From positions 10,415,001-10,479,000 of the forward strand of contig NZ_CP108427.1 of the NCBI RefSeq assembly GCF_035982055.1: a DNA stretch of 64,000 bases. Direction: 5' to 3'. The notes under the pieces were generated by a model, which was not told where the DNA came from, did no database searches, and saw only the letters and a list, made by a program, of their open reading frames with translations. The position numbers and the translations under genes are program-made. The number at the start of each line of letters is the position of its first letter. Positions within the stretch are counted from its first letter, which is position 1. Shown here piece after piece: positions 1 to 64,000 of this stretch. The DNA is from Streptomyces sp. NBC_01288 (GTDB lineage Bacteria; Actinomycetota; Actinomycetes; Streptomycetales; Streptomycetaceae).

Positions 1-2726
1 TCGTCCGTCTCCGTGGCGCGGCGGATACGGGGCATGGTCAGGCTGCCGTCGAAGACCTCGCAGATCAGCTCGGCGCCGTGCAGCAGGCGCAGACTGACCG
101 GGCCCTTGGCATGGCGTACGACGTTGCCGACCAGCTCGCTGGCCAGCAGCTCCGTGGTCGGGGTCAGGTCCTCCAGGCCCCAGGTGCGCAGCTGCTCCCG
201 GACATGACGGCGGGCCTGGCCGGCCGCACGTGGGTCCTGGGGGAGCGGCCAGGAGGCGATCTTGTCGCTGGTCAGGGCGTGCAGGCGGGCGACGAGGAGG
301 GCGGCGTCGTCGGCCGTCGGGTGTTCGGCGGGGAGCAGGCCCGCCGTGAGGGTGTCGCAGAGGTCCTCCAGGTCCGCCTCCGCACCGGACTCGGTCCGGA
401 TCGCCGTACTCAGGAGGCGGGCCAGGTCCGCCATGCCCTCGTCCATCTCGCGCTTCGACGACTCGACCAGGCCGTCGGTGTAGAGCACGAGGAGGCTTCC
501 CTCCGGGACCTTCAACTCGACTGTCTCGAACGGCGGTTCCGCCGCGCCGAGGGGCGGGTCGGCCGACAGCTCCGGGAAGTGCACGGTGCCGTCCGGGTGG
601 ACCACGGCCGGTGGCGGATGACCGGCCCCGGCGATGGAACAGATCTGGGTCGTCGAGTCGTAGAGCGCGTACAGACACGTCACGTACGACTCCTCGCCCA
701 TGCCGGCGACGAGTTCGTTGAGGTGGCTCATGATCTCGTCGGGCGGCAGCTCAAGGTCGGCGAGGGTGTGCAGCGCGGTGCGCAGCCGGCCCATCGTCGC
801 CGCCTCCGGGAGGCCGTGGCCCATGACGTCGCCCACCACGAGGGCCACCTGGCCGCCGGAGAGCGGGATGATGTCGTACCAGTCGCCGCCCACGTCCATG
901 CCCTGGCCCGCGGGAAGGTAGCGGGCGGCCGCGGTGCACGCCGGCAGCTCGGGCAGGGCCCGGGGGAGCAGGCTCCGCTGGAGTTCGCGGGAACGGGTGT
1001 GCTCGGCGTCGTAGAGCCGGGCCCGTTCCAGGGCCTGGGCGACGAGGGCGCTGATCGTGGTCAGCAGGGTGCGTTCCTCGTCGGTGAGCCGGCGGGCCCG
1101 GTCGAAGGCGACGACGCAGACGCCGAAGGTGTTGCCGGACGCGGTCAGCGGGAGGAACGCCCACGCCTCCTTCCCCGCCCGTTCCGGTCTGGCGGCCAGC
1201 TCGGGGTACTGGGCCGCGTACTCCTCGGTCGAGGAGAGGAACATCGGCAGACCGGACGCGATCACGTCCCAGCCCGGCTCACCGGGCGTCCGGACGCGGC
1301 CGTCGACGGTGGACAGGAAGTCGTCCGGGTAGCCGTCCGCGCCCACGGTGTGCAGCCGGTCGCCCTCGACGGCCTGCACCAGGAGGCCGGCCGCGGCGAA
1401 CGGCGGCAGCACCCGGCGGGCGACCGCGGCCACCACGTCCTGCGAGGTCGTCGCCTTGGCGAGAGCGGCCGTCAGCTCGCCCATCCGGACCGCGCGTCGG
1501 GCCACCGCCAGCTCGGACGCCCGGCGCTCCTCCTCGTGCTGACGCTTCTCGGTCACGTCGGTGAGGTAGAGGGTGACTCCGTCGGGACCCGGGACCAGCC
1601 GCAGGTGGTGACGGCGGCCGGTGCCTTCCAGTTGGGCGTCGAAGCCGACGGGCGTCTCCTCGGCCGCGGCCTTGCGGCAGCGGTCCTCCAGGCCGGGGAC
1701 GTTCCGTACCGCGGGCAGCTCCCACAGGAGGCGCCCGAACAGCTCCTCCTCGGAGAGGCCCAGCGTGCGCTCCGCCTCCAGGTTGGCGAAGGTGATCCGC
1801 CACTCCTCGTCCACCGCGAGGAACCCGTCGCTCATGTGGCGCAGGGCCCGGCTCAGCGCGTCCCGGGCCGACCGGGACTCGTTGCTCTCCCAGCCCACGC
1901 CGATCATCCGGTGCGGCTCGCCGTGCTCGTCGTAGGTCGCCCGGCCGCGGGCCTGCGTCCAGCCGTACGTGCCGTCCAGGCGCCGCACCCGGTACTCGGC
2001 CTCGAACACGCCGTGCTCGCGGATCGCCCGGTCCACCGCGTCCAGTGTCGGCGCCAGGTCGTCGGGGTGGACGCAGGCCATCCAGTTCTCGACCCTGGCG
2101 GTGTAGTCCTCGGGTCTGGTGCCGTAGAGCTCCAGGGCCGCCTCGTCCCAGATCAGCTCGCCGCCCTGGATGTCCCAGTCCCACGAGCCGACGCTGACCT
2201 CCTTCAGAGCCTGCCGCAGCCGGTCACGGTGGCCGCTGAGCTCCGGCTGGGAGGGCCGCGAGGGCGGGGGTGCCTGGCGCATGCGCTCCTCGGTCCAGGC
2301 GACCAGGTCCCGGAGGAAGTCCCACTGTCGCGGGGTGGGCTCGCCCTGGTCACCCATGAGGACCGTGAGCGTGCCGATGCTGCGGTCCCCGCCGGACACC
2401 GGTACGGCGGCCAGACCGGTGCCGGGCCAGGTCAGATCCTGAACCGTGGGCGCGGCCGACACGGGCACCCACACACCACTGCCCCGGTGCAGGGCCCGGG
2501 CCGGGGCCGTCGGCCCCTCCTGGTCGATGATCTCCCACGGGCGGGTGAGGGCGGGCGGCAGACCGGTCGACGACACCAGCCGCAGCGCGGACATCGGCCC
2601 GCGCAGGTGAATCGCTCCCCCGAGCGCGCCCAGCTCGCCCACCGCGTGTTGCAGTGCCAGCCGGAACACTTCGCTCTCGGTGACGCCGGGGTCCACGGTG
2701 CCGAGCAGAGCCAGACGTGCGTTCAT
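1..2726 (-). CDS. PAS/GAF SpoIIE-type PP2C phosphatase with C-terminal histidine-kinase-like ATPase (3' end missing)
   Basis: Signalling protein predicted to dephosphorylate anti-anti-sigma factors and, through its kinase-like end, bind or phosphorylate partner-switch proteins. Translating the minus strand from ATG 2726 gives an open frame that runs off the window (about 908 residues seen). Approximate order: N-terminal sensor 1-165, PAS 174-290 (GSWDWDIQGGELIWDE), PAS 292-410, GAF 412-570, PP2C 590-800 with metal-binding motifs VGGDWYD, GDVMGHG and YTDGLVE, then an HATPase from about 830 with N-box ELLASELVGNVVRHA. The C-terminus lies outside the window. The start is forced: a TGA lies in frame 8 codons upstream and no other start codon lies between. 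No Shine-Dalgarno is visible, so a leaderless or weakly initiated message is possible. The family is very common in Streptomyces, and the sensed signal cannot be read from sequence. Confidence 0.93.
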   Translation of the reverse strand, partial: MNARLALLGTVDPGVTESEVFRLALQHAVGELGALGGAIHLRGPMSALRLVSSTGLPPALTRPWEIIDQEGPTAPARALHRGSGVWVPVSAAPTVQDLTWPGTGLAAVPVSGGDRSIGTLTVLMGDQGEPTPRQWDFLRDLVAWTEERMRQAPPPSRPSQPELSGHRDRLRQALKEVSVGSWDWDIQGGELIWDEAALELYGTRPEDYTARVENWMACVHPDDLAPTLDAVDRAIREHGVFEAEYRVRRLDGTYGWTQARGRATYDEHGEPHRMIGVGWESNESRSARDALSRALRHMSDGFLAVDEEWRITFANLEAERTLGLSEEELFGRLLWELPAVRNVPGLEDRCRKAAAEETPVGFDAQLEGTGRRHHLRLVPGPDGVTLYLTDVTEKRQHEEERRASELAVARRAVRMGELTAALAKATTSQDVVAAVARRVLPPFAAAGLLVQAVEGDRLHTVGADGYPDDFLSTVDGRVRTPGEPGWDVIASGLPMFLSSTEEYAAQYPELAARPERAGKEAWAFLPLTASGNTFGVCVVAFDRARRLTDEERTLLTTISALVAQALERARLYDAEHTRSRELQRSLLPRALPELPACTAAARYLPAGQGMDVGGDWYDIIPLSGGQVALVVGDVMGHGLPEAATMGRLRTALHTLADLELPPDEIMSHLNELVAGMGEESYVTCLYALYDSTTQICSIAGAGHPPPAVVHPDGTVHFPELSADPPLGAAEPPFETVELKVPEGSLLVLYTDGLVESSKREMDEGMADLARLLSTAIRTESGAEADLEDLCDTLTAGLLPAEHPTADDAALLVARLHALTSDKIASWPLPQDPRAAGQARRHVREQLRTWGLEDLTPTTELLASELVGNVVRHAKGPVSLRLLHGAELICEVFDGSLTMPRIRRATETD

Positions 2727-2729
2727 ACC

Positions 2730-2740
2730 GTAAATTTTAC
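2730..2740. promoter_or_regulatory. AT-rich 11-bp palindrome at the phosphatase start
   Basis: GTAAATTTTAC is symmetric around its centre base and sits 3 bp upstream of the phosphatase ATG, in otherwise very GC-rich DNA. It could be a -10-like region of a leaderless promoter or an operator. Function is inferred only. Confidence 0.3.
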
Positions 2741-2864
2741 CGTTCCCGCCTCACATAACGCGGTGCTGCGCAGGACTCTCACCTTTGACTCCCGCTCTCG
2801 CACACGGCTCTCAACAGGCAGCGCTCCAGACCGAGTTGCCCCGGCGTTCCACCCGCGTTCGCTC

Positions 2865-2949
2865 GGGTGACAATACTCGGCATCCGGGGGAACGGGGGCG
2901 TCCTGAACGGGGTAAGGAACCCCTTGATCATGTCCGGACGTTGTCACCC
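2865..2949 (+). promoter_or_regulatory. Foldable leader upstream of rutA
   Basis: A 9-bp closing helix GGGTGACAA (2865-2873) / TTGTCACCC (2941-2949) encloses an inner helix TCCGG (2883-2887) / CCGGA (2934-2938) and an apical hairpin GGGGT-AAGGA-ACCCC (2909-2923). It ends 41 bp before the rutA start. I do not match it to a known riboswitch class. It may be a structured 5' leader, or the outer repeat could be a spaced protein-binding site. Confidence 0.35.
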
Positions 2950-2990
2950 CGTCAGGCTCACCCCCGCCCACCCGTCACACAGGAGCGGCA

Positions 2991-4063
2991 TGGACATCGG
3001 CGTATTCATCCCCATCGGCAACAATGGCTGGCTCATATCGAAGAGTTCACCCCAGTACCTGCCGAGCTTCGAGCTGAACAAGGCCATCGTGCGGAAGGCC
3101 GAGGAGCACGGCCTCGACTTCGCGCTGTCGATGATCAAACTCAAGGGCTTCGGCGGCGAGACCGAGTTCTGGGACCACAACCTGGAGTCGTTCACGCTGA
3201 TGGCGGGCCTGGCCGCCGTGACGGAACGCATCAAGCTGTACGCCTCCACCCCGATCCTTGTCCTGCCCCCGGCGATCGTCGCGCGCATGGCCACCACGAT
3301 CGACTCCATCGCCCCTGGCCGCTTCGGCATCAACATCGTCACCGGCTGGGCACCCGGCGAGTACTCCCAGATGGACCTGTGGCCCGGCGACGAACACTTC
3401 GGCAACCGTTACGCGCGCGCCGCCGAGTACGTCACCGTGATGAAGGAGCTGTGGAGCGAGGGCGTCAGCAACTTCAAGGGCGAGTTCTACGAGATGGACG
3501 ACTGCGTGCTCTCGCCGCGCCCGGCGGACGGGCACATCGACATCGTCGCGGCCGGACAGAGCCCCACGGGCATCCGGTTCGCCGCCGAGCACGCCGAGTA
3601 CAACTTCATCCTGGGCAGTGGGGTCAACACCCCCCTCGCCCTGTCGGACACCACGGCCTCGCTCGTGGACGCGGCCGAGGGGACGGGCCGGGACGTCGGC
3701 GCGCTCTCCCTCTTCATGATCATCGCCGATGAGACCGACGAGGCAGCCCGGGCGAAGTGGCAGGACTACCACGACAACGCCGACCACGCGGCGCTGGCGT
3801 ACATGGCCGGCGAATCCGCCACCGACACCACCGCCGACGACACCTCAACCGCCCGCACCATCGTGCTGCCCGAGGGCGCGGTCAACTTCAACATGGGCAC
3901 GCTGGTCGGGTCGTACGAGACCGTCGCGAAGATGCTCGACGAGGTCGCCGAGGTCGAGGGCACCAAGGGCATCATGCTCGTCTTCGACGACTTCCTCGTG
4001 GGCCTGGAGAACTTCGGCACCCGCATCCAGCCGTTGATGAAGTCACGGTCGCTCGCCGAGTGA
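2991..4063 (+). CDS. rutA: Pyrimidine utilisation flavin monooxygenase RutA
   Basis: FMN-dependent group C (luciferase-like) monooxygenase. RutA opens the uracil ring with O2 and reduced FMN in the Rut pyrimidine nitrogen-salvage pathway. The 357-residue product matches the family length and carries its hallmark stretches [52 protein letters not shown] and [12 protein letters not shown]. The start at 2991 is chosen because AGGAGC lies 6 nt upstream and the N-terminus then aligns exactly with RutA. Upstream in-frame starts would add a non-homologous tail. It is followed after 31 bp by an MFS transporter and then a cysteine hydrolase. No rutC, rutD, rutE, rutF or NCS2-type rutG lies nearby, so the reductase and later enzymes would have to come from elsewhere. 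Confidence 0.92.
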
Positions 4064-4094
4064 CCGTCGCTCCGGACGGACCGGGCCCGCGGTC

Positions 4095-5606
4095 GTGACC
4101 GTCGGCCGCGGTCCGTGGCGGGTGTTCGCGGCCACCGCCGTGGGGGTGGTGGCCGTGTTCCTCAACATGAGCGGTCTCGCCGTCGCGCTGCCCACCATCA
4201 CCCGGGAGCTCGGGGCCGACCCCGGGCAGGCCGACTGGATCCTGCTCGGCTACATGCTGGTCACCACCGCCCTGATCCTCGTCTTCGGCCGGCTGGCCGA
4301 CATCGTCGGCCGACGCAGCCTGTATCTCGCCGGGCTCGTCGTCCTCACCGCCGGGACCGGGCTCGCGGCGCTCTCCCCGTCGGCCGGGTTCCTGATCGCG
4401 GCCCGGGTCGTACAGGGCGTCGGTGCCGCCGCCGTGATCACCAACAACACCGCCCTGCTCACCGACGTGTTCCCCGCACGGACACTGGGCCGGGCCCTCG
4501 GCTGGAACGTCACCGTGGCCGCCACGGCCCAGGTCGCCGGACCGGTCGTCGGCGGCGCGGCGACCCAACTCCTCGGCTGGCGTGGGCTGTTCGTCGTCTG
4601 CGTGCCGATCGGGCTGGTCGCGATCGGCGCGTCGGTCCTGGCCGTCCCGGCGAGCGGAACGCGGGTCGGCCGGGCCCGCGAACCGTTCGACCTGCCGGGC
4701 GCGCTGCTGTCCACGGCGATGCTGACCGCACTCGTCCTCACCCTGACACCCGGCGTCACATCCACCGTCGCCGACTGGCTGCCGTGGGCCTGCGGCGCCG
4801 CGACCCTGGCACTGTTCACGGCCTTCGTCGCCGTCCAGACCCGCCGCTCGCACCCCCTGGTCGACGTGGCGCTGCTGCGCACCCGGGCGATCGCCCTCGT
4901 GCTCGCGGCCGTCCTCGCCAACGCGGTCGGCAGCTACGCCGTCGTCCTCCTGGCGTCCCTGCACGAGCAGGCGGTCGGCGGCGCCACGTCCCTGGAGGCG
5001 GGGGTGCTGGTGACACCGGTCGCGGCCGGCACGCTGATCGCCTCGGCCGCCGCGGGTTCCCTGTTCGACCGCTTCACCCCGCGCACGCTGACGACAACGG
5101 GCATGGCGGTCACGGCCTGCGGACTGCTGGGCTTCTCGCTGACCCTCTCGACGACGACCGTGCCCTTCCTGGCCGTCGCCCCGTTCCTCTTCCTCGTCGG
5201 GGCCGGTACCGGGCTGTTCATGACACCGAGCACGGGCGCGCTGATGCTGTCCGCGCCGGCCGACCGGCGCGGTATGGCCAACGGCCTGCGGTCCACCACA
5301 CAGAACGTGGGCTACCTCCTCAGTACGGCCCTCGCCCTCGCGTTCACGACGACCGGGCTGAGCGAACCGGCCCGCCAGGCCGCGTACGACGGGACACTGA
5401 ACACCCTGAACGTGCTCGCGTCCGGCGAGTTGGACCGCTTCGTCGCCAACATCCGCGCCACGGGGTTCGTCCTCACCGGCATCGTCGCGGTCGGGGGAGT
5501 GATCTGCCTGGCCTTTCCCACATCGCTGCGGGCACCCCGTACCGCTGACGCCGCCGTCGTCAACACCCCACCGGAGTCCGCCACTTCACGAAGGACGACA
5601 TCATGA
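4095..5606 (+). CDS. MFS transporter, DHA2 (EmrB/QacA-like, 14 TM)
   Basis: Integral membrane protein of 503 residues, the usual size for 14-helix DHA2 antiporters. Visible signatures are the first helix with VFLNMSGLAVALPTI, the motif-A-like FGRLADIVGRRSLYLAG between helices 2 and 3, and the antiporter motif C region QVAGPVVGGAA. It starts with GTG, 31 bp after the rutA stop, and its TGA overlaps the next start as ATGA, so the three genes read as one operon. In Escherichia coli the rut operon carries the NCS2 permease RutG, so an MFS exporter here is a substitution. Substrate and direction (pyrimidine import or intermediate efflux) cannot be told from sequence. Confidence 0.9.
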   Translation: MTVGRGPWRVFAATAVGVVAVFLNMSGLAVALPTITRELGADPGQADWILLGYMLVTTALILVFGRLADIVGRRSLYLAGLVVLTAGTGLAALSPSAGFLIAARVVQGVGAAAVITNNTALLTDVFPARTLGRALGWNVTVAATAQVAGPVVGGAATQLLGWRGLFVVCVPIGLVAIGASVLAVPASGTRVGRAREPFDLPGALLSTAMLTALVLTLTPGVTSTVADWLPWACGAATLALFTAFVAVQTRRSHPLVDVALLRTRAIALVLAAVLANAVGSYAVVLLASLHEQAVGGATSLEAGVLVTPVAAGTLIASAAAGSLFDRFTPRTLTTTGMAVTACGLLGFSLTLSTTTVPFLAVAPFLFLVGAGTGLFMTPSTGALMLSAPADRRGMANGLRSTTQNVGYLLSTALALAFTTTGLSEPARQAAYDGTLNTLNVLASGELDRFVANIRATGFVLTGIVAVGGVICLAFPTSLRAPRTADAAVVNTPPESATSRRTTS

Positions 5607-6238
5607 CCGGTTCCGCTTCCGCGCAGGAGGACTACGAACGTGCCGGGTTCGACGGACAACTCACCCCCGGCACGTCCCCGGCCCTGATCCTGGTGGACCC
5701 CGCCCGCGCCTACGTCGACCCGGACTGCCCGCTCTACGCCGGTGTCGAACCGGCGGTCGACGCGATGAGGCTCCTCCTTGCCGACGCCCGCCGGGCCGGG
5801 ATCCCGGTGATCGTCACGCGGGTGCTGCTGCGGGCGGACGGCAGCGACGGCGGCCTCTTCTTACGCAAGGTGCCGGTCCTGGGGGTGTTCGCGGAGGGCA
5901 ACCCGTTCGGCGAGTTCATCGACGGCCTGGCCCCGGCGCCGCACGACCTGACGGTGACGAAGCAGTGCCCGAGCGCCTTCTTCGGCACGGAACTGGCCGC
6001 CCACCTCACGGCCGACGGCATCGACACCCTGCTCATCGGCGGACTGTCGACGAGCGGCTGCGTCCGGGCCACCGCGCTGGACGCCATGCAGCACGGATTC
6101 GTACCGATCGTGGTCGAGGAGGCCGTGGGCGACCGGGACCCGGACATCCACGCGGCGAATCTCTTCGACATCAGGCACAAGATCGGCGAGGTGTGGCCGC
6201 TCGGGCGGGCTCAGGAGTACCTCGCGTCTCTCGGCTGA
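5603..6238 (+). CDS. Isochorismatase-family cysteine hydrolase (N-carbamoylsarcosine amidase-like)
   Basis: Cytoplasmic amidohydrolase of 211 residues. The family triad is visible: Asp32 in LILVDPARAY, Lys120 in VTKQCPSAFFGT, and Cys153 in STSGCVRATALDAMQ. The VDPARAY and SAFFGTELAAHL wording resembles N-carbamoylsarcosine/carbamoyl amidases more than enteric RutB, yet its place behind rutA suggests it does RutB's job of hydrolysing a ureido or carbamate product. Its ATG overlaps the transporter stop (ATGA), implying translational coupling. Substrate assignment is inference from context; the fold and triad are secure. Confidence 0.88.
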   Translation: MTGSASAQEDYERAGFDGQLTPGTSPALILVDPARAYVDPDCPLYAGVEPAVDAMRLLLADARRAGIPVIVTRVLLRADGSDGGLFLRKVPVLGVFAEGNPFGEFIDGLAPAPHDLTVTKQCPSAFFGTELAAHLTADGIDTLLIGGLSTSGCVRATALDAMQHGFVPIVVEEAVGDRDPDIHAANLFDIRHKIGEVWPLGRAQEYLASLG

Positions 6239-6274
6239 CCGGTCGTGCGCGTCGTGTGCACCACCCCGCTCGGG

Positions 6275-7186
6275 TCACGGACGCGCCTCGGGGAGGAGCG
6301 GTTCGCGGTCGGCCGTGGGCTGGGTCGGCGGGTGCGGGTCGGCCTCGTATCCGGCGGGAAGGACGGCGTCGGGGACCAGCGGTGACGGTTCGACGCGCAG
6401 CAGCCGGGCGATCCCGGCGGGCAGCCACCAGTTGTACCTGCCGAACAGGGAGACCATCGCCGGCACCAGTAGTGCCCGTACGACGGTGGCGTCCAGCAGG
6501 ATGTCGGCGCCGAGCGCGGTGGCGAGGACCTTGATGTCGGTGCCCGGGGCGGACGCCAGCGCGGCGAAGGCGAAGAACAGGATCAGCGCGGCCGACGTGA
6601 CCAGCCGCCCGGTGCGGCCCAGGCCGTGCTCCACGGCGTACGCGGTGGAACCGGTGCGGTCGTACTCCTCGCGCATCCGGGCCAGGATGAACACCTCGTA
6701 GTCCATGGACAGTCCGAACAGGAACGCGAAGATCAGGACCGGCAGCCAGAACGTCAGCGCACCGGTCGCCGCGATCCCGAACACCGCGTTCGAGCCGTGT
6801 CCGTCCTGCCGGAACCAGGTGATCATCCCGAACACCGCGGCCACGCTGACCAGGTTCAGCAGCACCGCCTTCAGCGGCAGCAGCAGGGAGCGGAACGTGC
6901 GGACCAGCAGCACGGAGGTGACCAGCGCGATCAGACCGAGGATGTACGGGAAGTCGTCGAAGACCGCCCGCTGGTAGTCGAGGACGATGGCACCCGGCCC
7001 GTCACGCCGACGTATCCGGGCAGGTCCTTCGTCGCGTTCCGGACCGAACTCACCACCGCCACGCTGGTGTTGTCCACCGTCTCGCGGGTGGGTATGACGA
7101 CGACCTCCGTGACGCCGTCCCGCCCGGGCGGGGCCACGACCGCCATCCGGACGCCCGGAACCCGCCGTGCCGCAGCCGCCACGGTC
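6275..7186 (-). pseudogene. MMPL/RND-family transporter remnant (5' truncated and frameshifted)
   Basis: The C-terminal third of an MMPL lipid/drug exporter. The intact part (from about 7000 down to 6275) contains the second membrane domain: FPYILGLIALVTSVLLVRTF, then the conserved FGLSMDYEVFILARMREEYD and RTGRLVTSAALILFF. Just upstream, homologous sequence continues in another frame (VPGVRMAVVAPPGRDGVTEV to KDLPGYVGVTG). The two frames meet near 6993-7003, where one C appears missing compared with the expected VTGPGAIVLDY. Homology ends near 7186, where a truncated response regulator begins on the other strand. MMPL genes are normally about 700 or more codons, so most of the gene, with its promoter, is gone. 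Confidence 0.82.
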
Positions 7187-7540
7187 GAACCGGCCGACCT
7201 CCAGGAAGCCGTGCGTGTCGTCGCCCGAGGGGAGGCACTGCTGTCGCCCAAGGCCACCCGCGGCCTCATCGCCCGCTTCCTCTCCCAGCCGAACCCGGGC
7301 CCGCTGCCCAGCCCGGTCCAGCTCGACGCACTCACCGAGCGGGAGCGCGAGATCATGGCCCTCGTCGCCGCCGGGCTCTCCAACGACGAGACAGGGGAGC
7401 GGTTGTACGTCTCTCCACTGACCGCCAAGACCCGCATCAACCGGGCGATGATGAGACTGGGCGCCCGCGACCGCGCCCAACTGGTCGTCCTCGCCTACCG
7501 GAGCGGCTTGGTGAGCCCGGGCGACCTTCCTGTGCTGTGA
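7182..7540 (+). pseudogene. NarL/FixJ-type response regulator remnant (C-terminal half)
   Basis: This frame begins at VEPADLQEAVRVVARGEALLSP, which is the end of a receiver domain and linker in NarL-type regulators, and continues through a LuxR helix-turn-helix (LTEREREIMALVAAGLSNDE to AKTRINRAMMRLGARDRAQL) to a normal stop at 7540. The first 100 or so residues, with the phosphoacceptor Asp, are missing. No start codon with a ribosome site precedes the homology, and the boundary coincides with the broken 5' end of the MMPL remnant. In many actinomycetes these two gene types are divergent neighbours, so one deletion through their shared promoter would give this arrangement. Confidence 0.78.
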
Positions 7541-7566
7541 CGGTGGGGCAGATCCGAGGGGGCCTT

Positions 7567-8097
7567 GTGCGGTGGAACGTTTCGTGGCCGGTGTTCCGGC
7601 GCATCGGCAGCGCCTTCGCGATCGGAGTGGCCCTGGCCGCAACCTCCGGATGCACGGTGCCCGTCGATGCCGTGGCCGGTATCTCCGTGACCGGCGACGG
7701 CCATCTGCTCGGCATCATGATGGTCTGCGGGCATCACATCGACGGCGCGACCCTCTACGTGGACAGCACCGACGTCGACAAAGAGGTGACGGTCGGTTCG
7801 TGGACCGCCGACCGCTCCCTCACGGCCGGTTTCGCCACCTGGACCCTCGACTCTCCTTCCGCCGGCTGGACCGCGACCAGACCTCTCGAACCGCTCACTG
7901 CCGGGACCACCTATGACCTCTACGGCTGGACCGAGGACAACTCATGGTCATCGGGCAACGTCTCCTTCACTCTGACCGACAGAGACCGGCTCACGCCCGG
8001 AACGGTCCGCTACGACGACGTCTCGGACAACGGCGACGAATCCGCTGTCACCGTCCCCGTGGCGGAGTTCAAAGCCAAGGCATGCGAGAACGACTGA
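7567..8097 (+). CDS. Putative secreted lipoprotein, unknown function
   Basis: A protein of 176 residues with a Sec lipoprotein signal: basic start VRWNVSWPVFRR, hydrophobic core AFAIGVALAATS and a lipobox ending at Cys. GTG 7567 is preferred over the upstream GTG 7537 because GAGGGGG sits 6 nt before it and it places the signal peptide at the true N-terminus. The mature part is beta-rich (TTYDLYGWTEDNSWSSG, VSFTLTDRDRL). I do not recognise a family. It stands alone between a gene scar and the radical SAM operon, so context does not suggest a role. Confidence 0.75.
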   Translation: MRWNVSWPVFRRIGSAFAIGVALAATSGCTVPVDAVAGISVTGDGHLLGIMMVCGHHIDGATLYVDSTDVDKEVTVGSWTADRSLTAGFATWTLDSPSAGWTATRPLEPLTAGTTYDLYGWTEDNSWSSGNVSFTLTDRDRLTPGTVRYDDVSDNGDESAVTVPVAEFKAKACEND

Positions 8098-8102
8098 CGT
8101 CA

Positions 8103-8117
8103 CGGCGCCTGGCGCCG
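8103..8117. terminator. GC-rich inverted repeat after the lipoprotein gene
   Basis: CGGCGCC-T-GGCGCCG follows the lipoprotein stop by 5 bp and can form a compact hairpin. There is no U-tract, as is usual for Streptomyces terminators. Role inferred from position. Confidence 0.4.
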
Positions 8118-8344
8118 GGCCGCAAACCCACAAGGGCACGATCCGCAGCGGGAGTTGTGGGCCCGGGGCCTTTACGAGCGGTGCCGTTCCCCGCTGTCGA
8201 AGGTACCAGTGGCGGGCCCGATGCGCGGGCCGGGCAACCCCGCCGTGGCCGGTCCGCTCAGCGGAACCGCGGGTGACAGGGCCGCCAGAGGGCGATGACG
8301 CTGGGGCGCTCCTGGTACCGACTGTGGTGGGAGACGTCGTGGAG

Positions 8345-10021
8345 ATGAGCTTGGAACCGGCGGAGGAAGTCGTCGGCATCGATGGTCGGTTCCAGTGGGA
8401 GTTCCCGCCGCCGGGCGGTACCGGCCCCGAACCCGGTCCGGGTTCCGGCTCCGCCGCCCTGTCCGTCTGGTACTTCGCCCTGCCGCTCACCTCCGCCCAC
8501 CGCGGCGGCCACTCCGGCGGCGGTGCCCTCGTGGACGGCGTCGACGGCCAGGAGCGGTACCGGAACGAGGGGACGGTCTACCCCCACTCCGGCCTGGTCG
8601 AGATGATCACCTACCAGGAGCGGTACCTCCCCGAACTCTCCTGGAAATACCTCGACTTGAGCCATGTCCCGTGGGACGACGTACGCGCCGCCATCGCCGC
8701 GGACCCCCCGGACGTGGCCGCGTTCACCGTCTACACCGCCACCGCACTGTGGGCTTTCATCGTCGCCGCGGAGATCAAGCGCGTGAACCCGGACGCGGTC
8801 GTCGTGTTCGGCAACGACCACGCGGGAATCCTCCATCGCGAAATACTCACCGGCCACTACGGCCACCGGCTCGTCGATTTCGTCAGCACCGGCAACAACG
8901 GCCCCTTCACCATGCTCGGCCTCCTGTACGCGCTACGCGGCCAACTCGACCTGAAACGCGTCCCGTCCCTCGCCTATCGCGAACACCTCGGGGTCGTGAA
9001 CCAGCCCGCTCCCACCTACCCACTCGACCGCCGCAGGCTCCCCGACTACACACTCATCGAAGACCAACTGGAGCGGTACTACGACAAGGCGTTCGACGTC
9101 TGGTACGCGCACCACTACGACCTGAAGCGCATGGTCACTCTCCCCCTGGACGCGGGCTGCACCTGGGGAACGCGCCCGGGACGCCGGTGCAAACACTGCT
9201 CGATCCAGGGGCTCACCCCGAAGTTCGCCCGGATGGACACGATCGTTCCCGCACTCGAAAAGGCGGTCGGCGGCCTCGGCGCCAATGTCTACGCCGCCGG
9301 TGACTCCACCCTCGGGTTCTCCCGCGCACAGTGGTCCGGCGACATCGGCTACCTCGACGAACTCGCAGAACGCTGCGCCGCCTCACCGGTACTCCGCGAC
9401 CACCGGTTCCTCCTCGCCTACGGCCTGGTCTTCGAGTTCCTCCAGTCGGCCAAGCTGTGCCAGGGCTTCGTCCGCACGTGGAACGTCGGCCTGGAGGCAT
9501 TCGACCCCAAACTCCTCAAGGGCGACTCCAAGGGCATCAACAAAGGACCCGACCGGGTTTACGAGGCACTCGAACTGGCCCAGGAACTGGACTACAAGAT
9601 CTACGCCTCGGGAATCCTCGGCCTGCCCGGTACCACCCGCAAGCAACTCCACGAAGAGGTCGACTCCTGGCTCTCCCTCGCGGAGACCTATCGGGACACC
9701 ATCACCACGGTCTCGGTCGCGGCGCCCGGTGTGATCCCGGGCTCGCGCATGTACTGGGAGAGCTTCCGCTCCCACCCCGAAGTGCGCGCCGCGCACGGCG
9801 AGATCATTCAGGCCCGGCGCCTCACCGAGCTGTACGTCCACGAGAACACCGAGGTCGAACTCGCCGACGTGGAAGCCGCGATCGCCGATGTCGGCCGGGG
9901 CGTCATCGCCCTCGGCCGGGAGCGCGGACACATGAAGTTCGGCGGCTACATGCTCGGCGGAGTCGACGACGACGAGGCGGCCGAACGACGACTGCTCGAC
10001 GAGATCTGCGCCCAGCTCTGA
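8345..10021 (+). CDS. B12-binding-domain-type radical SAM enzyme with CX9CX2C cluster motif
   Basis: Predicted [4Fe-4S]/S-adenosylmethionine enzyme of 558 residues. The N-terminal half (about 40-200) has the layout of a cobalamin-binding Rossmann domain (ALSVWYFALPLT, PPDVAAFTVYTATALW, PDAVVVFGNDHAG). The radical SAM barrel follows: the cysteines lie at 272, 282 and 285 (CTWGTRPGRRCKHC), i.e. CX9CX2C rather than CX3CX2C, followed by a barrel with LLAYGLVFEFL, TWNVGLEAFDPKLL and ASGILGLPGTTRKQL, typical of B12-type radical SAM proteins. The start is uncertain: ATG 8345 is chosen, but the frame is open from GTG 8273. Next come a FAD enzyme 52 bp later and an exporter overlapping that gene, so it is probably the first gene of a three-gene biosynthetic operon. 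Whether cobalamin binds is inference. Confidence 0.85.
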   Translation: MSLEPAEEVVGIDGRFQWEFPPPGGTGPEPGPGSGSAALSVWYFALPLTSAHRGGHSGGGALVDGVDGQERYRNEGTVYPHSGLVEMITYQERYLPELSWKYLDLSHVPWDDVRAAIAADPPDVAAFTVYTATALWAFIVAAEIKRVNPDAVVVFGNDHAGILHREILTGHYGHRLVDFVSTGNNGPFTMLGLLYALRGQLDLKRVPSLAYREHLGVVNQPAPTYPLDRRRLPDYTLIEDQLERYYDKAFDVWYAHHYDLKRMVTLPLDAGCTWGTRPGRRCKHCSIQGLTPKFARMDTIVPALEKAVGGLGANVYAAGDSTLGFSRAQWSGDIGYLDELAERCAASPVLRDHRFLLAYGLVFEFLQSAKLCQGFVRTWNVGLEAFDPKLLKGDSKGINKGPDRVYEALELAQELDYKIYASGILGLPGTTRKQLHEEVDSWLSLAETYRDTITTVSVAAPGVIPGSRMYWESFRSHPEVRAAHGEIIQARRLTELYVHENTEVELADVEAAIADVGRGVIALGRERGHMKFGGYMLGGVDDDEAAERRLLDEICAQL

Positions 10022-10073
10022 CACCGGCGACGGGCTCAAGAGGGCGACGACACCGGTGGAGAAGGCAGTGAAC

Positions 10074-11843
10074 ATGACCGCGAATACGACCGCGCATACG
10101 CCCGTGAGTACGGCTCGGACGACGTGCGTACCCGCAGCGTGGGCCCCTCGTGTGATCGTCGTCGGCGCCGGCGGCGCGGGCCTGGCCGCCGCCGTCGAGG
10201 CCGCCGCCGAGGGCGCCCACGTCGTCCTCGTCACGAAGGCCGTCTACGAGCACGCCCGGCACCGCTGGGCCTCGGCCGGCGGCTGCACCTGGAAGACCCA
10301 TGCCTTCAACGCGGCCGTCGCGCCGGACGACAGCGTCGCGGCCCACATCGAGGACACCCTGGCGGGTGGCGCGTACGCGGGCGACGAGGACATCGTACGG
10401 ACGCTCTGCGAGGGCGCGTTGGGCCTGGTGGAATGGCTGGAAGGCCTCGGGCTGCGCTTCGAGAAGAGCAATGACGGCCGGTTCGCCACCCGCCCGTTCG
10501 GCGGCAACGGCGCGCCCCGCGCCGTCCACCTGGAGGACCGGCTCGGCTTCCACATCCAGCGCGTGCTCGGCGAACGACTCGCACGACTCGTCCAGGAAGG
10601 CCACGTCGAGGTCCATTCCGGGCTGCGGGCCACGGACATCCTGCTCGACGCCGACGGAACCGTACGCGGGCTTGAGGCGCTGTCCGTCGAGAGCCTCGAA
10701 GTCCTGGAGATCGCCGCGGACGCCGTGATCCTCGCGGACGGCGGCGGCACCTCGATGTACGCACCGTCGGCCGCCTCCACGGACAAGACCTGCGACGGTC
10801 TCGCCCTCGGCCTGCGGGCCGGAGCCGAGGCCGTCGACATGGAGTACGTCCAGTTCCATCCCACCGGGCTCGCCTCGGACGTACCGACGTACGACGGAAT
10901 GCCCGTCGAGGAAGCCGTACGGTTCGACGGGGCGACCCTGCTCAACCGTGACGGCGAGCGGTTCATGCTGCGGTACGACCCGCTGGGCGAACAGGCCACC
11001 CGGGACAAGGTGTCGCGGGGTGCCTACCGCGAGATCGTGGAGGGGCGCGGTTTCCCGGACGGCACGGTCCAGCTCGATCTCGGTGCCTGCGCGCATCTGA
11101 TACCGGAGCGCTATCCGGCCTTGTACGAACGTCTCTGTCTGATCAGGCCGGGATTCGGATCGGTGGACGCGTCGGTACTCGCCGTACGTCCCACCGCCCA
11201 TTTCCTGATGGGCGGAGTCCGGACCGACAGCACGGCCCGCACCACGATTCCCGGCCTGTACGCCGCGGGCGAGACCGCGGGCGGCGTCCACGGCGCCAAC
11301 CGCCTCGGCGGGAACGGCCTGTCGGAGGCCCTCGTCTTCGGCCGCATCGCCGGTCGGCATGCGGCGACCCTCGGCGCCGGTACGGGGTTGAAGGAAGAGC
11401 ACATCCGGGTCACCGGGCCCTACCGCATGGACGTCTCCCCGGACGGCGCCTGCCCCGAGGCCCTGCTCCAACTCCTGCGGCGGGAGATGTACTTGAAGGC
11501 CGGCCCGATCCGTACGGCCCGCGATCTCCTGGCGATGACCGAGACGATCGCGACGCTGGACGAGCGCCGGGAGAAGCTGGACATCGCCTCCGGGCCTCGG
11601 GCGGCGGGCCAGGTGCAGACGTGTCTGGACCTGGAGAACCTCCTGCTGGCCTCGCGGCTGATCGTCGAGTCCGCGCTGCTCCGCGAGGAGTCGCGCGGGG
11701 CGCACCACCGCGAGGACTTTCCCTCGACGGCCGCTCACATCACCGGCAACGCGGTCGTGCAGGACTCCGGGAAACTCGCCTGGAAGCCCGTTCGCCGGGG
11801 TGGAACACGGCCTTCCGACACCGGCGCGGAGCACCCGCGATGA
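10074..11843 (+). CDS. Succinate dehydrogenase/fumarate reductase/NadB-family flavoprotein
   Basis: FAD-dependent oxidoreductase of 589 residues. The dinucleotide motif GAGGAG lies at 31-36. Catalytic landmarks of the SdhA/FrdA/NadB family remain: FHPTG, the Glu in VEEAVRFDG, the Arg in TRDKVSRGAY, the His in PTAHFLMGGV, and the C-terminal GLYAAGETAGGVHGANRLGGN. His63 in RHRWASAGG lines up with the His that carries covalent FAD in SdhA/FrdA, whereas NadB lacks it. ATG 10074 is preferred over GTG 10056 because GGAGAAGG lies 9 nt upstream. No iron-sulfur or membrane-anchor subunit is nearby, so it is not a respiratory complex. In this operon it more likely oxidises or desaturates a small acid or amino-acid intermediate (inference). 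Confidence 0.88.
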   Translation: MTANTTAHTPVSTARTTCVPAAWAPRVIVVGAGGAGLAAAVEAAAEGAHVVLVTKAVYEHARHRWASAGGCTWKTHAFNAAVAPDDSVAAHIEDTLAGGAYAGDEDIVRTLCEGALGLVEWLEGLGLRFEKSNDGRFATRPFGGNGAPRAVHLEDRLGFHIQRVLGERLARLVQEGHVEVHSGLRATDILLDADGTVRGLEALSVESLEVLEIAADAVILADGGGTSMYAPSAASTDKTCDGLALGLRAGAEAVDMEYVQFHPTGLASDVPTYDGMPVEEAVRFDGATLLNRDGERFMLRYDPLGEQATRDKVSRGAYREIVEGRGFPDGTVQLDLGACAHLIPERYPALYERLCLIRPGFGSVDASVLAVRPTAHFLMGGVRTDSTARTTIPGLYAAGETAGGVHGANRLGGNGLSEALVFGRIAGRHAATLGAGTGLKEEHIRVTGPYRMDVSPDGACPEALLQLLRREMYLKAGPIRTARDLLAMTETIATLDERREKLDIASGPRAAGQVQTCLDLENLLLASRLIVESALLREESRGAHHREDFPSTAAHITGNAVVQDSGKLAWKPVRRGGTRPSDTGAEHPR

Positions 11844-12472
11844 ACCTGGACAACGGGATCAGCGTGGCCGCCATATCCCTCGGCGTCGTGATCACACCCG
11901 GGCCGAACATGATGTACATGGTCTCGCGGAGCATCGCCCAGGGCCGCCGCGCCGGGGTGGTGTCGCTGCTCGGGGTCGCGGTCGGCGCCCTGGTCTTCGT
12001 GGTGGTGACGAACCTCGGCCTGATGGCCGTGCTGCGAACCGTCCCCGCGCTGTACACGTCCTTCAAGATCGCGGGCGCCGCCTATCTGGGCTGGCTGGCC
12101 TGGCAGGCCTTCAGCTCGGACGGCGCATCCGTCTTCGCCCCGCGCGAGCTGGCGGACACCTCCACCCGTCGGCTCTTCACCATGGGGCTGGTCACGAACC
12201 TCCTCAACCCCAAGATCGCCCTGCTGTACCTCTCGCTGATCCCGCAGTTCGTGGACACCCGGGCGGGCCACGTCCTCCTCCAGGGCTTCGCCTTCGGCGG
12301 CATCCAGGTCGCCGTGAGCGTGTGTGCGAACCTGGTCATCATCATGGCCGCGGGCACCCTGTCGGAGTTCCTCGCCGCGCGACCCGCCTGGCTGCGGGTA
12401 CAGCGGTACGTCACGGGATCCGCGCTCGGCATGCTGGCCCTGCTGCTGGCGACGGACCAGTCGCAGGCGTGA
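11840..12472 (+). CDS. LysE/RhtB-family amino-acid exporter
   Basis: Membrane protein of 210 residues with the usual six-helix RhtB layout. The N-terminal signature ISLGVVITPGPNMMYMVSRS, the GRRAGVVSLLGVAVG loop and NLLNPKIALLYLSLIPQF are characteristic. The ATG overlaps the stop of the flavoprotein gene (ATGA), giving tight coupling. Family members export amino acids or amino-acid-like metabolites, which suggests that the radical SAM/flavoprotein pair makes an amino-acid-type product that has to leave the cell. The substrate is not readable from sequence. Confidence 0.9.
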   Translation: MNLDNGISVAAISLGVVITPGPNMMYMVSRSIAQGRRAGVVSLLGVAVGALVFVVVTNLGLMAVLRTVPALYTSFKIAGAAYLGWLAWQAFSSDGASVFAPRELADTSTRRLFTMGLVTNLLNPKIALLYLSLIPQFVDTRAGHVLLQGFAFGGIQVAVSVCANLVIIMAAGTLSEFLAARPAWLRVQRYVTGSALGMLALLLATDQSQA

Positions 12473-12627
12473 CGAACCGTCAACACCTTCCGCACGGCAC
12501 GGGCGTGCAGAAGGGCGCGGGGGCGGCCGCACCCCGAACGCACACCTCCGAACCACCCCCGCACGCCCTCCTGTTGGCGACCGGTCACTGATGTGCTCGT
12601 CGTTCGTCCAACAAGGGGGAGAAGAAC

Positions 12628-13008
12628 ATGCGTCATCGTCTTGTGCAACGGCTCGCCGTGCTCTGCGCGTCGGCCACTCTGGTCATCGGGTCGACCCTGG
12701 CCGCCGGAACGGCAGCTCACGCCTCGCCGTCATCGCTCGACGGATGCAGGAATCCGTACGTCTGCGTGTACGAACCCCACCAGGTCATGGTGGGCGCCTA
12801 CAAAGACGTCACGCCCTACTGGCAGACCTTCAGTCGCTCCGACGTCACCTACGTCTACAACGCCCGGCACCATGGCGCCGTGTACTTCCTCTACAGCAGC
12901 GGCTACACCAGCTGCGCCGAACCGGGACGCCAGGCCTCCCTGTACCACCGGGGCTACGGCAACGTGACCGGCATCCGTATCGACACCGGCCCGCACTGCT
13001 ACGCCTGA
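12628..13008 (+). CDS. Small secreted Cys-containing protein (peptidase inhibitor I36-like)
   Basis: A 126-residue protein with a clear Sec signal peptide (RLVQRLAVLCASATLVIGS, cleavage after AHA near 31-33). The mature part starts CRNPYVCVYE, contains four cysteines and ends PHCYA. The pattern C-x4-YVCVYE-x-aromatic-rich resembles actinobacterial I36-type inhibitors and beta/gamma-crystallin-like folds. GGGGGAGAAG lies just upstream of ATG 12628. It is probably an extracellular protein with two disulfides, but the inhibitor assignment is tentative. It is apparently monocistronic. Confidence 0.78.
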   Translation: MRHRLVQRLAVLCASATLVIGSTLAAGTAAHASPSSLDGCRNPYVCVYEPHQVMVGAYKDVTPYWQTFSRSDVTYVYNARHHGAVYFLYSSGYTSCAEPGRQASLYHRGYGNVTGIRIDTGPHCYA

Positions 13009-13081
13009 CCCGTATTCAGGGGGCCGCAATTCCCGAGGCCGTTTCCGTCCCGCCATGATGTTCCGCGGAAGGGGGGTCCGC

Positions 13082-13309
13082 ATGGCACAGGACAAACGGC
13101 CTCGGGAGCGATCGCGACAGCCGGGCGGGGCCGCTGATCTGCCCCAGACCGAGGACGCCATCGGCGTGTTCCGCTACAAGAGCGCGGACACCCTTGGCGG
13201 CCCCGACCTGCACCTCGCCACCCAGTACGCGACGATCGCCGACGCCTTCAGGTCCTCTTCCGCGCCGCCCGGGGACCAGGGAGACGGCCCCCTTGAAACC
13301 CCCTCCTGA
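13082..13309 (+). CDS. Small hypothetical protein (75 aa)
   Basis: Short frame starting at ATG 13082 after GGAAGGGGGG, which decides the start over the upstream ATGs. The product has a basic N-terminus (AQDKRPRERSRQPG), a central stretch DAIGVFRYKSADTLGGPDLHLATQYATIADAF that looks like ordered protein, and a polar tail. No signal peptide or membrane segment. It converges on the NB-ARC/TPR regulator gene with 14 bp between the stops. Not recognised. The good ribosome site and codon bias favour a real gene. Confidence 0.55.
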   Translation: MAQDKRPRERSRQPGGAADLPQTEDAIGVFRYKSADTLGGPDLHLATQYATIADAFRSSSAPPGDQGDGPLETPS

Positions 13310-13323
13310 GCCTCTGGCGCGGG

Positions 13324-15387
13324 TCAGGACGGAAGCGGCCCCTGCATCACCAGGGCGAGGCCCTGTTCCGCGTCGTCGTTCAGGGCGTTGGTGAAGGCCT
13401 TGTCGTAGGCGTCGTCGCCGACCGACTTGCGGGCCTGCGACTCCCACTGGTCGCGGACCTCGGAGAGTTCCGGGGTCCCGTGGTTCGGGTGGCCCAGCAT
13501 GCGCCAGAACGTGTTCCCCGTGCCGGAGGTCCGCGCGGCCGCGATGCCATTGCCCTGAACCGCGTTCGCCCCGGTGAGGAGGTCGAGCGCGAGGGCGATG
13601 CCGAGGTTGTCGTTGAGGTTGTGCTTGCTGGTGAGCATGGCCCGGGCATGGAGTTCGGCGTCGTGCGCGCGGCCCTGGAGAAGGTCTATGAAGGCGAGTT
13701 GGTGGAACGCGTACGACCGCGCCCAGTGCTCGCCGTACCGGACGCTGAGCCGGCGCAGGGCTATGGCCGCCTCGTAGGCCTCCGCCAGCCGGCCCAGCGC
13801 GGAGTGGGCGAAGGTCCGGATCACCATGCAGCACAGCTGCGGCGCTCCCGACGGCGGCGACGTGCCGTGGCCGATCAGCGCCCGGTCGCACACGTCGTAC
13901 GCGAGCTCGGGACGGCCCGCCATGAGGTGGGTCAGGCCGAGGGTGTGGGCGGCGAAGAGCTCGGACTGCGGGGTGCCGTCCTCGCGCGCCGCCTCGGTGC
14001 ACTCCTCGCCGATACGCAGGGCGGTCGGGTGGTCGCCCTGGAGGGCCAGCGTGATCCCCAGGGCCCACAGCGCGCGGGTGCGGGACGGGCCCCTGGGCGT
14101 GTCGAGGGCAAGGACGCGTTCGAGGTAGTCGCGGGACTCGTGGAGATGCCCGCAACAGGGCCAGAACAGGCCGGTGCGGCCGGCCATCTCGACGGCGGCG
14201 TCGGGATCCGCCTCGATGAGGTGGTCGAGCGCGGCGCGTACGTCGGCGTGGGTCGCCGAGATCCGCGCGTACCAGGCGACCTGCCGGTCACTGAGCCAAC
14301 CGGCCTCCGCCTCGGCCAGCATGGCGGCGAAGTGCTCGGCATGGAGCCGGGCGAGGGTGTCCTTCTCACCGAGTTCCGCGAGCCACATGGCACCGTACTC
14401 GCACAGCGTGTCGAGCATCCGGTAGCGGTCGCCTGCCTGTTGGAGGACCGACTGGTCGACCAGCCGCTCCATCAGCCACGGGATGTCGTCGGCGCTGAGC
14501 GGGCCGCCCGCGCAGACGGACTGCGCGTCGGCCAGGTCCAGGGGACCGCGGAAGACGGACAGCCTGGCCCACAGCAACCGCTCCAGCGGAGAGCACAGTT
14601 CATGACTCCAGCCGATCGCCGTACGAAGCGCCCGGTGCCGCCTGGGCCACACCGTCTCGTCCACGAGTGTGTCGAGCCGTGATCCGAGACGCTCGGCGAT
14701 CTCCGTGAGGCTGCTCTCCCGCAGCCGCGCGCAGGCGAGTTCGACCGCGAGCGGGATTCCCTCCAGGCGGTGGCAGATGACGGAGACGGCTTCGGCCGAG
14801 CCGGGGGAGTCCAGGGACAGCGCGGGCGCGTTCGTGGCGCAGCGTTCGCGGAACAGCCGTACGGCGTCGCCGTTTCCACCGTCGTCACCGTCGTCCATGG
14901 AGAGCGGAGCCACCTCGATACGGTGCTCGATCCGCACCCCGATGGCCTGCCTGCTGGTGGCGAGGATGGTCAACTGCGGTGCTGCGGCCAGGAGTTCGCT
15001 CATCAGAAGCAGACAGGAGGCCAGCACGCGCTCGCAGCAGTCGAAGACGAGCAGGATCTGCCGGCCGGTCAGCCACTCGCACAGTGCCTCGACCGGGGCG
15101 CGCGGATTGTGGTCCAGGAGATCGACCGCGTCACAGACGGTCGCGGTGAACAACCTGTCGTCGTAGAGGTTGGACAGGTCGATCCACCAGACCCCGTCGG
15201 CGTACTGCCCCCGGATCTGCTCCGCGACGCGCAGCGCCAGCCGGCTCTTCCCGACCCCGCCACCACCGGTGAGCGTGACGCATCGCCGCTGCGCCAACGC
15301 CGTTTTGACTGTGTCGAGTTCGCTGTCGCGGCCGACAAAGCTGGTCGTCATCACTGGGAGGTTGCCTGACACGGTCCCATCCTGCAC
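13324..15387 (-). CDS. NB-ARC ATPase/TPR regulator lacking a DNA-binding domain
   Basis: A 687-residue STAND-type ATPase. Walker A GGGGVGKS is at 41-48, a Walker B-like ILLVFDCCERV follows, then the ILATSRQAIGV sensor and the GIPLAVELACARLRESS helix block typical of AfsR/LuxR-type ATPases. A TPR-like helical half runs from about 330 to the end. Relatives usually carry either an N-terminal SARP/OmpR domain or a C-terminal LuxR helix-turn-helix. Neither is present: the protein starts directly at the ATPase (MTTSFVGRDSEL) and ends ALVMQGPLPS. No HTH remnant was found in the frames downstream. It may act by protein interaction or be a stably shortened regulator. Confidence 0.85.
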   Translation of the reverse strand: MQDGTVSGNLPVMTTSFVGRDSELDTVKTALAQRRCVTLTGGGGVGKSRLALRVAEQIRGQYADGVWWIDLSNLYDDRLFTATVCDAVDLLDHNPRAPVEALCEWLTGRQILLVFDCCERVLASCLLLMSELLAAAPQLTILATSRQAIGVRIEHRIEVAPLSMDDGDDGGNGDAVRLFRERCATNAPALSLDSPGSAEAVSVICHRLEGIPLAVELACARLRESSLTEIAERLGSRLDTLVDETVWPRRHRALRTAIGWSHELCSPLERLLWARLSVFRGPLDLADAQSVCAGGPLSADDIPWLMERLVDQSVLQQAGDRYRMLDTLCEYGAMWLAELGEKDTLARLHAEHFAAMLAEAEAGWLSDRQVAWYARISATHADVRAALDHLIEADPDAAVEMAGRTGLFWPCCGHLHESRDYLERVLALDTPRGPSRTRALWALGITLALQGDHPTALRIGEECTEAAREDGTPQSELFAAHTLGLTHLMAGRPELAYDVCDRALIGHGTSPPSGAPQLCCMVIRTFAHSALGRLAEAYEAAIALRRLSVRYGEHWARSYAFHQLAFIDLLQGRAHDAELHARAMLTSKHNLNDNLGIALALDLLTGANAVQGNGIAAARTSGTGNTFWRMLGHPNHGTPELSEVRDQWESQARKSVGDDAYDKAFTNALNDDAEQGLALVMQGPLPS

Positions 15388-15683
15388 GGCCCGGACGAGG
15401 GGCTAAACCCTCTCCTTGAAAACGGTCACAAGTGATCGGAGTTGGCAACTATTCGATCGGTCGGGTGCCGTGGCCGGCGGAGTGAAGTGCTGTGGCGGGT
15501 GTATCGATTCGGCGGGCGCTCGGGGACCTTCGACAACGGGCTGTTGCGCAAGGCGGAACGGCCCGGCAGTCGCTGAGACGTGCGGATGCGGGCACGGATT
15601 TTCGGAGCGTGATTCCTCCGTCTTCCGCTGACCGGCGGGCAGTTCCCGCACCTTCCCACTCGACCACGCGACGACCACGCCCC
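15388..15683. other. Intergenic region without a recognisable gene
   Basis: About 296 bp between the ATPase/TPR gene start and the end of the dioxygenase gene. It must hold the ATPase promoter. I see no supported ORF, RNA or strong hairpin. Confidence 0.6.
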
Positions 15684-16619
15684 TCACTCCACCTCGAACG
15701 TCGCCCCGATCCCCATCCCGGTGATCCACTCCGGAACCGGCTCGTACGCGCTCCACACCAGCGGCGCCCGTACCGCCGCCTGCCCGATCAGCCACGTACG
15801 GATCTCGTGCCCGCCGCTGCCCGCCTGCTCCTCAAGACCCGCGTCGCCGAGGGCCGCGACCGGCTCGGCCTCTCCCGTCCCCAACTGCTTGAGGAACCAG
15901 CGGTCCCACACGCTGTTGACGTGCGCGTGCGGGTCGCCGCCCATCGCCCGGACCCGGGGCTCACGTGCGGCCGCGAAGGCTTGGGCGTCCTCGCGGCCGT
16001 GGATCACCGAGTGCCGGCGGTCCTCGGCCATCGCCGGATCGCGCGGGTCGTTCGTCGGCAGCCAGTGGGAGAGCCCGCCGCTCGCGATGACCAGGACCCG
16101 GCCGGCGGCGCCGTCGCCGCGCAGGGTGTCGCCGAGCGCCCGGCCGAAGTCGATGCAGCGTTCCATGGTCGGCAGCGGGGGAGCGGCGGTGTTCACGACG
16201 AGCGGCACCATCGGGATGTCGGTGCCGCCGCACACCATCTCGTAACTCTGCACGAGCCCGTGGTCGACGGTCAGCGAGTACGACAGCGACAGGTCGAAGC
16301 CCGCGCGAGTGAGCCCGTCGTACGCGGACCAGGCCAGTTCACCGGCGACCGGCAGGGGACCGGGCCGACTGCCGAAGTCGCCGAATCCGACGGCGTGTTC
16401 GACGCCGATGAGGAACGGCGGCATCGCGTCGTAGAAGTTCGCGTGGAAGTGATCGGGGCCGATGACCACGACCGCGTCGGGCGCGAACCGTGCGACCGTC
16501 CGGGAGAGCCGGGCCGCCTCGGCGAGGAACCGGCCGCCGGGCTGCTCGGGGCCGTCGGGCGGCAGCAGGGTGGCGAACGGGGAGTGGGACATGGCGACCA
16601 GGCCGAGGATCTCGCTCAT
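15684..16619 (-). CDS. LigB-type extradiol ring-cleavage dioxygenase (MhpB-like)
   Basis: Type III extradiol dioxygenase of 311 residues, about the size of 2,3-dihydroxyphenylpropionate 1,2-dioxygenase. Iron-binding and acid-base landmarks of the family can be seen: SHSPF near the N-terminus, GPDHFHANFYD, the TVDHGL motif, and SGGLSHWLPTNDPRD in the second half. It would cleave a catechol-type ring next to the hydroxyls. It overlaps the upstream hydrolase gene by 4 bp (ATGA) and is the last gene of the minus-strand hydrolase/cupin/SDR operon. The exact catechol is unknown. Confidence 0.9.
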   Translation of the reverse strand: MSEILGLVAMSHSPFATLLPPDGPEQPGGRFLAEAARLSRTVARFAPDAVVVIGPDHFHANFYDAMPPFLIGVEHAVGFGDFGSRPGPLPVAGELAWSAYDGLTRAGFDLSLSYSLTVDHGLVQSYEMVCGGTDIPMVPLVVNTAAPPLPTMERCIDFGRALGDTLRGDGAAGRVLVIASGGLSHWLPTNDPRDPAMAEDRRHSVIHGREDAQAFAAAREPRVRAMGGDPHAHVNSVWDRWFLKQLGTGEAEPVAALGDAGLEEQAGSGGHEIRTWLIGQAAVRAPLVWSAYEPVPEWITGMGIGATFEVE

Positions 16620-17494
16620 GCCGGGTCCTTTTCGAGCAGGAGGAAGTCCCGGTGGGCGCGCAGGAATTCAGCGGGTTTCTCCCACTGCGGCCAGTGGCCC
16701 GCGTCCGCGATGACATGCAGGCGGGCGTCAGGCAGCCAGCTCTGGAGCATCGCCGCCTCGTCGAGTCCGCCGGTCGGGTCGTGGTCGGTCCACAACAGCA
16801 GCGTGGGCGCGGTGATGTGGCCGACCCAGGCCGGGTCCCAGGCGAAGTCCTTGCGTACGTCGGGGTCTTGGAGCACCAATGTGTTCTCGATCGCGCGCAG
16901 GAAGCCGGGGCGGCCGTAGACCGCGCGGCGCAGGTTCACCAGTTCGTCGGTGACCATCGAGGTGTCGTGGAAGAGGAACTCGACGCGGCGGCGCACGGTT
17001 TCGTCGCTGGGGTCCCTGACGGCGGCCAGGGTGCTGTCGCGCATCCGGACCATCACCTCGGGCTTGTTGGCGATGTTCCCGGGGGTGTTGAGCACGAGCC
17101 GTTCGACGCGCTCGGGGTGGTACGCGGCGGTCCACGCGGTCACCCAGCCGCCGAGCGATTCGCCGGACAGGTGCGCCGACTCGATCCCCGACGCGTCCAT
17201 CAGGCCCAGGAGATGATCGGAGAGCACGTCGATCGTGTACGGCCGGTCCGGGAGGTCGGACCAACCGTGGCCGACCATGTCGTAGGCCGTGACACGGAAG
17301 TCGGCGGCGAGCCCGGCGATGTCCCGGGCGTAGGCCTCCAGATGTCCGCCGGTGCCGTGCAGCAGGATCAGCTCGGGGCCGGACCCCGCGCGTAGGACCC
17401 GCGTACGGACACCGGCGACATCGACGAAGCTCAACTCATGCTCCACGTCGGACAGTTCGCCCCAGATGCCGATGTGGGTGGGCAACGGGCTCAT
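16616..17494 (-). CDS. Alpha/beta hydrolase, meta-cleavage product hydrolase-like
   Basis: A 292-residue alpha/beta hydrolase. Oxyanion segment LLHGTGGH, nucleophile elbow GESLGG (Ser113), an acid in LWTDHDPTGG and catalytic His in DAGHWPQWEKP are in canonical order. That final motif and the direct coupling to an extradiol dioxygenase are typical of C-C bond hydrolases (MhpC/BphD type) that split the ring-opened product. It overlaps both neighbours by 4 bp. Substrate is inferred from the dioxygenase partner. Confidence 0.87.
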   Translation of the reverse strand: MSPLPTHIGIWGELSDVEHELSFVDVAGVRTRVLRAGSGPELILLHGTGGHLEAYARDIAGLAADFRVTAYDMVGHGWSDLPDRPYTIDVLSDHLLGLMDASGIESAHLSGESLGGWVTAWTAAYHPERVERLVLNTPGNIANKPEVMVRMRDSTLAAVRDPSDETVRRRVEFLFHDTSMVTDELVNLRRAVYGRPGFLRAIENTLVLQDPDVRKDFAWDPAWVGHITAPTLLLWTDHDPTGGLDEAAMLQSWLPDARLHVIADAGHWPQWEKPAEFLRAHRDFLLLEKDPA

Positions 17495-17994
17495 GCCTGC
17501 TCCTCCTTGAATCGTGCGCGGGCTTCCGCGACCGTGACCAGGCCCGCGCTCTGCCGGCGGCCGACGCCGAGCAGGTTCAGCAGACGGGAGTTCTCGATGG
17601 TGAGGAACTCGACCGGCTCGGTGTCGGAGTCGTTGTAGTGGCGGTGCCAGGTCCAGGGCGGGGTGTAGATGAAGTCGCCGGTGGCCCAGGGCTCGGTGTC
17701 GTCCTCGATGTCGCTGTGGCCGCGCCCGCTGATGACGAAGTGCACCGTCTCGTGATGGTGGCGCTGCATGTCCGAGCTGAGACCCGCCGGGATGGTCTGC
17801 CGGAAGAGTTCGAAGGAGGCCGTCGGCAGCAGCCCGGCGATCGCCAGCACGGTCGGGTTGTGCACCTGGTCGGCCGGCAGGGGCGCGAGTTCGTCGGCGT
17901 GCACGACGACCGGCCGCGCCGTCCCGGGCCGCACGGTGTCCTGGATCGAGCCGAGGAAATCGGCCATGGTGAAGCGAGGTCCCGATTCAGCCAT
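17491..17994 (-). CDS. Cupin-domain protein
   Basis: A 167-residue single-domain cupin. The metal-binding motif 1 region appears as MQRHHHETVHFVISGRGHSD and motif 2 as GDFIYTPPWTWHRHYN, with the usual His/Glu pattern. It may be a dioxygenase, isomerase or ligand-binding accessory protein of the aromatic pathway. It overlaps the downstream hydrolase by 4 bp and abuts the upstream SDR gene. Cupins of this size in meta-cleavage operons are not functionally predictable from sequence. Confidence 0.8.
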   Translation of the reverse strand: MAESGPRFTMADFLGSIQDTVRPGTARPVVVHADELAPLPADQVHNPTVLAIAGLLPTASFELFRQTIPAGLSSDMQRHHHETVHFVISGRGHSDIEDDTEPWATGDFIYTPPWTWHRHYNDSDTEPVEFLTIENSRLLNLLGVGRRQSAGLVTVAEARARFKEEQA

Positions 17995-18776
17995 CAGATC
18001 GTCTCCGTCCTTCCGCCGTCGACCGTGAGCACGGTCCCGTTGATGTACGCCGCCTCGTCGGAGGCCAGGAACGCCACGGCCGACGCGATCTCCGCCGGTC
18101 GCGCGGCCCGCCCGGCCGGAATGTGCGCCAGGTCCTGCGCGTCGAGTTCGTCGAACCCGAGGTGTGCGGCGCGTGCCCGGTTGGTCAGGATCTGCGTCCG
18201 CCGCTCGGTCGAAGTGGCGCCGGGGGCAACGCAGTTGACGGTCACGCCCTCGGCCGCGAACTCACGGGAGAGCAGCTTGGCCGCCGCCGTCACCGCCGAC
18301 CGCAGCACCACGGACGCGGCCAGGTCGGGCTGCGGCTGCCGTACCGCCGTGGACGTCACGAAAACCACCCGCCCGAAGCCCCGCTTCGCCATACCCGGCA
18401 TCGCGAGGCGCGCCAGCCGCAGTGGGCCGAGCAACAGCAGCTCGGACGCCTCCCGCCACCGTGCGTCGTCGAGGTCGAGGATCCCGCCGGGCGGCGGACC
18501 ACCGGCATTGAGCACCAGCACGTCGAGGCCGCCGTACCGGTCGTCGACCTCTTCCATCGCCGCCACGGCCGAGGACGGATCGGCCATGTCGCTCACCAGG
18601 GCGTGCACCTCACGCGCCGGGCCGTCGCCCGTGGCGTGGCTGAGCCGGGCGGCCGCGGCTTCGAGGGCCTCGGCGCGCCGGCCGGTGATCACCACCCGGT
18701 CGCCCGAACCCGCCAGGCGCTCCGCGACCGCGTGACCGATACCGCTCGCACCGCCGCCGACCAATGCTGTCCGCAT
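17994..18776 (-). CDS. SDR-family protein with atypical active site
   Basis: Rossmann-fold short-chain dehydrogenase-like protein of 260 residues with cofactor motif GGGASGIG near the N-terminus, LVLNAGG, and the C-terminal NGTVLTVDGGR. The usual catalytic YxxxK is absent: the aligned segment reads LAASVVLRSAVTAAAK, so Tyr and Lys are replaced. The same loss occurs in the BKR-like SDR subgroup, so it is probably a family trait and not damage, but the chemistry is uncertain. ATG 18776 is chosen over 18806 because GGGAGG precedes it and the protein then begins at its first strand. It is the first gene of the operon and divergent from iclR. Confidence 0.82.
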   Translation of the reverse strand: MRTALVGGGASGIGHAVAERLAGSGDRVVITGRRAEALEAAAARLSHATGDGPAREVHALVSDMADPSSAVAAMEEVDDRYGGLDVLVLNAGGPPPGGILDLDDARWREASELLLLGPLRLARLAMPGMAKRGFGRVVFVTSTAVRQPQPDLAASVVLRSAVTAAAKLLSREFAAEGVTVNCVAPGATSTERRTQILTNRARAAHLGFDELDAQDLAHIPAGRAARPAEIASAVAFLASDEAAYINGTVLTVDGGRTETI

Positions 18777-18838
18777 GATGTTGGCATCCTCCCGAGTCCT
18801 CCCCACGCCCGCCGGCAGGGGCAGCCGAGCCTTCCCCT

Positions 18839-18857
18839 TGTCCGCCGGGCAGGGACA
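18839..18857. promoter_or_regulatory. Candidate IclR operator in the SDR/IclR divergent gap
   Basis: TGTCC-GCCGGGCAG-GGACA contains GTCC-N9-GGAC, the same spacing as an inverted repeat at 19664-19682 before the cupin/FMO operon. It lies 18 bp before the iclR start and 63 bp before the SDR start. Binding by the adjacent IclR protein is inferred. Confidence 0.45.
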
Positions 18858-18874
18858 GCCTTAGCGTGACCGGC

Positions 18875-19660
18875 ATGACCCCCGGGGAACAAGGGACGAG
18901 TCCCACTGCGCGGGACGGCAAGGCCGAGACCTTCGGTCTGGAGCGCGCGGCGGCGATCCTCGGCGCCTTCGACGCGGCGCACCGCGAGCTGACGCTCTCC
19001 GCGCTCGTGGCCCGCTGCGGGCTGCCCCGGTCGACCACCCACCGCACCGCGGACCGGATGATCCGGCTCGGCTGGCTGGACAAACCCCAGGGCCACTACC
19101 GGATCGGCAACCGGCTCTTCGAGATCGCGAGCCTGGCCCCGATCCGCCTCGAACTGCGCGAGGCCGTCCTGCCCTACCTCCAGGACCTGCACAGCGCGAC
19201 CAGGACCACCGTGCAGCTCGGTGTCCTGGAGGGCGCGCAGATCCTGGTCGTCGAGAAGATCACCGGCCACCGTCCCATGCCGATGCTCTCCCAGGTCGGC
19301 GGAATCATCCCGGCGTACTGCTCGGCGCTGGGCCGGGCCATCCTCGCCTACAGCGAGACCGCGACCATCGACGCCGTACTCGATGCCGGAACGCCGCCGC
19401 GCAACCCGCGCACGCTGACCACCAAGGAAGCCGTGATCCGCGAGCTGACCGCCGTCCCTGCCAGGGGCTGGGCGGTGGAGCGCGAGGAGGGCAACATCGG
19501 CGTGAGCTGCGTCGCCGCCCCGATCTTCGGCCCGTCCGGCGACGTCGCCGCGGCCCTGTCCGTCACCGGGCCCACCGCCCTGGTCCGCGCCGACCGGGCC
19601 GGGCCCGCCGTACGGCTCGCCGCCGCGGCCGCCTCCCGGGCCTACAGCACCCGCCGCTGA
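18875..19660 (+). CDS. IclR-family transcriptional regulator
   Basis: A 261-residue regulator. The N-terminal winged HTH spans about 20-85 (LERAAAILGAFDAAHRELTL, RSTTHRTADRMIRLGWL). The ligand-binding GAF-like domain follows, with GGIIPAYCSALGRAILAY and EREEGNIGVSCVAAPIF typical of IclR proteins. ATG 18875 and GTG 18866 are both possible, and neither has a strong ribosome site. It sits between the two halves of the aromatic-type locus and probably controls both in response to a pathway acid. Confidence 0.9.
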   Translation: MTPGEQGTSPTARDGKAETFGLERAAAILGAFDAAHRELTLSALVARCGLPRSTTHRTADRMIRLGWLDKPQGHYRIGNRLFEIASLAPIRLELREAVLPYLQDLHSATRTTVQLGVLEGAQILVVEKITGHRPMPMLSQVGGIIPAYCSALGRAILAYSETATIDAVLDAGTPPRNPRTLTTKEAVIRELTAVPARGWAVEREEGNIGVSCVAAPIFGPSGDVAAALSVTGPTALVRADRAGPAVRLAAAAASRAYSTRR

Positions 19661-19663
19661 AAT

Positions 19664-19682
19664 CGTCCCAGCCGGTGGGACG
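19664..19682. promoter_or_regulatory. Candidate IclR operator upstream of the cupin-FMO operon
   Basis: CGTCCCA-GCCGG-TGGGACG, a perfect 7-bp inverted repeat 4 bp after the iclR stop and about 95 bp before the cupin start. It shares GTCC-N9-GGAC with the site at 18839-18857. A weak terminator for iclR is the alternative reading. Confidence 0.45.
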
Positions 19683-19776
19683 TTTGATTGCGCACCGACC
19701 GCGCCGAACCCACGCTGGGCGCAGCAGACCAGCGCCGTGGCCGGTCGGCCACGGTGGCGACCGGAAGGAGACGACG

Positions 19777-20241
19777 GTGACTCTAGGCGGTGGCTACATG
19801 CTGCCCTCCCGCGACGGACACAAGATCGCGGCGATCGGGCTGGGCATCACCCTCAAGGCGGACGGTGCCGCGACACACGACGCGTACTCGCTGTTCGAGT
19901 ACACGGTCCCGCCGGAGACCGACGGACCGCCGCCGCACCTGCACACCCGTGAGGACGAGTCCTTCATCTGTCTGGCCGGACGGCTCGACGTGCACCTCGG
20001 CGGCAAGGACTTCGTCCTCGAACACGGCGACTACCTCTATCTGCCGCGCGATGTGATCCACGCCTTCCGCAACCCGTACCAGGAGGAGTCGCGCGTCATC
20101 TCCGTCGTCTCGCCGGCCGGCCTGGAGGCGTACTACCAGACGCTCGCGGACATGCCGCCCGGCCCGAAGGACATCGGGCTGATGAAGAAGATCATGGCCG
20201 ACTTCGGCATCGAGCTCCAACTGCCGCCCGAGGTCGCCTGA
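19777..20241 (+). CDS. Cupin-domain protein (quercetinase-like fold)
   Basis: A 154-residue cupin. Motif 1 PPPHLHTREDESFICLAGRLDVH and motif 2 HGDYLYLPRDVIHAFRN carry the metal-ligand His/Glu set. The C-terminal tail ends in a helical MKKIMADFGIELQLP segment. GTG 19777 is chosen because AAGGAG lies 7 nt upstream. The frame stays open further up but without a ribosome site. It precedes the FMO gene by 2 bp and is surely co-transcribed with it. Its exact reaction is unknown. Confidence 0.82.
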   Translation: MTLGGGYMLPSRDGHKIAAIGLGITLKADGAATHDAYSLFEYTVPPETDGPPPHLHTREDESFICLAGRLDVHLGGKDFVLEHGDYLYLPRDVIHAFRNPYQEESRVISVVSPAGLEAYYQTLADMPPGPKDIGLMKKIMADFGIELQLPPEVA

Positions 20242-20243
20242 TC

Positions 20244-21839
20244 ATGAGGATCGCCATCATCGGTGCCGGTGTCGCGGGCCTGGTCACCGCGAAGGTGCTC
20301 ACCCAGGCCGGACACGGGACGGACGTGTTCGACAAGACCCCCGACGTCGGCGGCGTGTGGAGCCGCACCCGCCGCTACCCGGGCGTCACCACACAGAGCC
20401 CGAAGGCGCAGTACTCCTTCTCCGACTTCCCCATGCCCGCGGACTTCCCCGAGTGGCCCGACGGCGCCCGGATCCAGTCCTACCTCGCCGACTACACCGC
20501 CCACTTCGGACTCGAACCGGTCCTGCGCCTGAGCACCGAGGTGCTCTCGGCCCGCCCGACCGCCGACGGCACGTGGAGCGTCGAGTACCGCGACTCCGCG
20601 GGCACCCACAGCACGGAGTCCTACGACCGACTCGTCGTCGCCAATGGAGTGTTCTGCGAACCGGCGGTGCCGAGGTTCGACGGCCTGGCGGAGTTCACCG
20701 CGGCCGGCGGCCAGGTGTGCGCGGGCACGGAGTTCCACGACGCCGAACAGGCCCGCGACCGCAACGTCCTCGTCGTCGGCTACGGCAAGTCGGCCTGCGA
20801 CGTGGCCGTCCCGATCAGCGCCGTCGCCGCCCGCACCGACGTCATCGCGCGCCAGCTGCTGTGGAAGGTCCCGCGGAAGATCGGCGGCCGGCTGAACTTC
20901 AAGATGCTGCTGCTCACCCGGCTCGGCGAGGCGCTGTTCCGCTACATCCGGCGGAGCGGCCTCGAACGCTTCCTGCACGGCCCCGGCAACGGCCTGCGCC
21001 GCCGGATGATCAACTCCATCGGCACCGTGTCGATACGTCAACTCGGCCTGAAGCGGCTCGATCTCGTGCCCCGGGGAACGATGGAGGACATCGTGCGCGG
21101 CGCCATCGGCCTCGCGACCGAGGGATTCTTCGAGGCCGTCACCGCGGGCGACATCACCGTCCACCGGGACCGCACCATCGAGCAACTCCTCGTCGTGGAC
21201 GGCAAGCCCTCCGCCCGCCTCTCCGACGGCACCGTGCTGCCCGCGGACCTGGTGGTCTGCGCCACCGGCTTCACCCAGGGCGTCCCGTTCCTGCCCGAGA
21301 AGGTGCGCGAGCAACTGCTAGACGAGCGCGGCAACTTCATGCTCTACCGCCAGATCCTGCCCCTCGGGATCCCCGGCCTGTACTTCAACGGCTACAACTC
21401 CTCCTTCTTCAGCCCGCTCAACGCCGAGATCGCCGCCCTGTGGATCGCCGCCGACCTCGCCGGCGCGGTGGAGACACCCGACACCGAGACCATGCGCCGA
21501 GCGGTCGTCGAGCAACTGGCCTTCATGGACATCGCCACCGACACCCATCACTGCCGTGGCACCAAGATCATCCCGTTCTCCATGCACAACGCCGACGAGG
21601 TGCTCGGCGACCTGGATCTCAACGTCAACCCGCTGGTCCGCGCGGCCCATTGGCTCGGCCCGGTCGATCCGGCCGCCTACAGACGACTGACTCCGACGCT
21701 GCTCAAGCGCCTGGCGTCGATCGAGCCCGGAGACCGGGACCGGCCGAGCGTTCTTCCCGGCGCGGGCATTTCGGCTTCGGGTTCAGGGCCGGGGCGCGCG
21801 GTGCCGGAGAGCCTGACCGAGTCCTCAACGCAAGGCTGA
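20244..21839 (+). CDS. Flavin-containing monooxygenase (class B, FMO/BVMO-like)
   Basis: FAD- and NADPH-binding oxygenase of 531 residues. First Rossmann motif GAGVAG at 8-13, second motif VVGYGKSACDVAVP near 180, and an FMO-type LVVCATGFTQG late in the chain. The family fingerprint between the two nucleotide motifs is only partly kept, so N-hydroxylation, Baeyer-Villiger or aromatic oxidation cannot be separated. The last 35 residues are low-complexity (GSGPGRAVPESL). It is translated directly behind the cupin gene and is probably the entry oxygenase of the IclR-controlled pathway (inference). Confidence 0.85.
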   Translation: MRIAIIGAGVAGLVTAKVLTQAGHGTDVFDKTPDVGGVWSRTRRYPGVTTQSPKAQYSFSDFPMPADFPEWPDGARIQSYLADYTAHFGLEPVLRLSTEVLSARPTADGTWSVEYRDSAGTHSTESYDRLVVANGVFCEPAVPRFDGLAEFTAAGGQVCAGTEFHDAEQARDRNVLVVGYGKSACDVAVPISAVAARTDVIARQLLWKVPRKIGGRLNFKMLLLTRLGEALFRYIRRSGLERFLHGPGNGLRRRMINSIGTVSIRQLGLKRLDLVPRGTMEDIVRGAIGLATEGFFEAVTAGDITVHRDRTIEQLLVVDGKPSARLSDGTVLPADLVVCATGFTQGVPFLPEKVREQLLDERGNFMLYRQILPLGIPGLYFNGYNSSFFSPLNAEIAALWIAADLAGAVETPDTETMRRAVVEQLAFMDIATDTHHCRGTKIIPFSMHNADEVLGDLDLNVNPLVRAAHWLGPVDPAAYRRLTPTLLKRLASIEPGDRDRPSVLPGAGISASGSGPGRAVPESLTESSTQG

Positions 21840-21847
21840 CACCGATG

Positions 21848-21886
21848 CGTTGAACCCCGGCGAGAGGAACTCGCCGGGGTTCAACG
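21848..21886. terminator. Strong bidirectional terminator hairpin
   Basis: A perfect 17-bp inverted repeat (arms 21848-21864 and 21870-21886, loop AGGAA) lies between the convergent FMO and GH31 genes, 8 bp past the FMO stop. The GC-rich stem without a U-tract is typical of Streptomyces. Confidence 0.88.
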
Positions 21887-21923
21887 TCATGCCCACGGGG
21901 TCATGGGGACTTGCCGGAGCCGG

Positions 21924-24900
21924 TCAACCGCACGTCACGGTGATCGGTGTGTGCGCGCTCCGCGCCGGGAGCGTGACGGTCAAGGTGCGGGTCGAACTGT
22001 CGAAGTGGTAGGCGTGGGCGGGGAGTTGAGCCCCTCCCACTCGGACGGTGCTCGGGGCGGTGGCGCCGATGAGGGAGACGGTCCACTGCCGCGTCTTCAC
22101 CTGGCCGTGGAAGGTTCCGGTCGGAGGGGTGATCGTCACCGTGTACCGGGTGCCGTTCTCCCGGTACCGGATCTTCGTGACGGCGCTGTGGCCGCGCCCG
22201 GTGCCGGTGGTCCCGTCGTCCTCGTAGAGGGTGGAGGAACCGGAGGCGCCCGCCGCGACGGTGAGCGTGACCTTGGTCAGCGGGTCCTTGTCGTTGCTGG
22301 TGACGTCGTGCGTGCGGGTCGGGATGACGGCGCCCGCCCTGACGAACACCGGCATGGTGTCGAGGCCGTTGGTGATGTTCTGGGTGGTGCCGCCGGCGTA
22401 GGTCTGCCCGGTGAAGTAGTCGGTCCACTGGCTGCCCGGCGGGAACCATACCGAGGTCGTCGCCGTCGTGCCGGGCGTGGTGACCGGGGCGACGAGCATG
22501 TCTGGGCCGTAGAAGTACTCGCTGCCCGAAGTGGCGTACGCCTGCGGCTCGTTGGGGTACTGGAGGTACATCGGGCGGGTGACCGGGACGCCGGTCGTGT
22601 TCGCCTGCTGCGCGAGGGAGTAGGTGTAAGGCACCAGGTTCTCGCGGAGGTTGAGGAACTTGTCGGCCGAGGCGCGGGCCGCCGTGCCGTACTGCCAGGG
22701 CAGGCGGTCGCTGTGGTTGCTGTGCAGGCGGTCGATGGGCTGGAAGGTGCCGAGCTGGACCCAGCGGGCGTACATGTCGTCGGGGAGCTTGTGCGTGGTG
22801 TGGGTCGTGCCGTCGGCGGTGTAGGTCTCCGAACCGGTCAGGTTCGTCGTGTCGTTGTGGCCGCCGATGTCATGGCTGATCGCCGACATGCCGGTGGCGG
22901 CCGCCTCACCGGGCGTGTAGCCGACCTCGGCCTTCAGGGTGCCCCACGTGGAGGAGGTGTCGCCGGTGAAATGGACGGTGGTGCGCTTGTCGGCCCACGG
23001 TCCGGTGGGCAGCCCCTGCTGGCCGCTGTAACCGCCCGCCTGGAGCGAGCCGTAGGCACGGGAGACGGCGAAGCCCCGGCCGATCGTCTTGTCGGCGTCC
23101 GTCGCGTACTGCTGGTTGATCCACGCGTCCGGGGTGACACCGGGCAGCGAGGACTGGGAGGCGTCGCAGCACCAGTCCAGCCACCAGAAGTCGTTGCCCT
23201 GCTGGTCCATGGTCTGATGCAGGTCCATGTACGCCTTGAGCTGGTCGGGGTCGCCCCAGTCGAAGGTGTAGCAGTCACCGGCACCACTGCTCGCGGCGGG
23301 CGCGCAACCCCCCTTGTGCAGCTTGCCCTTGGCGGTCGCCTGGGCCTGCGCGAACTGCGGGTCGCTGCTCAGGATGCTCGGATGGATGTTGAGCGTGTTG
23401 TGCAGCCCCTGGGACGCGGCCCAGTCGAAGAACCCCTTCGGATCAGGGAACTTGGACTGGTCGATCTCCCAACCGCTCCATGTGTTGGGCGACTTGAAGT
23501 CCGTGTCGGTGACGAGCACGTCGAGCGGCACGCCTTCGGCGCGGAACGCGGGCAGGATCCTGTTCTCGTAGTCGGCGGCGGTTCGGTCGATGTACTCCGA
23601 GTACCAGACGCCGTACGCCCATTGGGGAAGCAGTTCGGGTGGACCGGTGAGGGTGGCCAGGTCGGTCAGCGCCCGCTGGTAGTCGTGGCCGTATCCGAAG
23701 ACATAGCCGTCCTGGTACGGCGCCCCGCCGCGGGAGGGGCGTTGGGTGACCTGGTGGGTGCCTGTGTCGTACAAGGCCGAGGCGGTGTCGTCGAGGAGGT
23801 ACCAGCCGTCCTTGTACAGCAGGCCGGGCGTGGTGGCCGGCGCCCCGTTGTTGCCGTCGACGCCGTCGAGGCTGCGACGGTAGCCGCCGAGCGCCAAGTG
23901 CGGTTGCGGGGCAGGGGAGTTGGCCGCCGTGACGGAGACCGTGTCGAGGTTGACATGGCAGCTCGCGGCGTCCGGGCAGCCGACGGTGATGTCGTTCGCC
24001 CCGGCCTTGAGAGTGACGGGGACGGAGGCGGTGCTCCAGGTGTCCCAGGTGCCGGTGACGGGCAACGACAGCGTCTGCGTGGTGCCGCCGGAGGACACCG
24101 TCGCCGTACGGGTCTGGTAGAGCCCGTCGCGGCCGGTGGCGTTGGCGTAGCGGACCTGCAACGCGTAGGTGCCGTCGGCCGGTACGCCGACAACGTGGGT
24201 CAACGCGCTTGCGCCCTGGTTCAGTTCGGCGAGAAAACCGCTGCCTGAGTACCCGGCGTGATCGGTGGCGGTGATCGCCGTACCCGAGACGCGACCGGCC
24301 TCGGCCTCGCAGGTGACGCCGTATCCGCAACTCGTGATCGCGGTCGTGGAGGTGGACGGGAAGCCGCTGCCCTGGTTCACCAGGGCGACGCTGTCGAGGT
24401 TGACGTCGCCGGAGTCGGTGGCGGTCCTCGTCAGCGTCAACGTGTGGTGCCCGGCGCCGAGTTGGACCGCGCTGCTCGCCAGGCCCCAGGTGTCCCAGTT
24501 GGCGGTGGTCGGCAGGCTCACTGTCCGGCTCGCGCCGCCGTCCACCGTCAGCGTGAGGGTGCGGCTGGTGTTCTGGCCGTCCCCGCCGACGGAGTTGGCG
24601 TAGCGCGCGTCGAGCGTGTACGTTCCCGCCGCGCTGACGTCGACGTCGGCCGACACGGAGTCGCCCGTCCCCTCGAAACCGGCGAGGAACCCGGACCCGG
24701 TGAAGCCGGTGTGGTCCGTGGCGACACCGGCCCCGCTGTGGGGCAGTTGCTCGGCCTCGCACAGGGCGCCCAGGCCGCAGGTGAGCCGGTGCCAGGGGCT
24801 GGCGTCGACCGCCGACCCGCCGGCCGACAGGTGCACGGAGAGGTTCTGCGCGTCGAACGGCCCTGAATCCACCTGGTACTTGAGCGTGACCGCGCTCGTG

Positions 24901-25217
24901 GTGATGGTCAGCCAGCCGTTGGACGTACTCGATGTGTACGGGGGCGGAGTGAACGCGGTGCGGCCGATCGCGTTGAACGTCGCGCTGTCGGTGAACTTTC
25001 CGTCCTGCGCGTACTCCGTGCGGATCAGGGTCGGGGACAGTACCTGGAAGCGGGCATTGCCCGAAGTCACCGACGCGGTGCGATGGTTGGTCGCGACATG
25101 CGCCGAGGCCGCTCCGGTGCCGGTCACGAGCATGGCGGCCAGGGTGCTGATGAGGGCGAGGACCGTGATGTGTCTTCGCGGGGTGTGTGTGGTGCGTGAC
25201 GCCGATCGTCTTCTCAC
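21924..25217 (-). CDS. Secreted glycoside hydrolase family 31 enzyme with two CBM35-like inserts
   Basis: A large exported alpha-glycosidase of 1097 residues. The signal peptide spans about 1-40 (ITVLALISTLAAMLVTG ... ASAH). A beta-sandwich N-domain is interrupted by two carbohydrate-binding modules, each beginning CEAE (near 154 and 302) and ending in a VNLDSV/VNLDTV strand, typical of CBM35-like folds. The GH31 barrel follows from about 450, with nucleophile Asp in FWWLDW near 680 and acid/base Asp in FTGDTSSTWGTL near 750. C-terminal beta domains close the protein. The GTG start has GGAG 7 nt upstream. Substrate (alpha-glucan, isomaltooligosaccharide or xyloside) is undetermined. Confidence 0.92.
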   Translation of the reverse strand: MRRRSASRTTHTPRRHITVLALISTLAAMLVTGTGAASAHVATNHRTASVTSGNARFQVLSPTLIRTEYAQDGKFTDSATFNAIGRTAFTPPPYTSSTSNGWLTITTSAVTLKYQVDSGPFDAQNLSVHLSAGGSAVDASPWHRLTCGLGALCEAEQLPHSGAGVATDHTGFTGSGFLAGFEGTGDSVSADVDVSAAGTYTLDARYANSVGGDGQNTSRTLTLTVDGGASRTVSLPTTANWDTWGLASSAVQLGAGHHTLTLTRTATDSGDVNLDSVALVNQGSGFPSTSTTAITSCGYGVTCEAEAGRVSGTAITATDHAGYSGSGFLAELNQGASALTHVVGVPADGTYALQVRYANATGRDGLYQTRTATVSSGGTTQTLSLPVTGTWDTWSTASVPVTLKAGANDITVGCPDAASCHVNLDTVSVTAANSPAPQPHLALGGYRRSLDGVDGNNGAPATTPGLLYKDGWYLLDDTASALYDTGTHQVTQRPSRGGAPYQDGYVFGYGHDYQRALTDLATLTGPPELLPQWAYGVWYSEYIDRTAADYENRILPAFRAEGVPLDVLVTDTDFKSPNTWSGWEIDQSKFPDPKGFFDWAASQGLHNTLNIHPSILSSDPQFAQAQATAKGKLHKGGCAPAASSGAGDCYTFDWGDPDQLKAYMDLHQTMDQQGNDFWWLDWCCDASQSSLPGVTPDAWINQQYATDADKTIGRGFAVSRAYGSLQAGGYSGQQGLPTGPWADKRTTVHFTGDTSSTWGTLKAEVGYTPGEAAATGMSAISHDIGGHNDTTNLTGSETYTADGTTHTTHKLPDDMYARWVQLGTFQPIDRLHSNHSDRLPWQYGTAARASADKFLNLRENLVPYTYSLAQQANTTGVPVTRPMYLQYPNEPQAYATSGSEYFYGPDMLVAPVTTPGTTATTSVWFPPGSQWTDYFTGQTYAGGTTQNITNGLDTMPVFVRAGAVIPTRTHDVTSNDKDPLTKVTLTVAAGASGSSTLYEDDGTTGTGRGHSAVTKIRYRENGTRYTVTITPPTGTFHGQVKTRQWTVSLIGATAPSTVRVGGAQLPAHAYHFDSSTRTLTVTLPARSAHTPITVTCG

Positions 25218-25528
25218 GGGCAGCTCCGTCCTGGAGTGGGGCCACGTGGGCCCGTGGTGGAGGTGTGCCGTTTCCCGTTTGCGCCTGGTGGAATCTGCTC
25301 CTGGCCGACATCGTTGTCAACCCTCGCGGCTGAGGGTTCCTGTGCGTATCGGTTCACCGGGGCGGGTTCCTGGGCGGGAAGGAAACGGCGTGGACTTCCC
25401 TGGCGCCGAACTCCGCGCTGCGGTAGGCGCGTTGGTGTTCGGCACCTTGCTGTGGCCGGCGTGGCCAGGAGCCAGGAGCCAGGAGCCAGGGGCCGCCCTG
25501 GACGCCGTAGCGCAGCACTGATGTTGTG
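25218..25528. other. Intergenic region: GH31 promoter, small hairpin and 7-bp tandem repeat
   Basis: About 311 bp between two minus-strand genes. It holds a short hairpin AACCCTC-GCGGCT-GAGGGTT (25319-25338) and, at 25464-25491, four tandem copies of GCCAGGA (the last reads GCCAGGG). No supported ORF. The GH31 promoter must lie here. Confidence 0.6.
25464..25491. repeat. Four-copy tandem repeat of GCCAGGA
   Basis: Three exact copies and one with a single change, just beyond the end of the MFS gene. Probably a slippage-prone microsatellite. No function is evident. Confidence 0.7.
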
Positions 25529-27019
25529 TCAGGTCTGGGCGCTGCCGTGTACGGCGGGCACGGCACTCACGGCTGTGACGGTCGTCTCGGCCGGAAAGCG
25601 TGCGGCGACCCGGCCTGCGGTGGCGGTGGCGCGGGCTGTGGTGGTCGCTATGCCGATCGCCGTGATGACGAGTCCGCCGGTGGCGAGGATCCACCACCCC
25701 GGGTGGCTGGCGGTGGCGAGGCCGGGTCCGCCAGGGGCGCGGGTGCGGGCGGTGACGATCGAGCCGAGGACCGCGACGCCGAGGTTGTTGCCGATCTGGC
25801 GGCCGGTGGTGGTGATCGCGGCGGAGACCCCGGCCTGGGCGCGCGGCATACCGGCCACGGCGGTGCTGGTGATCGGGGCGTTGACCAGGCCGAATCCGAT
25901 GCCGAGGAGGACGTAGGCGGCGAGCAGGGTCGCCCACGGCGTGGTCGGGGTGAGCGTGGTCAGCGTCAGTGCGGCGACGGCGATCAGCAGGCCCGCGGCG
26001 ACCAGCGGAGGGCGTGGGCCGTGCGTGGCGGTGAGGCGTCCGGACAGCGGCGAGGCGAGCGCGGTGCCGGCGGCCATCGGCACGGTCAGCAGACCGGCTT
26101 GCAGCGCGCTGCAACCGCGTACGTCTTGCAGGTAGAGGGTGTTGAGGAACAGGAACCCGGACAGCACGACGAACGCCGTGACAGCGGCGACGAAGGAGCC
26201 GGTGAACGGGATCGAGCGGAAGAACACCGGGTCCACCAGCGGCTGTTGGCGACGCCGCTCGTAGACGGGCAGCGCTACGGCAGCTGCGGCGGCCAGGGTG
26301 AACAGGGCGATGATGAGGGTGCTGCCGTAACCCTGATGGGAGCCCTCGATGATCGCGAAGATCAGGGAGGTCAGCATCGTGACGACGAGGATCTGGCCGA
26401 CCGGGTCCGGGCGTCGGGGCGCGGTGGCTCTGGATTCGGGGACGAACAACGCGGCGAGCACCAGGGCGGCCATCCCGATCGGGATGTTGATCCAGAAGAT
26501 CGAGCGCCAGCCGGCCGAGGCGACGAGTAGGCCGCCCACCACCGGGCCGGCGGCGAGGGACAGGCCGACCGTGGTGCCCCACAGGCCGATCGCGCGGGCG
26601 CGCTCGCGAGGGTCGGGGAAGGCGTGCGTGATGATCGACAGGGCGACCGGGTTGAGCATGCTGGCGCCCAGGCCCTGGGCGACCCGGAAGGCGATCAACC
26701 AGCCGAGGCTCGGAGCGAGGGAGCAGGCAAGCGAGCCGACGGTGAAGAGGGCCAGTCCGGCCTGGAACACCCGGCGCCGTCCGATCCGGTCGGCGGTGGA
26801 TCCGGCGAGCATCATGAACGCGGCGACGGCGAGGGTGTAGCCGTCGACGGTCCACTGCAGTCCGCTCACCGGGGCGTGCAGTTCGTGGCCTACTGCGGGG
26901 AGGGCCACGTTCACGGCGGTGGTGTCCAGGGCGGTGATCAGCAGACTCAGACAGCACACCGCGAGGACGAGCCCTGCCCGCCGACGGGTGTCGTCGGGGA
27001 GGGGTGTGTGCGTCGGCAT
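25529..27019 (-). CDS. MFS transporter, DHA2 family (drug/metabolite efflux)
   Basis: A 496-residue, 14-helix exporter. Motif D1-like LDTTAVNVALPAVGHEL in helix 1, motif A GSTADRIGRRRVFQAG between helices 2 and 3, and antiporter motif C GLSLAAGPVVGG in helix 5 are all visible. ATG 27019 is preceded by a ribosome-site-like GAGGAGAACG. It has no adjacent regulator on either side, unusual for this class. It may form a transcription unit with the upstream MBL-hydrolase operon (300-bp gap) or stand alone. Confidence 0.9.
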   Translation of the reverse strand: MPTHTPLPDDTRRRAGLVLAVCCLSLLITALDTTAVNVALPAVGHELHAPVSGLQWTVDGYTLAVAAFMMLAGSTADRIGRRRVFQAGLALFTVGSLACSLAPSLGWLIAFRVAQGLGASMLNPVALSIITHAFPDPRERARAIGLWGTTVGLSLAAGPVVGGLLVASAGWRSIFWINIPIGMAALVLAALFVPESRATAPRRPDPVGQILVVTMLTSLIFAIIEGSHQGYGSTLIIALFTLAAAAAVALPVYERRRQQPLVDPVFFRSIPFTGSFVAAVTAFVVLSGFLFLNTLYLQDVRGCSALQAGLLTVPMAAGTALASPLSGRLTATHGPRPPLVAAGLLIAVAALTLTTLTPTTPWATLLAAYVLLGIGFGLVNAPITSTAVAGMPRAQAGVSAAITTTGRQIGNNLGVAVLGSIVTARTRAPGGPGLATASHPGWWILATGGLVITAIGIATTTARATATAGRVAARFPAETTVTAVSAVPAVHGSAQT

Positions 27020-27323
27020 GTTCGTTCTCCTCGGTCAGGGGTGGTGCGTTCCGCGTTGCTGGCGTACGGCGTGTCCGGCGGTCCGGGTCGTCAACGGCGC
27101 GGTGTGGCGTGGGAGTCGGTGCTTCGTGGCGGTCACCGGGTTGCGGAATGGGCCGGAAGGCGGCGCGGGGAGGCGGGCCGGCCGACGCTCGCTCGTACTT
27201 CGGCGGGGTGACGCTGTGGCGGTGGCGGGTTGCCTGAGCCGGATCAAGCGGTGGACGTGCTCGGTGCGGAAGACGTCCTCATGGCCGGGCCTGGCGTCCA
27301 GGACGGCGATCATGGGGCACGCG
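27020..27323. other. Intergenic region between the MBL hydrolase and MFS genes
   Basis: About 304 bp. A 92-codon minus-strand frame (27035-27313) begins right behind the MBL gene, but its product is basic, low-complexity and Pro/Arg/Thr-rich after the first 25 residues, so it is not called. No clear terminator or palindrome seen. Confidence 0.5.
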
Positions 27324-28070
27324 TCAGAGCTCGATCCTGATGCCGGGTTCGACGATGCGGACGCTGGTCTCCGGAGCCAGGTCGCGGGAGGCGTCCCGGT
27401 AGTGCAGCGGGTTTTTGTCGCTGTGGGTGATGAGCCGGTCGCCCAGGAAGCCCTTGGTGAAGGCGTAGTGGTGCGGGACGGCCAGTTCGGGCTTGAGGAG
27501 GGCGGTCAGTTCTGCGGCCTCGTCGGCGTTCATGACGACCTGCTTGTTGCCGGCCGGTCGGATGTGCAGGCCGTTGGTGGGGAGCAGGGCGAGTGAGATG
27601 TGCCCCAACCGCTTGGGAATGTCGGCGAGTTCGGGGATGAGCATGGTGTCCCCGGCGAAGTACACCGCGTCGGTGCCGGCGCGCAGGACGAAGGTGACCT
27701 CGTAGACGCCGTGCTTGGCGGGCGTGGCGGTGATGGTGACGCCGCAGACCTCGGCCTCCTGCCATGGCGCGAGGGCCGTGACGTTCGTGAAGCCGTGCTT
27801 GCGTGCCGCTTCGACGACGGTCTCGGCGACGAACAGCGGGACGTCGCGGTCGCGGTAGGCGGCGAAGGCCTCCAAGTCGCAGTGGTCGTAGTGCTCGTGG
27901 CTGATCAGTACGCCGTCGAGCCGTGGCAGGTCGGGGATGCCGACGGCGATCGGCTCGCCCTGGTAGTACCCGGGGCGGGTGCTGAACCAGGGGTCGGTCA
28001 GGAAGGTGCGGCCGCCGATTTCTATGAGGTGGCAGCTGTGGGTGATGCGGGTGACCGCGGTCTTGGGCAT
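27324..28070 (-). CDS. Metallo-beta-lactamase-fold hydrolase (UlaG-like)
   Basis: A 248-residue MBL-fold protein. The zinc motif HxHxDH is HEHYDH at 58-63, followed by a His in TPAKHGVYEV, an Asp in VYFAGDTM and a late His in VPHHYAFTKGF. Length and layout resemble the UlaG/YcbL-like MBL group, which hydrolyse lactones, phosphodiesters or thioesters. It is the last gene of a minus-strand set behind an alpha/beta hydrolase and a cupin. The substrate is unknown; the lactone-opening guess comes only from its partners. Confidence 0.85.
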   Translation of the reverse strand: MPKTAVTRITHSCHLIEIGGRTFLTDPWFSTRPGYYQGEPIAVGIPDLPRLDGVLISHEHYDHCDLEAFAAYRDRDVPLFVAETVVEAARKHGFTNVTALAPWQEAEVCGVTITATPAKHGVYEVTFVLRAGTDAVYFAGDTMLIPELADIPKRLGHISLALLPTNGLHIRPAGNKQVVMNADEAAELTALLKPELAVPHHYAFTKGFLGDRLITHSDKNPLHYRDASRDLAPETSVRIVEPGIRIEL

Positions 28071-28117
28071 GGTCGGGGCTCCGTGGATGGCGAGGGGCAG
28101 TGAGAGGTGGTCGAGGC

Positions 28118-28924
28118 TCAGCGGGCGAAGGCGGTGAAGTCCGTGTCGGCGCTGTCCCAGATCGCGTGGATGACCTGGTCGGGGGTCTCCAGTTGGGGGG
28201 AGTGGCCGGTCTCGGGGAGCAGTTGGAACTGGGCCAGGGGGATCGCGGCGGCGTAGGCGCGTCCGTAGTCGACGTCGACGATCCCGTCGCTCTCGCCCCA
28301 GAGCACGAGGGTGGGGATCTCCAGGGACCCGAGACGCCCGACGAGGGTGGGGTCGGCCATGGCGGAGCCCGCGTAGACGGCGATCGCGGCCCGGTTGCCC
28401 GCGGCGATCGCCTGGGCCGCCGGGGGCAGGGTCGTGGGGTCGACGCGGAACGGCTCCGGGTTGTGGAAGGTGAGCCCGAAGACCTGATCCATGGTCAGGG
28501 AGAAGAAGTCGGCCACCGGATGGCCGGGCACCTCGATCCCGACCGCGTCGATCAGGACGATGCCGCTGACGCGCGGCGACTTCAGCAGCGCGATCTCGGC
28601 GGTGATCCAGCCGCCGATCGAGTTGCCGACGACGGTGACGTCGGTCAGCGCCAACTGGTCCAGGAGCGCGCCGTAGAGCATGGCCAGGCCGGACACGGTG
28701 GTCAGTGCCTCGGGGCGCTCGGTGCCGCCGAAGCCGGGGTGGGTCGGGACCAGTACGCGCACGCCGTGAGCGGCGGCGAACTTCTCGGCGAACCCCGTCA
28801 CCGACTGCGGGCCGGCTCCGCCGTGCAGCAGCAGGAACGGCTGTCCGTCACCGAATCCGGCCACGGACACCTCGACCGGGTCGACTCCGTCGAGGCTGAC
28901 GGTGTGGTGAGTGGTGGTTGTCAT
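28118..28924 (-). CDS. Alpha/beta hydrolase
   Basis: A 268-residue alpha/beta hydrolase with oxyanion loop LLHGGAGP, nucleophile elbow GNSIGG (Ser102), Asp in LWGESDGIVD and His in ETGHSPQLETP. No signal peptide, so cytoplasmic. It lies between the cupin and the MBL hydrolase genes with gaps of 67 and 47 bp, so probably one operon. The DGIVDVDYG acid region and GHSPQ are common to esterases and C-C hydrolases alike, so no specific reaction is claimed. Confidence 0.85.
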   Translation of the reverse strand: MTTTTHHTVSLDGVDPVEVSVAGFGDGQPFLLLHGGAGPQSVTGFAEKFAAAHGVRVLVPTHPGFGGTERPEALTTVSGLAMLYGALLDQLALTDVTVVGNSIGGWITAEIALLKSPRVSGIVLIDAVGIEVPGHPVADFFSLTMDQVFGLTFHNPEPFRVDPTTLPPAAQAIAAGNRAAIAVYAGSAMADPTLVGRLGSLEIPTLVLWGESDGIVDVDYGRAYAAAIPLAQFQLLPETGHSPQLETPDQVIHAIWDSADTDFTAFAR

Positions 28925-28991
28925 GGGCTTCTCCTTGATGGGGGCGGATGTTGGGTGGGCTGACGGACCGACGGGTTTTGGGCGCGGGTGT

Positions 28992-29450
28992 TCAGGCGAA
29001 GTCGGTGGACGGCTCGGTGGCGTACCGGCTCATGGCCTCGATCGTCGCCTCGGGTGTCAGGGGGCGGCCGGCGGCGATCATGTCGCGCAGGTCCCGGAAG
29101 TAGTCGACGTACAGGTCCGGGGTGAACGTGTTGAGCAGGACTGTTGTGCCGTCGGTCGGGTTGGCGAAGGTGTGCGGGGCGCCGGGCGGGATCATGACCA
29201 GCGTTCCGGCGGGCGCGTCGTGCACGGTCTCGCCGACGGTGAACCGGGCCGCGCCGGACACGACGTAGAAGCCCTCGTCGTGCCGGGCGTGCCGGTGCTG
29301 CGGCGGACCGTCGGTGTGTGGGGCGAGCGTGATCTCCCCGATGCCGAGGCGGTGATCGGTTGTGGTGCCGTCCTCCAGGATCCGCATCCGGGTGGGGCCG
29401 AGCTGGATCGACTCACCGGCGTCCGGACCGACGACCGAGACGTCTGTCAT
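28992..29450 (-). CDS. Cupin-domain protein
   Basis: A 152-residue cupin. Motif 1 PPQHRHARHDEGFYVVSGAARF and motif 2 PAGTLVMIPPGAPHTFANP contain the expected metal ligands. ATG 29450 is chosen because GGAGG lies 6 nt upstream. The upstream ATG 29543 would run through a promoter region full of repeated operator-like sequence. It is the first gene of the cupin/hydrolase/MBL operon. Confidence 0.84.
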   Translation of the reverse strand: MTDVSVVGPDAGESIQLGPTRMRILEDGTTTDHRLGIGEITLAPHTDGPPQHRHARHDEGFYVVSGAARFTVGETVHDAPAGTLVMIPPGAPHTFANPTDGTTVLLNTFTPDLYVDYFRDLRDMIAAGRPLTPEATIEAMSRYATEPSTDFA

Positions 29451-29489
29451 CTGAGCCTCCGTTTGAGAGAGCGAGCTGTGTTCGTTGGG

Positions 29490-29553
29490 GTTGACTCTCA
29501 TGAATGTAGGTGAGTCGACCTCTTTATGCAAGTTAACTCTCATGATGAGAGTT
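29490..29553. promoter_or_regulatory. Double operator upstream of the cupin operon
   Basis: GTTRACTCTCATGA occurs at 29490-29503 and 29532-29545, 42 bp apart (four helical turns). The second copy lies in a perfect 19-bp palindrome AACTCTCAT-G-ATGAGAGTT (29535-29553). The first is followed by a GACTC/GAGTC partial palindrome. The layout suggests cooperative binding by a dimeric repressor. Which regulator binds is unknown. Confidence 0.6.
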
Positions 29554-29576
29554 GCCGTTCGGGTGGTTGGGTGGTG

Positions 29577-30353
29577 TCAGGCGATGTGGGGATTGCCGTT
29601 CGACGCGCCGAGGCCTCCGTCGACGCGGATATGGGCCCCGTTCACGTAACTCGCCGCCGGACCGGCCAGAAACGCGATGACGGAGGCCGCCTCGGCGGGC
29701 TCGCCGAAGCGTCGCATCGGTACGCGGTTGAGTGCGGCGGCGGCGATCTCCTCGCTCTGCAGGAATCCCGCGGTCATGTCGGTGGTGATCATGCTGGGGT
29801 GGACGGCGTTGACCCGCACGCCTTCCGCGCCGTGGTCGAGCGCCATCGCGTTGGTCAGGTTGGTCACCGCGCCCTTGGCGGCGTCGTAGGCGGCCAGGCC
29901 CCAGTCACCGCCGAGCCCGGACGCCGAACCGACGTTGACGATGCTGCCGCCCACCGCGCGCAGGTGGGGGAGTGCGGCCCTGGAGGCGTAGAAGACTCCG
30001 TCGAGGTCGGTGGACATGACGCGTCGCCAGCCCGCCGCGTCGATGTCGGACACGGTGCCCAACGGCTCGACGGTCGCGGCATTGTTGACCAGCGTGTCCA
30101 GTCTGCCGTGGTCGTGGGCGACGGCGTTCACCAGCCTGGTGATGTTCTCCTCGTCGGAGACGTCGCCGACCCGGGCGATCAGTGTCGAGCCGGTCGGCGC
30201 CTCGGACACCACCTTGTCCAGCGTGGCCTGCGTACGGCCGATGATCACCACCGTGGCGCCCTCGGCGGCGAACCGGTGAGCGGTGGCCGCGCCGATGCCC
30301 GATCCGCCGCCGGTGACGATGACGACCTTGCCGGTGAATGTGTTCTCAGCCAT
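29577..30353 (-). CDS. SDR-family oxidoreductase
   Basis: A classical short-chain dehydrogenase of 258 residues: cofactor motif TGGGSGIG at 14-21, LVNNAA, catalytic Ser in VNVGSASG, YDAAK active-site motif, and C-terminal VNGAHIRVDGG. Probably an NAD(P)-dependent alcohol or ketone oxidoreductase. It is separated from the cupin operon by the double operator and is divergent from an AraC-type regulator, which may control it. Confidence 0.9.
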   Translation of the reverse strand: MAENTFTGKVVIVTGGGSGIGAATAHRFAAEGATVVIIGRTQATLDKVVSEAPTGSTLIARVGDVSDEENITRLVNAVAHDHGRLDTLVNNAATVEPLGTVSDIDAAGWRRVMSTDLDGVFYASRAALPHLRAVGGSIVNVGSASGLGGDWGLAAYDAAKGAVTNLTNAMALDHGAEGVRVNAVHPSMITTDMTAGFLQSEEIAAAALNRVPMRRFGEPAEAASVIAFLAGPAASYVNGAHIRVDGGLGASNGNPHIA

Positions 30354-30623
30354 CGGGGAACTTCAACTCCTCATGTATTGAGATGCATTGAATGGATGTG
30401 TACGGACGGAGGCAGTGCGAGGGTCCGTGAACAACCCCTGAACCAGGCGGTGTTACGGGAGGGGGCAGCTCCTCCTACGCAACTGCCGGGCCCGATCCGG
30501 GGGTTGTCTCTGTCGAGGAAGCCTAGGAAGATCGCCGCAGCACAGGCTTGAACCAGAGCGCCATCCCGGCAGAACATCCGCGCCAGATGGCGCCGGAGCG
30601 ACGAAGGCTGGGGACGACCGCAG
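30354..30623. promoter_or_regulatory. Divergent promoter region, SDR and AraC genes
   Basis: A 270-bp gap with no supported ORF. It holds an ATTGA-N5-ATTGA direct repeat near 30379-30394 inside TATTGAGATGCATTGAATG, a possible activator or repressor site for the SDR gene. Function is inferred. Confidence 0.35.
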
Positions 30624-31613
30624 ATGGACCGCACTGGAGTGGAAGTCGACGGTTTGGTCCCGGTGCCCTCCACGGACCCCGGCTCTTCGGATGCCGGGCC
30701 GGGAGCGTTCGACGCCTTCCGCGACGGCTGGGAGACGGAGATCGGCGACGGTTTCCCGTTGCCGACGTTCAGTCCGGCCACGATGCGTGATTTCCGGGTC
30801 AGGAGCCGCGCCACCAAAGTGGGCGACGTGGCTGTCACCGACCTCCACGGTGCGTCGGCCATCCGGACCGAGGGCCCCCTCGACGGGGTCGAGGACCAGG
30901 TGCGGATGTACGTCGTACGGAGTGGCTCCTGGTCCCTCGGCGCCCCGCTCGCCCGCGACGAACAGACCGTGCCGGCAGGGCAGTTCCTCATCCGTCACAT
31001 CGGCCGGCCCCTGCACTTCGAGACGGTGCCCGACACGAGGGCGAAGGTCCTCGTCCTGCCCGCCGCCACGCTCATACCACTGCTCGGCGAGCGGCAGAGC
31101 GTCAGCGGACCGGCGGACTCCGCCGAGGTGCGCCTCCTGGTGGCCCACTCCAACATGATCTACGAAACGGCCGCAGACCTCGGCCCGGCCGGAGTACAGG
31201 CCGCGCACAGCGCGCTGATCGAGCTGGCGAAGGCGGTGGCGAGACGCCGCGTCGACGACGCGGAACCCCAACTGGCCCTGGCGCTGGCCCAGGCCGCGAA
31301 GGACCTCGCGGACAACCACCTGACCGACCCCGAACTCTCCGGCACGATGCTGGCCCGCGAACTCAATGTCTCCGTGCGCAGCCTGCAACGGGCGTTCGCC
31401 GCTGCGGGAGAGTCGGTCACCGCCTACATCCGCCAACGGCGCCTGGAAGAAGCCCAACTCGCCCTCACGGCACCCTCCGGCCGACTGAGCGTCTCGGAAC
31501 TCGCCGCCCACTGGCAGTTCGCGGACAGCAGCCACTTCATCCGGGCCTTCAAGAAGCGCTACGGCCGGACGCCGACCGACTACGCCCGCTCGACCACTGC
31601 GGCGCGGAACTGA
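30624..31613 (+). CDS. AraC-family transcriptional regulator
   Basis: A 329-residue regulator. The N-terminal half is an AraC-binding cupin-like sensor (about 40-190). The C-terminal double HTH is at about 225-325, with LARELNVSVRSLQRAFAAAG and the signature SVSELAAHWQFADSSHFIRAFKKRYGRTPTDY. It is divergent from the SDR gene. The fragment at 41750-42135 is a decayed relative of this same subfamily. Confidence 0.92.
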   Translation: MDRTGVEVDGLVPVPSTDPGSSDAGPGAFDAFRDGWETEIGDGFPLPTFSPATMRDFRVRSRATKVGDVAVTDLHGASAIRTEGPLDGVEDQVRMYVVRSGSWSLGAPLARDEQTVPAGQFLIRHIGRPLHFETVPDTRAKVLVLPAATLIPLLGERQSVSGPADSAEVRLLVAHSNMIYETAADLGPAGVQAAHSALIELAKAVARRRVDDAEPQLALALAQAAKDLADNHLTDPELSGTMLARELNVSVRSLQRAFAAAGESVTAYIRQRRLEEAQLALTAPSGRLSVSELAAHWQFADSSHFIRAFKKRYGRTPTDYARSTTAARN

Positions 31614-31673
31614 CCAACACAGCGCGCCTGCCGTCAGCGCTTCTCCGCCACCTCCCGCCCGAGGGCTACGAGG

Positions 31674-33281
31674 TCATCCGCTTCTGGGATGCGGCGGTCC
31701 GGCCAGCAGCACGGGTTCGACCGCCTCGTAGCGGTGGCGTTCGCGTGCGGTGGCCTTTCGGCCCGACAGGACAGTGCCGAGGATCCCGAAGAGGAAGCCG
31801 GCCGGGACCGAGACCAGGGCGGTGGTCGTGAAGGGGAACCAGTTGAAGTCGGCGTCGGGGAAGGCGGATTGGGGGGAGCCGGAGACGAGGTTGGTGCCGG
31901 TCATCAGGACGAGGACGCTGAGGCTGCCGCCGATGAGCGTGCACAGCAGACCGGCACGGGTGTAGCGCCGCCAGAAGAGGCCGAGGACGAGCGCGGGGGC
32001 GATGGCCGAGGCACCCAGACAGAAGGAGACGATGGCCAGCGGTTGGAGACTGCGGTGCTGGGCGAGTACGGCCAGTGCGATCACCGGTACTCCCACGGCC
32101 AGCGCGGCCAGGCGGGCCAGCGCCATCTCGCGCAGGGGCGGTGTGTTCGAGCGGGCGAGGACGTCGTGGGCCAGGGAGTTGGCGCAGGCCAGCGTCATGC
32201 TGGCGACCGATGCCAGCAGGGTCAGGAAGATGGCGGTGGTGACGGTGGTGAACAGCAGGCTCTCCGGGCGGGAGAGGTTCGGTCCGAACGCGGCGCGCGC
32301 CCCGAGCAGATACGCGGTGCTGCCGTGCGGGTCCGCGGCGGCGATCGTCTTGCCGCCGATGAGGGCGGTGGCGCCGACGGCGACGACGGTGATGACCGCG
32401 ATGAACAGGGCGACCGCCGAGACCGCCCAGGACATCGCGCGGCGCACCTGACGGGTGCTGCCTGCGGTGTACATGCGCATGGTGACGTGCGGCAGGCAGG
32501 CGCCGCCCAGCACGATCGCGCACTGGGTGCTCACCATGTCCAGGGCGGGGTGCTGTCCGCCCGCGAACTGCAGGCCGTAGCGCAGGTAGTTCGGACCTGC
32601 CCCGCTGTTCTGTGCGGCGGACTGGAACAGGGTCTGCGGGCTCCAGCCGAAGGTGTGCAGGATGATCGCGGCCACGACGAGCCCGGAGCCGAGGAGGATG
32701 ACCGTCTTGAGGATCTGGATCAGGGCGGTGCCGCGCATACCCCCGATGGCCGCGTACGTGATCATCAGCCCTCCGGCCCCGACGACGCAGCCGGTGCGCA
32801 TCGTGCTGTCGGAGAAGCCGAGGACGAACGCCAACAGCTGTCCCACACCGGCGAGTTGTACGACCATCATGGGCACCAGCGCCGCGAGGGTGACCGCGCA
32901 CGCGGTGATCCGCACCGCACGGCCGGGCATACGGCGGGCCAGCACGTCGCCCATCGTGAACCGGCCGGTGTGATGCAGGGGTTCCGCCAGCACGAACATC
33001 AGGAGCAGCAGCGAGAGCAGGGTGCTCAGGGCCAGCACGACACCGTCGTAGCCGCATAACGCGATGATGCCACCGACCGTGAGGACGGTGGCCGCGGAGA
33101 TGTAGTCGCCGGCGATGGCCAGGCCGTTGCGCAGGGGCGACAGCAACCGGTAGCCGGTGTAGAACTCGTCGAGGTCGTCACGGTCGGGGCCGGTGACCAC
33201 GCACAGCAGCAGCGTGAGGGTCACGACACTGAAGAACGCCACGAGCGACCAGGACTGCGCGGCGCCCTTGAAGTCCGTCAC
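31674..33281 (-). CDS. Sodium:solute symporter (SSS family, ActP-like)
   Basis: A 535-residue, 13-helix-type symporter. Recognisable segments are GLAIAGDYISAATVLTVGG (typical of acetate/monocarboxylate SSS members), LLLLMFVLAEPLHHTGRFT, GGACLPHVTMRMYT and LASVASMTLACANSLAHDVL. GTG 33281 with GGGGAGG 6 nt upstream is chosen. The frame is open much further upstream but that part is the antisense of the DUF485 gene. Paired with a DUF485 protein, as in acetate permease operons of the ActP/YjcH type. A short monocarboxylate is the best-guess substrate. Confidence 0.88.
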   Translation of the reverse strand: MTDFKGAAQSWSLVAFFSVVTLTLLLCVVTGPDRDDLDEFYTGYRLLSPLRNGLAIAGDYISAATVLTVGGIIALCGYDGVVLALSTLLSLLLLMFVLAEPLHHTGRFTMGDVLARRMPGRAVRITACAVTLAALVPMMVVQLAGVGQLLAFVLGFSDSTMRTGCVVGAGGLMITYAAIGGMRGTALIQILKTVILLGSGLVVAAIILHTFGWSPQTLFQSAAQNSGAGPNYLRYGLQFAGGQHPALDMVSTQCAIVLGGACLPHVTMRMYTAGSTRQVRRAMSWAVSAVALFIAVITVVAVGATALIGGKTIAAADPHGSTAYLLGARAAFGPNLSRPESLLFTTVTTAIFLTLLASVASMTLACANSLAHDVLARSNTPPLREMALARLAALAVGVPVIALAVLAQHRSLQPLAIVSFCLGASAIAPALVLGLFWRRYTRAGLLCTLIGGSLSVLVLMTGTNLVSGSPQSAFPDADFNWFPFTTTALVSVPAGFLFGILGTVLSGRKATARERHRYEAVEPVLLAGPPHPRSG

Positions 33282-33709
33282 GGCCGCACCTCCCCGTCGC
33301 GGGCGTGATGGGCCCGACGCACCCTGCGGGCGAGGGGGTCGACGTACCGACGCGCGATTCCCTCGTAGAAGAGCACGGCCAGCCAGGTGACGGGGAGTTG
33401 CACCAGGGCCAGGAACAGTCCGGTGGGCAGGCCGCCCGGGGCGGGGCGGGCCATCACCGAGGGGAATTCGACGGTGAGAGTGAGGAAGGCGGCGAAGTAG
33501 CCGAGCGCCGCGAACGCGGCGACGCGCCGCTGCCAGCGGCAGGCCCGGCGCAGGAGACGCAGATCGCGGTGCGGTCCGGTCGCCGAACGGGGCAGGGCCG
33601 CCGGTCGGCGGCCGTCCTGCGGGGCCGAGGCCCACGTGGGCGTGGTGGTGGAGGCATGCCGTCCGGGCCGGTACTGGAGCGGCTGTAACTCGGAGCTGTC
33701 GGAAGACAT
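33278..33709 (-). CDS. DUF485 small membrane protein (YjcH-like)
   Basis: A 143-residue protein with a cytoplasmic N-terminal half and two predicted helices (AAFAALGYFAAFLTLTVEF; FLALVQLPVTWLAVLFYEGI) ending in a basic tail, the DUF485 layout. Its stop overlaps the SSS start by 4 bp, and AGGAGAT precedes its ATG. DUF485 proteins accompany SSS carboxylate symporters. The long N-terminal extension (about 55 residues) is Pro/Arg-rich and probably disordered. Confidence 0.85.
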   Translation of the reverse strand: MSSDSSELQPLQYRPGRHASTTTPTWASAPQDGRRPAALPRSATGPHRDLRLLRRACRWQRRVAAFAALGYFAAFLTLTVEFPSVMARPAPGGLPTGLFLALVQLPVTWLAVLFYEGIARRYVDPLARRVRRAHHARDGEVRP

Positions 33710-33981
33710 TCCAAGATCTCCTAGTGGGTCGTGGGCCCCAAGAGGTGCGGACCGCGAGAAGGCGGGGAATGGTCCGGGTCATCGCACGCTATGCGGGTGG
33801 CGGACCGCGCGCAGGACTTCCGGTGAACTCCCTGGTGAAGAGCACTGCAACGCTCTGACCTCGGATGTTGTGAGTGTGAAGCGTGTGACGGAGTATCACG
33901 GGAGTGCCTTGTGGGCCCTGGACGCGTCGAATCGGCCGGGCGGGCGCGTGGTGGTGACGGTTGCCTTGCGGTGACGTGTGG
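33710..33981. other. Intergenic region, no gene recognised
   Basis: About 272 bp containing the DUF485/SSS promoter and the 3' end region of the Gfo/Idh operon. No clear hairpin, operator or ORF found. Confidence 0.5.
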
Positions 33982-35181
33982 TCAGCCGATGCTCGTCCAG
34001 CGAGAGGAGTCGGCGGCGCTGCGTTCGACGGCCCGCAGGACGTACTGGACCTGGAGGCCATCGGCGAACGACGGCCGCGGGTCGCACCCGTCCTCCGCCA
34101 CCGCGGTCAGGAAGTCGTGGACCTGGTGGACGAACGCGTGCTCGTAGCCCAGACCGTGACCGGGCGGCCACCAGGCGCCCAGGTAGGGGTGCCCGGGCTC
34201 GGTGACCAGGATCCGACGGAATCCCGCCTCCGTCTCCGGGTCGTCGGCGTCGTACAGCAGAAGCTCGTTCATCGACTCGAAGTCGAAGGCGACCGACCCG
34301 CGTGAGCCGTTGACCTCGATCCGCAGCGCGTTCTTGCGCCCCGTGGCGAAGCGCGTCGCCTCGACCACGACGAGTGCGCCCCCTTCCAGCCGGCCGGTGA
34401 ACGCGGTCGCGTCATCGACGGTCACCTGCCCGCGCTGCTCCCCGGCCTGCGCCGAGAGCCCGCTGGACTCCGTCGGCAGAGGGCGCTCGGTGACGAACGT
34501 GGCCTGCGTCGCCGACACCCCGGTGAGGCGTTCTCCGGTCAGGTGCTGGAGCAGGTCGATGACGTGCGAGCCGAGGTCCCCGAGCGCGCCGGTACCGGCC
34601 CGTTCCTTGCGCAGCCGCCACACCAGCGGGAACTCGGGGTCGACGATCCAGTCCTGGAGGTACTGGGCCCTGACGTGCCGCACCTCGCCGATCCGGCCCT
34701 CGGCGATCAGGCGCCTGGCGTGTGCCAGGGCGGGCACACGCCGGTTGTTGAAGCCGACCATCGACCGGACGCCGGACTCGCCCGCGACCTGCGCGGCCGC
34801 AGCCATCCGTTCGGCCTCCTCGACGGTGTTGGCGAGGGGCTTCTCGCACAGCACGTGTTTGCCGGCGGCCAGGGCCGCGATCGCGATGTCGGCGTGGGAG
34901 TCGCCGGGTGTGCAGATGTCTACGACGTCCACGTCGTCGCGGCGTACCACCTCCTGCCAGTCGGCCGCCCAGTCGCCCCACCCCAGCCGCTCGGCGGCCC
35001 GTGCCACGCCCTTCGGGTCACGGCCGCAGACCACGGTCATGTCGACGTCGAAGGGCAGGTCGAACACCCGAGGCGCGGTGCGCCAGGCCTGGGAGTGCAC
35101 GGCTCCCATGAACGAGTGGCCGATCATCGCCACCCCGAGGCGGGGGCGGCCGGAAACGGGGTCGGGCGAAGGGCGGGGCAC
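33982..35181 (-). CDS. Gfo/Idh/MocA-family oxidoreductase (second of two)
   Basis: NAD(P)-dependent sugar/inositol-type oxidoreductase of 399 residues. Rossmann start GVAMIGHSFMGAVHSQAW, VDICTPGDSHADIAIAAL, and the EKPLANT motif containing the catalytic-type Lys (CEKP). The C-terminal domain carries LGDLGSHVIDLLQHLTG with the usual DxGxHxxDxxxxL pattern. GTG 35181 with GGAG 6 nt upstream is chosen. It is the last gene of the LacI-controlled uptake operon, 23 bp behind another Gfo/Idh gene. Confidence 0.9.
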   Translation of the reverse strand: MPRPSPDPVSGRPRLGVAMIGHSFMGAVHSQAWRTAPRVFDLPFDVDMTVVCGRDPKGVARAAERLGWGDWAADWQEVVRRDDVDVVDICTPGDSHADIAIAALAAGKHVLCEKPLANTVEEAERMAAAAQVAGESGVRSMVGFNNRRVPALAHARRLIAEGRIGEVRHVRAQYLQDWIVDPEFPLVWRLRKERAGTGALGDLGSHVIDLLQHLTGERLTGVSATQATFVTERPLPTESSGLSAQAGEQRGQVTVDDATAFTGRLEGGALVVVEATRFATGRKNALRIEVNGSRGSVAFDFESMNELLLYDADDPETEAGFRRILVTEPGHPYLGAWWPPGHGLGYEHAFVHQVHDFLTAVAEDGCDPRPSFADGLQVQYVLRAVERSAADSSRWTSIG

Positions 35182-35204
35182 GGGGTCTCCGTAGCGGTAG
35201 CGCG

Positions 35205-36347
35205 TCAGGCGGACGCGGCGGCGGGTGGTGTCCGGTGCGGGGCGAGGGCACCGCGGACCGACGGCCAACTGGTAAGAGCGGCACGGACGGCGGGGCGTTT
35301 CTCGTCCCGCAGGGCCGCCCGGTATGCCTGGTCGAGCACGTCGTCGACGAGCACGCGCTGCCCGCTCCGGGCCGATTCCACCGCGGCCTCGACCATCGCC
35401 AGGCTCATGGCGTTCTCGTGCACCTCGCCCATGGGCGTGCTGCCGGTGCGCAGCGAGTCGACGAAGATCCGCAGCGCTCCTGCGATGTCGGAGTACGGCG
35501 AGCGGGGCCGCTCGGCGGGTTCTACGTCGGCGCCGAGCACGGGCTCGGTGTCGCCGTCCCACTGCGCCGAGCCCTTCTCGCCGCTCGCCCGCCAAATGCC
35601 GTTCCACGAGGTCTCGGCGCCCGGACTGCACCAACTGCCGTTGTAGGCATAGCGTGTTCCGCCCTCCATCTCGAAGACGGCGCTCGCGGCGGCGTCGCCG
35701 TCGTACCAGCTCCACGGTGGGTTGTACGCCTGGCAGTAGGCGGAGACCGGGTCCGCGCCGAGCAGGAAGCGCGCCGAGTCGAAGGCGTGGATCGCCATGT
35801 CGATCAGCAGCGGATACGCCATCTCCTCGCGGAAACCGCCCATGTGCGGCGCCTTGAAGAACTCGGTCGTCAGTGTGCCGATCGCGCCGAGTTCCCCCAA
35901 CATCCCGCGCAGAGCGAAGAGTTGGGGGTTCCAGCGCCGTGACTGGCTCACCATGAACAGCTCGCCGCTGACCTCGGCCGCGGCGGCGAGGGACAGGGCC
36001 TGGGCCAGGGTGTCGGCGATCGGCTTCTCGCCGAGGACGGGCAGCCCGGCGAACAACGCGGCGGTGGTGACGGGGTGGTGGGCCACCGGAACGGTCACGT
36101 TGATCATCGCCTGGGCTCCGGTGTCGGCCGCGAGTGCGACCGCGCCGGAGCCGACCGGGAGGTCCGGCCGGCCCAGATCGGCGGCGGACCGCCGGGCCGC
36201 GTCCAGGTCGAGGTCGACGATGCCGACGAGTTCGGTCTCGGGTGCGGTGGTCACGGTGGTCAGCCACTGCTGTCCCATGGAGCCGGCGCCGACCACCAGC
36301 ACACGCAGGGGGTTGTCGGGCCCGCAGGGGATGGTCCGGTGGGTCAT
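35205..36347 (-). CDS. Gfo/Idh/MocA-family oxidoreductase (first of two)
   Basis: A 380-residue oxidoreductase. [13 protein letters not shown] cofactor motif near residue 20, [21 protein letters not shown] (catalytic Lys segment) and [18 protein letters not shown]. It starts at ATG 36347, overlapping the ThuA stop (ATGA). It differs clearly from its neighbour, so the two are not a recent duplication. With ThuA it fits a 3-keto-sugar oxidation pathway, in which one enzyme oxidises the imported sugar and the other may act on a breakdown product (inference). Confidence 0.9.
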
Positions 36348-37177
36348 CGAAGCGGCCCCGAGTAGTCGACGCCGTTGAAGAAGTCGTCGGTGTCGTAGCG
36401 CAGCAGCACCGGGTGGTTGCGCTCGGGCCGGTCCGTGCGCGCCCATTGCACGCCGTTGGCGATCACCCGGCGGATGTCCTTGTTGTGGTAGACGGGATAG
36501 TCCTGGTCGCCGGGGCTGAAGTAGAAGATCCTCCCGTGGCCGCGGCGGAACGTGCAGCCGCTGCGGATCACCTCGCCGCCCGTGAAGGAGCTGACGAAGA
36601 CCAGCTCGTCCGGGACGGGGATGTCGAAGAACTCCCCGTACATCTCGTCCTCGTCGACGACGAGCGGATGCGGAACTCCCTTGGCGATGGGGTGTGTTGG
36701 GTTCACCGTCCACACCAGCTCGCGGTCGTGCTCGTTGCGCCAGCGCAGGGTGCAGCTGGTGCCCATGAGCTTGACGAAGATCTTCGACCAGTGGCCGGAG
36801 TGCAGGACCACGAGGCCCATCCCCGACAGCACGTGCCGGTGCACCCGTTCCACGACCTCGTCGGACACCTCGGCATGGGCGGCGTGTCCCCACCAGGTGA
36901 GGACGTCGGTCGAGGCCAACACCTCCTCGGTCAGGCCGTGTTCGGGATCGTCCAGCGTCGCGGTGCGTACGGTGCAGGCGTCGCCGAGGTTCTCCTTGAT
37001 GCCCTCGGCGATCGTGGTGTGCATGCCCTGCGGGTAGATCTTGGCCACGTGCTCCTCGATCTTCTCGTGGCGGTTCTCACCCCACACGGTCACGTTGATC
37101 GGGGCCGGGGGCGGTGCGGAAGACGTGGTCACAGGGGTGTTCTGCCTTTCTCCGAAGTCGCCCTGGGGGCGGGTCAT
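36344..37177 (-). CDS. ThuA-domain protein
   Basis: A 277-residue ThuA-like (class I glutamine-amidotransferase fold) protein: [65 protein letters not shown]. ThuA proteins take part in trehalose and other disaccharide use through 3-keto intermediates, with a Gfo/Idh partner. ATG 37177 overlaps the upstream permease stop and has GCGGAG 7 nt before it. An internal GTG (37132) is a weaker alternative. Confidence 0.88.
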
Positions 37178-38043
37178 TTGACGGCTCCGCCGGTCACGCC
37201 GGTGGCGATGTACCGCTGTGCCACCAGGAGCAGCACGAGAGCCGGGACCGAGGCGAGCGTCGCGGTGGCCATCACCGCGTTCCAGTCGCTGACATGGGAG
37301 CCGAGGTACTGGTAGAGGCCGAGGGTGACGGGGCGGACGTCCTCGGTCGTCGTCAGGGTCAGCGCGAAGAGGAAGTCGCTCCAGGTGAACAGGAACGTGA
37401 ACAGGCCGGCCGTAATAAGGGCGTTCCTGCTCATCGGCAGGACGATCGACACGAACGCCCGCACCCTGCCCGCCCCGTCCACCCGGGCCGCCTCGATCAC
37501 CGAGGCGGGGATGTTGCCCATGAAGGCCCGCAGGATCAGGATCGCGAACGGGATGCCGGCGGTGGAGTCGGCCAGGATCAGGCCGGGGATCGAGTTGAGC
37601 AGGCCGACATCGTTGTACGCGCTGTAGAGGGCGTTGGCCACGACGATGCCCGGGACCATCTGGCTGATCAGGATCCCGAACAGCACCGGGCCGACCCAGC
37701 GCGCGTTGACGTGCGCGAGCGCGTACGCGGCCGGGCTCGCGATGATCAGGCTGAACACCACGCTCCCCACCGCAACGACCAGACTGGTGAGGAGATTTGA
37801 CCCCTGCTGGCTCAGCGCGGTGGCGTAGCCGTCGAAGTTCAGGTGGGTCGGGAACCAGGGCGTGCTCACAGCGGTGTTGGCCGGCTGGAGGGAGACGTTC
37901 ACCATCCAGTAGACCGGGAAGAGCATCACGGCCAGGATCAGCGCGCCGATGGCGGTGTATCCCCACGGCCGCCGCCGGGAGCGTCGCCGGTGGACGGGTG
38001 GGTGCGTGGCCGGTGGGACGGATGCGTGCGTGACGGTTGCCAT
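37174..38043 (-). CDS. Sugar ABC transporter permease (MalG type)
   Basis: A 289-residue inner-membrane permease with six predicted helices. The EAA loop reads [22 protein letters not shown], typical of carbohydrate-uptake (CUT1) MalG proteins. It ends [11 protein letters not shown] 38043 lies 7 bp from the end of the upstream permease gene. Works with the preceding permease and lipoprotein. The ATPase is not encoded here. Confidence 0.93.
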
Positions 38044-38050
38044 GACGGCC

Positions 38051-39031
38051 TCACTGCTCGACGGCGCGGCGGTTCGCGCGCAGGTAGAGGACGGCGAAGA
38101 CCAGCGAGATGACGATGAGGATGTTGCCGAGCGCGGCACCCTGCCCGAAGTCGAACTGCTGGAAGGAGAGTTGGTAGGACTGACTGGCGATGGTCTGCGT
38201 CGCGTTCGCCGGGCCGCCGTTGGTGAGCCCGAGGATGACGTCCAGCACCTTGACCGTGTAGACGACGCCGAGCACGAGCACCACGCTCACCACGGGCCGC
38301 AGCAGGGGCCACGTCACGTGCCGGAACGCCCGCCAGCCCGTGGCGCCGTCCAGGGCCGCCGCCTCGTACAACTCCTCGGGGATGTCCTGGAGTCCGCCGT
38401 AGAGGATCGCCACGTTGAACGGGATCCCGATCCAGATGTTGACCACGATCACCGCGAACAGCGCCAGCGAGGTGCTGGTCAGCCAGCCGGGACGGTCCTG
38501 TACGAGGTGCAGGGCACCGAGGAACCGGTTGAGGACGCCGTTGTCCTGGTCGAGGATCCAGCGCCACACCGCGCTGGAGACGATCAGCGGGACCAGCCAC
38601 GGGAGCAACAGCAGGGAGCGCAGTACGCCGTTCAGCGGGAACCGGCGGCGGAAGAACAGGGCGATCGCCAGACCGGTGAGGAACTGTCCCGCGATCGAAC
38701 CCACCGTGAACAGAACCGTGTTGAGGAGTGCTTTGTCGAAGACGGAGGACGATATGACGGCCCGGTAGTTGGCCAAGCCGACCCAGGGCGCCTCGCCGGT
38801 GTAGAAGGTGGTCGTCGTGTAGTGCTGGAACCCCATGACGACGTTCTTGACGACCGGGTAGCCGAAGAAGGCGACCATGTAGGCCACGGCGGGCAGCAGG
38901 AACAGCAGGTGGGACTGGCGCCGTCGGCCTCGTTTCCCCAGCCGCCCGAGCCTCCGGCCCGCCGGGGCACTCTCCGCGGCCGGCACCGCATGCCCCTTGG
39001 CCCGCACCGCGCGGCGCAGTACGTCAGCCAT
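38051..39031 (-). CDS. Sugar ABC transporter permease (MalF type)
   Basis: A 326-residue permease. Basic N-terminal tail, first helix LLFLLPAVAYMVAFFGYPVV, EAA loop EAAALDGATGWRAFRHVTWPLL. The start overlaps the end of the binding-protein gene by 8 bp. MalF-type partner of the next permease in a CUT1 importer. Confidence 0.93.
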   Translation of the reverse strand: MADVLRRAVRAKGHAVPAAESAPAGRRLGRLGKRGRRRQSHLLFLLPAVAYMVAFFGYPVVKNVVMGFQHYTTTTFYTGEAPWVGLANYRAVISSSVFDKALLNTVLFTVGSIAGQFLTGLAIALFFRRRFPLNGVLRSLLLLPWLVPLIVSSAVWRWILDQDNGVLNRFLGALHLVQDRPGWLTSTSLALFAVIVVNIWIGIPFNVAILYGGLQDIPEELYEAAALDGATGWRAFRHVTWPLLRPVVSVVLVLGVVYTVKVLDVILGLTNGGPANATQTIASQSYQLSFQQFDFGQGAALGNILIVISLVFAVLYLRANRRAVEQ

Positions 39032-40253
39032 CCTGGGCCTGCTTCAGCGCCTTCGCCGGAGTCGCCCCCTGCGTGAGTGCGGTCTGTATCGCGGTGTAGA
39101 TCTTGGTGGCCGCCTTCGGCCAGTCCTTGCCCAACTCACCTGTGCGGGCACGGGCGTTGCGGACCTGGTCGGTGAACGCCTTCATCCGGGGCTGCTGCGC
39201 TGCGAACTTGTCCATCAGCGCGGTCTTCGTCGGCACGGTCTGGCGCTGCTGGGCCAACGACAGCTGGTTCTTGTCGGAGTTGAGGCACGCGACGACCTTC
39301 GCCGCCTTGGCCTGGCGCTTCGCATTGCCGGTCTGCGGAACGGTCCAGGTCTCACCGCCCAGCGGGACGACGGGAGTTCCGCCGGCCTTGGGCACGGGGA
39401 TCGGTACGACGCCGTAGTGCAGGCTCGTCTTCTTGTCGAGGATCGGGAACTGCCAGGGGCCGTTGACCATCATGGCCGCGTTGCCCGCCGCGAACTGGTC
39501 GTTGGCGTCGGCCTGGGCCCAGCTGACCACCGACTTCGAGGCCGATCCGTCCTTGACCAGGTCCACCCAGAGTTGAAGTGCCTGTGCGGTCCGGGGAGTT
39601 GCGATGTCCTTCTCGTCGCCGCCGTTGGACCACATGAAGGGCAGGAACTGCCAGGTGCCCTCGTACGTGGCCGGTGCGGCGAAGGCGATGCCGTACCTCT
39701 TGCCCGAAGTGAGCTCCTGGGCGGCCGACTTGAGCTCGGCCCAGGTGGTGGGCGGCTTGACCCCCGCCTTGTCGAGCATGTCCTTGTTGTAGAAGAGGCC
39801 GAGCGTGTTGGTCACCGGTTGCAGGCCGTACAGCTTGCCCTTGTAGGTCGAGGCGTCCACCACGCCCTTGGCGTATCCGTCCGCCTTGAGGCCGAAGTCG
39901 CTGAGCGGGGCCAAGGCGCCGCTGGCGGCGATCTGTTGCAGGTCGGGGTTGTCGAGCATCAGGACGTCGGGCAGGGTGCGCGACGAGGCCTGCTGCAGCA
40001 CTTTGGGTATCAGGGACGGGCCGGCCACGGCCTCCCGCTTGATCGCCACGCCGTTCTGCTGCCCGCACGCGTCCAGGACCTTCGCGTAGATCCCCTTGTC
40101 GGGCTGATCGGCGTAGTAGTCCATCACCCGCAGGGTGTCGGCACCGCCGGACGATCCGGTACTCGAACCACAGGCGCTCAGGGAGAGCGGTGCCAGGAGC
40201 GCGAGGGCCACCGTCAGTGTCGTTCTGCTGAGGATCGCTCGTCGTTGAGCCAT
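39024..40253 (-). CDS. Sugar ABC transporter substrate-binding lipoprotein
   Basis: A 409-residue extracytoplasmic solute-binding protein with a lipoprotein signal (LTVALALLAPLSLSAC, lipobox LSAC). The mature protein has CUT1-type stretches AAMMVNGPWQFP and GVVPIPVP. ATG 40253 is chosen because GAGGAGAGA lies just upstream. The longer frame to 40346 would cross the operator. Ligand is presumably a di- or oligosaccharide. It is the first transport gene after lacI. Confidence 0.92.
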   Translation of the reverse strand: MAQRRAILSRTTLTVALALLAPLSLSACGSSTGSSGGADTLRVMDYYADQPDKGIYAKVLDACGQQNGVAIKREAVAGPSLIPKVLQQASSRTLPDVLMLDNPDLQQIAASGALAPLSDFGLKADGYAKGVVDASTYKGKLYGLQPVTNTLGLFYNKDMLDKAGVKPPTTWAELKSAAQELTSGKRYGIAFAAPATYEGTWQFLPFMWSNGGDEKDIATPRTAQALQLWVDLVKDGSASKSVVSWAQADANDQFAAGNAAMMVNGPWQFPILDKKTSLHYGVVPIPVPKAGGTPVVPLGGETWTVPQTGNAKRQAKAAKVVACLNSDKNQLSLAQQRQTVPTKTALMDKFAAQQPRMKAFTDQVRNARARTGELGKDWPKAATKIYTAIQTALTQGATPAKALKQAQDG

Positions 40254-40302
40254 GTTCTTTCTCTCCTCGGTCGGCGCTGTCTCGGGCGGACCGCGCGGGG
40301 TT

Positions 40303-40318
40303 GTCGATGCGTATCGAC
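40303..40318. promoter_or_regulatory. LacI-type operator upstream of the sugar-binding protein gene
   Basis: GTCGATGCGTATCGAC, 50 bp upstream of the transport operon. It matches the site before lacI (41426-41441) at 15 of 16 positions. A second palindrome, ATGACGCGTCAT, follows at 40323-40334. Confidence 0.72.
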
Positions 40319-40359
40319 AGCAATGACGCGTCATCCCCCTTGACACGAAACAGTGGGGA

Positions 40360-41385
40360 TCAGTGGGCGGACAGGCTCGTCTGACGCAGGGTCAGACGTG
40401 GGGTGACCAGCTCGACGGTCGAAGTGGTGGGCACGCTCTCGCGGTTGAGCAGCCGGAACAGGATCCTCATCGCGCGGCGCGAGACGTCCCTGGGTTCCAG
40501 CGAGAGGTTGGTGACGGGGGGTGTGGAGGTCTCGGCGGTGCGGTCCGTGCACAGTCCGATGACGGACAGGTCGCGGCCCGGGACCAGGCCGCGGTCCAGC
40601 AGGCTCTGCAACGTCGGCTGGATCAACTGGGGATCGGGGACGACGAGTCCCAACCGGCCGCTGTCAGGCCCCAGTTCGGCAAGTGCCTCGTCCAGGGCGG
40701 CCTCGGCCCCGGCGCGGCTGGTGTCCGGCGGGCTCACCTCGGCGTAGGCGATACCGTGTGCGGTTGCCGCGTCCTCGGCTCCTCGAAGGAAGCGTCGGAC
40801 GAAGTTGACGTCGCGCGCCATCACGTCACGCGGGTAGCCGAGCAGGACGACACGGTCGTGCGCGGAGTCGGCCAGTTCGTCCACCGCCATACGTCCGGCC
40901 AGGGTGTAATCCAGGTCGACGCAGTACAGGCCCTCAGGGTCGTCCGGCACGCCGATCAGGATCACGGGCACGCTCAGTCCGGCCGCCACGGGGATGCGCG
41001 GGTCCTTGGACCCGACCTCCATCAGCACGATCGCGTCGCACAGGGATTGGTCACTGAGCCGGATGAGGCCCTCGGCGCCCTCGTCCTCGGTGGCCAGGAT
41101 GACGTTGTGGTCCTCTTCCCGGGCGCACTTGGTGATCGTCTCGATGAAGGGCAGCACCCCCGTCATGTCGGCCCCGGGTGCGAACGGCACGACCAGGCCG
41201 ATGACTTGACTGCGCTGACTCGCCAACGCCCGCGCACCCGCGTTGGGTTGGAACCCCAACGTCTCGATCGCCTCCTCGACCCGACGCCGGGTCTCGGGGG
41301 ATATCGAGCGGCGCCCGCTCATGACATAGGAGACGGTGCTCTGGGAGACGCCCGCCAACCGGGCCACGTCCCGGCTTGTCACCAT
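40360..41385 (-). CDS. LacI-family transcriptional regulator
   Basis: A 341-residue repressor. The N-terminal HTH TSRDVARLAGVSQSTVSYVMSGRR plus hinge (FQPNAGARALASQRSQVIGLV) is complete, followed by a periplasmic-binding-protein-like sensor. ATG 41385 with GGGAGGTG 6 nt upstream. It is transcribed in the same direction as the ABC/ThuA/Gfo-Idh operon. Near-identical operators sit upstream of both lacI and the binding-protein gene, so it probably represses both. Confidence 0.94.
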   Translation of the reverse strand: MVTSRDVARLAGVSQSTVSYVMSGRRSISPETRRRVEEAIETLGFQPNAGARALASQRSQVIGLVVPFAPGADMTGVLPFIETITKCAREEDHNVILATEDEGAEGLIRLSDQSLCDAIVLMEVGSKDPRIPVAAGLSVPVILIGVPDDPEGLYCVDLDYTLAGRMAVDELADSAHDRVVLLGYPRDVMARDVNFVRRFLRGAEDAATAHGIAYAEVSPPDTSRAGAEAALDEALAELGPDSGRLGLVVPDPQLIQPTLQSLLDRGLVPGRDLSVIGLCTDRTAETSTPPVTNLSLEPRDVSRRAMRILFRLLNRESVPTTSTVELVTPRLTLRQTSLSAH

Positions 41386-41412
41386 GCGAGCACCTCCCTT
41401 GGTTCCCTCGGT

Positions 41413-41441
41413 GTCGATACGCGGTGTCGATACGTATCGAC
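41413..41441. promoter_or_regulatory. LacI operator with adjacent half-site in the lacI promoter
   Basis: A perfect 16-bp palindrome GTCGATACGTATCGAC (41426-41441) preceded by a half-site GTCGATAC (41413-41420), 41 bp before the lacI start. Indicates autoregulation. Confidence 0.75.
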
Positions 41442-41500
41442 TGACTGGGACGAGACTGTAGGGAGGGGCTTCGAAGGACGGCAAGGGTCGTGCAGGGAAA

Positions 41501-42166
41501 ATGTTCCGCCGGCCCGGGACTCCAGCCTCACGGGTAGCCGAGGCCGCGGTGGTCGGCTTCCGGGGCGGGTACGTCCTGGCCACCAAGCTCGTCGGCGAAC
41601 TCGTCGTGGCCGTTGCTGAGATGGGGTCGGCCAAGACGATCGCCCGCCAGGGACGGATCGATCTTCTCCGTATTGGTGAGTTGGGGCGCAAAGAGCTGGC
41701 CCGGCGCGGCGCCGAGCTGCTGTTCCAGGTCGTGACCGAGTGCTTCGTCTTTCCCGGCGACTCCTTGCGCTCCCTGGTCGCCGGGAAACCGCGCACCGGT
41801 CGGGCCACCTCGCCCGCGGTGCAGATTTTCATGGTGCACACCAGCGTGGTGCAGCGGGCCGTGAGTGGACTCGGTCCGGCGGCGGCGCACGCGTCCCGCA
41901 ACGCCCGGCTCGAACTCGCCAAAGGCCTGATCCTCGACCACTTCGACGACCGCGAGGCCACCTTCACCCCGGCGCCGGCCCAAGCGGCCAGGGGCCTCGC
42001 CGATGCCCGGCTCACCGAAGCCGAGTTGTCGCCGGCGATGATCACCGCGCAACTACACGTCTCCGTACGCACCTTGCAGCGCGCCTTCGCGAATCTGGAC
42101 GAGTCGTTCAGCGCCTGCATCCGACGCCGACGCCGACGCCGACGCCGTCGGCTGCGGGTGAGGTGA
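41501..42166 (+). pseudogene. Chimeric remnant: IS21-type IstB fragment joined to an AraC-regulator fragment
   Basis: One open frame combines two unrelated pieces. Residues about 15-80 (GGYVLATKLVGELVVAV, GRIDLLRIGELGRKELARRGAELLFQVVTE) read like the Walker B region of IstB, the helper ATPase of IS21 elements, but without Walker A. Residues about 85-210 (VHTSVVQRAVSGLGPAAAHA, LSPAMITAQLHVSVRTLQRAFANLDESFSA) resemble the end of the sensor and first HTH of an AraC regulator close to the one at 30624. The second HTH is missing: the frame runs into Arg codons from a CCGACG hexamer repeat and stops. Neither part can be functional as expected. Confidence 0.65.
42121..42144. repeat. Tandem hexanucleotide repeat (CCGACG x4)
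   Basis: Four copies of CCGACG at the point where homology to the AraC fragment ends, giving a run of Arg codons in the chimeric frame. Suggests slippage or a repair joint. Confidence 0.7.
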
Positions 42167-42225
42167 CGGGCACGGCTCGCTGGGGCAGGGCCGCATCGGG
42201 ACGCCGGGGACTTGCCGATCCAGCG

Positions 42226-44034
42226 TCAGCGCGGCGCATCGGGCAACGCGACGAGCAACTGCTTGTCCGTCACCACGGCCAGCGACAGGGTGCGGTAGCC
42301 GACCGACTCGAACAGGATGGTGATCTTGCCGTCGCCCTCGCTCATGACCTCGCCCCGGCCCCACTGGTCGTGGCTGACGCGGACACCCGGCAGGTAGGCG
42401 TGGTCGTCCGCCTCGGGGCGTGCAACGGTCTCCGCCATCCGGACAGAACCCGCCGCTGTGGTGTCCGAGCGCGCACCGGTCCGGGGCCACCAGCGTTGCC
42501 GTGCGGCCGCCCTGTCGGGCCGTCCCGCGTCCACGGACCTCCCGCGCCTCAGCCCGCTCGCAGGCTTGGCCGCAGGACTCGCGCAGTTGTCGCACGCCCC
42601 GCACGGGACGGGGACGGAGTCGCCGAAGTAGCCAAGGAGGAACCGCCGCCGGCACTCGGTCGTCTCGGCGTACCCGCGCATCATGTCGACCCGGGACCGT
42701 TCGAGCTTGAGGTGTGTGGCGTGGACGGCGAGGGCGCTCCGCACAACGGCGTCGACATCGGCGTCCGCGGAAGCGCCGTCGACTCCGACCGCGCCGATGA
42801 AGCGGCTGCCGTCCCGCCCGGTGCGGACGGCCCCGGTCTCCTCCAGCAGGTTCAGCACGGCGGACAGCGCCGTCGCGCCGAGTTCGCACTCGGCCCGGAG
42901 CCGGGTCGCGCTCACGGCGCCCGCCTCGCCGCGCAGGAATTCGGCGACGCGGCGCAGTGCGTCGGCGTCGGGAGCGCCGGTGGCGAAGAAGCGTTGCAGG
43001 CCCAGATCCTGCGGGCGGTAGGCGAGGATCGCCCTGGCCGGTGCGCCGTCGCGGCCGGCCCGGCCGATCTCCTGGTAGTAGGCGTCGAGCGAGCCGGGGA
43101 CGGACGCGTGCAGCACGAACCGTACGTTCGCCTTGTCGATGCCCATCCCGAACGCCGAGGTGGCCACGACCACGTCGAGTTCACCGGAGCTGAACCGGTC
43201 TTGGGCCAGGCGGCGTTCGGCGGCGGAGAGGCCCGCGTGGTAGCTCGCGGCGGCCAGTCCTAGGTCGCTCAACTGCTCGGCGTAGCTGTCCGCCGCCTTC
43301 CGCGTCCCCGCGTACAGGATCCCCGGCTTCTCCTCGACGGCCGTCCGCTCCAGGACGAACCGCTCCTTGGCGGCCGCGTCCTGAAAGGACGACACCTCCA
43401 GGCGGATGTTGGGACGGTCGAAGCCGGCGACTATCTCCACCGGGTCGTTCATGCCGAGACGTTCGGCGATGTCCCGCCGTACCGGGGCGGCCGCGTTCGC
43501 GGTCAGGGCGAGCACCGGCGGGTTGCCGAGCCGTTCGCGCGCGTGGCGCAGCCGCAGGTAGTCCGGCCGGAAGTCGTGCCCCCAGGACGACACGCAGTGC
43601 GCCTCGTCCACCACCAGCAGCCGGGGACGGACGGCGGCGAGCCGGTCCGTGACGTCCGGCTTGGCGAGCTGCTCAGGAGCGAGGAAGACCACGTCGACCG
43701 AGGAGGCGCTGATACGCGCCCATGCTGTCTCGTTGTCGCTCCGGCGCTGCGCGGAGTTGATGGCGGCGGTGCGCAGCACGCCGGATCCGAGCAGACTCTG
43801 CATCTGGTCCCGCTGAAGCGCGATCAGCGGCGAGACGACCACGACCGGACCGCCGAGCAGGACCGCGGGCACCTGGTAGACGGCGGACTTGCCCGCGCCC
43901 GTCGGCATGACGGCGAGTACGTCACGCCCCTTCATCACGGCCTTCATCGCGCTCAGTTGGGCCGGACGCAACTGCTGCCAGCCGAAGACCCGACGGGCGG
44001 TGCCACGCAGACGACGGGACGTGATTGCGAACAT
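42226..44034 (-). CDS. RecQ-family ATP-dependent DNA helicase
   Basis: A 602-residue superfamily 2 helicase. Motif I MPTGAGKS at 43-50, DEAH box (VDEAHCVSSWGHDFRPDYL), motif V/VI ATSAFGMGIDKANVRF and YYQEIGRAGRDG, and the RecQ zinc-binding Cys set (CRRRFLLGYFG ... CGACDNC). The C-terminal region has no HRDC domain but ends with a small beta domain (GVRVSHDQWGRGEVMSEGDG, ITILFESVGYRTLSL) seen in actinobacterial RecQ-like proteins. AAGGAG precedes ATG 44034. Acts in recombination and repair, and its neighbours are unrelated. Confidence 0.93.
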   Translation of the reverse strand: MFAITSRRLRGTARRVFGWQQLRPAQLSAMKAVMKGRDVLAVMPTGAGKSAVYQVPAVLLGGPVVVVSPLIALQRDQMQSLLGSGVLRTAAINSAQRRSDNETAWARISASSVDVVFLAPEQLAKPDVTDRLAAVRPRLLVVDEAHCVSSWGHDFRPDYLRLRHARERLGNPPVLALTANAAAPVRRDIAERLGMNDPVEIVAGFDRPNIRLEVSSFQDAAAKERFVLERTAVEEKPGILYAGTRKAADSYAEQLSDLGLAAASYHAGLSAAERRLAQDRFSSGELDVVVATSAFGMGIDKANVRFVLHASVPGSLDAYYQEIGRAGRDGAPARAILAYRPQDLGLQRFFATGAPDADALRRVAEFLRGEAGAVSATRLRAECELGATALSAVLNLLEETGAVRTGRDGSRFIGAVGVDGASADADVDAVVRSALAVHATHLKLERSRVDMMRGYAETTECRRRFLLGYFGDSVPVPCGACDNCASPAAKPASGLRRGRSVDAGRPDRAAARQRWWPRTGARSDTTAAGSVRMAETVARPEADDHAYLPGVRVSHDQWGRGEVMSEGDGKITILFESVGYRTLSLAVVTDKQLLVALPDAPR

Positions 44035-44130
44035 GGTTCTCCTTGAAAGGGGGCGTCCTACCGCCGTGTGTCTGGCGGCTACCCCGGTTCGCCGGGATAT
44101 CGCCTCGCGGTGGCGCCGTGTCTCCCAACT

Positions 44131-44146
44131 CCCTTGGGCACAAGGG
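44131..44146. terminator. Hairpin between the SnoaL gene end and recQ
   Basis: CCCTTG-GGCA-CAAGGG, 45 bp beyond the SnoaL stop in its reading direction. A compact stem-loop, probably a terminator for that operon. Confidence 0.5.
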
Positions 44147-44190
44147 GTGTCACCGATGCTCGCAGACCTCCAGGTGCCGCTGGAACGATC

Positions 44191-44550
44191 TCAGGGTTCG
44201 ATGACGAGGTGCTCGACGAGGCCGTCGCGCAGGGTGAACCGGTAGTGGAGATCGACGGTGCCGCCGGGGAAGTCGCCTTCGAGGTGGTGGGTGGCGATGT
44301 AGTGCGCCGCGTCGGTCTCCTGAGCGTGCGTCAGTTCGGTCGTGTAGGTGTACTCGGTGGCGGCACGGTTCAGCCACCGCTCGATCGCGGCGCTCCCTCG
44401 GTAGGTGTTGCCGTCGTCGATCACGGTGGCGTCGTCGGTGAACATCGTGATCGCGCTGGCGGTGTCGTGGGCGCGATGGGCCGCGAGGTAGCGGGTGATG
44501 ACCTCCGGCAGGTCGTTCGGGGCGATGGTCCGGGGCTGGGTGTCGTGCAT
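44191..44550 (-). CDS. SnoaL-like (NTF2-fold) protein
   Basis: A 119-residue single-domain protein. AHDTASAITMFTDDATVIDDG, YRGSAAIERWLNRA and a C-terminal FTLRDGLVEHLVIEP are typical of the SnoaL/NTF2-like group (cyclases, isomerases or ligand-binding folds). AGGAGCG precedes ATG 44550. Read in tandem with an SDR gene 49 bp upstream and so also under the HxlR regulator. The specific role is unknown. Confidence 0.85.
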   Translation of the reverse strand: MHDTQPRTIAPNDLPEVITRYLAAHRAHDTASAITMFTDDATVIDDGNTYRGSAAIERWLNRAATEYTYTTELTHAQETDAAHYIATHHLEGDFPGGTVDLHYRFTLRDGLVEHLVIEP

Positions 44551-44599
44551 GACGCTCCTGTCGCTGACGGTGGGTTCGGGCGGTTGGGCGACGGTGGGT

Positions 44600-45430
44600 T
44601 CAGACGGTGGGCGTGGTGCCGCCGTCGATGACATGCTCGGCGCCGACGATGGCCGAGGCACGGTCGGAGACGAGGAACGCGATGAGTTCGGCCACCTCCT
44701 CGGGCCGGTTGGGGCGACCGAGCGGGATGCCTCCCAGGGACTCCATGAGCCGGCCCAGTGCCGCGTCCTCGCTGATCCCGGCTTCGTGGGCGATCCGGGC
44801 GACGAGGTGGTCGGCGGACGAGGTCTGGATGAAGCCGGGCGAGACCGTGTTGACGCGGACGCCGTGCGGGGCGAGCTGGTTGGCCAGGCCCTTGCTGTAG
44901 GTGGACAGGGCCGCCTTGGCGGCGGCGTAGGCCAGGGTGCCGTTCCACAGCGGCAGGCGGCGCTGGATGGAGGTGACGTGCACGATCGCACCCTTGCCCG
45001 TGGCGATCATGTGCGGCACGGGCGCGCGATCCAGGCGGACGGCGGCCAGCAGGTTCGTGTTCAGCTCCGTCGCCCACTCGTCCTCGCCGAGCGAGGCGAA
45101 CCCTCCGGCCGGCGCCTGGGAGCCACCGAGGGTGTGGACCAGGATGTCCACGCCTCCCGTGCGGGCGTCCACCTCGGACGCGACATCGGCGGCGCCCTGG
45201 GCGGTGGACAGATCGGCGGGGATGAACGTCTTCGCCTCGATGTCGTCGGGGCGGCTGCGGGCGGTGACCAGCACGGTCGCCCCGGCTTCGGAGAGCCGTC
45301 GGGCGATCGCGGCTCCCGTGCCCTTGGTGCCGCCGGTGACCAGGGCGCGTCGGCCTTCGAGGGATTCGCTGATGGACAGGGTTTCGCTGGTGGATGTGGT
45401 CACGTCGAGTCCGTTCCCGGGCGCGGGCAT
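44600..45430 (-). CDS. SDR-family oxidoreductase
   Basis: A 276-residue classical SDR: cofactor motif [15 protein letters not shown], Ser in [14 protein letters not shown] active site, and C-terminal [17 protein letters not shown] 45430 (GGGAG about 9 nt upstream) and GTG 45403 are both reasonable starts. ATG 45517 would cross the operator. Divergent from HxlR, which fits a redox- or quinone/aldehyde-induced reductase. Confidence 0.88.
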
Positions 45431-45452
45431 GCCGGGCGCCACTCCCGTACTA

Positions 45453-45491
45453 ACTGCTAAAATGGAAGCTACTAACTTCGACTTTAGCAGT
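45453..45491. promoter_or_regulatory. Candidate HxlR operator in the SDR/HxlR divergent promoter
   Basis: Inverted repeat ACTGCTAAA (45453-45461) / TTTAGCAGT (45483-45491), with a 21-bp spacer containing ACTAAC. The AT-rich island lies exactly between the two start codons. HxlR proteins bind such spaced AT-rich inverted repeats. Confidence 0.55.
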
Positions 45492-45510
45492 AACTGAGAG
45501 GGTGGCCACC

Positions 45511-46020
45511 GTGGCAAGTCGGATCAGGCTGGAGGACCGCGAGTGCCCGCTGTCCACGACCGTGGAACACGTCGGCGAGTGGTGGACGCTGCTGATCCTT
45601 CATGACGCCTTCGACGGCTACACCCGCTTCGACCAGTTCCAGGAGAACCTGGGCATCTCCTCCAGCATGCTCACCACACGACTGAAGACCCTGGTCGCGG
45701 ACGGTCTGCTGGAACGACGGCCGTACCAGACCAATCCGGTGCGCCACGAATACGTACTCACCGGACTCGGGCACTCCCTGCGCCCGGTGATCGTCGCCCT
45801 GGCCGCCTGGGGCAACTCCCGCCTCACGGCGGCGGAGCGCAGCATGATCCTCGTCGACGCGGAGAGCGGCGAGGAGGTCGAACCCGTGGTCGTCGATGCG
45901 AAGTCCGGCCGCCGGCTCGACGACAGTGCCGCCTATGTCTTCGCAGCGGGCCCCGCGGCCGGCGGCGCGATGCGCAGCCGGTACGCGGGGCGTCCGACTG
46001 TTCCCGGGGGAGAGGGATGA
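45511..46020 (+). CDS. HxlR-family (MarR-type) transcriptional regulator
   Basis: A 169-residue winged-helix regulator. The family signature is present: N-terminal Cys in [44 protein letters not shown], and [22 protein letters not shown] long C-terminal tail exceeds the usual 110-150 residues. GTG 45511 is chosen, with GAGAGGG 8 nt upstream; GTG 45502 overlaps that site. The conserved Cys suggests sensing of electrophiles or oxidants. Divergent from the SDR/SnoaL pair it probably represses. Confidence 0.9.
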
Positions 46021-46160
46021 GACCTCGCCCGGATCGCCTCGGGCCGCTGCGCGCGGGGGCGGTGGGAGCGTCGAGGAAATCCGAGGGCCGGCGGATGTCG
46101 AGATCGCGGTGACGGCTCCGTCCCCGGGGCAGATGGCGGCGACTTCCCTGGAGGACGGTC

Positions 46161-46658
46161 ATGCGAGCGAGTGAGATCACCGAGATTCTGAACCGGCCGA
46201 TCAGCCGGGAGCTGCTGGCGCGTGACGTGCTCCGGCTGGCCTACGTGGCCAAGGACGGCACGCCCCGGAACGTCCCGATCGCGTTCACCTGGAACGGATC
46301 GGAGATCGTCATGTGTACGACGAAGAACGCCCCGAAGCTCCCGGCCCTGCGGGAGAACCCGACGGTCGCGCTGACGATCGACACCGAGGTGCATCCGCCC
46401 AGGATCCTGCTGATCCGGGGCCGGGCGGAGCTGGATGTCGTGGACGGCATCCCGGAGGAGTACCTGCGGATGAACGGCTCCTACGCGATGACGCCCGAGC
46501 AGCGGGTCGAGTGGGAGGCCGAGGTCCGCTCGCTCTACGACGGCATGGTCCGCATCGTGGTGACGCCGACCTGGGTGAAGCTGATCGACTTCGAGACGAC
46601 CCTGCCGAGCGCGGTGGAGGAGTTGGTCGAGCGGCGCGCCGAGCGCGAGAACGCCTGA
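46161..46658 (+). CDS. Pyridoxamine 5'-phosphate oxidase-like (split-barrel flavin/F420-binding) protein
   Basis: A 165-residue split-barrel protein: LAYVAKDGTPRNVPIAFTWNG, IVMCTTKNAPKLPALRENPTVALTI, ILLIRGRAELDVVDGI. This is the layout of small actinobacterial FMN/F420/heme-binding PNPOx relatives. GGAGGACGGTC precedes ATG 46161. No partner gene is obvious. It converges on an F420/NADP-type reductase gene, so an F420 link is possible but not shown. Confidence 0.82.
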   Translation: MRASEITEILNRPISRELLARDVLRLAYVAKDGTPRNVPIAFTWNGSEIVMCTTKNAPKLPALRENPTVALTIDTEVHPPRILLIRGRAELDVVDGIPEEYLRMNGSYAMTPEQRVEWEAEVRSLYDGMVRIVVTPTWVKLIDFETTLPSAVEELVERRAERENA

Positions 46659-46659
46659 C

Positions 46660-46676
46660 CGGCGCGGGCCGCGCCG
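46660..46676. terminator. Hairpin between convergent genes
   Basis: CGGCGCG-GGC-CGCGCCG lies directly behind the PNPOx-like stop and before the end of the reductase gene. Probable bidirectional terminator. Confidence 0.6.
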
Positions 46677-46686
46677 AGCACGTGGA

Positions 46687-47283
46687 TCAGCGGGCGATCG
46701 AGATCGCGAAGGGCGCGAACCCGCTGGACCGGATGACATGCGGTACGAACAGGATCGCGCCCTCGGTGGCCCGGGCCGTCTCGATCCCGCCGAGGTCCGT
46801 GATCCACTCCTGCCGCCACCCGAGGTCCACGAGAAGCCCGCGGACGACCTGCTTGGCCTCCGGGTCCGCTCCGGAGAGGAACGCGGTGGGCGGCTGGGCG
46901 AGTGAGGAGGGCTCGGTCATGACCGAGTGGAGCATCGTGTTGAGTGTCTTGACGACGAGTGTCTCGGGCAGCGCCTCCTGAAGCTGCTCCGCGAGACTCG
47001 AACCGGGGTACAGCAGGCCGGCGGGCAGCCCGTCCGGTCCGTCGACGGTGGCGTTGGAGACATCCACGAGGATCTTGCCCCGCAGCTCCGCGCGCAGTGC
47101 GGTGAGCCTTTCCAACGAGCCTGCGCCGGGGGTGGCGTTGATGACGACGCGCGCTGTTCGTACGGCGTCCGCGGCGGCGCCCGGCGCACGGGTCGCCACG
47201 GTCACCTCGTGCCCGGCCCGGGTGAGGGCGGTGGCCAGGCCGCCGCCGACGCGGCCGCCGCCAAGAACGGTGATGTCACTCAT
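46687..47283 (-). CDS. NADPH-dependent F420 reductase-type oxidoreductase
   Basis: A 198-residue single-Rossmann protein: GGGRVGGGLATALTRAGHEVTVATR at the start, VINATPGAGSLERL, ILVDVSNAT, LVVKTLNTMLHSVM. It resembles NADP:F420 oxidoreductase-like (FNO/YqkF) and dinucleotide-binding proteins. Follows the inositol-monophosphatase-like gene by 87 bp, probably in one unit controlled by the LysR gene upstream. Cofactor choice is inference. Confidence 0.85.
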   Translation of the reverse strand: MSDITVLGGGRVGGGLATALTRAGHEVTVATRAPGAAADAVRTARVVINATPGAGSLERLTALRAELRGKILVDVSNATVDGPDGLPAGLLYPGSSLAEQLQEALPETLVVKTLNTMLHSVMTEPSSLAQPPTAFLSGADPEAKQVVRGLLVDLGWRQEWITDLGGIETARATEGAILFVPHVIRSSGFAPFAISIAR

Positions 47284-47370
47284 GTCGATCCGGTCCTTCT
47301 GTTTCTCGAAAGTGATCAGTGCCCAGTGGTACGTGGGCTCAGGGGTACGTGGGCTCGGTGGTAAGCGGGT

Positions 47371-48210
47371 TCAGCGGGACAGCGTGGCGACCGCGTCGGC
47401 GTGCACGTCGGGTGCGGCGGCCAGGAAACTCTCGCTCGCCGGAGTCCAGGGGCGGCCCTCGGCGTCAGATATCCGTCCGCCGGCCTCGGTGACGAGCAGG
47501 ACCCCGGGAAGCAGGTCCGCGCGGGCTCCGGCGAACTGCCAGAAGGCGTCGATCCGGCCGGCTGCCACGTTCAGTAGGTGCAGGGTCGCGGGCACGGACG
47601 TCCGCACCACGAGGGCGTCGACGAGCATCTTGGTGATCGAGGCCCCGACGCGCCGCACGACCTTCTCGTCCTCGTCCGGCCTGGCCTGGCTCGTGGCCAC
47701 GATGCCCAGACCGAGTTCCGGCGTTCGGGACACGTGCAGTGCCCGGCCGTCGAGGTGGGCCCCGGCGCCCGCGAGCGCGGTGTACGTCTCGCCGGTCATC
47801 GGCAGGTGGACCACGGTGAGCATCGGCAGGTTGTCGCGTACGAGGGTCGCGGTCACCGCCCACTCCGGCAGGCCGTGCAGATGGTTGACGTTGCCCTCGG
47901 CCGGGTCCACCACCCACCATTCGCCGGCCGGGAGGGCGCCGCCCGCCAACTCCTCCTCCACCCAGCGGGCGTTCGGGCGCAGGGCGGTGAGGCGGGGGCG
48001 CAGGATGTCGAGGACCGCGTCGTCGTTGGCGGCGAGCGCGCCCATCAACTCTTCGAAGGTCCGGTAGGGGACCACGTCCCCGAAGCGGTCCCGCAGAGCC
48101 GCACCCGCCGTGCGTACGGCGATCTCGGTCTGCGCGAGCAGGTCGGCGTCGGAGGTGACGGCGAGGCCGGCGGCTGCGGCACCTGCGGTGTCCCGGATCG
48201 ATTCGGGCAT
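47371..48210 (-). CDS. Inositol-monophosphatase-family protein with altered metal site
   Basis: A 279-residue member of the IMPase/FBPase-like phosphatase family. VEEEL provides the first Glu pair, and WWVVDPAEGNVNHLHGLPEWA matches the WxxDPxDGTxNxxxGxP signature, but the second Asp is Glu and Thr is Asn. The C-terminal motif reads FAGARADLLPGVLLVTEAGG, where WDxAAG is usual, so that site is also changed. It may be a phosphatase with different metal handling or a repurposed binding protein. Divergent from LysR. Confidence 0.8.
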   Translation of the reverse strand: MPESIRDTAGAAAAGLAVTSDADLLAQTEIAVRTAGAALRDRFGDVVPYRTFEELMGALAANDDAVLDILRPRLTALRPNARWVEEELAGGALPAGEWWVVDPAEGNVNHLHGLPEWAVTATLVRDNLPMLTVVHLPMTGETYTALAGAGAHLDGRALHVSRTPELGLGIVATSQARPDEDEKVVRRVGASITKMLVDALVVRTSVPATLHLLNVAAGRIDAFWQFAGARADLLPGVLLVTEAGGRISDAEGRPWTPASESFLAAAPDVHADAVATLSR

Positions 48211-48344
48211 GGCGGTACTCCTGTCTGAGCAGGGGGATTGAGGTCGACCGGGCGAGAACCTGGTTCGTCCGCGCCCGCAGTTCGAAGGTAGGAGAGGCCG
48301 TCATTAACAGCAAGTGCATGTAAGGCACGGCTAGGATGACTCCC

Positions 48345-49268
48345 ATGCAACTGGATCTGAATCTGCTCGCCGCGCTCGATGCCCTGTTGGAGGAAGGCAG
48401 CGTGGCCGGCGCCGCCGACCGCCTGCATGTCACCGCCCCCGCGATGAGCCGCAGCCTCGGCCGGATCCGGCGTACGACGGGGGATCAGATCCTGGTGCGC
48501 ACCGGACGCACGATGACCCCGACGCCGTACGCGATCGCCGTGCGGGAACAGGTGCACGACCTGCTCCAGCAGGTCCGGGGCGTGCTGGCGCCGAGCCGTG
48601 AACTCGACCTCGCGACCCTCGAACGCACCTTCACGCTCCGCTGGCACGACGCGCTCGTCGCCCTCGGCGGGCCCGCGCTTCTGGCCGCCGTGCGCGAGCA
48701 GGCACCGGGCGTGCGGCTGCGCTTCATCGCGGAATCGAGCATCGACACACCGGAGTTGCGTCGCGGTGAGGTCGACCTGGCCGCGAACGCCGACCGCCCG
48801 ACCGCACCCGAGATCCACGCCGACCGGGTGGCCGAGACCGAGCAGGTCGTCGTCGTACGGCGGGGGCACCCGCTCACCCGCGTCAAGACCGTCACCCCCG
48901 CGCGGTACGCGGCGGCCGAGCACATCAGCGTCTCGCGGCGCGGCAGGCTCGGAAACATCCTCGACGACACTCTCGCGCGCCTCGAACTCACGCGACGTGT
49001 GGTGGTCACCGCGCCCACGGAAAGCGCCGCGTTCGAGTTCGCGCGGGGCTCCGATCTCGTCGTCACCGCTCCCGGGTCCACGGCGCGTTCGGCTGCCGCG
49101 GACCTCGGCATGGTCCTGCTCCCGCTCCCGCTCGACCTTCCACCGGCCCCGGTGTACCTGTCATGGCACCAGCGCTACGACACCGACCCCGCACACATCT
49201 GGCTACGAGACCTGGCACGGACCGCGCTGACCGGTGCGATGAGCGGAGAGGGGCGGACGGTGCGGTGA
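48345..49268 (+). CDS. LysR-family transcriptional regulator
   Basis: A 307-residue regulator. HTH LLAALDALLEEGSVAGAADRLHVTAPAMSRSLGRIR is canonical, with a type 2 periplasmic-binding sensor behind it (HDALVALGGPALLAAVREQ, RRGEVDLAANAD, VVVVRRGHPL). ATG 48345 is chosen over 48336, whose upstream AGG is too close. Divergent from the IMPase-like/reductase operon, with an AT-rich stretch (CATTAACAGCAAGTGCATGT) in the gap that could hold its binding site. Confidence 0.92.
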   Translation: MQLDLNLLAALDALLEEGSVAGAADRLHVTAPAMSRSLGRIRRTTGDQILVRTGRTMTPTPYAIAVREQVHDLLQQVRGVLAPSRELDLATLERTFTLRWHDALVALGGPALLAAVREQAPGVRLRFIAESSIDTPELRRGEVDLAANADRPTAPEIHADRVAETEQVVVVRRGHPLTRVKTVTPARYAAAEHISVSRRGRLGNILDDTLARLELTRRVVVTAPTESAAFEFARGSDLVVTAPGSTARSAAADLGMVLLPLPLDLPPAPVYLSWHQRYDTDPAHIWLRDLARTALTGAMSGEGRTVR

Positions 49269-49814
49269 CGCCCCGCGTCTTCACCTGTCGGGAACTGCCC
49301 TCGATCACGGCCAGACGGTGGCCGGCCAGGTGCCTGCGGCCGTAGTGGCGATGCCGGTCCTGACGCGGGCGCCGTTCGACGAAACCGCCCTGACCGTGCG
49401 GGAGTTGCGTACCGATCCGGTGGGCGTGGTCCTGCGTGCCGATGATCCGCCGCCCAGCGGCGGCCGACTGGGGCCGGCCGACCCGGCGTGGCAGTCGTAC
49501 TGGAGTGGCGCCCAGCCGGGTGGTCGCGGTGTGGAGCGAGGCCGGCACCAGCCTGTTGATCCGTTCGTTCATCGGGATCGTGACAGCCGCGTACCGCCAC
49601 TGAGTACCCGGTGTACGACGCCGTCCACCCCGGGTGCCTTTGCCGGGAGCATGACGCGGTCAGAGCGGACATGACCCGCGAACAGAACGGAAACTCTTGG
49701 CCAACCAGAGGTGAATGATTTACGGCCATCCGGTGTACAACCCTTCACCCCTTCCCCGTGTCGAACTGGCGTGCAACGGCGTCGCCGTCGCGGGAGGTCC
49801 TGTGGGGGGATTCC
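49269..49814. other. Gene-poor region, possible decayed fragments
   Basis: About 546 bp. On the minus strand near 49480-49595 the translation AAVTIPMNERINRLVPASLHT reads like a fragment of a small membrane protein, but the frame is not sustained by recognisable sequence. On the plus strand near 49318-49460 MPVLTRAPFDETALTVREL looks protein-like but then degrades. Neither can be called a gene. The promoter of the transferase gene must lie in the last 120 bp. Confidence 0.4.
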
Positions 49815-51848
49815 ATGTCCATGATGGTCCGCTGGTTGTGTGCTGTCCTGCGCGTGCGCGGGAAGGCCGACCTTTTTCTGGTGCTCCTGTTCGCCGCAGG
49901 CTTCGCCGCATTGCCTGTCTTCGCGCTGCTGCCGTCCCTGTGGGGCTTCGCCGTCGTGTCCGCCGTGAGCTACCTCGTGGACGAGGCGCTGCACGTACGG
50001 GCACCCCGGTTCGTCCGCAGGCTCGCCGCGTTGCAGCTCGACCGCACCTTGCGGTTCGCCTTCCGGACGCTGATGCTGCTCGCCCTGGCCGACCGGATGG
50101 AGGCCCCGGATCGGGTGCTGGTCGCCGGACTCGCCGTCTTCGGCGCCCACTTCGCGCTGATGATGCTGTTCTCGGCGGTGCATCACGCGATCAGCCGTCG
50201 GCGGCTGCTGCCGGTGGCCGTGCGCAACCTCGACATGAGCGGGTCCGGCATCCAGAAGCCGCCGCCCGCGTATCTCTACCGGCGTTTCCTGCGCAAGGTG
50301 CTGCACCTGGACCTGCCCGCCCACGCGGGACTGCTGGTGGCGCTCGCCGCCGGGACCTGGTACCCGGCGGTCATCGGCTACACGCTGACGGCCGGGTCGG
50401 CGTTGGCGGCCGTGGTGGCCCTGCTGACGGAGTTCCGCCGGGCCCGCCGGATGCCGGCAAGGGGCGAGGTGATCGCCGAGGTCAATCGGCAACTGGCCGG
50501 CTACCGGCCCGAGGTGGCCCTGTACTTCAGCTTCGCTGCGGTGTCCCGGGACTTCATGTACCAGGTCAACATGTGGATCGAGACGCTGGAGCAGCTCGAC
50601 CGGCGCCCGCTGATCATCCTGCGTGAGCAGGCCTCGTTCCGGTACCTGAGCCGCACACGGATCCCGGTCGTGTGCGTACCCAAGGCCGATGACTTGGCCG
50701 AGCTGGAACTGCCGGACGTCCGGGTCGTCCTGTACCCGGGGAACGCCGGGAAGAACGTGCACATGCTGCGCGTCGCCGAGGCCAAGCACGTCTTCATCGG
50801 CCACGGCGACAGCGACAAGCTCGCCAGCAGCAACCGTGTCAGCAAGGTGTACGACGAGATCTGGGTGGCCGGACGGGCCGGGCGGGACCGTTATCAGCGG
50901 GTGCGGCACGCCATCAGCGACGAGGCGATCGTCGAAGTGGGGCGCCCGCAACTGTCCTCGATACGGCTGCACGCCGACCACAGGCCGGGCCCGCTGCCCG
51001 TCGTGCTGTACGCCCCCACCTGGGAGGGCTGGAGCGACGACGACTGCCACACCTCCCTCATCCCGATGGGCGTGCCCCTGGTCGAGAAGCTCCTCGACCA
51101 GAACGTACGGATCATCTACAAGCCGCACCCGCTCACAGGCCGCCGCTCTCCCGAGGCCGCCGCCGCGGACCGGGCCGTCCGGGAACTGCTCAGCAACGAC
51201 AACGAGCGACGCGAGAGACCGGACGCGCAGGCCGTACTCGCCGCCGGGCCGAGACTGCGGGACATCCGGGCCCGGATCGACGAGCTGGCCGGACGGCACG
51301 GCGGCGACTACACGCAGCAGACCCGCGACGCGCGCGTTCCCGACCACGGCGACACGGTCGAGTGGCACGCCCTGCACGCCGAGTGGCACGGGCTCTTCTG
51401 GGAGAGCCGCGAGCCGGTCCGGCATCAGGTGATCTCCGGCCAGTTGCCCACGCTGTACGCATGCTTCAACCAGGCGGACCTGCTCGTCAGCGATGTCTCC
51501 TCGGTGGTCGCCGACTTCGTCGCCAGCCTCAAACCGTACGTTCTGACCAATGCCCGGAATCTGCCCGACGAGGACTTCCGCGCCGCCTTCACCACAGCCG
51601 GCGGCGCCTATCTCCTCGACCGTGAGTGCATCCGGCTGCCGGAGATCCTTCGCTCGGTCCGCGAGCCGCTCCACGATCCGATGGCGCCGCACCGCGGTGA
51701 GTTCAAGGAGTACGTGCTGGGCGCGGACGTCCCGACCTCGATGGAGCGCTTCAACACGGCCGTCAACGCCCTGGCCGACAGGTCCGCGGCGGAACGGGGC
51801 GAACACCGGGAGGACGGACACCAGGACACCGTCGGGGCTCTGTTGTAG
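49815..51848 (+). CDS. Membrane protein with CDP-glycerol:glycerophosphotransferase-like domain
   Basis: A 677-residue protein. The N-terminal third has several hydrophobic helices (LFLVLLFAAGFAALPVFALL, FGAHFALMMLFSAVHHAI, HAGLLVALAAGTWYPAVIGY). The rest is a GT-B-like transferase resembling TagB/TagF: FIGHGDSDKLASSNRVSKVYDEIWVAG, VVLYAPTWEGWSDDD, IIYKPHPLTG, and FNQADLLVSDVSSVVADFV. Probably adds glycerol-phosphate or a similar group to a cell-wall polymer. ATG 49815 has GGGGGGA 5 nt upstream. No other teichoic-acid genes lie near. Confidence 0.85.
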   Translation: MSMMVRWLCAVLRVRGKADLFLVLLFAAGFAALPVFALLPSLWGFAVVSAVSYLVDEALHVRAPRFVRRLAALQLDRTLRFAFRTLMLLALADRMEAPDRVLVAGLAVFGAHFALMMLFSAVHHAISRRRLLPVAVRNLDMSGSGIQKPPPAYLYRRFLRKVLHLDLPAHAGLLVALAAGTWYPAVIGYTLTAGSALAAVVALLTEFRRARRMPARGEVIAEVNRQLAGYRPEVALYFSFAAVSRDFMYQVNMWIETLEQLDRRPLIILREQASFRYLSRTRIPVVCVPKADDLAELELPDVRVVLYPGNAGKNVHMLRVAEAKHVFIGHGDSDKLASSNRVSKVYDEIWVAGRAGRDRYQRVRHAISDEAIVEVGRPQLSSIRLHADHRPGPLPVVLYAPTWEGWSDDDCHTSLIPMGVPLVEKLLDQNVRIIYKPHPLTGRRSPEAAAADRAVRELLSNDNERRERPDAQAVLAAGPRLRDIRARIDELAGRHGGDYTQQTRDARVPDHGDTVEWHALHAEWHGLFWESREPVRHQVISGQLPTLYACFNQADLLVSDVSSVVADFVASLKPYVLTNARNLPDEDFRAAFTTAGGAYLLDRECIRLPEILRSVREPLHDPMAPHRGEFKEYVLGADVPTSMERFNTAVNALADRSAAERGEHREDGHQDTVGALL

Positions 51849-51899
51849 TCGCACGACGTCCGGTTCGTGACCACGTCCACACACTGAACGTGTCCCCGA

Positions 51900-51935
51900 C
51901 TTGTGCGGGCCGAAGTGAGTCTCGGCCCGCACAAG
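51900..51935. terminator. Strong bidirectional terminator hairpin
   Basis: Perfect 14-bp inverted repeat CTTGTGCGGGCCGA / TCGGCCCGCACAAG with an 8-nt loop, between the convergent transferase and chitinase genes. Confidence 0.87.
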
Positions 51936-51968
51936 CCGCTGCGCGGTGGCGCAGATGGCCTCGCGGGC

Positions 51969-53591
51969 TCAGCCCGCGTAGGTCGCGAACAGTTTGGAGA
52001 ACTGGTACGGGGTCTGCGGGATGTTCGTGCACTTGCTCAGGGCGCCGGTGCAGGCGTTCCCGTCGCGGGTGACGTCCCAGAAGCCCAGCTCGCCCAGGTG
52101 GTTCTGGCGGGCGAACGTGAGCACCTGCTGGGCGTCGGCGGCGGTGAACACCTCGCTGGCGGTGTCGTTCTGGCCGAGCATCGGAGTGAGACCGACCATC
52201 GCCCAGGTCTGGGCGGTGGTGAGGTTCGGCCACACCGAGGCTATCTGGGCGCGGGTCGAGGTCGCGGCCTGGATGGCGTAACTGCCCATCTTCCCGGACG
52301 GGTTGGGTGCGGCGCTGTCGCCGTAGTCCATGGCCATCAGGTTGACGGTGTCGACGTTCAGGTTGTGCGCCTTGGCGGAGCTGAGGATGTAGACGCCGTC
52401 CGCGGTCAGGCCGCTGGGCAGGACCGGGAGTGTGAGCGTGACCTTGAGGTCGCGGCCCTTGGCGCGCTGTGCGGCCTGGACGGCGGCCACGGCCGTCGAG
52501 CGTCGGTCGATCGAGGCGTGGTCGACCGCCGCGGCGCCCTCGATGTCGAAGTCCACGCGGTCCAGGGCGTAGGCGTCCACGACCTTCTGGTACTGCGCCT
52601 GGAGCGCGGTCGTGCTGGTGCAGGCGAGGGCCAGTTCGGTGCCCGACGCGCCGCCGAAGGACGGCCGTACGTCACCGCCCATCGCGCGCAGTGAGTCGAA
52701 GTCCGCCCGATCCCAAGCCGCGCCCGGGTCATAGGAGTTGAACCAGCTTGCCGAGCAACCGGTCGACCCGGCGGTGATGAAGCCGAGCGAGAACTGGCGC
52801 AACCCCGTGTTCGTGGCGATCTGCGTGAGGTTCGGCGTCGGGTAGGCACCGAGGTCGACGAAGGGGGCCGCCACGCCGGGCGTGGTGCCGCTGCCCGCGG
52901 TCGCGGTGAGCGTCGCGGAGTGCGCCGACTCGTTGTTGGAGTCGTCGAGCGCGGTCACCGAGAAACTGTGGCTGCTGCCGGCGAGCAGGCCGCCCACGGT
53001 GAAGGTGGTGCCGGTGCCGGAAGTGGTGGCGATGACGTTGCCGCCCTCGTAGACCCGGTAGCCGACCACACCGACGTTGTCGGTCGAGGCGTTCCAGCCC
53101 AGCGTGACGCTGCCGGGGCCGGTGGCCCGAACGGCGAGGCCGGAGGGGGTCGAGGGCGCGACGGTGTCGGCGGGGACGCCGGCGCAGGGGCCGTTGTTGA
53201 TCAGACAGGCGCTCGGCGCGACGACCGAGCCGCTGTAGCTGAAGTCCATGCCGACGACGGGCGCGGAGTCACCGGGAGCGAGCGGGGCCTCCCAGGTGGG
53301 GGAGGTGATTGTGTACTGCGTCCCGCTGTGGGTGAGCGTGCCGTTCCACGAACTGGTGACGGCCTCGGTGGCGGGCAGGGTGAAGGTGATGGTCCATGAA
53401 GTGACTGTGTGGGTCGACTTGTTGGTGACCGTGTAGCCGCCCTCGAAACCGGCACCCCAGGTGGAGGTGATGCCGAAGGACGCGATCAGACCGGTGTTGT
53501 CGGCCGCGTGGGCGGCCGGGGCGACGGTCATGGCCATGCCGCCGACCATCAGGGCGGCGGTCAGTGCGGCGCGCAGCGACGCATGTCTCAT
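51969..53591 (-). CDS. Secreted chitinase: CBM2, FnIII and GH18 domains
   Basis: A 540-residue exported enzyme. Signal peptide about 1-30 (AALTAALMVGGMAMTVAPAAHA), CBM2-like cellulose/chitin-binding domain about 31-130 (ASFGITSTWGAGFEGGYTV), fibronectin III about 145-230 (TPSGLAVRATGPGSVTLGW), then GH18. The catalytic DxxDxDxE motif is DRVDFDIE near 347, and the barrel ends GELGFWDVTRDG. It resembles streptomycete family 18 chitinases of the subtype with VNLMAMDYGD. ATG 53591 has GGAGGAG upstream. A dre-like site lies 252 bp upstream, consistent with DasR control of chitin use. Confidence 0.94.
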   Translation of the reverse strand: MRHASLRAALTAALMVGGMAMTVAPAAHAADNTGLIASFGITSTWGAGFEGGYTVTNKSTHTVTSWTITFTLPATEAVTSSWNGTLTHSGTQYTITSPTWEAPLAPGDSAPVVGMDFSYSGSVVAPSACLINNGPCAGVPADTVAPSTPSGLAVRATGPGSVTLGWNASTDNVGVVGYRVYEGGNVIATTSGTGTTFTVGGLLAGSSHSFSVTALDDSNNESAHSATLTATAGSGTTPGVAAPFVDLGAYPTPNLTQIATNTGLRQFSLGFITAGSTGCSASWFNSYDPGAAWDRADFDSLRAMGGDVRPSFGGASGTELALACTSTTALQAQYQKVVDAYALDRVDFDIEGAAAVDHASIDRRSTAVAAVQAAQRAKGRDLKVTLTLPVLPSGLTADGVYILSSAKAHNLNVDTVNLMAMDYGDSAAPNPSGKMGSYAIQAATSTRAQIASVWPNLTTAQTWAMVGLTPMLGQNDTASEVFTAADAQQVLTFARQNHLGELGFWDVTRDGNACTGALSKCTNIPQTPYQFSKLFATYAG

Positions 53592-53766
53592 GCGGATGCT
53601 CCTCCGTGGGGCGAGGCCGCGCACGGCGTCGCGCCGGTACGCGGATTGCGGTGCCCTGCACGCCCGTCGCACGGTGGAGAGGTGCGGGTGGGGAGGAGCC
53701 GTGCGACGCGATCAGGGCGGGGTGAAGCAGGGGGAAACCGTCGAACGGCGAGTCGTGAAGTTAATC

Positions 53767-53777
53767 GGAAACTTTCC
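53767..53777. promoter_or_regulatory. Palindrome in the chitinase upstream region
   Basis: GGAAACTTTCC, 11 bp symmetric around its centre base, in an AT-rich stretch about 180 bp before the chitinase start. It may mark the promoter or an operator. Confidence 0.3.
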
Positions 53778-53842
53778 TTACCTCTGCCTGCGTAGCGAAG
53801 CGTGGCTGGCCGCGTCGGGCGGCGTCAAGGGATCCGGGGAAG

Positions 53843-53858
53843 ATTCGTCTAGACCAAT
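53843..53858 (-). promoter_or_regulatory. dre-like (DasR) operator upstream of the chitinase
   Basis: Read on the minus strand, ATTGGTCTAGACGAAT keeps the TGGTCTAGAC core and matches the known dre consensus (ASTGGTCTAGACCAST) at 13 of 16 positions. It lies between the chitinase gene and the nitronate monooxygenase remnant. Confidence 0.5.
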
Positions 53859-54185
53859 TTCGGTTCCGTGGGCGCGAGTTGCCGCCGGAGGCGGTCGCGG
53901 ACGATGTTCTCGGCGTCCGCGACGATCGCCATGATGGTGGGGACACCGTCTCGCAGCTCTCCACGCTGTCGATGAGGCCCTGGGCCTGACCGGCCCACCC
54001 CATGCCCCCTCGACGTCGTCCTCACCTGGCACCCGCTGTCTGCCGCGCTTCCCGGAGCCCAGTGCGGCGACGTCGGAGAAGTCGGCTTCGGGGCGCGCGC
54101 CGAGGCGGACGATGTCCTGCGAGACCGAATTACGTGCGACCCGGGCGGTGTTGCCGAGGCCGCCTCCAACCGGGTCGCCATGGTG
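53859..54185 (-). pseudogene. Nitronate monooxygenase pseudogene (decayed partial copy of the gene at 56028)
   Basis: The DNA from about 53874 to 54170 parallels 56059-56343 of the intact gene almost base for base: the C-terminal stretch [16 protein letters not shown], the [18 protein letters not shown] segment and the GNTARVARN region are all recognisable, but in different frames. The copy is shifted near 53935 and 54015. Just upstream, MATRLEA matches MGTRFEA of the intact gene, but about 25-30 residues between it and GNTARVARN are missing. Clearly a partial duplication that has decayed. Confidence 0.85.
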
Positions 54186-54777
54186 ACCGATCCGGAAGAC
54201 CAGGACGTGGACCTGCCAGATCTGGTCGACAAGGGGAACACCGAGGCGACGCCGGCCCGCGTGACGTCGAGGTCACCCTCAGCGCCCGGTGCGGGACCCG
54301 GTCGGCCACGGCACCGATGCCCGGGACAAGAAGTCCAACTTGGGCTTTGTTCCCCGCCAGTCGGGGTCCCGGACCCGATCCCGGCAGTCGACGGCAGCGG
54401 GTTGGACAAGTTCTTCCAGTCGGCCTACGGCGTGGAGAAGATGACCTCGAACCGGTGGGCGTCGGCGCCCTGTTCGGCCCTGCCGATCTGTTCGTGGCCG
54501 GCGGTGTCGGCGGTCGGAACAGCCTTGGCCCACAAGTTAGTTGATGTCCTGCGCGGCACGCCGACGCCGCGAGCTCCCGGCGCCGGACGGCCACCGCGTG
54601 TCGCCCTTTGCCTAGGTGGTCGTGGGCACGACAGAATCGCCCTCGGGCACGAGGACGGTGATCGTCGGCGCCCACTCGACGCCATCGCGGACCACCGCAG
54701 GCCACCACGACGTCTTCGGCACTTCGACGCCGTACCGGCCGCGCAGAAATCCACCACCCCAGTACCGGAAGGACGAC
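54186..54777. other. Debris region between the pseudogene and the lectin protein
   Basis: About 592 bp with no intact gene. Minus-strand translations at about 54425-54545 (LWAKAVPTADTAGHEQIGRA, EQGADAHRFEVIFSTP then stop) and 54612-54775 (LRGRYGVEVPKTSWWPAV, VRDGVEWAPTITVLVPEGDS, then stop 54612) read like protein C-termini but do not join to anything. I could not name their families. The promoter of the lectin gene must overlap the second piece. Confidence 0.45.
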
Positions 54778-55860
54778 ATGACGGCCTCCTCCGAGGATCC
54801 GACGGCGGAGGCCGCAACGGCCCGGACCGACCAGCCCGACGCCGCGTCGCTGCTCCTGCCACGCCGGTCGAAAGGGCCCTCGGCGATCGCCGAGGCCGCC
54901 GCCGCGCTGGGGCCCGCTGCCGCCTCCGAGTCCGAGGCCGTGCCCGGGCCCGTGCTCCCGCCGCCCATGTCCGCGGTGGCGGCCGAGTTCGCGGCGCTCA
55001 CCGAGAGTGCGCCGGACACCGGGACATCAGGCGGGCGTACCGATGCCCTCGCTGGGGACACGACCGACCATGGCACCGACGTCACGGCCGTTCCGGGCCG
55101 GTCCGTGCCCCGGCCCGCACGGCGCCGCAAGATGCTGATCGTCGCCGCCGCTACCGTCGGCGTTCTGCTGACCGGCTCCCTGTTCCTCATGGACGGCGAC
55201 GACGGCAAGGGACGTTCGGCAGCCGGTGCCGGATCGGACACCGTCCGGGGCAGCGGACGGACCGGGGACGTGACCGACTCGTCCGATTCCGCCTCGCCGT
55301 CGGGTGAATCCTCCGCACTCGAAGCCGACTCCACCCGGCAGCCCAGCAGGAAGCCGACCCCGAAGGCCGGTTTACCGGCATCCGGTGGGGCCACAGCTAC
55401 CGCGAAGGGCGGGGCCAAGAACAGCGGGGCGCCGTCCGGGAGTTCCTCGTCGGTCGCCGGTTCCGGCGAGACCGCCAAGGGCGTACTGATCCGCGGTCAG
55501 GGCTCCGGCCGCTGTATCGACGTCACCGGGGGCAACTCGGCGGACAACACCCGCCTGCAGATCTGGGGCTGCACGAGCGCCGCCCGGCAGACATGGCAGT
55601 TCGCGTCGGACGGAACAGTGCGGGCCCTGGGCAAGTGCATGGACGTCGACGGCGGTTCGCGGACGGACGGCGCGTGGATCAAGCTTGTCGCCTGCAACGG
55701 CACCGGGGCCCAGCGGTTCCGGCTCAGTGCCGCGCACGATCTGGTCAACGTCCAGGCCGACAAGTGCGTGGACGTCACCGATGCGGGGACCGGCAACGGC
55801 GCGGAGCTGCAACTGTGGAGCTGTACCGGCGGCGACAACCAGAAATGGAGCACCGGCTGA
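54778..55860 (+). CDS. Type II membrane protein with C-terminal ricin B-type lectin domain
   Basis: A 360-residue protein without N-terminal signal peptide. A 110-residue Ala/Glu/Pro-rich cytoplasmic part leads to one basic-flanked helix (RRRKMLIVAAATVGVLLTG, about 114-137), then a Ser/Gly/Thr/Lys-rich stalk and a C-terminal beta-trefoil (about 240-360). Its repeats keep the QxW core: CIDVTGGNSADNTRLQIWGC, QTWQF, CMDVDG, CVDVTDAGTG and GDNQKW. Probably a surface-anchored sugar-binding protein. GGAAGGA precedes ATG 54778. The region upstream in the same frame is debris. Confidence 0.85.
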   Translation: MTASSEDPTAEAATARTDQPDAASLLLPRRSKGPSAIAEAAAALGPAAASESEAVPGPVLPPPMSAVAAEFAALTESAPDTGTSGGRTDALAGDTTDHGTDVTAVPGRSVPRPARRRKMLIVAAATVGVLLTGSLFLMDGDDGKGRSAAGAGSDTVRGSGRTGDVTDSSDSASPSGESSALEADSTRQPSRKPTPKAGLPASGGATATAKGGAKNSGAPSGSSSSVAGSGETAKGVLIRGQGSGRCIDVTGGNSADNTRLQIWGCTSAARQTWQFASDGTVRALGKCMDVDGGSRTDGAWIKLVACNGTGAQRFRLSAAHDLVNVQADKCVDVTDAGTGNGAELQLWSCTGGDNQKWSTG

Positions 55861-56027
55861 CGGCACGCCTTCAGGGGCAATGCCGTTGCTCTACCGGGCT
55901 GTTGGCCTGGGTGGGGGGATGGATGGTGACGGTGTCGTCGGGTGTTCTGGTGGGCTGGTTCCGCAGGTGCGCCGGGTTGCCCACCCGCGACGGCGCCGGA
56001 CGGTGTCAGTGCCGTAGGAACAACCGG

Positions 56028-57074
<1,047 letters not shown>

Positions 57075-57092
57075 TCACGAGGAGCGGAGCCG

Positions 57093-58247
57093 TCAGAGGC
57101 GCCGCGAGATGATCAGCCGCATGATGTCCGAGGTGCCCTCCTCGATCTCCTCCAGCTTGGCGTCGCGCATCCACTGCTCGACCGGGAACTCGCGCGAGTA
57201 GCCCCATCCGCCGAGGGTCTGGACGGCGCCCCAGGTCACCGCCATCGCGGTCTCCGAGGCCTGGAGCTTGGCCATGGCGGCGAGCTTGGTGGCATCCGCT
57301 CCGGCGTCCATCCGGCGTGCCGCGTGCAGGGTGAGCAGCCACGCGGACTCGATCCGGGTCGCCATGTCGGCCAGCCGGAACGCGACGGCCTGGTGCTCGA
57401 CGATCGGCTTGCCGAACTGCTTGCGCTCACGGGCGTACGCGAGCGCGTACTCGTAGGCCGCGCGGGCCGCTCCGGTCGCCGCGGCGGCCAGCACGATCCG
57501 CGATATGTCGAAGGTCTTCATCAGACCGCGGAAGCCCTGCCCCTCGTCCCCGAGCCGGTCGGACTCGGGCACGAAGACCTCGTCGAGGAAGATCTCGCGG
57601 CAGACGATGGCGCGCTGGCCCATCTTCCGCATGGGCTCGCCGAACCTCATCCCCTCCGCGCCCTTGCGCAGCAGGAAGGCGGTGACCCCGGAGGAACCCC
57701 GGCTCGGATCGGTCTTGGCGAAGACCACGTACTGGTCGGCCAGGCCCGCGTTGGAGATCCACACCTTCTGCCCGCTGATCGCGTAGCCGCCCTCGACCCG
57801 CACGGCCGTGGTGGCGATGGACGCGGCGTCGGAACCCGACTCCGGCTCGGTCGTCGCCAGCGCGGTGAACAGGGGGTTCGGACCGGCGAGCGGACGCAGC
57901 CACTCCGCCTTCTGCTCCTCGGTGCCGAGCGCGAGCAGCGGGTCGGCGAAGAACCCGTTGGAGCAGACGAAGTTGCCGATGCCCGGGTCGCCCCAGCACA
58001 TCTGCTCCTGGACCAGGCACTGGGTCACGACATCGGTGAACCCGCCCCCGCCGTACTCCTCGGGCAGCATGAAGTCGGTGATGCCGACCTTGGCCGCGGC
58101 CCGGAAGATGTCCAGCGGTGACTCGATGTCACGCTCGTCGACCTCGCGTCCGCGCGGCCGGATCTCGTTCGCGGCGAACTCCCGGCACAGGCCGACGATC
58201 GCCCGCTGCTCATCGCTCAGCGGCCAGGGCTCAGTGGACGTGCTCAC
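57093..58247 (-). CDS. Acyl-CoA dehydrogenase
   Basis: FAD enzyme of 384 residues introducing a 2,3-double bond into acyl-CoAs. TTEPESGSDA (flavin/substrate loop), ISGQKVWISNAG, ARERKQFGKPIVEHQAV, and C-terminal GGWGYSREFPVEQWMRDAKL, EEIEEGTSDIM (catalytic Glu region) are standard. GTG 58247 with AGGAGACA 7 nt upstream is chosen, so its start overlaps the end of the synthetase gene by 17 bp. Confidence 0.93.
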   Translation of the reverse strand: MSTSTEPWPLSDEQRAIVGLCREFAANEIRPRGREVDERDIESPLDIFRAAAKVGITDFMLPEEYGGGGFTDVVTQCLVQEQMCWGDPGIGNFVCSNGFFADPLLALGTEEQKAEWLRPLAGPNPLFTALATTEPESGSDAASIATTAVRVEGGYAISGQKVWISNAGLADQYVVFAKTDPSRGSSGVTAFLLRKGAEGMRFGEPMRKMGQRAIVCREIFLDEVFVPESDRLGDEGQGFRGLMKTFDISRIVLAAAATGAARAAYEYALAYARERKQFGKPIVEHQAVAFRLADMATRIESAWLLTLHAARRMDAGADATKLAAMAKLQASETAMAVTWGAVQTLGGWGYSREFPVEQWMRDAKLEEIEEGTSDIMRLIISRRL

Positions 58248-60354
58248 GTGATGTCTCCTGCTCCTCGGTGGTTTCCCGGTGGCGGTGCACCCCGGGTGCT
58301 TCATGTGCGGTTCTCGGTACGACGTCCTCGGTACGCGGGACGACGAGCGCGTCCACGGCCAGGGCGCCGTCGGGACCGACCCGGATCGGGTTGACCTCGA
58401 TGTCCGCCACGCCGGGGGTGGCCGCGATCGCCTCAGACACGGCGACGACGGCGTCGATCAGCGCGTCGAGGTCGACCGCGGGCTGTCCCCGCCAGCCGTC
58501 CAGCAGGCGGCGCGAGCGCAGGCGGTCGAGCATCCCGGCCGCCGTCCGTCGGTCGACCGGTGCCAGTTCCACGGACACGTCGTGCCAGAGTTCGGCGAGG
58601 ACCCCGCCGTGCCCCACGGTCACGGTCGGCCCGAAGTCGCGGTCCCGGCGGGCGCCGATCAGCAGCTCGACGACGCCCGGCCGGGTGTCCTGCTCCTCGA
58701 CGACGTACTCGCCGGGCCCGAGCCGCTCGTACATCTCGCGGAACACCGCGGCGGCAGTGTCCGGGCCCAACCCCGTTCTGACGGCCCGGTGTTCGCTCTT
58801 GTGCTCGATCCAGCCGGCCTTGAGGACCAGAGGCGGTCGCAGGGACGCGCAGGCCTCTGCGAACCCGGCCGCGTCGGTGACCCGCCTCGCCTCGGGCATC
58901 GCGATGCCGAGCGCGGTGAGGAACGTACGAGCTGCCCAGTAGCCCGGCAGCGGAACGGCCGCTTCGGTCCGTACGGTCATCGGCGCCGGGCGGGGCCGCG
59001 CGCCCAGCTGGGTCACATGGCCGAGCGCGCCCAGGGCCGCGTCGACGGTGTCGAAGACCGGGACGCGGTGCTCCCGCAGCCGGGCGACCGCGGGCGAGGC
59101 GGCGCTCATGCTGTGCACGATCAGGGGCACGCGGGCCGCGTCCGTCGATCGGCGTCGGCCGAGGCGGTCGATCACCGCGGACTCGGCCTCCACGAGGCTC
59201 GGCGAATCCTCGCCGTAGCAGCCGAGATATCCCGACAGGACGACCGAGTCGACCTCGCCGGAGTCGGCCACCAGTTCGGTGACCCGCGCGTAGACCTGGA
59301 GGTCCGCCTCTCCCGAGCCCGCGAGGTCCACCGGATTGGACACCGCAGTGGCGGCGGGGAGCAGATCACGCAGCCGCGCCTGGAGCGGTTCGGTGAAGAC
59401 CGGCGCCCGCAGACCCCGGTCGGCGGCGAGGTCGGCGGCGATCCCGGCCTGCCCGCCGCTGTCGCTGATGATCGCGACCCGGCGTCCGCCCGGGGGAGCG
59501 GTCGCGTCCAACACCCGCGCGGCGTCGACGAGTTCGCGCGGGGTCGCCACCCGGAGGGCTCCGGCGGCGCGGCACGCGGCGTCGACGACGTCGAGGGCCG
59601 AGGTCATCGAACCCGTATGGGACCGCGCGAGAAGACGGCTGCCCTCGCTGGCGCCGGTGGTGAGCACCAGCGCGTGTCTGCCGGCCCGGCGGAGTGCTTC
59701 GAGAGCGGTGACGATCCGCGCTCCGTCGGCGAAGCTCTCCAGATAGAGCGCCACGGTGCTGGTGTGTTCGTCGGAGACGAGCGATTCGAGTACGTCGACG
59801 GCTCCCACGTCGAGCTGGTTGCCGACCGAGTAGAAGCGCGACACACCCAGCCCGGCCCGTGCGCCGAGGCCGGCGATCTCGGAACCGAGCTGACCGCTCT
59901 GCGAGACGATCGCCAGCCTGCCCGGTGTGAAGTTCCCCCAGGCGAGTCGGAGTTCCGCCGCGGCGTTGAACAGCCCGAGGCTGTTCGGTCCGACCATCCG
60001 CGCGCCCGACTCGCGCAGCAGCGCGGCGAGTTCGGCCTCGTCGGCGCCGAGCCCGGAGGTGATGGAGAGGAACGCGCGACACCCCTTGGCGAGCGCGTCC
60101 CGGACGACGGGCAGGACGTGGTGCGGCGGCACGCACAGGGCGACGAGGTCGGGGGCCTGTGGCAGGTCGTCCACCGTCGGACGGCAGGACTGGCCGAGGA
60201 CCTGTGCGGCACGGCGGTTGACCAGCCACACCTGTCGCCGGCCGGCTCCGGCGAGGGCACCGGTGGCGAGCCAGTAGCCCCATTTGGCGCGGTCCTCGGT
60301 GGCACCGACGACGGCGACGGACGACGGGTCGACGAAGGCCTGGGGAAGGGACAC
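58231..60354 (-). CDS. ADP-forming acyl-CoA synthetase (CoA-binding plus ATP-grasp)
   Basis: A 707-residue protein of the acetate:CoA ligase (ADP-forming)/acyl-CoA synthetase (NDP-forming) family. The CoA-binding domain comes first (VAVVGATEDRAKWGYWLATG), then ligase-CoA domains with the phosphohistidine motif RSHTGSM, ISDSGGQAG, and a C-terminal ATP-grasp part (LVLKAGWIEHKSEH, VELLIGARRDRDFGPTVTVG, DIEVNPIRVG). The GTG start has GGGAGAT 6 nt upstream. Would activate the acid from amine oxidation for the downstream acyl-CoA dehydrogenase (inference). Confidence 0.9.
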   Translation of the reverse strand: MSLPQAFVDPSSVAVVGATEDRAKWGYWLATGALAGAGRRQVWLVNRRAAQVLGQSCRPTVDDLPQAPDLVALCVPPHHVLPVVRDALAKGCRAFLSITSGLGADEAELAALLRESGARMVGPNSLGLFNAAAELRLAWGNFTPGRLAIVSQSGQLGSEIAGLGARAGLGVSRFYSVGNQLDVGAVDVLESLVSDEHTSTVALYLESFADGARIVTALEALRRAGRHALVLTTGASEGSRLLARSHTGSMTSALDVVDAACRAAGALRVATPRELVDAARVLDATAPPGGRRVAIISDSGGQAGIAADLAADRGLRAPVFTEPLQARLRDLLPAATAVSNPVDLAGSGEADLQVYARVTELVADSGEVDSVVLSGYLGCYGEDSPSLVEAESAVIDRLGRRRSTDAARVPLIVHSMSAASPAVARLREHRVPVFDTVDAALGALGHVTQLGARPRPAPMTVRTEAAVPLPGYWAARTFLTALGIAMPEARRVTDAAGFAEACASLRPPLVLKAGWIEHKSEHRAVRTGLGPDTAAAVFREMYERLGPGEYVVEEQDTRPGVVELLIGARRDRDFGPTVTVGHGGVLAELWHDVSVELAPVDRRTAAGMLDRLRSRRLLDGWRGQPAVDLDALIDAVVAVSEAIAATPGVADIEVNPIRVGPDGALAVDALVVPRTEDVVPRTAHEAPGVHRHRETTEEQETSREHVH

Positions 60355-60429
60355 GGACGATCTCCCGGATGCGGGCGCGGATGAGTAATTCCCGGGCGGA
60401 CGGCGGTAGTTCGGGCAGCGGGCGCGGAC

Positions 60430-61968
60430 TCAGGTGTGGGCCGCGACGGCCGGCCGACGGGCGAAGAACGCGGGGTACAGGCGTCGGCAGACCAGGAGGG
60501 CGAGCAGCCCCAGCACGACCGTCCCGGTGCCGATCACGAACGTGCCGCCGATGCGCGATCCTGAGGAGAACGGGAGGGTCCAGCTCGTACCGCTGTTGAT
60601 GGGATCCCACGCCTGCACCAGGCTCCAGGCGCCCGCGCCGAGCAGGACGACCCCGCCGATCGCGGGCAGGACCACGGTCAGCCAGATGTCCGCCGCTCGG
60701 GCATACGGCCCGGCGCGGTGCACCCAGGCGGAGGTGAGTCCGGTGAGCCCGTAGTAGAACGCGATCAGCACCCCGCAGGCGGACACCGCGTCACCGAGGA
60801 CGAGACCGTGGCCGAGGAAGTTCAGCGCGACGTACACCACCGCGCCGACGACGCCGACCGCGATCGTGCCCACGTGCGGGATGCGGAAGCCCGGGTGCAC
60901 CCGGGCCAGTGCGCGGGGGAGCGCGCCCTGGTCGCCCATCGACAGCATCGTGCGGCTCAGGGTCAGCACGGTCGTCTCCGTCGAGGCGGCGGCCGAGGTG
61001 AGGACCATGAGGATCAGCAGGTGCCACAGCACCGAGCCGAAACCGCTCGACCCGAACACCGCGGTGCCGAAGCCGTACAGGACGTCCCCGGAGTTGTCCG
61101 GGTTGTTCAGGCCGATCCCGGTGTCGCCGATGCCGGCGAAGGAGAGCGCGGCGAACGTGGCGAGGAGGTACAACGCCACCAGCAGCACCGTGGACCAGGT
61201 CGCGGCCCGGCCGGGGACGCGGTGCCGGTCGGTGGTCTCCTCGTTGACGGTGAGGGCCGTCTCCCAGCCCCAGTAGATGAACAGCATCAGCACCAGCGCG
61301 CTGACGAACGCGCTCAGGGACGCGCCCTGGAACGGGTTGAGCCAGGACAGGCTCGGCCGCCGGGCCCCGGTCGGCGCGGAGCCGCCGTAGGCCTTGACGA
61401 GCGCGACGACCGACAGGGCCACGAGCATGCTGAACTCCAGGAACAGCAGGGCGCGTTGGACCGCGGCCGCGATCTCGATACCGCGGTAGCAGATCAGGGT
61501 CATCAGCGCGAGCCAGCCGAGGCCGGCCAGCAGGACCCGCCAATCGGCCGGTGCGGAACCGATGTCCTCCGCGCCGAACAGCAGGAACACGTACTGTCCG
61601 GCGACCTGCGCGAGGCTGCCGATCACGAGGACGAACGAGGCGATGATCGCCCAGCCGCCGAGGAAGCCGAGGTTCGGGTTCAGTGAGCGCGTGGCCCAGG
61701 TGAAGATCGTGCCGCAGTCCGGATCGCGCTTGTTGAGCGCGGCGTAGCCGAAGGAGACGAACAGGATCGGGACGAAGGCGAGCACCACCACGGCCGGGGC
61801 CTGGAAGCCGACGTAGCCGACGACGAAGGCCAGCGTCGCGGTGAGGCTGTAGGCGGGCGCCGCGGACGCCACGGCGAGGATCAGGCTGGTGGCCATGGAG
61901 AGCGCGCCGGAGCGCAGGCCCTTGTCCGTCTGGGCCTCGCGCACTTGGAGTTGCGAATCTGAGGTCAT
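60430..61968 (-). CDS. APC-superfamily amino-acid/amine permease
   Basis: A 512-residue, 12-helix transporter. GALSMATSLILAVASAAPAYSLTATLAFVVG opens helix 1, PDCGTIFTWATRSLNPNLGFLGGWAI is the APC consensus between helices 2 and 3, and LMLFIYWGWETALTVNEET is typical of helix 6. ATG 61968 is chosen over GTG 61974 because of GGGAG spacing. First gene of the catabolic operon and divergent from the amine oxidase. Likely imports an amine or amino acid. Confidence 0.92.
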   Translation of the reverse strand: MTSDSQLQVREAQTDKGLRSGALSMATSLILAVASAAPAYSLTATLAFVVGYVGFQAPAVVVLAFVPILFVSFGYAALNKRDPDCGTIFTWATRSLNPNLGFLGGWAIIASFVLVIGSLAQVAGQYVFLLFGAEDIGSAPADWRVLLAGLGWLALMTLICYRGIEIAAAVQRALLFLEFSMLVALSVVALVKAYGGSAPTGARRPSLSWLNPFQGASLSAFVSALVLMLFIYWGWETALTVNEETTDRHRVPGRAATWSTVLLVALYLLATFAALSFAGIGDTGIGLNNPDNSGDVLYGFGTAVFGSSGFGSVLWHLLILMVLTSAAASTETTVLTLSRTMLSMGDQGALPRALARVHPGFRIPHVGTIAVGVVGAVVYVALNFLGHGLVLGDAVSACGVLIAFYYGLTGLTSAWVHRAGPYARAADIWLTVVLPAIGGVVLLGAGAWSLVQAWDPINSGTSWTLPFSSGSRIGGTFVIGTGTVVLGLLALLVCRRLYPAFFARRPAVAAHT

Positions 61969-62019
61969 TGCCACTCCCGATCTGTTGGTCTACGGGTACC
62001 GACAAGCAAACGCAATGAC

Positions 62020-62033
62020 TGATTGGCGAGTCA
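62020..62033. promoter_or_regulatory. Operator copy 1 in the permease/amine oxidase gap
   Basis: TGATTGGCGAGTCA matches the second copy (62091-62104) at 12 of 14 positions. It sits 52 bp from the permease start. The adjacent XRE-TetR regulator is the likely binder. Confidence 0.55.
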
Positions 62034-62089
62034 GCCTGGCTCTGGCCGGAAGTGCTGTCAAGACTTCGATCGCAATTTTGTGGAGAGTC

Positions 62090-62105
62090 TTGACTGGTGA
62101 GTCAA
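62090..62105. promoter_or_regulatory. Operator copy 2 abutting the amine oxidase start
   Basis: TTGACT-GGTG-AGTCAA, an inverted repeat of TetR-type size ending on the first base of ATG 62105. If that ATG is right, binding would block transcription or initiation. If GTG 62126 is used, it lies 20 bp upstream. Confidence 0.58.
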
Positions 62106-63520
62106 TGTTGCTGCACGGTGTCGGCGTGACGACACCTGACACTTCTGCCGTGGACACCGACGTCGTGGTCGTGGGCGCCGGATACGCGGGACTGACCACC
62201 GCGTGGCGGCTGGCCGAGGCCGGCGTCGACGTGGTCGTACTGGAGGCCGCCGACCGCGTGGGCGGCCGAGTGTTCAGCCAGATGACCCCGTCCGGGGTGC
62301 GCGTCGACCACGGAGGACAGTGGATCGGGCCGAGCCAGCGACGGTTCCACGCGCTGGCGGCCCGGTTCGGCTGCCGGACGTTCCCGACCTGGGAGGCCGG
62401 CCGGCACACCGAGATCCGCGCCGACGGCACCCGCGTCGACTACGCGGGCGGCGCACCGGACACCGGACCGGGCATCGACGAGTACGACCGCGTCACCGCC
62501 CTGCTGGACGACCTCGCCCGCACCGTCGACCTCGAACTGCCTTGGTCCACCCCGCGGTTCGCCGAGTTCGACGCCCTGTCGGCCGAGGACTTCTTCCGCG
62601 CGCAGACCGACGACGAGGACGCGCTGGCGCGGCTGGCGCTCGCGATCCAGGGCGTCTGGTGCGCCGAACCGCGCGAGATCTCCTTCTTCCACGTGCTGTT
62701 CTACCTGGCCTCGGGCGGCGGCTACGAGCAACTGATGGAGACCCGCGGCTGCGCCCAGGACGCCCGGTTCGCCGACGGGGCGGACGCGGTGGCCCACGCG
62801 CTCGCGAAGTCACTGGGCGGGCGGGTACGGCTCGGCGAACCGGTGCTGTCCCTCCGACAGACCGCGCACGGGGTGGAGGCGTACACCGGCCGCACCGTCG
62901 TCCGCGCGCGCCGGGCCGTGGTCGCCGTACCCCCGGCCGTGATCGAACGCATCGCGTTCGACCCCGCGCTGCCCGTCGCGCGGCGCGGCTGGGTGCACCA
63001 CTCCCCGATGGGACGCGTCGCCAAGGTGCACGCCGTCTACGAGGAACCCTTCTGGCGCGCGGCGGGACGCTCCGGGATCGCGACGCTCTACGGCGACAGC
63101 CCGGTCGGCGTCGTCTTCGACAACTCACCCGAGGACGCCTCGCGCGGCGTACTCGTCGCGTTCGTCTACGGCGACCGGCTCGACCGCTGGTCCGCCGGCA
63201 CCGACACGGAGCGCCGCCACGGAGTGCTGGCCGCACTGTCCGCGGTCGCCGGACCCCGGGCCGGACAGCCCATCGACTACGTCGAGAAGATCTGGCCGCG
63301 GACCGGCTGGACCGTCGGAGGCTACGAGTGCTTCCTGACCCCGGGCGGCTGGACCCGGCACGGCAGGGACGGATGGCGCGAGCCGTCCGGGCTCGTCCAC
63401 TGGGCGGGGACGGAGACCGCCTCGGTGTGGAACGGCTACATCGACGGGGCGATCTCGTCGGGAGAGCGTGCCGCGGCCGAGGTGATCAGCGCCCTGGCGG
63501 CCGTCGGACATCTGGGGTGA
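62105..63520 (+). CDS. Flavin-dependent monoamine/polyamine oxidase
   Basis: A 471-residue amine oxidase. FAD motif VVVVGAGYAGLTTAWRLAEAG, LEAADRVGGRV, DHGGQWIG near the N-terminus, and the C-terminal HWAGTETASVWNGYIDGA flavin loop are the family fingerprint. It would oxidise an amine to imine/aldehyde with H2O2. ATG 62105 (GGTGAG nearby) and GTG 62126 are both possible starts. The upstream frame is open further but runs through the operators. Divergent from the APC permease and followed by its probable regulator. Confidence 0.9.
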   Translation: MLLHGVGVTTPDTSAVDTDVVVVGAGYAGLTTAWRLAEAGVDVVVLEAADRVGGRVFSQMTPSGVRVDHGGQWIGPSQRRFHALAARFGCRTFPTWEAGRHTEIRADGTRVDYAGGAPDTGPGIDEYDRVTALLDDLARTVDLELPWSTPRFAEFDALSAEDFFRAQTDDEDALARLALAIQGVWCAEPREISFFHVLFYLASGGGYEQLMETRGCAQDARFADGADAVAHALAKSLGGRVRLGEPVLSLRQTAHGVEAYTGRTVVRARRAVVAVPPAVIERIAFDPALPVARRGWVHHSPMGRVAKVHAVYEEPFWRAAGRSGIATLYGDSPVGVVFDNSPEDASRGVLVAFVYGDRLDRWSAGTDTERRHGVLAALSAVAGPRAGQPIDYVEKIWPRTGWTVGGYECFLTPGGWTRHGRDGWREPSGLVHWAGTETASVWNGYIDGAISSGERAAAEVISALAAVGHLG

Positions 63521-63549
63521 ACCGCCTTGCCTGACATACTGATCGGGTT

Positions 63550-64000
63550 ATGACCAGCATCGAAGAGCGACCGGCCGAGACCGCCGACACTCTGCCGGAA
63601 CGCGTCCGGACGGCGATCCGTGCCGCCGCCGTCTCGCAGCGCGAACTCGCCCACCGGATCGGCATGGACCCGACCGCCCTGTCCAAGGCACTGCGCGGAA
63701 ACCGGCGGCTGCGCGACGAGGAGATCGCCGCCCTCGCGAAGGCCTGCGGGGTGTCCACGGCGTATCTCGTCGAGGGCGTCGGTCCGGAGCCCGTGCTCCC
63801 GCCCGACACCGGACGGGACCGGGCGCAGCCGGTGACGGGACAGGAACGCCGGGAGCAGATCCTGGAGGCCGCGACCGTCCTCATCGCCCGCCGCGGCTAC
63901 CACAACGTGCGGGTCTCGGACATCGCCCGCTACTGCGGGACCAGCACGGCGACGGTGCACTACCACTTCCCCAGCAAGGAAGCCACGCTGCACGCGGCGC
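63550..64000 (+). CDS. Dual-HTH regulator: XRE domain fused to TetR domain (3' end missing)
   Basis: The first 150 residues contain two DNA-binding domains. Residues about 16-75 are an XRE-type HTH (QRELAHRIGMDPTALSKALR, EEIAALAKACGVSTAYLVEG). After a Pro-rich linker (76-96), residues about 97-149 are a TetR N-terminal HTH (RREQILEATVLIARRGYHNV, VSDIARYCGTSTATVHYHFP). The frame is open to the window end, so the TetR ligand domain is presumably outside. It starts 30 bp behind the amine oxidase gene. This fusion is uncommon and its operator use is unknown, but the matching sites upstream suggest local control. Confidence 0.88.
   Translation, partial: MTSIEERPAETADTLPERVRTAIRAAAVSQRELAHRIGMDPTALSKALRGNRRLRDEEIAALAKACGVSTAYLVEGVGPEPVLPPDTGRDRAQPVTGQERREQILEAATVLIARRGYHNVRVSDIARYCGTSTATVHYHFPSKEATLHAA

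Follow-up and report, generated by a model that had tools for sequence, protein, structure and literature searches.

Three genes in the window, the whole stretch of 64,000 nucleotides analysed here, form a cassette that appears to be a genuine small pathway, rare and not described before, built from kinds of enzymes that are themselves known. They encode a radical SAM enzyme, a flavoprotein, and a LysE exporter. The preferred reading, held at a probability of roughly 35%, is that glutamate, or an acidic amino acid resembling it, is the substrate from which the radical SAM enzyme makes an exported analogue, and that in this cassette the flavoprotein would oxidize the product further, with LysE replacing an MFS exporter. 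No described cluster combining a radical SAM enzyme, a flavoprotein, and a LysE protein was found in the literature searched, in keeping with the preliminary description of this DNA, in which the cassette could not be matched to any.

On the 10.558-Mb Streptomyces chromosome, the window occupies 10.415-10.479 Mb, within the right arm. By ORF reading of the window, the cassette consists of three intact, codirectional genes, with the following features (window coordinates):

8345..10021, plus strand: radical SAM enzyme with an N-terminal cobalamin-type Rossmann domain (558 aa; Pfam and NCBIfam searches, orthologues, alignment, and AF2 model)
8498..8524, plus strand: HRGGHSGGG, the beginning of a kept, subfamily-specific His/Arg/Gly-rich loop of the Rossmann domain (alignments)
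9158..9199, plus strand: Fe-S cluster motif CTWGTRPGRRCKHC (CX9CX2C), its three Cys invariant in 10 aligned orthologues
10056..11843, plus strand: SdhA/FrdA/NadB-type FAD flavoprotein (595 aa; domain and family searches, isolated branch)
10857..11303, plus strand: region enclosing the flavoprotein's catalytic dicarboxylate residues (alignments to E. coli SdhA 1nek and to own-genome paralogues)
11840..12472, plus strand: LysE/RhtB-family exporter (210 aa; PF01810)

The start MSLEP of the radical SAM protein is conserved, and an alternative GTG at 8339, 6 bases upstream, agrees with the in-frame ATG/GTG starts of several relatives. The flavoprotein gene begins 34 bp past the radical SAM stop codon and the LysE gene overlaps it by ATGA, which confirms the three tightly spaced genes, with their families and place, as first described. 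Relative to Streptomyces sp. MBT65, synonymous to non-synonymous codon differences amount to 91:19 for the radical SAM gene, 78:67 for the flavoprotein gene, and 22:19 for the LysE gene; by these counts, all three reading frames are under selection. Among the ORFs surrounding the cassette in the window, none for SdhB/C/D or NadA/C was seen, in line with the flavoprotein without partner subunits initially proposed. An Rfam search of the window returned zero matches, so that, at the thresholds of that database, a cobalamin riboswitch is absent.

The radical SAM protein is recognized by the Pfam models for the B12-binding Rossmann domain (8.2e-6) and Radical_SAM (1.8e-4), both just below the curated cut-offs, and it scores under the cut-off of every NCBIfam family matched. 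Nine relatives were recovered from a scan of 84,980 species genomes, and four further loci from sampled genome searches, making 14 loci in all, including the window; among 392 other Streptomyces genomes, the gene occurs in five. Aligned members are 66-97% identical (96% by BLAST for the nearest relative), and beyond them identity drops to about 25% (22-26%) for anything else in the sampled genomes. The protein is a member of a rare, tight, and uncharacterized actinobacterial subfamily. Its tree mixes genera, with Nocardia and Thermomonospora branching among Streptomyces, which suggests horizontal transfer. No relative was detected on the plasmids searched, where flavoprotein relatives reach just 35-39%.

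The cysteines C272, C282, and C285 are invariant, with CX9CX2C spacing, in the alignment of 10 orthologues. The nearest outside homologues are TIGR03975-like enzymes, and CX7CX2C CWWGEKHHCTFC is found in eight of the nine outside relatives examined. Two hallmarks of the cobalamin-type radical SAM superfamily are present: the three-Cys [4Fe-4S] motif, and the layout of a Rossmann domain followed by a radical SAM barrel (from Pfam matches below cut-offs and from the fold match). The AF2 model used (pLDDT 74, pTM 0.84; an earlier model from 10 sequences was weaker, with pLDDT 64) matches, over residues 37-540, the structures of AprD4 (Z 23.2), CysS (21.9), OxsB (21.3), TokK (21.0), MgmA (21.0), and TsrM (20.5), the matches spanning 380-445 residues. 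The best of them, AprD4, superposes at 3.3 Å over 413 residues. AprD4 is not known to use cobalamin and works with a reductase partner. The predicted fold resembles cobalamin-bound structures and AprD4 alike, and is thus compatible both with an enzyme that binds cobalamin and with one that does not. The initial designation as a cobalamin-type radical SAM enzyme stands for the fold, but not for the cofactor: on the model, it would be a fold label rather than a demonstrated cofactor.

The small-molecule cobalamin-type enzymes TsrM, OxsB, CysS, and TokK share the same Rossmann domain and TIM barrel over residues of about 37-540 (Z 20-22). Nevertheless, they are only 13-17% identical to the radical SAM protein, usually carry CX3CX2C instead of CX9CX2C, lack its His/Arg/Gly-rich loop, and belong to large clusters, whereas the genes described here are mostly stand-alone or exporter-linked. 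AprD4, a radical SAM diol dehydratase, is the top fold match, yet it is 14% identical, and its reductase partner is absent here.

The similarity to the TIGR03975 RiPP C-methyltransferases raises the question of whether the enzyme modifies a short ribosomal peptide. They are the nearest sequence relatives outside the subfamily (22-26%), their cluster motif is likewise expanded, and the protein scores 35.1 bits against TIGR03975. This score is far under the cut-off of 281.85, however, which places the protein outside that family, and TIGR03975 enzymes have CX7CX2C spacing, an RGEGE motif, a longer C-terminus, and a precursor peptide, none of which is found in the cassette. The 1.5 kb around the radical SAM gene, compared across 10 loci, revealed no conserved small ORF, and the exporter of the window is of the amino-acid type, so that RiPP maturation is improbable. 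An unusual NAD/quinolinate or succinate/fumarate metabolism, to which the family and catalytic residues of the flavoprotein could point, is more improbable still. The flavoprotein is below all NadB, SdhA, FrdA, and TfrA cut-offs, other SdhA/NadB-family genes are present elsewhere in its own genome, and genes for NadA/C, iron-sulfur, and membrane subunits were not seen in the neighbourhood. Quinolinate/NAD synthesis, named at the outset as an outcome that would overturn the preliminary description, is thereby not supported.

The flavoprotein contains FAD_binding_2 (4e-67) and Succ_DH_flav_C (1e-14). Against the NadB family, it scores 336.3 bits, below the 452.75-bit cut-off, and against the SdhA/FrdA respiratory family, 361.1 bits, under the cut-off of 567.3 bits. 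It lies within the SdhA/FrdA/NadB superfamily, with which it shares the fold family, the FAD site, and the catalytic His/Arg set, and outside all of its named families. It forms an isolated branch (best own-genome match about 39%), and searches of 246 other Streptomyces genomes (E 1e-100) and of 296 genomes of the class (E 1e-80) yielded no close relative. In the phmmer alignment to E. coli SdhA 1nek and the paralogue alignment, H268, R316, H382, and R416 correspond to SdhA H242, R286, H354, and R399, the dicarboxylate catalytic set expected of the superfamily. In SdhA, these His/Arg residues bind and protonate dicarboxylates. The position of SdhA Thr254 is occupied by E285, unlike in the named families, and a histidine may be present at the place of the flavin-linking His45, where the alignment is ambiguous. 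The flavoprotein would, thus, oxidize a dicarboxylate or acidic amino acid in an altered substrate pocket.

The third protein belongs to the LysE superfamily (PF01810, 2e-30, 106.1 bits against a gathering score of 25.6) and falls outside the RhtB homoserine/threonine exporters (TIGR00949, 110.5 bits, below the cut-off of 183.95). LysE-type transporters also export a non-proteinogenic amino-acid toxin in the gvg system of Pseudomonas (4-formylaminooxyvinylglycine; PMC8067088), although this 12-gene cluster relies on other chemistry and has no radical SAM enzyme.

The preliminary description had proposed a search for the same three-gene order across actinomycetes; it is found only in the three closest genomes, namely those of the window, of Streptomyces sp. 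MBT65 (L001), and of Streptomyces sp. P3 (L004). In Streptomyces sp. P3, all three cassette genes carry frameshifts (L004 8001-12115), which may reflect either sequencing/assembly errors or decay. In the 11 other loci, the radical SAM gene has no flavoprotein gene with it. An MFS exporter directly follows it in L002, L006, L008, and L009, a few bases apart or overlapping, and no exporter follows it in L003, L005, L007, L027, and L056. Of the two remaining loci, L028 carries a frameshift and L029 runs into a contig end; overall, 7 of the 14 loci have an exporter behind the gene. The constant core is, thus, the radical SAM enzyme, with the exporter as its commonest partner and the flavoprotein as a lineage-specific addition, as attested by the 11 loci devoid of the latter, four of which have an MFS exporter instead. 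The original suggestion, that an unusual amino acid or dicarboxylate is made and exported, is compatible with all of these findings and sharpened towards a glutamate-like compound, but the flavoprotein does not belong to the core.

Large clusters are found near L005 (HMG-CoA synthase, acyltransferase, and glutamate mutase about 24 kb off), L027 (NRPS), and L009 (poly-diaminobutyrate-type), with no common theme. In Streptomyces sp. CB02923, part of glutamate mutase subunit S is fused to subunit E (L042 15697-17439), about 24 kb from a second radical SAM copy. In S. roseoverticillatus, an adenylation-carrier protein with hexapeptide repeats, a class III aminotransferase, and an aspartokinase-like gene (L052 1791-8655) look like a poly-diaminobutyrate synthetase cluster.

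The flavoprotein and LysE could also serve a separate function, such as dicarboxylate/amino-acid oxidation and overflow export, and lie merely downstream of an unrelated radical SAM gene, as both accompany it in the three closest genomes only and diverge faster than it does. The 34-bp gap and common strand argue against this, as does the absence of any close flavoprotein copy elsewhere among the genomes covered. Moreover, the three-gene block is kept in two different surroundings within the clade (MBT65 and the window versus P3), and P3 retains all three genes although its other flanks differ, save one secreted-protein gene. A separate function is, therefore, rather unlikely. It is possible, at well below even odds, that the exported metabolite is amino-acid-like and unrelated to glutamate, for instance a neutral or basic amino acid that has been C-methylated or rearranged, in which case the solute-binding neighbours described below would reflect insertion sites or unrelated regulation. 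Neutral and hydroxy amino acids are fitting substrates for the LysE/RhtB family, multidrug/siderophore-type models give weak scores for the MFS relatives, and L002 and L003 share non-glutamate neighbours; nevertheless, chance hardly accounts for five loci with an adjacent solute-binding gene together with placement at the glu locus in two genera.

The glutamate link comes from these neighbours. An SBP_bac_3 or TAXI solute-binding gene adjoins the radical SAM gene in 5 of the 13 other loci, in one of them as a remnant only. Three genomes, among them that of the window, contain a TAXI-gluK-gluR-gluABCD locus, which miaB accompanies in two of the three stretches retrieved. In Wenjunlia, a kinase/GluB-like fusion and the radical SAM-MFS pair are inserted between TAXI and gluK, the locus being otherwise contiguous (miaB-TAXI-gluK-gluR-gluABCD); the fused sensor (46% to GluB) is directly upstream of the radical SAM gene. 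The fusion of a Ser/Thr protein kinase with an amino-acid-binding domain of the GluB-like type, encoded at L006 5767-7731, makes an unusual one-protein sensor next to the radical SAM gene. The Nocardia radical SAM-MFS pair adjoins gluABCD-miaB. In S. roseoverticillatus, a second TAXI paralogue, 55% identical, is directly upstream of the pair, while the housekeeping TAXI remains at a separate glu locus. G112 has a TAXI remnant directly upstream, and Thermomonospora an SBP_bac_3 gene directly downstream, of the radical SAM gene. L056 (G1067) came to light once the glutamate link had already been put forward; there, an SBP_bac_3 gene with 37% identity to GluB immediately precedes the radical SAM gene. 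GluK is a glutamate sensor that regulates gluABCD (PMC9739842).

For at least 4 of 10 loci with a solute-binding neighbour, P is about 5e-8, with an assumed base rate of 0.4% and loci that are not fully independent. The neighbours are, thus, a strong hint, but not proof, that the subfamily is tied to glutamate, given this assumed base rate, the partial dependence of the loci, and the alpha-amylase/sugar-ABC neighbours common to L002 and L003, which illustrate that position can be shared without shared function. Hitchhiking of TAXI from the Wenjunlia locus was considered and rejected, as the L009 TAXI does not group with that of Wenjunlia in a poorly resolved tree.

According to the glutamate-analogue reading, SAM would be cleaved at the [4Fe-4S] cluster bound by the CX9CX2C motif, and the enzyme would functionalize an unactivated carbon of free glutamate, or of an acidic amino acid much like it, most likely through cobalamin C-methylation, to give a glutamate analogue. 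In the relatives, the MFS exporter would pump this product out directly, and the adjoining glutamate-type solute-binding protein or sensor may detect the product or the glutamate supply. The window lineage lacks the MFS gene; there, a dicarboxylate-like intermediate would be bound and dehydrogenated by the SdhA/NadB-like flavoprotein, and LysE would export the amino acid so formed. For one unusual amino acid, norcoronamic acid, a biosynthetic route through a cobalamin-type radical SAM enzyme is known (PMC7277169). Several points speak against the glutamate-analogue reading: the top structural match, AprD4, is not known to use cobalamin, the five loci listed above have no exporter at all, and the window's own cassette has no solute-binding or glutamate gene beside it. 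The diversity of SBP_bac_3 ligands is a further one, since these proteins bind various polar amino acids and not glutamate alone.

More broadly, though on balance this is doubtful, the subfamily may define a new one- or two-enzyme natural-product pathway that converts glutamate in its free form, or a close relative of it, into an antimetabolite or signal for export, with dedicated copies of glutamate-binding sensors, and that has spread horizontally across Streptomyces, Wenjunlia, Nocardia, Thermomonosporaceae, and Micromonosporaceae. If true, this would define a compact actinobacterial pathway class, a radical SAM enzyme plus an exporter, making glutamate-like metabolites, and such minimal radical SAM clusters would probably be missed by standard cluster finders. 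Compounds of the glutamate-like class can be antimetabolites or neuroactive. The glutamate-sensing neighbours provide a concrete substrate guess for an orphan radical SAM subfamily, open to a simple in vitro test.

Other genes of the window may be mentioned. At 2867-6238, a RutA-like luciferase-family monooxygenase, an MFS transporter, and an isochorismatase-family gene in a row resemble an oxidative pyrimidine-type catabolic set; they were rejected as part of the cassette owing to their uneven retention, as L001 has RutA and MFS without the isochorismatase, and neither is present in L004. A secreted 126-aa protein with no Pfam match, encoded in the window at 12628-13008, has a counterpart (86%) directly 3' of the cassette in L004 and was not found in L001. 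On the minus strand, at 15684-19660, LigB-type dioxygenase, hydrolase, cupin, and SDR genes beside an IclR-like regulator look, from their translations alone, like an aromatic-compound catabolic operon.
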